From Ceraceosorus guamensis (lineage: Eukaryota; Basidiomycota; Exobasidiomycetes; Ceraceosorales; Ceraceosoraceae), in NCBI RefSeq assembly GCF_003144195.1, contig NW_020290103.1:1-48053 (forward strand): a DNA stretch of 48,053 nt, read 5' to 3'. Below are positions 1-48,053 of this stretch, in pieces. Under the pieces are notes generated by a model. That model saw only the letters and a program-made list of their open reading frames with translations. It ran no database searches and was not told where the DNA came from. The position numbers were made by a program, and so were the translations under genes. Each line of letters starts with the position of its first letter. Positions within the stretch are counted from its first letter, which is position 1.

Positions 1-84
1 CGCACACGCACACGCACACGCACACGCACACGCACACGCACACGCACACGCACACGCACACGCACACGCACACGCACACGCACA
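1..84. repeat. (CGCACA)14 hexanucleotide microsatellite
   Basis: Fourteen perfect copies of CGCACA run from the window edge to two bases before the first ATG at 87. In the frame of that ATG the repeat reads as alternating His-Thr with no stop, so the next gene could start further upstream. The bases just before the ATG are CACAAG, which could also be an intron acceptor. The array is cut by the window edge, so its full length is unknown. Confidence 0.95.
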
Positions 85-86
85 AG

Positions 87-1582
87 ATGAGGCTGGACGA
101 GAATACAGATCCCAACAACCTGACGCCCAAAACATTTCAAAAGTTGTTGTTGCAGCAAGCTTCGCCGGATGATGATGACGATGATGGCCGGCGTGCCAGC
201 AGCAGCAAGCCCTGCCACGCCCAGCACCACCGCCCTCCTCCTCCATCCGCTGCTCCTCTTTCTTCTGGCACAATGCCAAACAGCATGGCAGACACGACGA
301 TGTTAGCGCTGCCAGATCTGGGCGAACAATCAACCACGCAGCTCTTGGACATGGACTGGTCCATCCGACTAGCACCCGCCACCCCACCACCCGGTTCTCC
401 GCCCAAACGCAAGCTCGATGATATGAGCATCAGTCCTGTCAGAGCAAAGGTGGCGGCAGTGGGAGAGGGAGAGAGGAAGAGCTTGTTTGGGTATTGGTCC
501 ATTCCTGAGAAGAGCAAGCGGGGGAGCGCGGGGATGAGAGGTGCATCGCGCTCGCGCGAGCATGAAAATGTCGTGCCATCGAGCAAAGCGGCAGCGGCGG
601 CGGCGGCGGCGGCAAAGAAGCAGCATCATCGCGCATCTGATGACTCGCAGGAGCGCACAAAGGCGAGCGTCAAGGCGAAGGCGAAGGCGCAGCAGCAGCA
701 GCAAGAGATCGAGTTGGACCTTTCGGCGATGAGCGAAGAAGAGTTGGAAGCGCTGGCGTGGGCGACGCGTGAGCGCGAGTGCGAGCGCCAGCGCGAGCGC
801 GAGCGCGAGAAGCAGAAGGAAAGGGGACAGATGGCTCGTGATGGTGGGCGCTCTGCCAACGAGTCCAGCAAGCACAAGCACGAGCAGGCTGATGAGCCTG
901 TTATGCAGCGACTCGTCGTCGAGCATGACGCTAAAGCGACCGATAAGCGGCGCAAGGAGAGCAAGAGGGAGAGCAGGGAGTACGCTTCTAGAACTCGACG
1001 CGGTGCAGAGGGGCACGCAATGGGAGCATCGACAGCATCCACAACGACGCAGGAGACTGCTTGGTCGGGCACAAGTACCGGTGCTGCGCGCACGCTCAAC
1101 CACGAAGCGTCAGCGTCGGCGCCCGCGCCAACGTCCCCGCCGATGCAGGAGCAGGAGCAGGAGCAAGAGCAAGAGCAAGGAGAGGAGAAAGCCTCAGAGG
1201 AGCATCTGCGTCAAGGCGCAACTCGACGACGAGCAGCAGCAGCACAACAATCTCAAGCTGGAGATGTTCTGATGCCTACTCGTCGGTCCGTGGGTGCTCC
1301 GTGCATGCCTCGCATCTCGGAGACTTCGGAGACTTCGGAGCATTATTCCCACGAATCGTGCAGTGCTGCTGCAGCGCATGTCGACCGTTCAGCAGCAGCA
1401 GCAGCAGCAGCGCTCAAAGAAGCGCAGGTGCAGGAGCAGGTGCAGATGCAGGCGCGTTGGGATGAGCCTAGCGGGCAAGAGGCATCTGCCGAAGCGGTCG
1501 TAGGGGCGGACGAGCTACGAGAAGGTTCGCATGCAAGACGAAGACGTTCGAAAGACGCAAAGAAGAGCCAGAACAGCAACAT

Positions 1583-1623
<41 letters not shown>

Positions 1624-3671
1624 AGAGGGAGACTCGTTCGCCAGGCAAACGCTCGCCGAGAAAGTCCATCATGCCTGTTTGGAAGATGGAAGGGGATGGG
1701 GAGGAGGAGATGGAGATGGAGGAAGAGCGCGGGCGAGAGGATGCGGCTGCTCCTGCCTTGCCTGATGCGGAGCTTTGGGCTAGACTGTCCGCCGGCAGGA
1801 AAAGTCTTGCGGAGGTGCCGCAAGAAAAGAGGAGCACGCTCGATATCGGCCCCGAGATGGAGGCGATGAATGAGCCCAGCAAGAGGGAGAAAGAGCTCCA
1901 TTCGCGCGCCGCGAAATCGTCGAGCAGCAGCAGCGAGAAGACGACGAGGAAGGGAGAATGTGGAAGCGCAAGGAAGACAAAGAAGGTGGTGGTGGAAGAG
2001 GAGGAGGCGCAAAGGGACACGCTGGACGGCAATGTGAGTGGCGGGAAGGGTGAGCAGAGCGACGTGCGCTTGAAGCGCACTCATCGCACTGCCAAGCTCA
2101 TCCCTTGCACCTCTGCCAAGGATGTGCAAAAGCGCTCAATCGGAGATGATACTTTTCCCTCTGGCCCAACCGATGCGCGAGCGAAGCCATGTGCATCAAA
2201 GCCGACCACTACGACGGCTTGGCCAGCACCTAGTCCAAAGAAAGTCAAGGGCAGCAGCAGCAAAGTCAAGAGTCCCGCAAGGACTGGTCGCATCGCTTCG
2301 TCCGTGCACAAATGTGCGCTTTCGAATTCCGATGCAGCGGTGCGCGCCGAAGAAGCTCGAAAGAAATCGTTGGCTATGGCCGTGGCCACGACGAGCAGGA
2401 GCGAGGCGGAACAGGGTGCGGCGAGGAAGAGAGCGGAATCGAGTGCGCAGCAAGGTGTTGCGCCCTCTACACCTTCGGCTAGAGCGCGCGCGAAGAGGGA
2501 AGAAAAGGTGCAAGATTCGTTCAGAAGGGCAGCTTGGCTCGTCAAGAATGATGCGAGCGGCAAGAAGAGAGAGACTCGAGTTGCTGCTGCTGCTGCTGCT
2601 GCTGCTGTTGCTGGCGGTGCAGAGGAAGAAGATGCGCCTGCTCTTCAGATGTCGACTGTGGACGACTCGCAGGAAGGATGCAGAAGTGGGGCACTTCGAC
2701 CTGCTCTTGACGTCGAGCCTGCGCTCAAGTGGAGCGAGCAAGAACGCGTGGCCGACTCATCTAGAGCAATTCCAGAGCGGCACGCTCCGACTGTGACGAT
2801 GACAGGAGCACCGTCTGGCAAACCTCGACGTAGCGCGAGGTTGAGCGACAAGATAGAAGAGGAGGAGGAGCAGCAGGAGAAAGAAGGCGCAAGTCGTGCG
2901 TTGCACGTTCCAGCGGGCTACAGGCTCTGCTCTACAGGCACGCTGGTGCCCCTCGCCCAATCTTCTAGCTTCACCTTTTCAGAGCGAGCAAATCGGGCCA
3001 AAAAGGCGCATTTGCAGAGCAAGAAGCGCGACGAGAAGCGCGACGAGAAGCAGACGGGCGGCGGCGGCAGCGGCAGCAGCAGAAAGGCAGGTGGCGAGGA
3101 TGGCAAAAAGGGACCAAAGGCTAATCCTGTACCTGCTTGGTTGTTGAGACGCAAAGAGGAGCTGGCTAGGCTGGAAGAGGAGAGGTTGGATTTGCAGAGA
3201 CGTAGAGTGAGGGAGGAGGAATTGGGAAAAAAATCTTCCGGACATGCCAAGACGACGTCGAGGGGGACGAGGTCTTCAAAAGCCCCTCCTCCAACGGCAA
3301 TTGGCACCCATGCGAACGCCAAAGCTTTCAGATCCAACACCGGGCCCGTCACCGCGCCCGCGCCCGCGCCCGTGCCGTTCGTATCGAGCATCGAAGCGCG
3401 TCTGCAAGAGCGCGCAGCGTGGGAGACGAAGCGCCGAGCGCACGAGGAGGAGTTGGAAAGGGAACGGGAGAGGGCAAGGAGGATGAGAGTGGAGATGGAA
3501 GAGGAAGAGGATAGGAGGGAGAGAAAGAGGAGGAATCCAAAGGCGAATCCTTTGCCCGAAGGGATTTATGGAACTTTTACCACCACCAACACCAACACGA
3601 CGACGAGGTCAAAAGGATTGTCGGCTTATGCTAGAGCGACTAGAGCGTCTGGCAGGCTAGCTGAAAAGTGA
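87..3671 (+). CDS. Low-complexity charged protein with TPX2-like C-terminal motifs
   Basis: A single open frame of 1194 codons, very rich in Lys, Arg, Glu, Ser and Ala, with poly-Ala, poly-Ser, Gln/Glu and Arg/Glu runs, so mostly disordered. Near the C-terminus two blocks have the layout of the TPX2 C-terminal family: an aromatic-Ser start (FTFSERANRAKK, about residue 961; PFVSSIEAR, about 1097), a charged helix (long in the second block), then KANPVP (about 1010) and KANPLP (about 1152). TPX2-family proteins bind microtubules and spindle factors, so a microtubule-associated role is inferred. The N-terminus contains NLTPKTFQKLL and scattered Ser/Thr-Pro sites. The start is uncertain because the frame stays open through the upstream hexamer repeat to the window edge. 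Large antisense frames over this gene come from its skewed composition. The gene is convergent with MET8. Confidence 0.6.
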
Positions 3672-4055
3672 GCTGCGAGCATGCTTGCCTCACGTCTCTT
3701 CAACTTCTGTCCGAGAAAATCCCACTTTCTCCCCCCACGTCTCCCCTTTGTGATCTTGTACGAGGACTCGGCTAATCCCATCATCAGGTTCCGACCGCTG
3801 CGAGACGTGTTCGTACATGCAGAGGAGAATCATTTTGACTTTTTCGTCGGTCCGTTCGTAGACGGGTCGGAGTGCGAATAGAGTGACGGGATGATGTATT
3901 GCAGTGCGGGACGCGTCTGTGAGATTGGGCCTACTGATACATGGTGTTGCAGGGAGGGCGGAAGAGGTAGGAGTGGATGCCGCATGGGCGCCGGTCCGCT
4001 CGCCCGCTCGAATTCGCGCCTCGCGCCTCGCGCCTCGCGCCTCGCGCCTCACGCC
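3672..4055. other. Convergent intergenic spacer (TPX2-like / MET8)
   Basis: This 384-base stretch between two convergent stop codons must hold both 3' UTRs. It ends in about five copies of a GCGCCTC-type repeat (about 4015-4054) that abuts the MET8 stop codon. I see no gene. Confidence 0.6.
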
Positions 4056-5100
4056 TCATGCTCGCTTGGATGATCGTACGATGAAGAGGGTAGAGGTGAT
4101 TGCGGATCCGAGCAGGATGCCCGCAAAGCCTGCAAGCCAAGGTGAAATGTAACCGGCGACGGGGCACCTGCCAGCGATTGCCTTGCGGATGCTCTTGCTA
4201 TCCGGCAACGTCCTCCTGATGCCTCTGACCTGCCTGGCGCTCGGCACGCTTCCATCCTTCCAACCTCGAAGGATGATGCGCATCTCCTCTTCCTCCAGCG
4301 TTGCCAATTCGTCAAAGGACCACTTTTCGCAAACGTCGATCATCCAGCTCATGCGTTTGGGACCGGCAGCGGCTTGCGGCGCCTCGCTCCTCAGCATGGC
4401 TCTCAACCTGCCCACATTCTCGATGGCTTGGCCCAAGTTTTCTGGAATGGCGCGTTGAATGATGCGACGGGTTTGGGCGGCTATGCGAGGACCCTTGCCT
4501 CCCGTGCTCACCATCACTTGCAATGGGCCTCTTCGTATCAAGCTTCCAAAGTAAAAGTCGCACTCTGGCGGTACATCCGCCACATTGACGGGGATGCGCA
4601 GCGCTCTGGCCATTTGACAAATTTCTCGAGATAAAGCGGCATCGTCGATGGCCGTCAGCACCATATCGTAGCCGCCCATCAGATCATCTTTTCCGCCAAA
4701 TACGCGATCTTGATACTCGTCTACGGATTTCTCCACGTGGATGCGATACTTCATCTCCCCGCACAGACCGGAAGAAGGACAAATGACGGTGACGATGGCG
4801 TCCGCATCCTTCACATTCACCAATCGACCTGCGCATTGAACGGAAGGGGGGGGAGGGAGTGGAGCGTGACGTGGCGTGGCGTGGCGTGGCGTGACGGAGC
4901 GTGTATGCGCATTCATGGTCAGCGAGCGCATCGAGTAGGGTTGCACCCGGGCTAGCGAGGCGAGGCGAGGCGTGACAGGAAAGATGCTCACCGGCTGCTA
5001 CGGGACCGCCACCTACGAGCAATACGCGCTTCCTCTTCAACTGCCACGAGATGATCAGACCGCCTCCAGGGCAGATCTGCGGGTAGTCCGCTTGACCCAT
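4056..5100 (-). CDS. MET8: Met8-type siroheme synthase (dehydrogenase/ferrochelatase) with hydrophobic C-terminal tail
   Basis: Exons, 5' to 3' on the minus strand: 5100-4992 and 4828-4056; intron 4829-4991 (GTGAGC...CAG). They give 293 residues. Met8 oxidises precorrin-2 with NAD and inserts iron to make siroheme, the cofactor of sulfite and nitrite reductases. The N-terminus has a Rossmann start (RVLLVGGGPVAAGRL, residues 25-39; the intron splits the Gly37 codon). VNVAD (residues 117-121) followed by CDFYF matches the conserved catalytic segment, where I place the catalytic Asp at residue 121 by recalled similarity to yeast Asp141. The next block, STGGKGPRIAAQTRRII, is also typical of the family. 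The last 30 or so residues form a hydrophobic helix (SPWLAGFAGILLGSAITSTLFIV) ending in SSKRA, which the 274-residue yeast protein lacks as far as I recall. The ATG at 5100 was chosen because MGQADYPQ lies just before the Rossmann strand. Confidence 0.92.
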
Positions 5101-5248
5101 ATTGTCCCCCACCGCGCCGCGTTCAAGGAGAGGTGTGCTGTGCTGTGCTGTTTCCTGCTTGCTTCGAGCGCGGCGTGGATTGGGTTGGCAGATGTTGCGA
5201 TTGAAGGTGAATGGGGGTGTTGTGAGGAGATGGGGCAGGATGAGGCGC

Positions 5249-5250
<2 letters not shown>

Positions 5251-5280
<30 letters not shown>
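5251..5280. repeat. (CTG)10 triplet repeat
   Basis: Ten perfect CTG units upstream of MET8, probably in its 5' region. On the minus strand an open frame turns them into poly-Gln upstream of the MET8 start, but a start at 5100 fits the family better. Confidence 0.95.
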
Positions 5281-5419
5281 AGCCTTTGCGTGCGGGCGTA
5301 CGGATGTGGTGCTGAGGGTGAAGAGGGAAGAGGGCAGCGAGTGTGTACACTGTAGGTGCAAGTGTGCGAGGGCAAGCAACCCTGTTTGTCAAATGCACCG
5401 CTTATCATTCGCTAACCAG

Positions 5420-5601
5420 TCACAGTCATTCACGATTCGTGATTCGCGCATTCGTGATTGAATTCCTCGCTCGATCGCCTATATCTGTGAATTGCGCGCG
5501 CGCCCCGCCCCGCCGCATGGAGGGAGTTGAGGCAGTCCAGCAATCAACCAGCATGCAAGTCACGCTCACGATTCACGATTCAAGATTCGTGATTGTGACT
5601 C
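5420..5601. repeat. Cluster of ATTCGTGATT-type dispersed motifs
   Basis: The stretches 5420-5460 and 5565-5601 contain several head-to-head and tandem copies of ATTCGTGATT and its reverse complement. The same short motif recurs in other intergenic stretches (near 14461, 15136, 19615-19670, 30376 and 42330). Confidence 0.6.
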
Positions 5602-5985
5602 ACGCACGCGACTGACTGCATGGCTCGCACGTACGACGCACAACTTGCATCATGAATGGAATGCGCTCGAGAATATTCTCCTGCTAGCCCATCCGCCGTC
5701 GCTGATGTTGTGCATCGCGTTCATCAGCAGGCAGCGTGGGCGCGGGCGCGGGCGCGGGCGTGGAACTGATGTCGTGGGCCAACGATCCGATCTTCCATCA
5801 TCCTTTCGCGCGCGCGCCCACGCGTACCCCGCCAAAGCCCCCTTCAGCTGCCTGCCACTTCCCTTGACTCGCAAAAGTCATTCACGAATGCCCAGCGACG
5901 ACGACGCTCTGACCCCGCATCTCTCACAGATTTGCTCCTCACCCTGTCACCCAGACTGCTGCCTGCCTGCCTGCCTGATCGAGCC

Positions 5986-6309
5986 ATGTCGTCCGTGGGC
6001 AGTCCTTCGCGCGCGCGGCAAGCAGAAGAAGATTCTCAAGATTCGGGAGAAGACATTGCAGGAGGAAATAAGCGCGGACTAATCGCTGGTAGCGAAGAGG
6101 ATGATGACGATGATTCGAGCGAGGAGGATGAGGATGATGATCCGGAAGAAGCGCGCAGGATCGCTCAAGGCTTCATCGTGGATGAGGAGGAGGATGAGGA
6201 GCAGGAAGATGACGACGAGCAGGAAAGGAGGAGAAAGAGGAAGCGGAGAAAACAAAAGAGGAGAAGACAGCTCGGTGAGTTCTCTTTGGTGAGAGGCAGC
6301 GACGCGATG

Positions 6310-6354
<45 letters not shown>

Positions 6355-9300
6355 GGCGAGAAGAGGTGTGGAGCTGATCGCACGCCGCATATATGCATCG
6401 CTGCCTTGCCGTTCCTTCAACCCCTCGATCACCATACAGAGGAAGAGAATGAGGAGCTGGACGAAGACGATCTGGATCTGCTGGCAGAGAACACCGGCGT
6501 CAAGCGGAGAAAAGAGGAGAGGAAACTCAAACGTTTTCGTCGAGGTTCGGCTACGCCCGAACCTCGTCCCTCTTCGCGTCCCGAAGATCTGAGTCACATG
6601 TTCGACGATGATGACGAGGATGGTCCAGCTGCAGCTGTCACTGCAACTGCTAAAAGGCGCGCAGACACTGATGAGGAGGAGGAGGAGGAGGAGGAGGATG
6701 ACGGCTTGCCATCGGCTGCCAATGCCCTTCGTCGTGCGACGGATGCAAGATCGAGGCGTGATCGCGATTTGGCCGCTCAAGCTGCTCCTTCTGGCTTCGA
6801 AGACGAGATGGAAGATTTCATCGACGATGACGAGGATTCCGACATGGACGCATCCATCTCTGACGGAGAGAGGGAAGCTCGTCGAGCAGAAAAGCGCAGA
6901 TTGAGAAAGGAGGAGAGGGAAGCGAGAAAGGCTTCCAAATCCGGCTTGGACCTCGACCCCACGCGCGCGGGCATCGATCAGGATCAGTGGGAAGAGCTCA
7001 ATGATGTGTTTGGAAATGGCGAAGATTACGCTTGGGCTTTTAAGAAGGGTGATAGGGAAGGCGAAGAGGGAGCGCTGGAAGAAGAAGACGAAATGTACGA
7101 GGATGAGCTGGCGGATGAGCAGAGAAAGAAGAAGCTCGAGTTCAAAGACGTGAGTACATCATTTTTGAGCACGTTCCTTGTCGTCTCAGCGCTTGACGCT
7201 CCCTGCCATCGTCGCCCAACACATGCAGATCTTTGAGCCGGCTGCGATCAAGGAGCGCATGCTGACCGACGACGACGACCGCATCCGTCGAGCCGACTTT
7301 CCCGAGCGGTGGCAACTGGCACTGCCGGGCGAGGATGGGCTGCAGCTGCTAGAGAGACAACTCACCTCTTCCGAGCTGGACGATGCAGCTCGATGGGTCA
7401 ATGCTCGCATATCGCAACGATGCTACAGGCTCTTCCTCTCGCCCGAAGGCGAGTTCAATCAGTTTTTGGGCGTCTGGCAGCAATGCGTTCGCACGACTGT
7501 TGCGCACGTCCTGAACAAGCGCAGAGATGCCATGTATCTGTACGTCCATCATGCGGACGAGCATGAGCTCAGGACGCAGCACAATTACGGCGCGGGAAAT
7601 AGACAGGGAGCTACGATCATCACGCTGCTCAACAGGCGCGATTTGCAGAGCCTCGTCTCGGCTTGCTTGCGCTTCAAATCCCTGCTGGCTCGCAAGGACA
7701 GCTTGAGAAGGCTGTTCGAGCGACTGCTTCAGGATGACGTCAACGCCACTGAGGAAAATCAGTCGTTGGCTGTCGCGCCGACCGTGCCCAAGGGAGCACC
7801 TAGTCAAGAGCAACGCAACGAGTTTGCGCAGCTGCTCGCGCGCGCAGAGAGCACGGAGGAGGTCGCGGATGTGGCGGATTGGCTCAATATGCAGTTTGGC
7901 CAGAAGCTGCGGGACGCGCAGGCTATAGAGACGGGCCTGTCCCTGAATGGCAGATCAGCGACGACCTTCAAGAAGCCCGCGATCGTCAGTCGATACGAGC
8001 GCGTCAAAGCTACGATGGCGTTGGACTTTGCTCGCAAGGTGGCCATGCCCGCTGCGCACCTGTACAAGAATTACGAAGCTCCGCACGGTAGACCGTACAC
8101 TTGGCAAGATCCGACAGAGGACCCAGCCACGCTAGCTGGTCAGTACTTTGACGCGGCTGCCAACATGCTCTCGGCGGAGCGCGTCTTGGACGAAGCCAAG
8201 CTGCTGCTGGCAAACGAGATAGGACGTGATCCATCCATGAGGCAAGTGGTGCGCAGTCTGTTCAGAGACTTTGCGTTCGTCAGCGTCGCTCCGACAGAAC
8301 GCGGCGAGTCGGTGATTCACGAGGAACATCCATTCTACAATTTCAAGTACCTGATATCGAAGCCCGTGCCCGAATTCAGGGAGCATCAACCTCCAACGGA
8401 AGGTCAGCTGGCTCCGGCCGTGCCGAATCCTGTTCAATTTCTGCTCATGCTCGAGGCGGAAGAGAAGCTGCTGGTCAATATCGACGTTCGACTCTCTCCT
8501 CACCAGGTCCAAGGCTTTGAGGATCGCTTGACCGCTAATTTTGCAGGAGAACATTCCACTGCGACTTCGTATGCGTGGACGGACTTTAGGAGGGAAGTCA
8601 TCAAGGCTGCGTTGGAGGACTTTTTGCTGCCCGTGGGAAAGATTTGGGTCAAGGAGTGGTTGAGAGAGGAGTGCCAAGACTGGCTTGGACGTGCTTGCGA
8701 AGTTCAACTGAGTAGGGTGAGTAGGCTAGATGCGAACGCAGAATGCTGTATAGGCCCTGACTCGGCGCTCTGGAATGGCTTCTTTACGCGCAGCGCATCG
8801 ATTGCAAACCTTACCAGTCGAAATCGATGCATGCTCGACTTCGCGACGAGAAGGACGCTCCGAGCCAATGGGACGCGGAACAGGATGATGAGGACGACAC
8901 GCTAGTCGGCGATAAGCACTCTAGCACAGTCCCTTCTGTTCTCGCAATCTCTGCTGGCCAAGGAGACCCGCGAAGAGACACTACGAAGGCCGTCTTCCTC
9001 AACGCACGCGGCAAGCTCATCGAGGGCAGCACGTTTGATGGACTTGCGCCTCCGCGAGGACACGCAAACGATGCGGGTGTGTCCTTGCAGCGCATCGACG
9101 AGCGCGATCTAACATCGCTGCCCAGCAAGGACAGAGAGACCTACCAATCTCGTATGGCCTTTATCGACTTGCTGAAGAGACGAAGACCAGACGTTGTTGT
9201 GGTCAACGGCTTTAGCGCTCGCACCGTGGCGCTCAGATCGCTGGTACAGCTTATGGCTACCAAGGCAGAGGAAGAGCTCGTGTCAGAGAGCAGATTGCCA

Positions 9301-11999
9301 CCTCTTGGTACGCCGCAAGGCACAGCGGAGCGCGAAAAGCTCTGCATCGACGTCATCTCTGTGGACGACGATGTTGCTCGTCTTTATCAGCACAGCGCGC
9401 GAGCAGCCGACGAACATCCCTCGCTGGACGTCTTGACCCGCTACTGCGTCGCTCTGGCTCGATATGCCCAATCGCCGCTGAACGAATTTGCGGCGCTGGA
9501 AGAGGGCGATTTGCTTTCCATTCGGTACGACGCCAATCAGCAGCTCTTGCCCAAAGCCAAGCTGGCCATGCACCTCGAAAGAGCCATCTCCGCTTCGGTC
9601 TGCCACGCGTGCATCGACATCAATCGAGCGTCCACGGACGCTTACTATGCGGCTATGCTCAAGTTCGTCAGCGGACTGGGTCCACGCAAAGCTACTGCGC
9701 TGATTCAGACCATCAAGGCTGAGCTAGAGGGTGTGGTAATCAACAGGCTCAGCTTGCTCATCGGCGCTCAAGACAGTCTGATGCGCGAGAGCGACGTGGA
9801 GATCTTGACGCTGGAAGTGTGGCACAATGCGTGCCCATTCTTGGTGGTGCGTGGAGTCAAGTCGCAAAGGTACCAGGGATCGCCAGACGTGCTGGACGGT
9901 ACGCGCATTCATCCGGAAAATTACAGGTATGCCAGGTTCATTGCGTTCGACGCGCTGCAGAAGAACGAGGAGGATCTGGATCCGAACGAACATCCTTCTC
10001 AGTTTTGCTCGGAACTGCTCAGGGATCAGCGCCGCGAGGCAAAGGTGTCGACGATCGATTTGAGCGACTATGAGGCGAAGCTTTTGCAGGAGCAGCAGGA
10101 CAAGGGCGAAGCGCCCAGCAGGAAGCTCACCCTGCTCAACATGGTTGCTCGGGAACTGGTCTATCCGTGCGTGGATGCGCGGGCCGCGTTTGTGCGCCCA
10201 ACTTCGGACGCCTTGTTGTCTGCCCTCACGGGCGAAACGAGCCAAACGCTGTCTGGCATTGTGGCCGTCACTGTGGTCAGCGTGCAGCCGGAGCACGCCA
10301 TCGTTCGACTAGCTTCGGGCATCGAGGGCACAATCAATGGCGAGTACCTCAGGCCATACCCTAGCGAGTACTACCAGATGGAGCAGATGCGACCTCCTTC
10401 TTTGCGGGACATTGTCAAGCCGATGCAGACCATCAATGCTCAGATCATCGATGTGGACAAGGACACCTTTCGCGTCGAACTCACTGCGAGACCAGACCAC
10501 TTGGAAAATGCGGCGGCGCATCCTAGCGGTAGAGCAGTCCTGCCTGATCAACGATACTTTGACCACGAAGCGGCGGCGATGGCAAAGGCCAAAGCGGAGG
10601 ATGAGGTGCGACGAAAGATGAATTTGAGAAATGTCAGATCCATCAATCATCCGTACTACAAGAACTTCAACTCGACTCAGGCCGAACAATACTTGGCCGA
10701 CTCCAAATTTGACATCGGAGAAGCAATCGTCAGACGAAGTTCAAAGGGCAGTGACCATCTGGCGGTGACGTGGAAGGTTGCGCCTGGCGTATTCCAGCAC
10801 GTTGGTGAGTGCCAGATCAGAGCTTGGTCGAGGCGGCAAAAAGTTGAACGCCATGCACTACTTGCACGCACTTTGCAGATGTCCTCGAGCTGGACAAGGA
10901 AAACGAGTACGAGTTGGGCCGAACGCTGCGCGTCGGCAATATGGGCTCGTACTCGGACATCGACGAGCTATTGGTCGGTCACATTGCCCCGATGGCTGCG
11001 ATGGTCAGGCAATTGCTTCATCACGAAAAGTACCAAGGCGAGGAAGCGCAATTGGGTGAGTTCGTGCGCGCCAACTTCCTTTCTCTTCATACCGCCCTCA
11101 CATTTAATCCCCCCCCCACGCATTTTTTGGCATGCAGATCAAGTCCTGACCAGCTTTACGCAAGCAAATCCGAACCGCAGCACGTACGGTTTTGCATTGG
11201 ACCGGAAGCGTCCTGGCGCCTTTGTTCTGGGCTTCAAAGCGAATAGGGATGCAAAGATTCAAAAATGGCCCGTCAAGGTGCTCCCTGGTCGTTTCAAGCT
11301 GCTCGACACGGACCATTTGCCCAACGTTACGGCGCTGTGTGAGTAGCGTGGACATCGATAGACGGATGTTGGAGGTGCTGCTTTCGCCATGCTGACATGG
11401 CATCTCCGCGCGCGATCTTTGTAGGCAACTCGTTCAAATCGCAGTACACCTCGATGGTCGGTATGCAGCGCGGAGGCAGGACTCCAGGTGGAGGTCTCGG
11501 CGGCGCTACTCCGCGCGCATTGGGTATGGGCACCACACCCTACGGAGCTGGGCTTGGCTCTGCGACTCCTGGTGGGCCGCTAGGCGGACGCACGCCTGGA
11601 CGCTACACGGCGTACGGTGCTGGATCTGCTACTCCTGGTGCGCTGGGAATGCGAACACCGTACGGTGCAGCAGCTGCGACGGGCTCCATGACGCCCAGCG
11701 CTGCTGCTGCTGCTCGGCTGGGCGGCACTGGGCAGACGCCAAATCCCTACGCGCGAACGCCCAATCCTTATGGAGCGCCAGCCACTCCGCAGCATCAGCA
11801 GCAGCAAGGAGGACAATTTGGAGCATCGAGACCTGGCGCGCCTCCGGCAGCTCCGATGGGCTTCGCAATGCCACCTGGCGCTCCGCCCGCACCTCCTCCA
11901 GGCTTTCCCAACGCTCAACCTCCCGGTCCTCCTCCTTCCCGACCGCCTTCAAACGTGCATCCCGACAGGTGGGCTATGCAGCAGGGAGGCGCTTACTAA
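5986..11999 (+). CDS. SPT6: Transcription elongation factor and histone chaperone Spt6
   Basis: Seven exons: 5986-6274, 6440-7149, 7229-8716, 8818-10804, 10879-11055, 11138-11338 and 11425-11999. All six donors are GTGAGT and all phases agree, giving 1808 residues. Spt6 travels with elongating RNA polymerase II and reassembles nucleosomes. In order: an acidic, disordered N-terminus; an Iws1/Spn1-binding-like motif (ELNDVFGNGEDYAW, about 282-295); the Tex-like helical core from about 334; a YqgF/RNase H-like fold (LAISAGQGDP, about 870; PDVVVVNGF, about 955); a helix-hairpin-helix (VSGLGPRKATALIQ, about 1113); an S1 domain (about 1305-1340); and tandem SH2 domains (about 1443-1600). The last 190 residues are Gly/Pro/Thr-rich with 11 Thr-Pro pairs. 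The ATG at 5986 is followed at once by the acidic Ser-rich leader typical of the family. Intron 1 holds a (GA)n run. Confidence 0.96.
6312..6352. repeat. (GA)n dinucleotide run in SPT6 intron 1
   Basis: About twenty GA units lie inside the first SPT6 intron (6275-6439). Intron 1 is 165 bases, a multiple of three without an in-frame stop, so retention would insert 55 residues rather than truncate the protein. Confidence 0.9.
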
Positions 12000-12205
12000 G
12001 GTGGGCGCCGGGGGGGCCGAGCGCAAAGCTGCATCCATTGCTTCCATGGAAAATGAGAATGCGAGAAAAAACAATGATTCATGCGTGTGTTGCGCACGTC
12101 GACCATCATGCACAGGTGCTCTGGTGCGATCCGAGCTGGGCTAAGCGAAGGTAGGAACTAGTGCGCAACTACGCACCATCGCTGAGATGAGATGAGACGA
12201 GAGCG

Positions 12206-12241
<36 letters not shown>

Positions 12242-12702
12242 CAAGTCTTTGCCGCAAAGACGCGCGGAGTAGCAGCGCAGGCATGTTGCACAGTCATCAC
12301 GAACCCATCACGACCTGAACGCGAGATCGAACGCAGACGGGGGATCTATCTCGATTTACAGCTATGAGATCCGTGCTCGCTCGTAAGCAGGAGACCAAAA
12401 AATTAGTGCGGAGGAGGAGGAGGGGGGGAAAAGAAGGAGAAAAGGGGGAAAGGAGGGACGATGTGCGTGCGCAGCGCTTTGGAGCTTGTCTAGAGCGCGT
12501 TACCCCCAACGGCAGCGTCGAGCTGACCGAGCAGTCGAGACGTGTTGCGCCTTGACCGCGACTCCTTTCCGTACGCTACAAAGTGGGATACGCTCTCGAG
12601 TTGATCGGGTGCACATGTAATTCAGAAGAACGTCTCCCCTCCGCTCTCCTTCTCTTTCGCGAGCGAGAGAGACCTGCTCCGCTTCGCGCCGCCAAGAGCT
12701 CC
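12000..12702. other. Convergent intergenic spacer (SPT6 / RHO4) with G31 tract
   Basis: About 700 bases between two convergent genes, holding both 3' UTRs. An uninterrupted run of 31 G lies at 12208-12238. A purine-rich stretch (GGAGG/GGGGAAAA) follows at 12410-12460. I see no gene. Confidence 0.6.
12208..12238. repeat. Homopolymer G31
   Basis: Thirty-one consecutive G on the plus strand, about 210 bases downstream of the SPT6 stop and therefore possibly in its 3' UTR or terminator region. The exact length is prone to assembly error. Confidence 0.9.
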
Positions 12703-13903
12703 TTACAGGATAACGCACTTTTTCTTATTGACTCCACCCGAAGCGCCTCCCACTTTTCTCCTCCACCGGCTCCTGAGCGCTTCTCTAAGCGCCACATCGA
12801 ACACCTCCTGCACACCTCTTCTCGTCTTGGCCGAACACTCTACGTATTTCGCTGCTCCAATCTCTTTGGAGACCGATAGACCTTGCTCGGGCGTCACGGG
12901 TCGAGTACCTTGCGCTGCTAGCATGGATAGAGCGTGCGCGTCGTTTCGAAGATCCGTCTTGAGCCCTACTAGAATGATGGGCACGCCCTCGCAGAAATGA
13001 TTGATCTCTGGATACCACTGGGTAGCGAGAGGGCGAAAAGGCAGGATGTGAGCCGAGGGAGCGACAAGATTCAAAGAGACGTGAGCCCGATTTGTGGAGA
13101 GAGAGAGGGGGAGAGAGAGGGACGCACCTTGTCTTGCACATTTGCCAGACTTGTGGGGTAATCGATGGCAAAGCAAATGAGAATGATATCGCTAGCAAAG
13201 GGAGGGTTGAGCGGGAGGTCGCAGGAGATCAGCAGCCTTGCGTCAGCTACTGCCATCGACGGCTACGCCCTTGCATCTCCACATTGCGAGCTCATTTCTT
13301 GTTGCATGATCTGCGCCAAAACCCTCTGCGGCTCACCTTTCCGGGTAGCTCAAAGGTCTGAGCCGATCGTACTCTTCTTGTCCCGCAGTATCCCACAATG
13401 CCAATTCCACCACCTTGCCCTCGAACCTCACGATAGGAACGTAATTCTCAAAGACGGTGGGAATGTACGCTTCTGGAAAGCGATTTTCCGACTGTGTATG
13501 CGTGCGGGGTGCGCGTGCGCAGGAAGGTGAGGTCAGTGTTTGCGTTGCCACGCTGCAGGGGGTCGCTCCAAGAGTAGCGCGGCACAGCACAGCTTGAGCA
13601 TTCGGCTCCATCTCTGCGCTCTCTGCCCCACCTTCCTCTCAAACATCCTACCCGATCCCTCCCTTCGCCCCAGCTGGTAGCCGCCGGCCGGTTCACTGAG
13701 CAATGAGCAACTTTTTGGCGACTCACATAGACGATCAACAAGCTCGTCTTTCCAGCTCCACCATCTCCCACCACGACGAGCTTCTTTTTGGCATCGATGT
13801 GAGGTCTGGTGTTGCCTCCTTGTCCAGGAGGCGCATAATCCGCACCGCTGCCCGCTTGTATGCTGCCCAATGAACCTGAAGAGGGATGTGCTTGATGCGT
13901 CAT
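12703..13903 (-). CDS. RHO4: Rho-family small GTPase, Rho4-like
   Basis: Four exons on the minus strand: 13903-13727, 13491-13337, 13191-13128 and 13017-12703. Donors are GTGAGT, GTGAGC and GTGCGT. The product is 236 residues. It is a membrane-attached molecular switch that controls actin, septation or wall growth through effectors. All motifs are visible: P-loop GDGGAGKTS (46-54), switch [11 protein letters not shown], switch [22 protein letters not shown], base recognition GLKTDLRND, and ECSAK. The Rho insert region carries TPEQG. The C-terminus is a basic stretch ending in CVIL, a CaaX box whose final Leu predicts geranylgeranylation. The roughly 38-residue N-terminal extension before the first strand and the [23 protein letters not shown] block fit the Rho4 branch better than Rho1 or Cdc42. 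The subfamily is my judgement without a tree. Convergent with SPT6. Confidence 0.92.
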
Positions 13904-15531
13904 GCTTGCAAGTCTTCGTCTGAGAGAGGGGTGGGTGGATGTAGCTTGAACCTCGCTGTGAGACGATGATCGTAGAGCCTCGCGTGTACTCAGAGATGAG
14001 CACCGACGTGCTCTCTAATCACCTTGGCCCCTTTCCTGCGTGTGGCGCGACTACTCCGGGCTTTGCTTGCGCTCTCCAAAGTCGTACTTGATATCGCGTA
14101 TGCTGGGTGCGATGAGGCGTGCGGTCCGGCAGAGGAGAGGGAGAGTGATGTGCAGTTACGCTACCTGAGGTTGATGCAATAGGCAGCAGACAATCAAGAA
14201 TTAGTATCTCGTGGCTGCAGACCCGTCCTGAGTCTGGAAAGCAAAATGAAAGATGGTGATGGATTCAAGATCGATGGATGTATGGAGGGATGGTCGACCC
14301 TTGACTCGCGCTCGCGCTCGCACTCACACTCGCACTCTTGACTCACACTGCTGCGATGGTGGTTGGCAGTGCACTCAATAATTTTAATTCCTCGAGATGG
14401 CTACTCGTGACTGGTAATCAAGAATCAAACACATATGTACACGAGCTTACAGTACTACACATTCGTGATTCGTATTCATTAACACTCCTCTGCATTTACG
14501 CCTATAACTATCCAGATCACATCCAGCCATCACCCAGCTCAGCAATTGCAGCTCCAAGCTCGATCATGACTCCACCTCGCTCTCCGCGCTAGCTGTAGCA
14601 GCTGCACGACGAACAAGCGCGTAGCCGCGCCGCCGTCACCCGCTGCGAGCGACAACACTTGGACTTGCAACCAACACGCCTGCACGCCTGCATGGCTGCA
14701 TGGCTGGCCTGGGTACAGCTGCCGGCGCTCACTTACAACTCATAGCATCGCATATCGCGTTCGCTTCGCCCCAGGCAACGGTAAATGCGCTCATCGAGCA
14801 TCTCCCATTTCTCATCATAGCCACCGAATGATTGAATTTGCATTCTCTGGGGGGGGGGCAGAAGGGCAAGCTCTCAAGCGTTCGTGTCGGCCCAGCTAGC
14901 TGCTCTACGGGCCGGGTCGAGGAGACAGACTCCTGGCACGTACTGTACAGTAATTTAACAAAGAGACTTTCAACCAACACGAACAAGGCAAACTCGATCG
15001 ATCGCGACCCGCGCCCGGTGAGAGACGCGCTCGCGCGCGCGCGCGCGCGAGAAAGCGATCCTTGCTTCTCATGTCACGTGATCTGCTACCCGCACTCGCA
15101 CTGATCATGCAACGCATGATACCCAGGACCAATTTTCGATTCACGATTCAAAATTGCGACACGTGGGTGCATGGCTCCGCTGCAGTCGACGGGTGGCGGT
15201 CGCTGTGACTTGCTTGCGGTACGCGCGGCGCGGTGTCATGAATGAGCAGCAGCAGCAGGTCGCTCGCTGCATATGCTATAGCTTGCTTGCTTAATGTGTG
15301 CGCTGTCTGCCTTGCACGGATGGGCGGGCGGGCGGGTCTCGGCGGGCTCTGCACGGCGCGTTGGAGCAGATCTTCGCGCGCCCGTGCATTTGCGCATTCT
15401 TCGTTCCCCCTCCCCCCCCCCACACTTCGTGCTTGCCGTCCACCACAACGACACAGAACCCAATGCGAACAGGGTAAACTTATTACACACGTCGCTCCAA
15501 CATCACCATCCATCAACCCCCTTTGGACATC
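13904..15531. promoter_or_regulatory. Divergent intergenic region RHO4 / SR protein gene
   Basis: 1.6 kb between two divergent start codons, so both promoters should lie here. It contains (GCTCGC)-type repeats near 14300-14330, a (CG)n run at about 15030-15050 and two copies of the ATTCGTGATT-type motif (about 14461 and 15136). Pyrimidine-rich sequence with CATCACCATC lies just upstream of the SR protein start. I see no convincing coding frame. Confidence 0.5.
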
Positions 15532-16968
15532 ATGTCTGGAGGAAAGCGCATCTATCTCGGCCACCTCTCTCCCGATGTGCGGTGAGTGGCGGTGCGGTGC
15601 GGTGCGATGCTGTGCGCATCTTGTAGTCCATCTTTGATCACGGGTGTCTCGAGCTCATCACCCCACTTGCCCCCCTCGCCTTTGAAATCCCTCTTTGCTG
15701 CTCACGCAGTCGAGGAGACCTGGAGGATCTGTTCAAGGGTTATGGAAAGATCAATGATATACGTCTGGTGCGTCATGGATGCATGGCCCGCCACGAGTTC
15801 GAGGCGCGTAATGGTGCCGGGGTGTGCTGACAGATAGCTCATCGTGCTGGATTGTGCGCACACAGATGGGCTCCTTTGGCTTCATGGAGGTCGAGAGTGG
15901 TCAGGATGCGGATGACCTGGTCAAGGTGAGTCGTGGAGCGTGTGCGCCGCATGGCGGGGCGCGTCTCCTGACCCCGGCCCGCACTCCCTTTTCCCGCGCA
16001 TCGCATCCTCAGGACTTTGATGGAAAGAGCTTCATGGGAGATCGGTGAGGCAAAGCTTGGCCATCATTTCCTCCCATTCGGCGTTTCGTTGCGCTGACTC
16101 GACGCTTCTCTGCAATGCAACAGCCTCATTGTGCAAATCGCAAAGGAAGCTCGTCCACGCAGCGAAGTACCGCGTCCTCCTGGAGGCTACACGAGCGGAT
16201 ACCAAGGTGCCAGCGGATACGGATATCCAGGTGGCTACGGTGGTCGCGGTGGCTACGGAGGCTATCATGATCCTTACGCTTACGGTGGTGGGCGCGGCGG
16301 TTATGGTGGTGGACGAGGCGGCTATGGTGGTGGATACCCACCGCGTGGAGGATACGGCGGTGGTGGTTACGGTTTCGACCCGTACGGCCCTCAGCCTCGC
16401 CAACCTCGCATTCGTCGCGGTGAGTACGCTTGGCATCGCTGATCGCAGATTGTTCACGACTGAATCTTTGAACTCCGTACATCGACACTACGCAGGCGAT
16501 TACCGCGTCATCGTTTCCAATTTGCCAGCCAACACTTCCTGGCAAGATCTCAAGGACGTGGGTCGCGAAGCGGGACACATTTCGTTTGCCGATGTCGACC
16601 CATCTCGTCCGGACGAGGGTATCCTGGAGTACGATTCGCGCGAGGATATGGAGCGCGCTCTGGACAAGATCGAAGGTATGGAGCTGCGCGGAAACAAGCT
16701 TCGCGTGGACCCTGCCCCTGCTCCGGAACCTCGAGGCTCGGAACGCGATCGCGATCGCGATGGGGGTCGTTCCAGCAGACCTGCACCCGTCGAGCGAGAG
16801 CGCGAGCGCGAACGTTCCCGCTCGCCTGCTCCTCGACGCCGTGCTGACAGTCGCTCTAGAAGCCCTGCGCCTCGTCGTGCCCGCGATGATAGCCGAGACC
16901 GCTCCCCCGCCGCTTATCGCAGCGCCTCGGCTCGCGACGCTCCAGAGGATGATCGCTACCGCGACTAG
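15532..16968 (+). CDS. SR splicing factor with two RRMs, Gly-rich linker and RS tail
   Basis: Six exons: 15532-15581, 15710-15767, 15866-15925, 16013-16044, 16124-16419 and 16496-16968. They give 322 residues, phases consistent, donors GTGAGT, GTGCGT, GTGAGT, GTGAGG and GTGAGT. It is a nuclear RNA-binding protein for splice-site choice and mRNA export. RRM1 (about residues 5-75) has RIYLGHLSPD as RNP2 and GSFGFMEVE as RNP1. A Gly/Tyr-rich linker of RGG and GGYGG repeats follows. RRM2 (about 167-240) carries SWQDLKD, the signature of the pseudo-RRM of SRSF1-type proteins. The tail has RSRSPAPRR repeats, the phosphorylatable RS domain. This order resembles fission yeast Srp2 and animal SRSF1, but orthology was not tested. 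The first four exons are only 32-60 bases, which leaves room for regulated splicing. A 360-codon antisense frame here is a shadow of the repeats. Confidence 0.93.
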
Positions 16969-17581
16969 GTTTGAATCTGTCGCACGTAGTATACGATAGG
17001 AGAAGAGGGTGGATGGACCTCTCCGTGAAGCGAATTTCACGTCGGTGCCAAAGGCGCAGGAGTGGAAGCGCGTGGAAGGATTTGCGAACCCAAACTCTAC
17101 GACAGAAGTGTATGGATTCATCTCGCAATCTCGTGTTGACGTGGATGGCCCTGAACAGAGAACGCGCATCCGAAGCGGAAATTTCCACCCCCCCCCCCCT
17201 TCCCCCAAAGAGGAAGAATCGGTCCGCTACGAACCCCACCCCCCAAAAAAAAAATCACATCTTCTGTTTTTCTCCTGTGCTCCAAGGTCTGGACAGGGTC
17301 CTTTTTTCTCAATCTAACGGCAGGCCACGCTGACTGGACGAGGCTAGGTGAAAGGATACGTTTGGACGAGGTAGACGGAGCGAACGGACGGACCTGATCG
17401 GAAATGGACTCGGACTGGCTCACTACCGGTTTTTTTGTTTTTTTTTTCTTCTTTGTTCATCTTGTTCTTTGTCTTGTTGACTGGTCGGGCCTGGATGATG
17501 GCTGAAGGTGAAAAGAAAAAAGGCGCACGTGGGGGAACAAGATGTAACTCGATTGTGATTCTCTCCCCCTTTATTCGTTTG

Positions 17582-17620
17582 TGGCACTGGCACTGGCACT
17601 GGCACTGGCACTGGCACTGG
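17582..17620. repeat. (TGGCAC)6 hexanucleotide repeat
   Basis: Six perfect TGGCAC units plus TGG, about 610 bases downstream of the SR protein stop codon, in non-coding sequence. Confidence 0.92.
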
Positions 17621-19740
17621 GAACGGGACTGGACACTTGACGCACGGCAAGGGCGCCACGGACGTGGATGGAGAAGTATGCGCTTGTCGAACAGCGAGGC
17701 CCAGCTAGCAGGCCAGCGATAAGGAATCATTGTCCTTGATCTACGTTGCTATCGGAACCCCGGATGTGGTATGGACAGCGCAGAGCGGAACTGCGAAAAA
17801 GGCAAAAAAGGTTTCCCCTTTTTTCTGGAATTTGCGCGGGAGGGATAGGGCGCATTCTTCTACGCTTCCTCGTTCCCGCATGCCAATGTTGAAGAGCTGC
17901 AAGGACGCTTGCGGTACGTGCATACTTTTGCTTGGGCCTGGTCTGCCCTGGGCCCCGCGCCCTTTATCGCGCCCCCTTCTGGAAGGTTTCCAGCTCGATC
18001 TGCCTCTAGAAAGGAAAAAAAAAAATAAGTCGATCATGGCATTCTTTTTGGTCGAGCTTGTGCTGCATCCAGAAGCTCGCCCCTCTTGGGTCAATTTTGA
18101 TCAGGATGGGCCGGCCAATTCTCGAAGGAACCGTGAATCGGAGCATATGAACAGTGGATTGCGATGGCTGATGGCTGATCGATCTGCCCCCCCGCACCCG
18201 CCCTCTCCCGCCAAGAATGCTGGCGGCGCGCGCGTACCTTGGACGAACTTGAATCGATTGGCGCAATCAGGACATGCTCTTTGATTCCTCTGAATCCTGC
18301 TCACGACTACCGGGGACGTCGGCGCTGCATAAGCAGGCCGGGTCATTCATCCAAATTGTTCAGTACGTTGATCGATGAGCGGCCGGATCGCGCAAATCGT
18401 CTTCCGCTCTGTTGGCTGCTCAGCCGAACGCTGGGTGCGTTGCGATCTATGGTCCTTGACCAATGCGGACTCTCGAGGCATGCGAAATCGTTCGAGCTGG
18501 TCAAGGGTCAGCTCGCGGGACGTTCTGCAAGACACGAAGCAGCGCGCGGCGCCATCGGATATCCGCCTTTGATACCGTTCCACGGACACGTTGCGCAACC
18601 ACGCCCCCGCTTGGCTTTCTCGCTCGAGGCGTGGAGGAAATGCTCCCCTCGAAAACGCAAGCCTTTCACGATGGACTTGAGCGCTTCTTCATCGTGCGGT
18701 AGGGGGCCAGGGATTCGAGAATGGCGACTAAGCGGATGCGAATTCTCGCACACCCCTCTCGAGAGCATCGATACCAGCAAATCGGAAAACAATGTGCATG
18801 CTGGGGGGGCCTGATTGCACGACATCCTGGACGCATGTATGCTCGTACCTTCGACCAGGTGAGTCAAGTGTCAGAGCAGGTCCGTGATTGGCTGATGCCT
18901 CCCCGCTTGCGTCTTGCTATGCGACGACGACGACGACTGACAACTGGCATGAAGAGCTTTGGTGAGTGCTGCAGGGCTAGAATGTGCTACGTTTCCCACG
19001 GGCGCAGGGCTATGCTACGCTGCAAGGACTGGTGTCTTGAACTGCCCGCCCAGCCCTCAAAGCTGGGCTTGGCGATACTGCAATCATGATACTTGATTCA
19101 TGCCATGCCTCGTCGACTAGTCTCCCTGCCTCTTTCTCTCCCCGCACTCAAGTTTGAGGTATCTCGGCTGTCTCTTTTTGCACGTCGTGGTTCGGTCATT
19201 GCCTGGCCGCGGTCGAGAAAACCGCGTGGTCAAGCGAGAATGCGTCACTTGCCCGAACTAGGGCGCGCTTGTCCACCATGCCGTGCACTTCTTTGCTCAT
19301 CCCGCACGCTGAGAGATTCGTCGCACACCGATCAAAAGGCTTACTCTCTCCGCAAGGCAAAAGGCAGAGCAGAACACGACGTGGGGGCGCCCCCGCACGA
19401 TGGGAATCACGATCGCAGTCTGCGACAGCATCTCGAATGAGATTGATTCGACTTGAGACTCGTCAATGCTGCTGCTGCTGCTGAGCACCATCGGGACTCT
19501 CTGCGGGCAGGTGCCGCATGTATGAAGAAGTGTTCTGGTTCAGGAGTAAGAGTACGACGCCATATTTGAACATACGCGCGCGATGTGCCATGGTCGCTCA
19601 TTCTTGACTCACAATCAATCACGACTGTGACTTTACTTTCGTGACTCGTGACTCGTGACTCGTGACTCTGTGGTAGGATCCAGTGAAGCATCAGGACCTT
19701 GTATTATTGCGACGCCGATCATGCAGCGCCCAGCTGCAGC

Positions 19741-20061
19741 TTGCATGCATGCATGCATGCACGCATCCAGCAGCCGTTGTTGGACTCTGCTCCGCCGGCC
19801 GACGAGTGCGTGGGCTGGAGTGAGTCAGTCGACCATGCGCTCATTCATTCAAATACTCGCCTTCTCGCCGATGAAATCGTTGGAATTTCGCGTACTTGCA
19901 ATCGTGATGGAGTGCATACAGACCGAGCTCACTCACGATTGCTTCGATCTGATGAGAATGCGCCGTCACGTTACCGCTGCGATGTCTCCTTTCGGCCGAT
20001 TGAGCGGTCGATCATGCGCGCATGAATGGCCGGTGCTCGAGACGCCAAGGTAGGCGCGCAT

Positions 20062-20105
<44 letters not shown>

Positions 20106-20290
20106 CAGATCCGCCCATGCATGCAACGTACGTCCGCCGGTCTGTACCGTACAGTGTCAGTCCCGCCATGAAGGCTGCTGGTTGTCTGTCTGTCTGTCTG
20201 CTATAGGGCTGATGTCGCATATATACGTTGCACATTGGCATGCGGTCCGGTGACGTCCGTTTCATGCATGCATGCGTGCGTGCGTGCGTG
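19741..20290. repeat. Cluster of tetranucleotide microsatellites
   Basis: Within 550 bases lie (GCAT)n at 19741-19760, (CAAG)10 at 20063-20104, (GTCT)n near 20184-20199 and (GCAT)n running into (GCGT)n at about 20265-20290. All have four-base units. I see no gene around them. Confidence 0.85.
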
Positions 20291-21157
20291 CAATCAGCCA
20301 TGCATGCTTCTCCCTCGATCTTGTCTTTGCTTGGCCATCAAGACGCGACCACATGACTGATGTTCGTCTGCTTCGAGTGGGGCCCCCCTCTGCTGAATCC
20401 CGCGATCCTTCCATGGAAGGTAGAGGCAGATGCTGATGTTGATGCTGATGATGCTGCTTGCTGGCCGGTGTGCAGGTATATAGACACGCGTCGATTCTTG
20501 ATCCACTTTCCATCCGGTGAGTCCTCGCATCCCTCTCAACGTTTTCCTTCGCTTCTACATGATCCCCTTGCACCCTCCTCCGCCAACGGACACCCAACGG
20601 TCCATTACTCATGGGGCAGGCCCTGCTCCATAGCTCTTCACTCGACCTCGATCCACACTTTTGTATTATAAACGCATCAACACATCTCTTCTACGCTTAT
20701 CCCCAAACTCTTCTCTCCGCCCACTTCCTGCGGCTCTGCCCTGATCAAAGAACGCGCATACATCTCAGTCGCATCACCCCCCTCAGCTCGGCAAGCAAGC
20801 AACGTCGAAACGATTGCGAAGATGTGCTGGCCTTGCACAAGCAACAAGCACATTGAACCCGCGTACCCAAGCGAAGGGCAGGGAAAGAAGCAGCAGCAGC
20901 AGCAGCAGCAGCAGGGCAGGTCGCGCAAGATGTTGGCCAAGTCGAAAGACGACTCTTGCTTTGCAAAGGGCAACGAGCGCGGTCTAGAAGAGGGTGAGGA
21001 TGCTGCTATGCTTTTCTCGCTGCTCCCCTTCCCTTTCGCTTTCGTGCACACCCTTTCATCTTTCTCGACACACTTTCGCTGGTCGACATTGCACACCATC
21101 TCTTCTCTTTGTCTTGGCGCCTTTTTGAACGCGTGCGACCCTTTCTTCTTCTTGCCG

Positions 21158-22417
21158 ATGCGAGCGAGAAGGAGGAGATCATGCGCACGCAGCACCTTGG
21201 TTCTCTGCGCTTTGCCGACGACCATCTTGATGTCCTTTTTAGCGCTCTGCATGGTCGCAAGCGAAGCTCGAGCAGCTCAAAAAGTTCTCTCCCTCGGTCC
21301 TCTCCCCTTAGTCTCTGGCGCCAACATTGCCAAGTTTACCTTTCCTCGACCTGGCGGTGCAGGAAGCTTCGAGATCGATACGTACATTTCCAAAGGCGAT
21401 GATGCGCCGGGCGAGCAGACCAGACAGGTCGTCGTCGTTGCGCATGGTCATCGTGAGTGTCCGCTGCGCTTTCTTTCAAGGCGCGTGGCGCAAATCGCTG
21501 ACGGATGTTTGCGCCGCTCGTGCCGCAGAGCGTGACGCCAACAACGCTTTCAAAGCTGTGCAGAGCGCGTTAAAAACATCCGGCAAGAGCAACATCGCCA
21601 TTGTGGCTCCAAAGATTGTGAATTTCTCGTGGGAACACTGCTGCTGCTGCTGTTGCTGATGGCATGGCATTGTGCTCAGCTGACTCGCATACCATCGCTC
21701 CTTTTCCAGTTCAACGGTGCTGACGGCGAGACGGCTGCGGATGGTGATCTGTGCATCTGGAAAGGCGACGGTTGGGGAAGTGGAGAAGGCATCTTGTTCC
21801 CTCTTGGCAATGCCATTGGGACGTTTGATATCATCGATGCCATCGGACATCACTTTACCGACAAGAACCTCTATCCCGCTTTGGAGTCCATCACCTTTGC
21901 AGGTCACTCGATGGGCTCGCAGCTCATGCTCCGCCATGCCATCCTCGGCAAGCAAGTTTCCGGTCTAAAGACATCCTGGGTAGTGGCCAATCCGTCCAGC
22001 TACTTGTACTTCGACAACGATCGGCCCGTCAAGGACAGGGACGGAGGAGCGTTCAAAGGTCAGAATGAGTACAAGTATGGATTCGACGGCATCGGCCAGA
22101 AGCTCGGGTTTTATGCCGACGCTTCAAAGAGTCCCGAGGAGCTGTTTGAGCGATTTGCAGCAAGGACGGTGCGTTTTTTGAACGGAGCGCTGGACAACAA
22201 GGGGGTGAGCGAGAGCAAGAGCATCGATAAGAGACCTGCAGCTGTCGCGCAAGGCGATAATCGGCAAGAAAGGGCAGAGAATTTTCGAAAGCATGTCAAC
22301 AGGAAGAATGGCGGGCAAGATCCTGCTGCTTTCAGCTGGCAGCTCGTGCCGAGGGCTAGTCACAGCGCCGACGAGATGTTCGACTCGGAGATCGGCATCG
22401 CTGCTCTGTTCAACTGA
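21158..22417 (+). CDS. Secreted alpha/beta hydrolase
   Basis: Three exons: 21158-21452, 21529-21617 and 21710-22417, giving 363 residues. The first intron has GTGAGT; the second has the weaker donor GTGAAT, chosen because it joins IVAPKI to FNGADGE in phase. A basic start followed by a hydrophobic run (residues 16-38, ending VASEARA) looks like a signal peptide or anchor, with an in-frame ATG at 21227 as a shorter start. VVVVAHGHQ fits the oxyanion strand, GHSMG (193-197) is the nucleophile elbow with Ser195, and ASHSADEMF supplies the likely catalytic His346; the acid residue is not certain. The substrate is unknown; ester or lipid hydrolysis outside the cell is inferred from the fold. It lies upstream of another secreted-protein gene on the same strand. 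The frame stays open upstream to 20822, but that part reads like 5' UTR with poly-Gln. Confidence 0.82.
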
Positions 22418-23456
22418 TGCGCTCTGTTCGACTGATGATGCTTGCCCCCCGGAGGCGCTCATCCCGGAGGACGCTTATTTTGCCCTTCCTTGCTGGACTC
22501 GATGTCATGCGCGAAATTTCCTTCACCCCCACCCCCCCACTTGTACAGTTCACATGAATTGCCCCCCTCCTCTGTGGCGCTTGCCTATTATGCCCGCGCC
22601 CATAAGCAGCACCCCATAATCACGATAATGCCCATGCATCGAACACAGCCTGCATGCATGGCTGCCTGCCCACTTTGAGTCATGAGTCTTGAGTGGCAGG
22701 ATGGACCAACCCCACAACCACGTGAATAAGCTGAGGGTGGCATGGCATAAGGAAGCGGAGCGTACATTCACCATTCTCAAATGGACCAGAGATCGTCAGC
22801 AGGCAGGCAGGCAGGGCGCAGCAGAGGGGAGCTATGTAGTCGCGAGTGTGCATGGGTGTACGTAACACGCCATTTAGCGGATCAGTCGATCGCGTATATA
22901 CGTGCTGATCGAGCGATCCATGCAGCAGGACAAAACCAATTCACAATTGAAGATCCGCAATTTGTTTAACGCGTGCAATTACAAATTCGATGTCCGCCGC
23001 GGCGCGAGAAGGGCGGGCGGGCGCGCGGCGTTGAAAAGGCGCGCACAGTGGTGCACAGCCTCGCGAAATCTCCTGCGCCATATGCAGCATATATGTTATT
23101 GGCTTGCAACGATTGAAGCACCGCGCCGGTCAGCCTACGTACGCGAAGCTTCAATGCTTCATCTCACCATCCTTCTCGCATCGCGATCGAGTCAGCAGCA
23201 GAGCGTGAGTTGCGGCAGATGACATCCAGTCACGAGTTTTCGAATAGCCAGTTGGGGAGAGGCTGGCTGGCTGATGCTTTCCTTTTCTTTTGAAACTTCC
23301 CTTTTGACTGTACAGAAACCCACGTGCACAGGCACAGGATTCACCGTCCTGCGCAAATTGCACCATCGATCTCACAACCCGCCCAACGATCGTCATCAGC
23401 CTTGTGCCTCGCACGAACTGCCATCCTCACCGATGCAACTCCCAGCGAGCCCAGTC
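22418..23456. other. Intergenic region between two secreted-protein genes
   Basis: About 1.0 kb in tandem orientation, holding the hydrolase 3' UTR and the promoter of the next gene. It has homopurine/homopyrimidine patches (22440-22560) and two CATATATG-like sequences near 23080-23095. I see no supported gene. Confidence 0.5.
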
Positions 23457-23771
23457 ATGAAGCTGCGCATCATAATCGGCTCTCTGCCGCTGCCGCCGCT
23501 GCTGCTGCTGCTGCTGCTGCTGGCCACACTCGCGCTCTCATCAGCTCCAACTCTTGCTGCACCAGCAGCAAGTGCCAAGGCGAGCGAGGCCGACAGGTTG
23601 CATGCGCAGCAGCAAGAGAAGAGGGATCTCTCCATCCTTCGTGGTCTGATACCCGTCACTCGCTTTCCCGGTACCAACCTTTTGGCAGCTTCCTACCCCA
23701 ACGAGATCACTGTGCGATACAATGGGACTGTGGTGGTGAGTCAGGAAGGCTGGGCGGATTGTCGCATGGAT

Positions 23772-23816
<45 letters not shown>

Positions 23817-24893
23817 GGGGGTTTGTCCAACGACCGTACAAATGTCTGGCGGGGGTGTCTTGGTAAAGTGTTTGTGCGGGAAAGCATGCTGACAACTGCG
23901 ACACACGCGCACGCGGGCAGATCATTCCGACATCCAAATCAGTCGCTCAGTCGCTCTTGCCCGCAAACGAAAAGCTTTTGCCCACGCATCCCGTACCCGG
24001 CCTAGCAGCGGATCAGTGGCCCATCGTCCTGCAATTTGGCCTTTCTCAGGACATCAAGCAGTACAATAGTGGCGTTGGAGACTTTTACACCAGTCGCATC
24101 TGCGTGAGTACGCTTTCCGAGATCCCCCCACTCCCCCCAAAAGAAAAGGGGGGTGGGTTCGAGAGAGAGACTGAAATCTTTGTCCTTTCAACGGTTTGCG
24201 GGCGTGCGGGGTGCGAACACGTCGACCGCATCAGGTGCCCTGGACGGACAGATCGGCAGATGGAAAGACGCCCTTCTCCTTTCACGTGGTCAATGTCTTG
24301 AATCTGTGAGTCAATCGTCTGATCCGGGGCATCTCCTCGGCTCCCGAGCTACTTCTCACATTTTGCGCAAATGTGATTCCATGCTCCGCCCCCCCGGCTT
24401 TTTTTCGTAGCACGCCTCTCGGCCTGCCTGGAGCCTTTTTCAGTGGAGAGCAGGTCAAGGCTGGTCTGTACAATCCCTCGAACCAAGCTTTGGGCATCAG
24501 AGCGGGAAGCGCAGGGACAATAGGTTCCACAGTGGTTCAAGCTAGCATCCTCAAGGAACCTCTGTTCGATTTCAAGCTTACGCCCATCAGCCAACAAGAC
24601 GATGGTCTTGGCTTGAGCGTATTTAGCGATTTTGCTCAGCAAGGCTACACCAACTCCAAGAGCGACACGTGCACCTATGTAAGTGGAGAACGGAGCGCAA
24701 CGGATGGAGCAAGGGGGGGGGGAATTTCTCTTTACTGGGAATTTGGCCCAATCGGTGTCTGCCTTGCCGGGGAATATCGTTGCCCCCCCCCCCCCCCCCC
24801 CCCCCCCCCCACCCTAACTTTTTGGGCTCTCACTCATTCTCCCTCTCATCTTGCCCCCAGTGCGAGCTTCGCTCACGCTCTCCCCAGCTCTAG
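23457..24893 (+). CDS. Secreted protein of unknown family
   Basis: Five exons: 23457-23735, 23921-24103, 24235-24305, 24411-24678 and 24861-24893, giving 277 residues; donors are GTGAGT three times and GTAAGT once. The N-terminus is a clear signal peptide (MKLRIIIGS, nine or more Leu, cleavage near TLAAPAAS). Then comes KRDLSILRGLIPVTRFPG, a possible Kex2 site (KR), and a globular-looking body. I do not recognise the family. Exons 1-4 are well supported by phase and codon use. The last exon is doubtful: in the predicted phase it ends after 11 codons, while another frame of the same stretch (LPKELTG... to a TGA at 25016-25018) has better codon use but is not reached by any GT-AG junction that I can see. 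Introns 1 and 4 contain a G44 and a C28 tract. Convergent with the WD40 gene. Confidence 0.72.
23772..23815. repeat. Homopolymer G44 inside an intron
   Basis: Forty-four consecutive G in the sense strand of intron 1 (23736-23920) of the secreted-protein gene. The pre-mRNA would carry the same G run, which can form quadruplexes. The true length may differ from the assembly. Confidence 0.9.
24783..24810. repeat. Homopolymer C28 inside an intron
   Basis: Twenty-eight consecutive C in intron 4 (24679-24860) of the same gene, just before a CTAAC branch-point-like sequence at about 24814. Confidence 0.9.
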
Positions 24894-25103
24894 GCTTGCC
24901 GAAAGAATTGACCGGCACCTTTCACCATCTCAAAGGTCTGCGCACAGCCGAACACTTCATCGAGACGCTCAACAGGCCTTGTCAAGGCACTGCTACCTTT
25001 CCTCCAAAGGAAGCGTGATGTGATGCTGCCCCCGATGCGTCACTTTGTCACACGCTACACGATGTTCTGTTCCCCCCAATCCTCGCATCGCATCGCATCG
25101 CAT

Positions 25104-25138
<35 letters not shown>

Positions 25139-25518
25139 CCACACGCACGCACTTGCAGGGTAGTAGGGTCAAGAGAAGAGATGGCATGCATCAAGTTTCC
25201 AAAATTTTTCCCCCACAAGTACGAGCTCGTGAGGCCCAGAGCAGGGGGGGGGAATCAAAGTGCGAGAGATCGAGCAACGGAGAGGGGTGAGAAAGAGCAT
25301 GTTCGGGGAGAGAGAGAGAGAGAGAGAGAAGGGGGGCGGGCGGCATCGCAGAGTTGCTTTTGCGCGCAGGCATTCGCGTGACTTGGAATGGGGGCAAAGT
25401 ACGTGCCGATGGGCTCGACTCCACTCGACTCGACTCGACCCGATTCGACGTGACTGTGGCTGGCGCGCCGACACGCCCGCCACAATGAGCCTCATGGCGG
25501 GGTGGGGGGCGGGCGCGC
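24894..25518. other. Convergent spacer with tandem repeats
   Basis: About 620 bases between the stop codons of the secreted-protein gene and the WD40 gene. The first 125 bases stay open in two other frames (see the secreted-protein entry). Further on lie (CGCAT)n/(GCAC)n repeats at 25085-25150, (GA)n at 25312-25330 and a CGACT tandem at 25420-25445. I see no separate gene. Confidence 0.5.
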
Positions 25519-28500
25519 TCAGCACCTGATCACATTGTGCGTGTCGCTCCTCCAAATCCTCACCACTGCGCTCTCGTCCACACTGGCAATGATGCGGCAG
25601 TGTCTATCGTGATTGGGACTGACATGGCTCTGTCCAACGACGCTGCTGACCGTGTTTGGGCTGGTGAGACCAAACAGTCCAGCGGAGAAGGGCGCAGCTG
25701 CAAAAGAGGTGGGATCGGCTTTCCTGCGCGCCGCATCCGAAGCGATCGGATCTTCGGCGCACACCAGCAGCGCGTTGGTCTTGAGCGGAGCCATCAGAGC
25801 GCAAGTCACTGTGCCTGCGCCCGCTGTCCAGTACTCGCACACAGAGTCGGCAGAAGGTGCTAGAGATGTGGTGGCGCTCTTTGGAGACTTGATGCTGAGC
25901 GGAGTGCCGGGCACTGGGGATCTCGAGTCGCCCGCCTGAGCGCCCACATCCCAAACATGCACCAGGCCGCCTTCAGCACCAGCTTCGGAACCAGCTACGA
26001 CGAACGTGCCATCATCCGCTACGCTAGCACGGATCTCTGCAATGATGGACGCGTGGGGGTTGGATTGAATGTATTAGCGTCGCGCAGATTTCCGATCGAG
26101 CAAGAAGTCACACTCACGGCTGGTCCTGTTACTATACGTCTTGTTGGCCTTCCACCTGGCCGACATGGACTTATCGCGCAGATTGTAAGCGCGGATTCTG
26201 GAGCTGTAGCACGGCGGCGGGAAAAAGAGAATTCTCTAGAGTCAAATCATCGGCGCTCGGGCACCGTGCTCGCCGTTTCCGTCACTCACTCGTTGGAAGT
26301 GATGAGCACCCTCTCTCCCGAGGCTCCGTCGCTCGCAATCGGTTCGATGCCCGTGATCTTCCGTCCACCTCTTGCGTTCTTGCCAGAGGGCGAACGAACG
26401 GCAATGGAGCTAGAATATGTGAGTCCATCGGTATTGTAGAAGAGAGCCGCGCCCGCAAACGTGCCGACGCAAGCCGTTGCGCCAGAGTGGGTAAAAGCGC
26501 AAGCAGTGATCAGTCCTGGAACTTCTTGAGAGCACTGCACCCTCTTCAGCGGTATGTTCCACAGCCTCAGCTTTCCATCCAAAGATCCGCTGAGGAAAAA
26601 TCGATCGTCTTTGGGGTGAAAGCAGGCGGAAGTGACGAAATCGCCGTGGACGAAGCTGACGAGGGGATTGGGCGTGGACAGGTGCCACAGGCGCGCAGTC
26701 TTATCCATGCTCGCGGACAAGAGGAAGCCGCCCTTGGACCACGAGAGATCCAACACGTCGTTGGTGTGCCCTCGGAACTCGCGGACAGGCTCTGAAGAGA
26801 AGACCGGCAGGTCCGGCACGCCATTGTTGCCCCCCGGCGTGTTGAAGTTGAGGCTAGGACGAGTTCGAAGCGAACCAGGTCGCGAAGCACCGCCTCCATT
26901 TGCTGTTCCCAAGCTCGTAGTCGAAGCGCTAGCTGCGCCCAATTTGCCGTCGAAAGGACAAAGTCCCGCATTGGTGGATGTCGCTTGACCATTCAACATA
27001 GCCGCAGCTCTCGCTCTCGCATCCGCAATCTCCTTTGTCCGGGCCTCCGGGGTGTCCAGCACTGCATACACCCTCACAACGGTATCTTGCCCAGCAATAG
27101 CCAAGTACTTGCCGTCCAAGCTAAACTTCATGGCCCACGTAGCTCGCTTGCGCGACGTCGCAGCCGCGTTGCTCTGCGCCGTCGAGGAAGCCGTGGTCGC
27201 GTGGCTCTGGACCGAGGCGCCGATGCTGGACATGCTCGTCATGGAGTCGCTGTGCTGCATCGGCGGCTTGCCGACGGGACCCAAACTTCGTCTTCCCAGA
27301 GAACTGTTGTCCGTCGACTGTCTGCTTGGCTCCGGACGACCCCCGACATCCGAGTTGCGACGCGAGCCAGGAGGAGAGGTGATACTGCTTGCTCCCAGAT
27401 TCAGTTCCTGTACGAGCATCATTCGACCGAAATCGCGTTGTTTAGAAGGCTTGTTGCGCGATCGTACCTGTCAAGAGACCGTCACGTCACGTCAGCAGAT
27501 TGATTGCATCTCGATGCTCCATACGCTTGCCAAAACCCACCTTTTGCAATCTCGGCCCGTCGATGGCAGGAACAGCTCCACGCTCCTTTCTGCCCTTTCG
27601 ACCCCAGCTGCTCTGCGCAGCAGCCCCATCAAAGCTTCCCGCCGCGCTCAAAGGTCTAGGCCTGGAAGCTCTCGAGGCGATGCTGGCCGCATCATCGAAG
27701 CTGACATCGCTAGTGATGATAGAAGGCGTCTTTGGAGTTTCAGGCACAGGAATGCTGGACGCTTCTGGGACTCTGTTCGGAGTCGAAACGCCCCACTTTT
27801 TGCCTGTGCCTACAACGGCACTGGAAGCCGAGTCGTCCCTGCGCATGCCTCTTCCGATTCGCCAGAATCCCGCACTACTCGACCCGCTTGGTGCTCGGTT
27901 CAGCGAGTTTGCAGTGCCGGGCGTCCGTGGACTGAATAGGCCGGAGGCGGCGCTGTGTGGCATCTGCGCCGTTTGAGGGGTTGCAACACTGCCAACGTCG
28001 CTCGTGGAAGCCATAACCTCTTCGTCGTCCGTGTTCACTGCGCTGCCGTGGCCCGAATTGGTGCCCGAACTTCCGGCAACGCTGGCCAACAAGGATCCGG
28101 CACTGCCTTCCTGCGTCCGGCCCTTGCGGCCAAAGAAGTTCAATCTAGTAGCTCTGCGCGGCGAAGGTGCATCGAGGGGCGTAGGAGTTGTGATGGGCGA
28201 GGCAGAAGGACCTACCTTGGAGCTGGCCGCATTGGCAGTCGAAGGCGTGCTAGGCGCAACTTCGCTCGCAATTCGTCGGGCCGAATCGGGCGTCGAAGCT
28301 CCCCTCTTGTTATCGAGAGCAAATGCTTTGGGGGTTTTGCTCCTGCTCTCGTCCCATTCTGTGGCACTCGCTACGTCGGCTTGACCCAGCTCCGCTTCCT
28401 TCTCCGCATGCGGTCTGGGAGTGCTAGCATTCTGACGAGCTTGACGTTCGCGCCTTTGCTGTCTGCTCCCGCTATTCAGCTCCCTGATGCTAGCGCCTCG

Positions 28501-29400
28501 CGTGCCCAGCACCACCTTTTCCCTGCTCTGCCTTTCTGCCATCATCTGCGCAGGAGTTCTGGGCCGACCGAGCGGATCCTCCAGCGCTTCTCCATCCCCA
28601 TCGCCGTCCGTCTCGAGATCTCCTTTCGATCCGCCTGCAGAAGTCAGGTCGGACATGGCTGTGCCGAGCGATGGCGACAAGACCTGGGCTTGATTGGGCG
28701 AGCGGGGTGGCCTTCCAGCGACTGGTGTCGGCTCGAATCTGTCGTCCTCGACCCACCCTGCAATGGGTGACATCTCCTGCACCGGGGACAACTCATCCGG
28801 CGGTGTCCTGCGTGTGCAAGTGTAGGCACGTGGGTGAGCAGGGTTCCCCAAAAGCTCGACTTGCGACTTTACGACAGGCGCCAGCGTTCGCCTGTAGCCG
28901 CACACTCACAAAACAAGAGCAGGAGCGTACTGCGTGCGTTCCGTGGTATCGCGCACAACTTCTCCAGTCTCTTGGGCTGCGCCGCGTGTGACGTGTTCCA
29001 GATGAAGCGAGCCCGCGGGAACGGCAGCAGCGCGACCACAGACGTCCGAAATGGAATCGATGGGAGAAGGAACGTAATGTCCGGGCATATCCGGTGGGCG
29101 CGGAGTAAGCGAGCGGGCGCGCGATCGAGTCGAGACGTCGTCGAAGGAGCATCGCGTTTTGAGCGTCAACACCGGCCGAGCGTGATGCGTGAGCAATTCA
29201 TCGCGAGAGGATTGGGAAGAGTCGTCCAGAGTGACCAGCGATGAGGCGTCCGATGATGGAGATGTTTGTGCGCGCGAGTCGACGTAGTCGACGCGCACGG
29301 GCGCGGTCGAGGTGGTCGTACGATTGGCGATACGATGGCCATCGGACAGTGTGAGGGTGGAAGCCACAATGGCGGGAATACGAAAGACGAGGGATGGCAT
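25519..29400 (-). CDS. WD40 repeat protein of the WDR44/Dgr2 family
   Basis: Five exons on the minus strand: 29400-28910, 28807-27541, 27467-26290, 26203-26118 and 26036-25519, giving 1179 residues. Donors are GTGAGT, GTGGGT, GTGAGT and GTGAGT, with all phases consistent. The first 580 residues are Ser/Pro/Thr-rich and disordered. QKVRSRNKPSKQ at the exon 2/3 junction and the nearby LVQELNL precede the WD40 domain, as in fungal relatives of human WDR44 (a Rab11-binding protein) and yeast YMR102C/Dgr2. Blades are clear: WAMKFSLDGKYLAIAGQD, FRGHTNDVLDLSWS, LLSASMDKTARLWHLS, FFLSGSLDGKLRLWNIP, VLITSNDSRIRAYNLRD, and a last blade VVRIWRSD. A scaffold role in membrane traffic is inferred from the human member only. 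The start at 29400 is the first Met of an open frame; the true start is uncertain, and exon 1 has weak support. Confidence 0.88.
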
Positions 29401-30277
29401 GACGTGATTGCGTGCACGCGTGACGGCGAAGGAGTGGTAAGACGTGCGCGACGTCGTTGCGTGACCGAAGCGAGTGACGACGATGGGCCGGTGATGGTGT
29501 TGAGGCGGAGAGCAAAGAGTTAGAAGGGATGGGTGTATGCGACGTATTCAGGTATATTGGCGTCGTGGTGAGACGAGACGCGATGAAGCGGGCAGTCGGC
29601 AAGCGTACGTATCGATCACGGCGGGATCGGACGGCCGCAGTCATGCACGGATCGGGCGCGCAGGGGAGGCAGAGGAGAGGTAAGAATCAGGGTGAATTTA
29701 GTCAGCTCCTTATCTCGTCAAGCTGTGGCAGCGATGATGTGGGTGCGGACAGCTCTGACAGTCGCGCCGTGAGGTCAAGGTGTGGCATGCGGGTGGAAAT
29801 GAAAGGACACTCTGACTCGTGTCTGGTCTCGCGCGCATTTCCTGCAAGCGCGAGGATGATGTGGTCGATATGATGTGGGCGCGTCTGATGGCAAGCAGCA
29901 GCAGCGAGGGCACTTGTAGAACCCTGCAAGCGCGTACGAATATATATGCTGCCAGCAGGTGCGTGCCATTCGGTTCACCAGCACCGCAGAGCTCGATGTC
30001 GCCATCCGCGCGAGCCCTGTATAGAAAGATGGCTGCTGATCGATTCCAAGCATGCAGCAGCCTCCGCCCAACGCACGGGCCTGCCTCGAGGAGAGCGTGT
30101 CCTCTCGACAGCATATATGCGCGCTCACGCGACTTGAGACTGATGAGACTCGTGACTCTGACTGCGAATTTGGTCTGCCGGCGGGCGGGCAGGCTCGCAT
30201 GCATCATCCCGACATCCTGGTCGTCAGTCTGAATGCATTCACATTCCTCCCGCCCTGCTGAATCGGCTCTGCTTCGA

Positions 30278-30310
<33 letters not shown>

Positions 30311-31060
30311 CACCAGCAGGATTCATCGCAGGCATTAGCCAGCCAAGCATGAAGCAAGCAAGCAACCTCGATCAAGAATCGTGAATGTGCTGAAAATGGA
30401 GCAATAACGAAGCACGAAAACAGCGCTCAAAAGTCGTGAGCCGCATCATCTTCCACCAGGCGAGTCGAGAGCCACAGCATCAGCAGTGACTCGATCGCAA
30501 GAGAGAGAGAGAGAGTGCTCAGGTGCAGCATCACGTGCACACCTGCGATCATCACCATCATCATCATCATCACCCATCCAAGCAAACTTTGACCCTGATG
30601 TTGGATGCAACGCGCGCCCATCAGCCTCAATTAAGCCGGCGCCAAGCACCCGCATATCTCGCGTCGGCTAGTCTGCGCCGGCTGCTCGGGCGAAGCGCGG
30701 CCTCGAAGCTTTTCCGCCATCGGGCCGGCATGCAGCAGGCCCCGCTCACGGCCGGGTTGCATGGCCGATGCGTGACGTTGGCTGATGCTTGCGCCAGACT
30801 CGGACGCGATGACCAGCATGCTGCTGGTCGATGCTGCATCATATGAGTCATCGCGAGCGATGGGATACGCGCGCGGATCGAAGCATTCGAGCGTTCAATC
30901 ATCACTCTTGCTCATCTGCTGCTTGATTGACCGTGCCTGTCCAGCAAGCGAGAGCCAGCTGATGCCCGAGACTATATATGATAGCCTAGCTGCACGCAGC
31001 ATGGCGCGGCCGCGAACGCGTCCGAGAAAGATGCTCATTGGGACCAATAAAGCGGCCCCT
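29401..31060. other. Intergenic region, 1.66 kb
   Basis: Upstream of the WD40 gene and downstream of the next minus-strand gene. It contains (GACAGC)6 at 30276-30311, (CAT)n at about 30550-30570 and several TATATATGC-like stretches. Open frames are short and driven by repeats. I see no supported gene. Confidence 0.5.
30276..30311. repeat. (GACAGC)6 hexanucleotide repeat
   Basis: Six perfect GACAGC units in non-coding sequence, the third hexamer array in the window. Confidence 0.92.
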
Positions 31061-32014
31061 TCATTGATGGGTGATCGCTGCAGGTGCACCAGAGAGAAGG
31101 ATCGCTTCGCATCGCAGTTCTACATCATGCATCTGTGCGCACTCACCGTCACCAAGGCTCAAATGCCTGTCGCTGGTGCTGTGCGATACGCTCTCGGCAG
31201 CAGCAGGTATCCTGGGTGTTTGATCAGCACCCGCACCCGCGCTCCTCTCCTTCTCCGCTTCTAGCTGATTGTAAAAGTCAGATCCATCGCTAGCGCTTCT
31301 GGCAAAGCTGAGCGTCGTGCCTCCTGCTCTAGCTGTCGGTTTGACCAGAGCAGGCGGCATAGAAGCCGGAGCGAACGGCGTAAAAGTCTCTTCGGCTTCC
31401 GAGTCCACCTCGCTATCTTCCGTCTGCTGCGTCGTTGCGCTCCTACGTCTCCTACCTGTTCTTCGGCGAAAGTTGCCCTCTGCATTCTCTCCTAGCTCCA
31501 CCTCCTCCTCCTCCTCATCATCATCATCATCGTCGTCGTCGTCGTCGTACACGCTCAAGCGCGACATGGTTGAGCTTTTGCCGCCCGAGGAGGTGGTGGA
31601 GATGGTGGATGGTCTGCGAACAGGCGGACCTGCACTTCTTCTGTTCGCGTTGCTGCGATCCGTCTGTCTCTCTTGCTTCGGCATTGCGACCAGCTGCGGT
31701 GTCGCTGCAGGCAAAGCAGCAGCAGCGTCCGTCTGAGAAGCAGAGGCGCCGCCAACAGCATCGTGCGACTGCTGATTGCCTTGCCCTTGCCCTTGCAGAG
31801 AGAGAGCAGTCTTCATCCAAGAGATCAAGGATGCTCCTCCACCTCCTGCATTCGGCGAGGAGGCTCTGACGACAGGCGGCGAAGGTGTTCGAAGCATTCC
31901 GGCAGCAGCCAATCCACGCTTGCTCTCGCTCGTATCGTTGACATCCTTGACATGTTGCTGCTGTCCAGCTCCTCGTGCTTGCTGCGAAACGCGCGGAGTG
32001 GAACTCCTCTCCAT
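31061..32014 (-). CDS. Acidic low-complexity protein of unknown function
   Basis: An open frame of 317 codons; I do not recognise it. It is Ser/Ala/Arg-rich with Ser-Pro and Thr-Pro sites, one short helix-like stretch (SLISWMKTALSLQGQ, about residue 62-76), an uninterrupted Asp/Glu block (DDDDDDDDDDEEEEEVELGE, about 156-176) followed by basic FRRRTGRRRR, and an FYNQLEAEKERS segment near 250. The acidic-basic pair suggests a nuclear protein, but that is only inference. A 69-base intron with GTGAGT and CTGCAG ends (31078-31146) would remove 23 residues near the C-terminus and keep the same stop codon, so two products are possible. Codon use resembles the neighbours. Confidence 0.55.
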   Translation of the reverse strand: MERSSTPRVSQQARGAGQQQHVKDVNDTSESKRGLAAAGMLRTPSPPVVRASSPNAGGGGASLISWMKTALSLQGQGQGNQQSHDAVGGASASQTDAAAALPAATPQLVAMPKQERQTDRSNANRRSAGPPVRRPSTISTTSSGGKSSTMSRLSVYDDDDDDDDDDEEEEEVELGENAEGNFRRRTGRRRRSATTQQTEDSEVDSEAEETFTPFAPASMPPALVKPTARAGGTTLSFARSASDGSDFYNQLEAEKERSAGAGADQTPRIPAAAESVSHSTSDRHLSLGDGECAQMHDVELRCEAILLSGAPAAITHQ

Positions 32015-33588
32015 CGCGGCTCAGATGAAATGATAGGTCTGTAAGAGGTGATCGTTCGCTTCCACGTTAATTGCCGCCTAGCAGACCTCCACGCAGTGTC
32101 GAGTGGCAGAGTGCATGAATGAAGATCCAGGATCGATCGTGAGTCGAAGATGGGTTGAAAGTGCTCGCGTTGGGATATGGTGGGGGTACATAGTCATGAG
32201 GGCGCCGCAAAAGAGCTCGGCACGTACCAGTCCAGTCCAGAGCGGCGTGTCGGTGTCTCGCTCTCGCACCTTATCATGACTCACGCACGACTGCTGGCTG
32301 CCATGCGTTGCTGCGAAAGCAAGAACCACATGCTGCTTGATGGCTTATATTGCTTGAATAACATGCACGATCGACATGCACGCACCCTGCTGAATTGTAT
32401 CCATGCATACATAGCAGTCACGAGTAGAGGCAGCAGCAGCAGCAGCAGCATCGCCATAGCAGTAACACGCAACACTCGACTTGCATAAGCTCAGCAGCAC
32501 CCGCCTTTGCTACTACTACTCCTGCTACTGCTGCATATGCGCCGCCTTCACTCGACTGCGTTCCCCCGCGAGAAGGCTCTCATATGCATAGCATGCAAGC
32601 ACATGTCAGTCCCGCACAATTTTCTTGAATGCGCTGCTGATGACTGTGCTGCGCGTAGCAATTGTATGACCCTCCCTGGGAACCGCATGGGCCCTATAGG
32701 GAGCCGCACGAGCAAGACTCGCACTCGCGAATGAGGGTCCGTCTCCCGCTCCCCGCTGTGCATGCATGTTGTGTGCAAGACGTGGCTCTGCCGTCATCCT
32801 CGGAAATGTGAAAGGCGGGGGCCCTGCTGCTGGCTGGCTGGCTGGCTGCCCGACGATGCTGCAGCGTAACTTTTGTGTGACTCTGACTCTCTGACTCACG
32901 AGCCGCAAGTCATGGGTACGATGTTTTCCATTCCATTCACGGATTGATTTGATGGATCTTGACAACCCCTCCGCTTTCGAGTACCCTGGTGGCGGGTGTG
33001 CACCGTCCTCGACTACGAGTACGACTGTCATGCTCTCCAATGACGGGACGATGTTCGCGACGTCCTTCCAGCTGCGAGCTCCTCCTCGAGTCAGATGCTT
33101 CATCGCCGGCGCCGAAAGCGCGTGTACCAATATATACGTACGCGACAAACGCCGACTTCGAGGTTCACTCCGCTCGCAAAAGGGATGCGCTGAATCAAGA
33201 TCATTCCAATTTACTGCAGCGCGACGAGCGAATTTCTCGCACCATGTGCAGCAGCAATCGCTTTGAATCTTCTGCCGACGACAGGGCGACAATTGCCCAA
33301 GGCACGTGGATATTGTCATTGTGATTGCACCGAGCGAGCATCGAAAGGCCGAGGATGAGATGATCAGACGATGCACAGAACGGTTTCACGCACACTCGCG
33401 TGAGATGCGCATCAGCTCGATGAATGCTTGGCTTCGCGAGCGACTCTTTGCATCCCTTCGTCCCTCATTCTGCCCCCGGAGCCTCTCTTGCGACTAGCAG
33501 ATCTCTACTGCGTCGAGGTCTCAATGTCCGCTGTATGCAACACAAGCTGGTCCACAAAGCACATTGTCCATCCCCTTACCGGCCAACT
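32015..33588. other. Intergenic region, 1.57 kb
   Basis: Between two minus-strand genes. It holds (AGC)n near 32430-32448, CTACTA/CTGCTG triplet runs near 32510-32530, and (TGGC)4 near 32832-32846. A 256-codon minus-strand frame (32606-33376) shows no domain, poor codon use and repeat-derived parts, so I did not call it. Confidence 0.5.
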
Positions 33589-34887
33589 TCACCACATTTT
33601 CCGTTGAGGGAATCGTCTATCGAAAGCCTCCTTTTTCTCCTCTAGCGGAGTGAGCACCTTGTTCCTTTTGGCCTCTTCTGCAGCTTCTTTCTTTAACAAG
33701 TACTTCTGAACGTCGGGGCCACCTCTATGATACTCTACGGACCAGCCATTCGGCATGCCTGCAGCCTTGAAGAACTGACCGTCGCGCGTCAGCGGGATTG
33801 GATCGTGCATGTCTGACCAGATACGTTTGGAGATGGGATACATGTTGTTCGTGTGCTTGGTCCAGCGCTCCATGTGGCCTACTACGCGGTTCGCAGCCCG
33901 AAGATCTTCGCTTGGATGCTCTAGGTAGAGACGACCAACGTCCATGTAGTGTAGTCGCCCCTCGTGCTGCTTTGCATGGTCGTAGAGACCATCTTGCACG
34001 CTCTTGGGAATGTGGCCAGGGTAGCTCTGCACGAATTGATGCATCAATTTGTGCCTTCTCTCTGCATCGCTGGGCAAGCGTCCCTTCGGCATCTTGAGCG
34101 GACTCTCGTCGATGAGAGCAGAAGTGCTCTTGCTCCTGTCGAGTCCCGTTCTTTTGTTCTTTGGAACCTCGCCGGGCTTGGTAGGCTCCTTGTACAGCAG
34201 ATCCGACGAGCTCTTGCTCTCCCTCAATACCGGATACTTGTCCCTTGTCAACTTGCGATACTCGTGCACAGGATGCAAAGCCGGATGAGGATCCTTCCAC
34301 TCCCTCTCCAGCTCTTCACGAGAAGAAGGTACGTGGACGTGACGATGTTTTGGGTCTTCAGGCGGTGGCTTTGGCTCGTTCAGCGTCTGTTTGATGGTCG
34401 GAGGTCTACCCTCTCCATTCCAAATGAGCCTCTCTCGAAAGTCTGCGATGCTACTTCCCAACGCTTTGCCTGCATCTTTTTCGCGTTGAGCTGCTTTTTC
34501 GTTGTAGTCTTCCGGCAAATCCCAGCTCGGATGCACCTTGCGAATCCCAGTGGTGGGATCTTTTGGCATAATGTCGTTCGCTCTCCACCAGTGACTGGTG
34601 GAAGATTGTGCGTCCTTAGTCAGACCACTCAGAATGTTCTGTGTGGCGGTGAAAGGAGAAATGCAGACGACTCAGCCGCACTGCGATCTGCGATCTGCGC
34701 GAGGAGGGAGACGGAGCTTGCTGCGCACCTGGCCTAGGCCTCGTCGAGAAACATTGTCGACCTGGGAAATTTGGCCTGAGCAAGCTTTCGCGACGCTGAG
34801 TGCATGTCTGCTCGGGGCAGGAAGTGCTAACGTGCTGTACGAAATTAGACTGGTCGCTGCCAGCAGACCAGCTAGGGTAGCCAGCAT
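33589..34887 (-). CDS. Secreted, highly charged protein of unknown family
   Basis: Two exons on the minus strand: 34887-34729 and 34638-33589; intron 34639-34728 (GTGCGC...CACAG). They give 402 residues. I do not recognise the family. The N-terminus MLATLAGLLAATSLISYSTLALPAPS is a good signal peptide. An in-frame ATG at 34983 would add 32 residues, but the shorter start puts the hydrophobic run at the very N-terminus. The mature part is Lys, Arg, Glu and Pro-rich, with many WxLPEDY, HPSWDL and YPGHIPKS-type segments, one Cys in exon 1 and no membrane helix after the leader. VSRRGL near residue 48 could be a Kex2 site. In a plant-associated smut relative such a protein would be an effector candidate, but nothing here proves that. 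It is divergent from SNU114, about 1 kb away. Confidence 0.78.
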
Positions 34888-35872
34888 TCTGGTGACAAGA
34901 CGGAAACCAGGGAGCCCCGGAAGAAAAAGAAAAGTTGCGCAAGGCTTCGACAAGCTGAGACCACTGCGCTGAGTCGAAGGCAAGGCGAGTGTGAGACCTC
35001 ATAAACTTGTGCCAGCGTACAAGGCGGGTGAGCGCGGAACGCAGAAGAGCTTCGTGGACGTTTATATACATCAGTCGAACACCATCACGCCACTCGAAGC
35101 ATTACGAGGCAACGAACTTCAACGGTCTCGGTCAAGAGGGCACCGAGAGAATGGCGCAGCGCCGCCTTCAACGAGTGGCGCGATGAGGCTTTGGTCATGG
35201 CAAAGTCAGCGCTTCTCGCTGGAAGCATTCCTTCCACCGAGACGGTCAAGTGGCAAATCGTGGCGTAGTACCATGAACGTCATTTCCGGTTCTTGGTCGT
35301 TCCAGGACCGATCACATTTCGAGATGTCAGCTCGTGGTTGATACCAGAGAGCCCCAATTTGGCTCCGTCGAGGACGGAAAAGTGAATTCGAGCTGTGAAC
35401 TCCGCAAATGGAGTATAAGAGTCTGATGAAGGATGATCTTTTAAACGACGATAATGCAGCAGTCACGAGGAGTGGCGCGCTCGATTCCCGCGAGCTTGCG
35501 CCCAAGAAGCGCGTCTGGGAATTTTTGCGGGGACGCGCAGGGTCACGAGTGATGTGGGTCTGTCACGTGATCCATGATTCCAAGGTTCTTCGCAGCGACG
35601 CACACCAGGCAGCACGTACACCTCTCATACATGATCACAGCAGCGCTTTAGGAGGACCACTTGACTCGCCTCTCAACCACCATACCACACACCGCTTCCA
35701 ACATCCGTTCTCCCGTAGATCGCACCTCGCCCCGGCCTTCATCCTTGCCTTTCCGTCCCGATCTCCAAGCACAGCTGGCAGAGACGTGAAATCACCCATC
35801 AGCGCGCCCTTCTCTGCGCTAGCATTTGCACTTGCACTTGCGGACCTCACGCCACGCGGCAGAGAGCTCGAG
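34888..35872. promoter_or_regulatory. Divergent region between secreted protein gene and SNU114
   Basis: About 985 bases separate the two start codons, so both promoters should lie here. TCACGTGATCC at about 35563-35573 contains a CACGTG E-box, and a TTTATATACATC stretch lies at about 35058. No other gene is evident; the SNU114 frame stays open upstream to 35408 but reads like leader sequence. Confidence 0.5.
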
Positions 35873-38800
35873 ATGGACGACTACGACGAGTTTGGAAATT
35901 ATATCGGAGCGCTTTCTGACTCTGACGACGACGCTTCGTCTTACGGGGGAGGCGAGGCGGCTGTCGGTGCCGGTGCCGGCGCGAGCGCAGGGGGAAGGTA
36001 TGGCCAAGGAGATTCACCTGCTCCATTAGCCGGCTTCGACGATGAGGATGAGGAGGCAATGGACGAAGATGATACGGGCGCAGGTGCGAGCGGTGCACTG
36101 ATGAGGATCGACGAGTCAGCGAGCAACGCAGTGGTGCTGCACGAAGACAAAAAGTACTACCCTTCCGCCAACGAAGTGTACGGCGAAGATGTGGAAGCGT
36201 TGGTGCAAGAAGAAGATACTCAACCCCTCACTCAACCCATCGTAGAACCGGTCAAAGTGCGGAAATTCAACATAGAGGAGAAAGGTTTGCCGCAGACGCG
36301 GTTCGAGAGGGAATTCATGATGAACCTCATGAATTTCCCTGAAATGGTCAGAAACGTCGTCGTGGCGGGTCACCTGCACCACGGCAAGACTAGCTTGCTG
36401 GACATGCTTGTACAGCAGACTCATGTTATGCCGATCGACACGGACAGGCAGGTGAGCAAGAGGTAGGGTAGAGGCAGCTAGACAGACGAGCAAGCGGCCC
36501 AGTGCCGTGCCACCTGCACGCATACACGCATACAAGCTGACGTTGTGTTGCCGCCTTTGGCCAGGAACGCTATACGGACATCTCCGAGCTGTCAAGATCG
36601 CGTGGCATCTCGCTCAAGTCCGCTCCTCTGTCCCTCGTGCTGCCTACAACCCGCGGCAAGTCGCATCTGGTCAATCTGCTAGACACGCCAGGTCACCCCA
36701 ACTTTCTGGACGAGGTGGCTGCCAGCACCAGAGCTGCGGATGGCGTGGTCCTCGTCGTGGATGTCATTGAAGGTGTTATGATAGGCGCTGAAAAAATTAT
36801 TGAGCACGCGATCGTGAGTGCCGCCGCGGCTGCTATTCTTGATCTAAAAGTTGGGAGGTGCATCTGACCAGACCTTTGCTCCTCGTTCGTCCAACCCGCA
36901 GCGCGATGGGTTACCCATTGTCCTCGTCCTCAACAAGCTGGACCGCCTCATCTTGGAACTTCGTTTGCCTCCCAGCGAAGCGTACTTCAAGATTCGTCAT
37001 TCCATCGAAGAGGTGAACAATGTGATCGCCCGCTTTGACAAGAACCCAGCTCGCCGTCTAGGACCCGAGCGCGGCAACGTAGCTTTTGCGAGCACGCAGA
37101 CGGGTTGGTGCTTCACCTTGCGGAGTTTTGCCAAGCTGTATTCTGACAAGGTGGATGTCGAAGAGTTTGCCAAGCGCCTTTGGGGCAACATTTACTACTC
37201 CCCCGAGAGTCGCAATTTCAGTCGAAGAGCGGCAGATCCGGAGAGCAAGAGGAGTTTCGTGCACTTCATCTTGGAACCCATCTACAAGATGTACACGCAG
37301 GTACTCTCTTGCGACTCGGACGACCTCAAGAGGACGTTGGCTGGGTTGGGAATCTTCTTCAAGCCGGCAGTGTACAAGATGGACGTGAGACCGCTGCTCA
37401 GACTCGTGCTCAACACATTCTTTGGCAACGCCACGGGCTTGACGGACATCATCGTCGACAACGTTCCCAGCCCTCTGGACGCTGCTAAAAGTAAGATAGA
37501 TCGTATTTGGGTCGGACCTCGCGAAGGACCTCTGTACGAAGGCATGACCACTTGCAACGCCGACGGTCCTCTCGTCGTGGCGGTGTCGAAGTTGTACTCC
37601 ACGACGGACGCGCAGGGTTTTCGAGCGTTTGGCAGGGTGTTGAGCGGCACCGTGCGCAAGGGAGATAGGGTGAGGGTGTTGGGTGAAGGGTTCAGCCAAG
37701 ACGATGATGAGGATATGGCTCTAGCTACCGTCGAGAATGTGTGGGTGAGCGAAACGCGGTATGCTGTGGAAGCCGAAGGCATACCGGCTGGATGCTGGGC
37801 TTTACTTGGAGGCGTGGACTCGAGCATCACCAAGACGGCTACGATAGTGGGAGCCGAAGTACCCCTTGAAGACCTTCACATCATCGCTCCGATCTCGCAC
37901 ATCACTCGCTCCATTCTCAAAATTGCCATTGAGCCCCTCGTACCTTCCGAGCTGCCGAAGATGCTCGAGGGATTGAGAAAGGTCAACAAGAGCTATCCTT
38001 TGGCGATCACCAAGGTGGAAGAGAGCGGAGAACATATCGTGCTTGGAACGGGAGAGCTGTACCTCGATTGCATCCTGCACGACTTGAGAAAGTTGTATGC
38101 GGAGATGGAAATCAAGGTCAGCGATCCCGTTGTGCGCTTTGCCGAAACGGTGATCGAGACGAGCGCCGTCAAGTGCTATGCGGTCACGCCCAACAAAAAG
38201 TGAGTCGGATAAGATGGCCGAGGTCTGCGTGTGGGCAGGGGACTTACATGGGAAACATCTCAACGATGAATGACAGGAACAAGATCACGGTGATTGCTGA
38301 GCCCCTCGACAAGGGTTTGGCAGAGGACATTGAACAAGGTCGGATCAACATACGGATGCCTCCGAAAGAGCTAGGCAAATATCTGCAGCAGGTGAGCAAC
38401 ATATCTTGTTCGTGTCCTGCGCCAAGAGCACTGACCCTTTTCGACTTTGGCCTGTCGGTAGCAATACGACTGGGATTTGCTGGCATCTCGATCTGTCTGG
38501 GCCTTTGGTCCTGAGGACAATGGTCCGAACATACTTGTGGACGATACCTTGCCAGACGAAGTGGACAAGAAGCAATTGTACAGTATTCGGGAGTCTATTC
38601 GGCAAGGTTTCCAGTGGGGTACTAGGGAAGGACCGCTGGCAGATGAGCCCATCAGGAACGTCAAGTTCAGAATCCTTCACGCCGAGATCGCACCAGAGGC
38701 TATACATCGAGGAGGAGGACAAGTCATCCCTACAGCTCGAAGGGTATGCTACGCCGCCCTGCTGCTCGCCACTCCTCGTCTGATGGAGCCCATCTGCTAC

Positions 38801-39320
38801 GTGGAAGTGCAAGCTCCAGTGGATTGCGTCGCGGCGGTATACACGGTCTTGGCGCGCAGGAGAGGTCACGTGACTCAAGATGTTCCCAAACCTGGCTCGC
38901 CACTCGTCACTGTCAAGGCCTTCATCCCCGTCTTGGACGCCAACGGTTTCGAGACGGACCTCAGAACGCAGACGCAAGGTCAAGCATTCTGTCTACAAAT
39001 CTTTAGCCATTACGCCGTCCTACCGGGCGACCCCTTGGATAAAACAGTCTCCCTCAGAGCCCTCGAGCCTGCCCGAGCCCTGGAATTGGCCAGAGACGTG
39101 TGTCTGAAGGTGCGAAGAAGAAAGGTGAGTGTGGCTGCGAACCCTCGCACATTGTGAAAAAGGTATGCTTTTGTGCCTTGTGGAGGCAACGCGCTCATAG
39201 TCCCCCTTTTCACTTCTTGACTCCGCACCACAGGGCCTCAACGATAATGTTAGCATCGCCTCTTACCTCGATCAAGACCTCGTCGTTGCGCTTTCCGCCG
39301 GAGGCTACGATTTGAGTTGA
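35873..39320 (+). CDS. SNU114: U5 snRNP GTPase Snu114 (EFTUD2 homolog)
   Basis: Six exons: 35873-36451, 36565-36813, 36902-38199, 38277-38391, 38462-39124 and 39234-39320. Phases agree and donors are GTGAGC or GTGAGT. They give 996 residues, close to the human (972) and yeast (1008) proteins. Snu114 is the EF-2-like GTPase that, with Prp8 and Brr2, controls spliceosome activation and disassembly. DEFGNYIG in the first dozen residues is the family start, followed by the acidic arm. G1 is GHLHHGKTS (166-174), G3 DTPGHPNF (233-240) and G4 NKLD (287-290). RDIL-like, [22 protein letters not shown] and the domain IV/V block ([26 protein letters not shown]) follow EF-2 order. The last exon of 28 codons ends GGYDLS. 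The start at 35873 is the first Met before DEFGNYIG. Convergent with the cyclin gene, 248 bases apart. Confidence 0.97.
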
Positions 39321-39568
39321 AGGGGCGGGGAGAGGGGACAGCGTGCGCAATCAGATGAGCCCCGCTTTGCTTATCGTGTGCTCTGCCTCGTTTGCGATCG
39401 AAAGAGTGAAGATGTGATTTTGCGATGAGGTAGTGTACATTTCGAAACAGTTGAGAGATGATACAGCGGGTGATCAAGCGCCTTGAAAAAGGGGTCGCGG
39501 ATTTTGCGCCGCAGAAGGTGCAAGACGACCTTGGAAGTTGAGATCAGCATCCATCCAACCCTCCCGCT

Positions 39569-41722
39569 CTAGTCCGCCTCACCTTCCTCTGGACTTTCAG
39601 ATGCGGGGCGCGGCTGTTTGAGCGTGGGTGACAGAGGAGCTTTGTCCGCGCGAGCAAGACCTGCAGCGGGCGATGTATGCTGCGTTGGCGCCGACGATTG
39701 GCCAGCTGAGGCCACTTCTTTGGGAGCGCCAAATGGAGCCAAATGTCTCCCAAGGCCATGCCTTGAAGGAGGTCTGGTGTTCAGCGCGCTCTTCCTCTCC
39801 TCCCTGCCTTCATGAAACGAAGTGTTGGAGCCTTCAAATCCTTCGTTGCCCGTCATTTCAAAGCGTGCTTGCACGTTGGACGGCGTTGTCGTCGTCGTCT
39901 CTCTTGGTAGAGTGCTTTGTCGAAGCGCACTATGCATGCTTCCAGAGGGATGACCCGGCGTGTTGCTGGCCGATTCCATGGGCGTACGGGTAGCCAAGGG
40001 CGTGATGGGTGGAATAGGCGTTCCTTGGCCAGACACGCGCTCAACCGCTTGTTGCACAGTGCTGTCGGGAGGCTCGGAGTGGGGCTGAGAGCCTCCTGAT
40101 GCTAACGCTGCGTGCGCCTGAGCTTGAGCTTGCAGCTCCCTCTGTTGTTGCGCGTAGAAAGCGAGATATGAGGAGACGGATGGAAGTGCCTCTGATCGGC
40201 ACGGGCAGCATACGAATTTGAGCAGCGCAACGTTAGCGTGGTGATAGAGGCATTCGGCAGCCCTTCGAATCGTAGACACAGCGCCGCTCACCTTGCAGCT
40301 CGCTCTCGTCGACGTCGAATGCGTCCAACCATCCCTGACTAGGTTCGTCGATGCCTGGCGTTCGGAAACCTCTTTGAAGCTGGAACTCTTCAGCGAGGAG
40401 CCCCACTGCTGCGCACGCCTCGGAAAACACGCAAGCAGCAAGAATGGGGGCGTCCCAGAAAGTGCAGACCGCATTGTAAAGGCTGTACGAGGAGAGATTG
40501 TGTGCGTCGATTGGTGAGCGTCTGCCAGCTTGCGACTCCGGTCACGTGCTCGATGAAGAATGAGCAGCCTACGTGCTCACCAATTGTTCATGAGTGCCAC
40601 GCTAAGCAGTGTCAGGTCTCTGTCCACGCCGAGTGCTTTGCAGCCCTGGATCAGGTGTTGATGAGGGGCGTCGATGATGAGATCGAAACAAAGAGCTTCC
40701 AGGACTGCCGCTTCGCAATAGCATACACTTTCCCTCCATGCGGCGTATTCCTAAGAGGCTCGATGAGCGACGCGCAGCGCAAGCAGGTCAGCATTCGCGG
40801 GCTCCCTGGCAATGCCCGCTCGTCAAACAAAGAAACTTACCCTGCCCTCGACGTCGACGGTGTAGTTGCCTCTCTCGGCAGCCCTGATGCCCTCTTTGGT
40901 CTTGTCATTCACAGCCATAGTGACAGTCACCAGCTTGTCCGTCCTCCGATGTGATTCCTCCACCTTGCAGGCGAGCCACAACGCTGCTGGGGCGACCTCC
41001 TAGAAGGTCCAAAGAGGCGGGAGGCGAGATGCGTCCGGATCAGCTTGCGAATGAGGTCTTCGAGCAAAAAGCGAGACAAAGGAACCAAGAGGGTTGGGAA
41101 GATCGCTCACATGCACGCTGAAGCTCTCTGGCGCACGCGTGTCCATCGAGCCAGAGTTGACGTGATTCCGCCTGTGATCGCCAGGTGCCAAGATGGTCTT
41201 GCGCATGAAGAAGCGGTGAAAGAAGATGGCGGCTGTGGCCATGACATTCATGCCGCTGCAGTAGTGAGAGTGTGGATGCTCATCAGCTTCAACGGCAAAG
41301 TCGGCGACACAAGGAAAAGTGTGCTTCTCGTATGCGGGCGCACTTGCCAGGCGAACTTACACGCGCAACCCTTCGCCCGTCCTGAAGATCAATCCTACGC
41401 CCTTTGCCCGGAGGTACCTTTCCGTCTCTTGACTCATACCAGCCTTTGCGCTGGGTGTATGCTCCATGTCTGCCGGCCTGAAGAGCCATTGGGGAGCATC
41501 TAGCTTGCGCCCTTCTGGCTGACCGGCCTGGCGCTGTTCCTGCTGCTCAACCTGCGCACTGTGCTCCGTCTCAATGGCCGATGATGCCTTTTCTACACGC
41601 GAGGCACTGGGGTCGCTAGGATTCAAAGACGGGCTGACAGTGGTGTAGGCAGGCGATGTCAGGTGGCTGCCATTGTTGATTGCGCTCGCCTGTGCCGTTG
41701 GAGGAGAAAGGAGTGTGGACAT
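39569..41722 (-). CDS. Ctk2/cyclin K-type cyclin (CTD kinase regulatory subunit)
   Basis: Six exons on the minus strand: 41722-41361, 41255-41111, 40999-40841, 40750-40581, 40482-40292 and 40191-39569. Donors are GTAAGT, GTGAGC, GTAAGT, GTGAGC and GTGAGC. They give 549 residues. Such cyclins activate Ctk1/Cdk9/Cdk12-type kinases that phosphorylate the RNA polymerase II tail. WLFRPADMEHTPSAKAGMSQETE (from Trp79) is the typical entry to the cyclin fold. VGMNVMATAAIFFHRFFMRKT and APAALWLACKVEES with RRTDKL form the first cyclin box, ESVCYCEAAVLEALCFDLIIDAPHQHL the linker and second box, and FWDAPILAACVFSEACAA its conserved helix. The 200-residue C-terminal tail is disordered, with Gln runs and Thr/Ser-Pro sites. 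Ctk2 and cyclin K cannot be separated by eye. Convergent with SNU114. Confidence 0.9.
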
Positions 41723-43598
41723 GTGGAGCAAGTCAATGATGCAGCGATGGTACGCGAGTGGAGAGCGGAAGAGGTTGATGATTAACGTGGAACCCGCACG
41801 ATCGAATGAAGTGCAGTAGGAGCGATCAGATCCACGATGGCATGGGTGCACGCTACCAGCGATGCGGCGATGATGGTGTGGAAGGAGAGCGAGCCGGAAA
41901 TTGCTCGACTATTCTGATTACATCGATTGTGAATGAGGACCGGACCACGAGGGGATGCAGCGGAGGTGGAGAGTCTTGAGTGAGAAGAAAGATCGCGCTG
42001 CCGCTTGGTCGCGTCTGTGCGCGGTGCATGCACACAGGAATCACGTGTCGGCGGACGCGTCAAGAGCGCTTTCTTCCACGACTTTTGGGATGATTCGCTT
42101 CGTCATGGTTTCCGCATCCTCTTGAAGTCACGACTACCGGTACCGGTACCTCGAGGCGGGGGTTTCATTCGGCTTCAAATCAGAATTTCTTGTTTGAATT
42201 TTTCCAAGATTGCACGTATAGCCACAATTTTGCCTCAAATCTGTACCACTAAATCACGAGTGCTGATACCCTTGATGGCACTTTAGCTTTCTTGTCATCG
42301 CACGCGCGCGCTCCTTCTCCGCTTCCGACTATCGTGAATCGCAGCTCAGCTCTAGACATGAGGAGCCTGAGCGCATTCTACAGACCCCGTTTCGTGTCAC
42401 GAGCGATTCCGGAACGCACATGAATGTGACAAGATGGTCCTCGTCCTGTACACCTGATCGCATCGTCTGCTCGGTGTTCACGACGCGAGGCTTGGTGGAA
42501 AGTCATGAGCCGACTTCCAGTCTGAGGTGATGTCCGCACCAGCGCGAAAAGGCCGTGCTGTACGGAGTCAATTGGCAACAAGAGCAGACGTGTATGGCAA
42601 GCCTACTCAAGCACGCATCTAGCCCTACGGTCCTCTTTCCACATGGCAAGTCGGGAATGTTTTAGTCGACGCCTTTGGGCAGAGGGCAGCGGAAGGCGTC
42701 GGAAAGATCACCCACATCGTCTTCTTGAGAGGTACAGACGAACGTCAGTCTGAGTAGCGCCTACACTGCGTGGTCAGTCGGAGCGTCGACGATGTCTCGT
42801 ACAGGGCAAGCTTGGCGTCAACGAAGGTCGAATGCGTTTCGCACTTTGCTTTGTTGATCCTCTACAGTATGCTAATAGCCTCAGCCTCAGCGACCGGAAT
42901 AGTATCGCGGCGTCCAAGGTCACGAGGCAGGCTAGGAAGACTTGCACGTTGGCTGAATCGAGGCGCTAAATACGGAGTGAATACCGAATCACGGCGACCT
43001 GCTTCTCGCATCCATGGAAGAGCAGATACGAGCTGCTGCATGCAGCTGCTCGCCCGAAGAGTTACGAGCGGAGCAATGCTGCGCCTCGGAAAAGTCGGCG
43101 AGTCTTGGTGAGAATGCGCCAATTGCCCCGCCGGCCAACTTTGCGCGTCATCCAACAGTCACGAGTGACGAGTTTATGTAGCGTCTCAAGGTGAGGCTGA
43201 GCCAAGCAGTCCAGTGCACGGACTTGGCCGATGCCAGCAGCGAATGAATCGTCTTTAACAGTCGTGAGCGATATGGCAGTCATGACAGGTGCGGACTGGA
43301 TGTTAATCGTTTGTAAACCAGAAAAGCGGTGCAAATGACGCAGCTGCACAGCGGAAAGGGGGACAGATGCATGGCGTTCAGGTGAGCTTATTTGAATTCG
43401 ACTAGTCCAGCGACGCCACACGCTAAAGAATCTTCTTTCCCCACGTTTCAACGCCCGTCTAGTAAGAATGCTATATAGCGACTAAACTCGCCTAAGCACT
43501 CGATCACACTCACGACTGCTGCTTGTCTTCCCGGGCGAACCCGAATTCGATTTTCAGGCACCACAGTCAGAGTGGACGCGCCAGAGCGAGTCGAGCAG

Positions 43599-43599
<1 letters not shown>

Positions 43600-43634
<35 letters not shown>
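43600..43634. repeat. (AGC)11 triplet repeat
   Basis: About eleven AGC/GCA units in non-coding sequence. They give artificial poly-Cys or poly-Ala frames on the minus strand. Confidence 0.9.
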
Positions 43635-43637
<3 letters not shown>

Positions 43638-44716
43638 GAGCAGCCGCTATAGCGAGCGAGCAAGCAAGCAACCAGCAACAGCAGCTGAGATAGCAGACGG
43701 GGCATTCCGCATGTCGGCGTCTTTTTACAGGCGCATGGCGCATGCATGCACGCACGCATGCAGCGCGGCCATGGTCCGCCAGCAGAATGACATTCAGCAG
43801 CGGAAGAGTAGGCGCGCGCGCGTGATGCACCATTTGCTTGGTGCCCATGCATTCACCATTCGGAGCTAAATTAGCGCGTCACGCCCACAAGACGCACGCA
43901 CGCACGCGCCTTTCGCTGCTTTTCCGCTTCGCATGGCTGCCTCAGTCACGTCGTGTTGTTCGACGATCACATTGGTGAGGCGCCGTCATTGAGCGTGTTG
44001 ACATTCAGCCTTAATCAAGATTGTGGCACCATATCCCGCAAGCCACGAGTCAGTGGCACGCCCTCGCAGCTGAATGGCCCAACATTTCGCCGAATGGATG
44101 ATAGCACTCAGACTGTCCGACTGCACCGCACCTTCGTTGCAGAGACGGTTCTCTTAGCCCCAATCAGCCGTCGCATCTTGGCATTCACGAGTTGTGGCCG
44201 CTGCAAAAGCCAACGTGGGGATGCACGGATGCGCGGCTGCAACATGTGCTGAAAGAGCAATCCCGGGAGCTGGACCTTTGATCACCGTGGCCCCATCGCA
44301 GCGCAGATGCAGATTCGTATGAGCGCACAGCCCTGCTGATCGCGCGCCACAGCTGTCCGCGCGGAACAGTCCAACACCTGACGAAACACCACAGATACTG
44401 CACTTTGAACCGTGCCTCTGCAAGAACCTCCCCTCAAGTACCGTTCGAAGTGCAAAATCGTCACTTGGTCCGCTAGCCAAGGCGATGCAAAATTAGCGTG
44501 GGCGTCAAGGTGTGGTACTCGGCCAAGCTAGCGTCGATAGCAGCTGCCATCGTCGCTTTGCTGTCCTACATGCAACTGTATCTCTCACAACAACACCTCA
44601 CCTTCACGTATCTTCGCGGTCTCCTTCTTGCAGCCCCCGCTACGATGCGGAATGGCCCCCCACTTCGACCGCACCAAGAAGGCGACGTTGATTGGCCATC
44701 ATTGTGCAGCGGCAAG

Positions 44717-44734
44717 TTTTTTTTTTTTTTTTTT
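44717..44734. repeat. Homopolymer T18
   Basis: Eighteen T on the plus strand about 370 bases upstream of the defensin-like start codon. A poly(dA:dT) tract of this kind commonly excludes nucleosomes in fungal promoters; that role is inference. Confidence 0.9.
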
Positions 44735-44946
44735 CTTGCTTCCTTCCGTCGGAGAGCGGTCAGAAACGCAGAGAGCACAGTCATGGGGACAAGTATGGAA
44801 GCTGGGCGGTGTCATGGTCAGCTCCAGCATTCAGTATACGTCATGAAGAGTATGACAGAGGCGGTGCGAGCAACAGTCTTGGTCGAAGGCAAAAGACGAC
44901 GGTCGTGAGGTGTACGTATGGCACGGTCGACGGGATGACCGAAAGG

Positions 44947-44954
44947 TATAAGAA
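44947..44954 (+). promoter_or_regulatory. TATA box of the defensin-like gene
   Basis: TATAAGAA lies 154 bases upstream of the ATG at 45101. Between them is a C/T- and A-rich leader (TTCCTCATCAAAACATTCTCAACCAA type), as in highly expressed fungal genes. The ATG has AAG just before it. Confidence 0.55.
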
Positions 44955-45100
44955 GGGCCCTCGAATCGAACATCCTCTTCCCTCTTTTTTCCTCATCAAA
45001 ACATTCTCAACCAACAAGCTCATCAAAGCAAACTTGAAGCACTCAGCTCTCTAATCGAATCCACTTCGACAATCTAAAACCCAGATTCAAAATTCTCAAG

Positions 45101-45702
45101 ATGAAGTTCTTCGCCATCGCCAGCACTTTCGCCATCGTCGCTGCTTTCGCCAGCGCTGCTGCAGTCGACTCCTCCTTCGAGCTCGTCGAGGCACGCGAGA
45201 CTCCCACCTGCCTCATCGACGGTGCCATTAGCGGTGTGAGTTGCGCTTCGCAGACTGCATCCACGTTCTATGGCCGATGGCGAGCTGCTGACTCTCTGCC
45301 AAATCTCTCTCATCCGCCTCTTTCCCACCGTAGGCCTGCAACCTCAAGTGCGAGCACCGCGGAGCCAAGTCGGGCAGCTGCTCTTCGGGAACTTGCGTCT
45401 GCTCTTACCGCAAGCGTAGCGAGGATGAACACTCGGCCATGATGGCCAAGCGCGCCGAGGACCTGGCAAGCCGAGACTTGGTCCGTCGTCTCTCTTGCCA
45501 AGTCGGAAACATTGGTCCTCTCAACTCTGGAGACGCCCTCTGCTCCGCCTCTTGCCTCGACGCTACGGGCGGAAAGAGTGAGTATGCAGCGCATGCGCTC
45601 CCCTTCTTGTTGCTCATTCGCACACTGACCACACACGCTTCTTGACGCTTCACAGAGGACGGACACTGCAACGAGGACTCGGTCTGCATCTGCAACAAGT
45701 AA
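45101..45702 (+). CDS. Secreted precursor with two tandem defensin-like (CS-alpha-beta) domains
   Basis: Three exons: 45101-45235, 45334-45577 and 45656-45702; both donors are GTGAGT; phases agree; 141 residues. MKFFAIASTFAIVAAFASAAA is a signal peptide. Domain 1 has Cys37, 47, 51, 61, 66 and 68 (C-x9-C-x3-C-x9-C-x4-C-x-C). Domain 2 has Cys100, 115, 119, 131, 137 and 139 (C-x14-C-x3-C-x11-C-x5-C-x-C). Both have the CxxxC...CxC frame of CS-alpha-beta folds, and each has the GxC gamma-core (GSC at 59-61, GHC at 129-131). Every cysteine of the mature part belongs to a domain. The linker holds three basic sites, R71-K72-R73, K84-R85 and R96-R97, the last just before domain 2, as expected for Kex2 cleavage in the Golgi. 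Each domain is split by an intron: intron 1 falls before the CxxxC helix of domain 1, intron 2 between CxxxC and CxC of domain 2. A TATA box and a CT-rich leader suggest strong expression. Antimicrobial or host-directed action is inferred from the fold, not shown. Confidence 0.88.
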
Positions 45703-47488
45703 ATGCTCGGCCTCAAGAGTTCAATGGTCAAGAGGACATACAGCCGCTCAATCATGTCGTTCTCGCCAAGCGTCTACCCAGCCGGTTCTGGTGGGCTTGT
45801 CGAGGGCCACCAATATCTTACTTACAACATCTAAAGGCTTTCGAGCTCAGATTATGACTCTCCCTAATCTCCCGACCATTCCCCACTTCTTTGTACCTCT
45901 AGCCGTTCACACCTGAATTCTACTACTACTTCTTTACATTTCTTTCTTGCGCTGAGAGTAGGTGGTAGAGCGGCAGTTTTGGGGGAAAGGCGAGCTGTTG
46001 ATGAGGACTGCGCACCTCATGAAGCGGTCGCTAACCAAGATCATGATCTTCACAAGGGGCGACGTTTACAGGTTTGGGGATGCGTGGAGTGCGCCGCGGC
46101 TCGTCTGATCGATAGCCTTGGCATGCGCATCCTTCTTTCTACATCGGCCTTTCCTGCGGAGGAGAGTTGGCGCGTCATGAGAGCTGCCTCCTCAAGGAGG
46201 TCCTCCTCCTCAAGGAGGAGCAATTTATGCCGGAGCATGGCGGGCCTGGCAGTACGATGTCATGGCAAAAGAAAAAGTCCTGCGGGAGTTGAAGACCTGG
46301 AAACGGACAAGCTTGTGCGCGAGCTACGATCATCATGACCATCATGGGCTGCAAAACGCACAGGCAAAAAAGTTGCCTACATATCTGACCAGTTCAAGCT
46401 CGAGCTTGTGGATGCCAGACCGCAGAGTGGTACGAGTTTTACGACGAGAGGGTGGTTCTTGTCGGATCGATAAGCGGCTGGAAAAAGTTAGCGCAGATGA
46501 GCCATCTCGAAATGGACCGAGAGTGAGGTGGCTCGCCAAGCCGCAGAATTCACAGCTCGATCGTCCAGCGCACTTGAAGGGTCGTTCATGAAGAGAGACT
46601 CGAAGTGAAGTTGCGAGTCGCCGCAACACCTAGTGCGCGACTGACTCTCAAGGAGAAGCAGCATGTCGCTAGAAGCGTAGGGGGAAGCGCACTCAGACTT
46701 CGGACCAGTATCTGAGTCTTAGTGATTCACTGTGGTGCAAAGGAATTGCATTTCTGGTTGCGATGCAGGATCACGAGATGACATCGCTACAGAAAACATT
46801 CGTGTTTAGAGCCTGAAATTGGTGTTTAGGACCCGTCAGCAATCCGAGTCAGTTTTGTGAGTGAACGATGACGGCTCTTGTGATCTTCAGTCATGCTTTA
46901 CAAGCGCGTATGTACATGCACATACATGCATGGGAGAGCGCGCGGCGCGCGTTACACTTCTGACATTCGGGTTGCTGTGTAGTTCGACAGCAGTGTTCAT
47001 TCCCTACGAATTCTTCACTGTCGAATGTCTCGTGACCCCTTGACCACCCAGCACTCTCGATCAGAACCTTGCACCAACGCCTGACGAGCGCGCATTCCTT
47101 GTTGACTTCGGTATGAGATTGGCCAGCGCGAGCCCGCGCAAAGTGACAGTGGACCGCACCGGGGGGTCGTTTGTCTCGAGTTCCCATGCACACAAGACGC
47201 ATCCGTGCCGCGATGACCCTGCCCTTGCAAGGAAGGGCCACAAGTCAGCGAGAGAGCCGCTTGCGAGGCAGCCACCAGAAAGAGAGGACAGAGAGAAGAA
47301 GATCGAGAGGTGCAATGAAGTAGCAAGGCGGCGGGAAAGATCGGGCGGCGAAGACATCGAACGGCAAAAGGCGGAATGGTCAAGTACGCAGACAAAAAAG
47401 CAAGGAGAAATCGTTTGTCGGATCAATCTCGGCATCGTTTTTTGTGATCACGCTCTCTATGTTCTGACCAATCCCGCTCGGGCCCCAT
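45703..47488. other. Intergenic region between defensin-like gene and tRNA
   Basis: About 1.8 kb with the defensin-like 3' UTR at the left end. A pair of short hairpins with identical TCAA loops lies at 46187-46220. Open frames of 60-136 codons exist on both strands, but none has a family signal, a good start context or partner exons. Confidence 0.5.
46187..46220. repeat. Two adjacent hairpins with the same TCAA loop
   Basis: CCTCC-TCAA-GGAGG at 46187-46200 and CTCCTCC-TCAA-GGAGGAG at 46203-46220 are perfect stems of 5 and 7 base pairs in tandem, about 480 bases downstream of the defensin-like stop codon. They could be a local duplication or an RNA structure. Confidence 0.6.
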
Positions 47489-47610
47489 GGCCGTGTACCA
47501 AAGTGGTTACTGGGATGGTCTAGAATTTATCGGAATCGATTCCCCGCGTGGGTTCGAAACCGTGACAACCATTGGGTTCGCCCGCGCATGTTCGAATCAT
47601 GCCACGGTCG
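47489..47610 (+). tRNA. tRNA-Ser(AGA) with a 41-base intron
   Basis: The full cloverleaf folds. The acceptor stem is GGCCGTG with CACGGTC (one G-U pair); U8 A9; the D-stem is CCA/TGG around a loop with GG; the anticodon stem is ATGGT/ACCAT with loop CT-AGA-AA; the long class II variable arm is GGG-TTCG-CCC; the T-arm is GCATG-TTCGAAT-CATGC; the discriminator is G, as in serine tRNAs. The exons are 47489-47525 and 47567-47610. The intron, 47526-47566, lies one base 3' of the anticodon as in all eukaryotic nuclear tRNAs, so the mature RNA is 81 bases before CCA addition. A T5 run follows. The intron contains its own GGTTCGAAACC, a near-perfect B-box. The tRNA decodes UCU (and UCC/UCA by inosine). 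Confidence 0.94.
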
Positions 47611-47611
47611 A

Positions 47612-47616
47612 TTTTT
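47612..47616 (+). terminator. RNA polymerase III terminator of tRNA-Ser
   Basis: TTTTT begins two bases after the discriminator base of the tRNA. Confidence 0.85.
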
Positions 47617-47623
47617 AGGGCGG

Positions 47624-47790
47624 ATCACCACCACCATCACCCCCTTTTGTTGCGCGTCCGCGTGCTTCGAATCGTGACCTGGTCACCACCACCACCACCA
47701 CCACCATCGGCCGCCATCACCACCACCATCACCCCCTTTTGTTGCGCGTCCGCGTGCTTCGAATCGTGACCTGGTCACCACCACCACCAC
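47624..47790. repeat. 92-base direct repeat, two copies, with T-arm-like core
   Basis: The copies start at 47624 and 47716. About 73 bases are identical from ATCACCACCACC to CTGGTCACCACC, flanked by variable (CAC)n. Each copy contains CGCGTGCTTCGAATCGTGACC (47659-47679 and 47751-47771), which resembles the T-arm and 3' acceptor strand of the tRNA just upstream. Two copies at this spacing with no spacers are not a CRISPR array. Confidence 0.85.
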
Positions 47791-48053
47791 CATCTCATCC
47801 CCGCTGCACGCGCCACGTGGCATAAAATGCCACGAGGCTGTTAGCGTGCCAACATGGGATTGTGCTCGCTCGTCATCAACATTCGAGCTTATTCTTATCT
47901 TTTGGCGTGTATTCTCGAACATGCTCTTTTGTAGCATGTTTTCCCGATCACGCTATATTTCGACAGCACGTGCCTGCTGTCATCTCTCTCGACTAGGATC
48001 GAGCCTTTTGTGCAATTCTTTTCGCCACATGTCACTCTCGCCCACGTCAAGAT
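47791..48053. other. Right edge, no feature seen
   Basis: AT-richer sequence containing a GCCACGTGGCATAAAATGCCACG stretch near 47811-47834, where TGGCATAAAATGCCA forms an inverted repeat. It could be a promoter of a gene beyond the window. No coding frame is supported. Confidence 0.4.

Follow-up and report, generated by a model that had tools for sequence, protein, structure and literature searches.

A probable Kex2-processed two-defensin precursor encoded by a three-exon Ceraceosorus gene

The window analysed here (the whole stretch of 48,053 nucleotides, equal to the entire contig C108 of a 23.8 Mb, 199-contig genome) carries a three-exon gene at 45101–45702 on the forward strand, whose splice model yields a secreted-looking protein of 141 residues. 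Two complete six-cysteine patterns in this one protein are confirmed. We conclude that it is very probably a secreted two-defensin precursor processed by a Kex2-type enzyme, a confidence that does not extend to any antimicrobial role. The kind of system, a two-defensin fungal precursor, is already known; only the member is new. It opens no new kind of system; it contributes a Ceraceosorales member to a set of two-defensin precursors already known from Malassezia, of the same subphylum, and offers a clean, compact gene suited to testing how Kex2 would process a double defensin from a fungus.

Gene structure

The splice model (Table 1) agrees in 141/141 residues with CBOM_04347, an annotated NCBI protein of Ceraceosorus bombacis (Ustilaginomycotina, Exobasidiomycetes, Ceraceosorales) that is public as a hypothetical protein and that UniRef lists under a name opening with 'Invertebrate defensins family'. 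It is very improbable that wrongly called introns artificially join two cysteine patterns: the gene model was derived from genomic sequence, but this independent annotation is identical, both introns have GTGAGT/AG borders, third-position GC is biased (0.746 in coding sequence versus 0.571 and 0.551 in the introns), in silico retention of intron 1 or of both introns, or skipping of exon 2, loses both patterns (retention of intron 2 loses the second), and two patterns never arose in the shuffling described below.

Table 1. Features of the defensin gene and its upstream region (window coordinates)
Feature	Position	Strand	Description
TATA-like box TATAAG	44947..44952	+	Begins 154 bp upstream of the start codon; sequence match only
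Exon 1	45101..45235	+	Start codon, signal-peptide-like N terminus, acidic pro-stretch, first Cys of domain 1; equals CBOM_04347 residues 1–45
Intron 1	45236..45333	+	98 bp, phase 0, GTGAGT...AG, after residue 45; within predicted domain 1 helix 43–53
Exon 2	45334..45577	+	Domain 1 Cys2–Cys6, linker with RKR/KR/RR, domain 2 Cys1–Cys3; identical to CBOM_04347
Spacer residues 74–97	45418..45489	+	Two 12-residue stretches, each with an [S/A]ED start and a dibasic end
Intron 2	45578..45655	+	78 bp, phase 1, GTGAGT...AG; between domain 2 Cys3 and Cys4
Exon 3	45656..45702	+	Domain 2 Cys4–Cys6 and stop TAA (stop included); identical to CBOM_04347

As originally predicted, the introns split the two domains at different places, the first lying two positions ahead of Cys47 (Cys2 of domain 1) and the second further along its domain, beyond Cys3. 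The c-loop of defensins is the Cys4–Cys5 loop. Fungal defensins have been described with phase-0 introns in the helix region and also with a phase-2 intron in the c-loop (PMC4165938); intron 1 follows the former, being phase 0 in a predicted helix, whereas intron 2 is unlike the latter in both phase and position. The TATAAG box is a possible promoter element. Two open frames on the minus strand overlie the gene (45310–45666, 118 codons; 45405–45755, 116 codons) and are probably by-products of GC-rich codons.

Two cysteine domains and their predicted fold

Cysteines of domain 1 lie at 37, 47, 51, 61, 66 and 68 (x9/x3/x9/x4/x1) and those of domain 2 at 100, 115, 119, 131, 137 and 139 (x14/x3/x11/x5/x1). 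Both domains satisfy the framework C...Cx3C...C...CxC, and both have a gamma-core GxC with Gly two residues before Cys4 (G59-S-C61 and G129-H-C131); the two full patterns, together with the gene coordinates and loop lengths first proposed, are correct in the splice model. Ahead of domain 1 stand a signal-peptide-like segment (residues 1 to about 19, with typical n, h and c regions by eye) and an acidic pro-stretch of 13 residues ending in Arg32. In 200,000 shuffles of residues 21–141 that retained all 12 cysteines, two CS-alpha-beta-type patterns never appeared, and at least one appeared in 584. Scanning the window in all six frames for the pattern's last five cysteines returned a single place, in domain 1 of this gene; domain 2 was missed because intron 2 splits it.

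Profile searches support the family assignment through domain 2. The whole protein scores 23.1 bits against Pfam Defensin_2 (cut-off 20.4) and domain 2 alone 21.6 bits, while domain 1 alone falls below the cut-offs of the four families listed for it. A sequence search of the PDB gave marginal matches only, the best being a mutant defensin (E 0.036). Two AlphaFold2 models, one built on the precursor sequence by itself (mean pLDDT 53.4) and the other on a 14-row alignment (mean pLDDT 67.5), both, with modest confidence, place a helix across Cys2–Cys3 and two strands across Cys4–Cys6 in both halves, as expected of two CS-alpha-beta domains. Structure matches over about residues 34–72 and 97–141 are largely CS-alpha-beta peptides with low scores, and the match list of the 14-row model is headed by unrelated proteins. 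In that alignment single-domain defensins align to domain 2, with C100, C115, C119, G129 and C131 as invariant columns. That the precursor is of the fungal defensin-like peptide (fDLP) kind, carries two CS-alpha-beta domains and is processed by a Kex2-type enzyme is very probable.

Processing of the precursor

The 31-residue interdomain stretch contains, as had been proposed, RKR (71–73), KR (84–85) and RR (96–97), the last ending two residues before Cys100. Its two 12-residue stretches are identical at 4/12 positions; the likeness over the first 10 (3 identical) was matched by 6.3% of 100,000 shuffles and is not significant. Of the 19 single-domain proteins whose pattern is complete, 11 have a KR near the position of RR97. 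A profile search of the genome found one place above the cut-off for the proprotein convertase P domain (G000:C32:48897-49157, L008), in a 509-codon frame that matches Peptidase_S8 (from profile position 39) and the whole P domain. The dibasic sites together with this frame make release of two peptides by Kex2-type cleavage plausible.

We consider it quite unlikely that the linker is instead retained, the mature product being one bi-domain defensin whose domains act jointly, as in the plant protein MtDef5. According to the available text on MtDef5, it too is one gene product with two defensin domains; work on the protein in its bi-domain form finds it more potent than either domain by itself (PMC5700942); our second fold model, moreover, shows the spacer as a helix. 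That helix, however, comes from a model of modest confidence, and MtDef5 as described in the same text has domains 84% identical, a net charge of +16 and a linker of 7 residues with KK and no KR or RR (PMC5700942), whereas here three basic sites lie in the spacer region, one of them directly before domain 2, and a Kex2-type frame is present in the genome.

Under separate release, the precursor would enter the secretory pathway and a Kex2-type convertase would cut after RKR73, KR85 and RR97, giving peptide 1 (about 33–70), two short spacer peptides and peptide 2 (98–141). Peptide 1 would be 20–70 instead if the pro-stretch stays on; a single Arg32 alone precedes residue 33. Each peptide is predicted, with modest confidence, to fold into a helix and a two-stranded sheet, presumably held by three disulfides paired Cys1–4, 2–5 and 3–6 by analogy with the family, and both would then act outside the cell.

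The cores of the Kex2-processed repeat proteins (KEPs) of fungi are near-identical repeats, whereas the two cores here are unlike and cysteine-rich; KEP membership was rejected, the two domains being unlike beyond their cysteines. What is shared is that a secreted precursor carries more than one peptide core, with Kex2 sites separating them, as described in the available parts of PMC9769878 and PMC7329392; by term count, the words 'defensin' and 'cysteine' are absent from the available text of the latter.

Known two-defensin precursors

This particular member, CBOM_04347, appears to be unreported in the literature searched. Among known two-defensin proteins, maglosin comes from the Ustilaginomycotina, the subphylum of Ceraceosorus, and Bizyarsin from an ascomycete, Zymoseptoria ardabiliae. 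Plectasin, eurocin and micasin resemble our protein in that domain 2 aligns with them at Cys1–Cys4 and GxC and in having a dibasic site just before the mature peptide; plectasin-type precursors differ in holding one domain each and in their GFGC start. The GFGC amino end of plectasin, micasin and eurocin is absent from both domains, domain 2 starting LSC and domain 1 having TPTC.

The original prediction took fungal defensin-like peptides to come one domain per precursor, which is wrong. Five fungal precursors have been described from which two defensins could be set free once a spacer propeptide is excised (Wu, Gao and Zhu 2014, PMC4165938): maglosin (Malassezia globosa, contigs AAYY01000039 and AAYY01000024), beauvesin2, manisin, pochlasin2 and asosin. 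A 2017 paper adds Bizyarsin as a further fungal two-defensin protein (PMC5234102, available text). By described layout, our precursor is like the maglosin group in combining a putative signal peptide, two CS-alpha-beta domains and a presumably removable spacer; here both domains are complete and share a reading frame, and the spacer carries basic sites. With Bizyarsin it shares the two defensin domains, and more than 70% of Zymoseptoria fDLPs are neutral or net negative, as here (PMC5234102, available text).

Origin of the two domains and search for relatives

The resemblance between the two domains does not exceed what shared cysteines impose. Their global alignment score (24.5) was equalled by 1307 of 5000 shuffles of domain 2 with cysteines fixed, so neither duplication nor the earlier suggestion that the domains diverged after it is established. 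Fusion of two different defensin genes is an equally open alternative. Beside it we note that four of the five known two-defensin precursors pair N and C domains of different families, fDEF4 (N) with fDEF3 (C), both domains of maglosin being classed as fDEF2 (PMC4165938). The differing introns, offered as an argument against a very recent copy, do agree with an old event; they cannot tell duplication from fusion.

A protein search with the precursor returned itself as the sole match at E ≤ 1 among 32 candidates. The method depends on shared five-residue words, so the absence of relatives is weak evidence. A further search, in which three known defensins of fungi served as queries, yielded 25 proteins at E ≤ 1 out of 27 candidates; none of the 25 has two patterns, 19 have one and six have none complete. 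Thirteen of the 25 entered the alignment used for the second fold. The other 12 were omitted by choice, without a fixed rule (the near-alike Microsporum P0003 and P0004, and ten unnamed proteins, P0014–P0016, P0018, P0020, P0021 and P0023–P0026), and two with incomplete patterns (P0008, P0011) were retained.

Within its own genome, the whole protein matched its own three exons and, weakly, two other places (C7, E 0.029; C47, E 1.75), and Pfam Defensin_2 gave two places below cut-off (16.3 and 12.7 bits). In six-frame scans of the four 3-kb loci around these weak and Defensin_2 places (L004–L007), neither a complete six-cysteine pattern nor its last five cysteines in a row turned up; each locus has 2 to 7 three-cysteine pieces, with both strands represented, so an intron-split defensin could lie there. 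The exon-by-exon Defensin_2 search of the genome also missed the present gene, and a single copy therefore cannot be claimed. A guessed DNA pattern of our own design for the cysteine motif had no match. Behind the 16.3-bit score lies a low-complexity SL-repeat frame (L006, 1204–1743, on C72), in a locus with no six-cysteine pattern.

Possible roles

Net charge is 0 for peptide 1 (RKR excluded) and −2 for peptide 2, and the Cys4–Cys5 loops, SSGT in domain 1 and NEDSV in domain 2, hold no basic residue. Because both peptides are neutral or acidic, a classical antibacterial role is uncertain. Antimicrobial or competitive action at the plant surface nonetheless seems the likeliest single role of these small peptides, a reading we put forward tentatively.

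Less probable is that the peptides regulate the fungus itself (growth, development, stress) instead of killing bacteria. The charges and loops above are consistent with this, as are pechrysin and anisin1, fungal defensins without antibacterial action in the available texts, anisin1 being tied to fitness (PMC5234102, PMC4165938); against it, AfusinC, predicted to comprise the C-terminal 38 residues of a precursor of 146, acts on Gram-positive bacteria despite its anionic charge (PMC6181372, available text). Somewhat more doubtful is a host-directed role, as secreted peptides of a leaf pathogen, to which a small, cysteine-rich, secreted-looking product would be suited. Malassezia and Aspergillus sojae are not leaf pathogens. 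The same precursor layout occurs in both (PMC4165938), which counts against a host-directed role. In favour of such a role, C. bombacis attacks the leaves of Bombax as a pathogen; its relative C. guamensis has to date been recorded as an epiphyte (PMC11687029, available text).

We regard as improbable a more specific version in which one transcript supplies, in a fixed 1:1 ratio, two differing acidic-to-neutral CS-alpha-beta peptides paired on different targets or forming a two-part unit. Such a division of labour is not reported in the literature examined on two-defensin precursors of fungi. It may be a peculiarity of this smut lineage, given that the single database query with the precursor brought up no other protein.

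Genomic surroundings

Ten large frames of the window were compared with Pfam, and among them there was no sign of a gene cluster around the defensin gene. Four had no match; the remaining six gave hits, each of a housekeeping-like kind: SPT6 (two frames), an EFTUD2-like U5 snRNP protein (two), a TPX2-domain protein and a WD40 protein. The SPT6-like domains extend over two overlapping long frames (7178–11346), as expected from introns. Some 490 bp past the stop codon of the defensin gene, at 46187–46219, lie adjacent short inverted repeats, CCTCCTCAAGGAGG and TCCTCCTCCTCAAGGAGGA, which by eye are possible hairpins.
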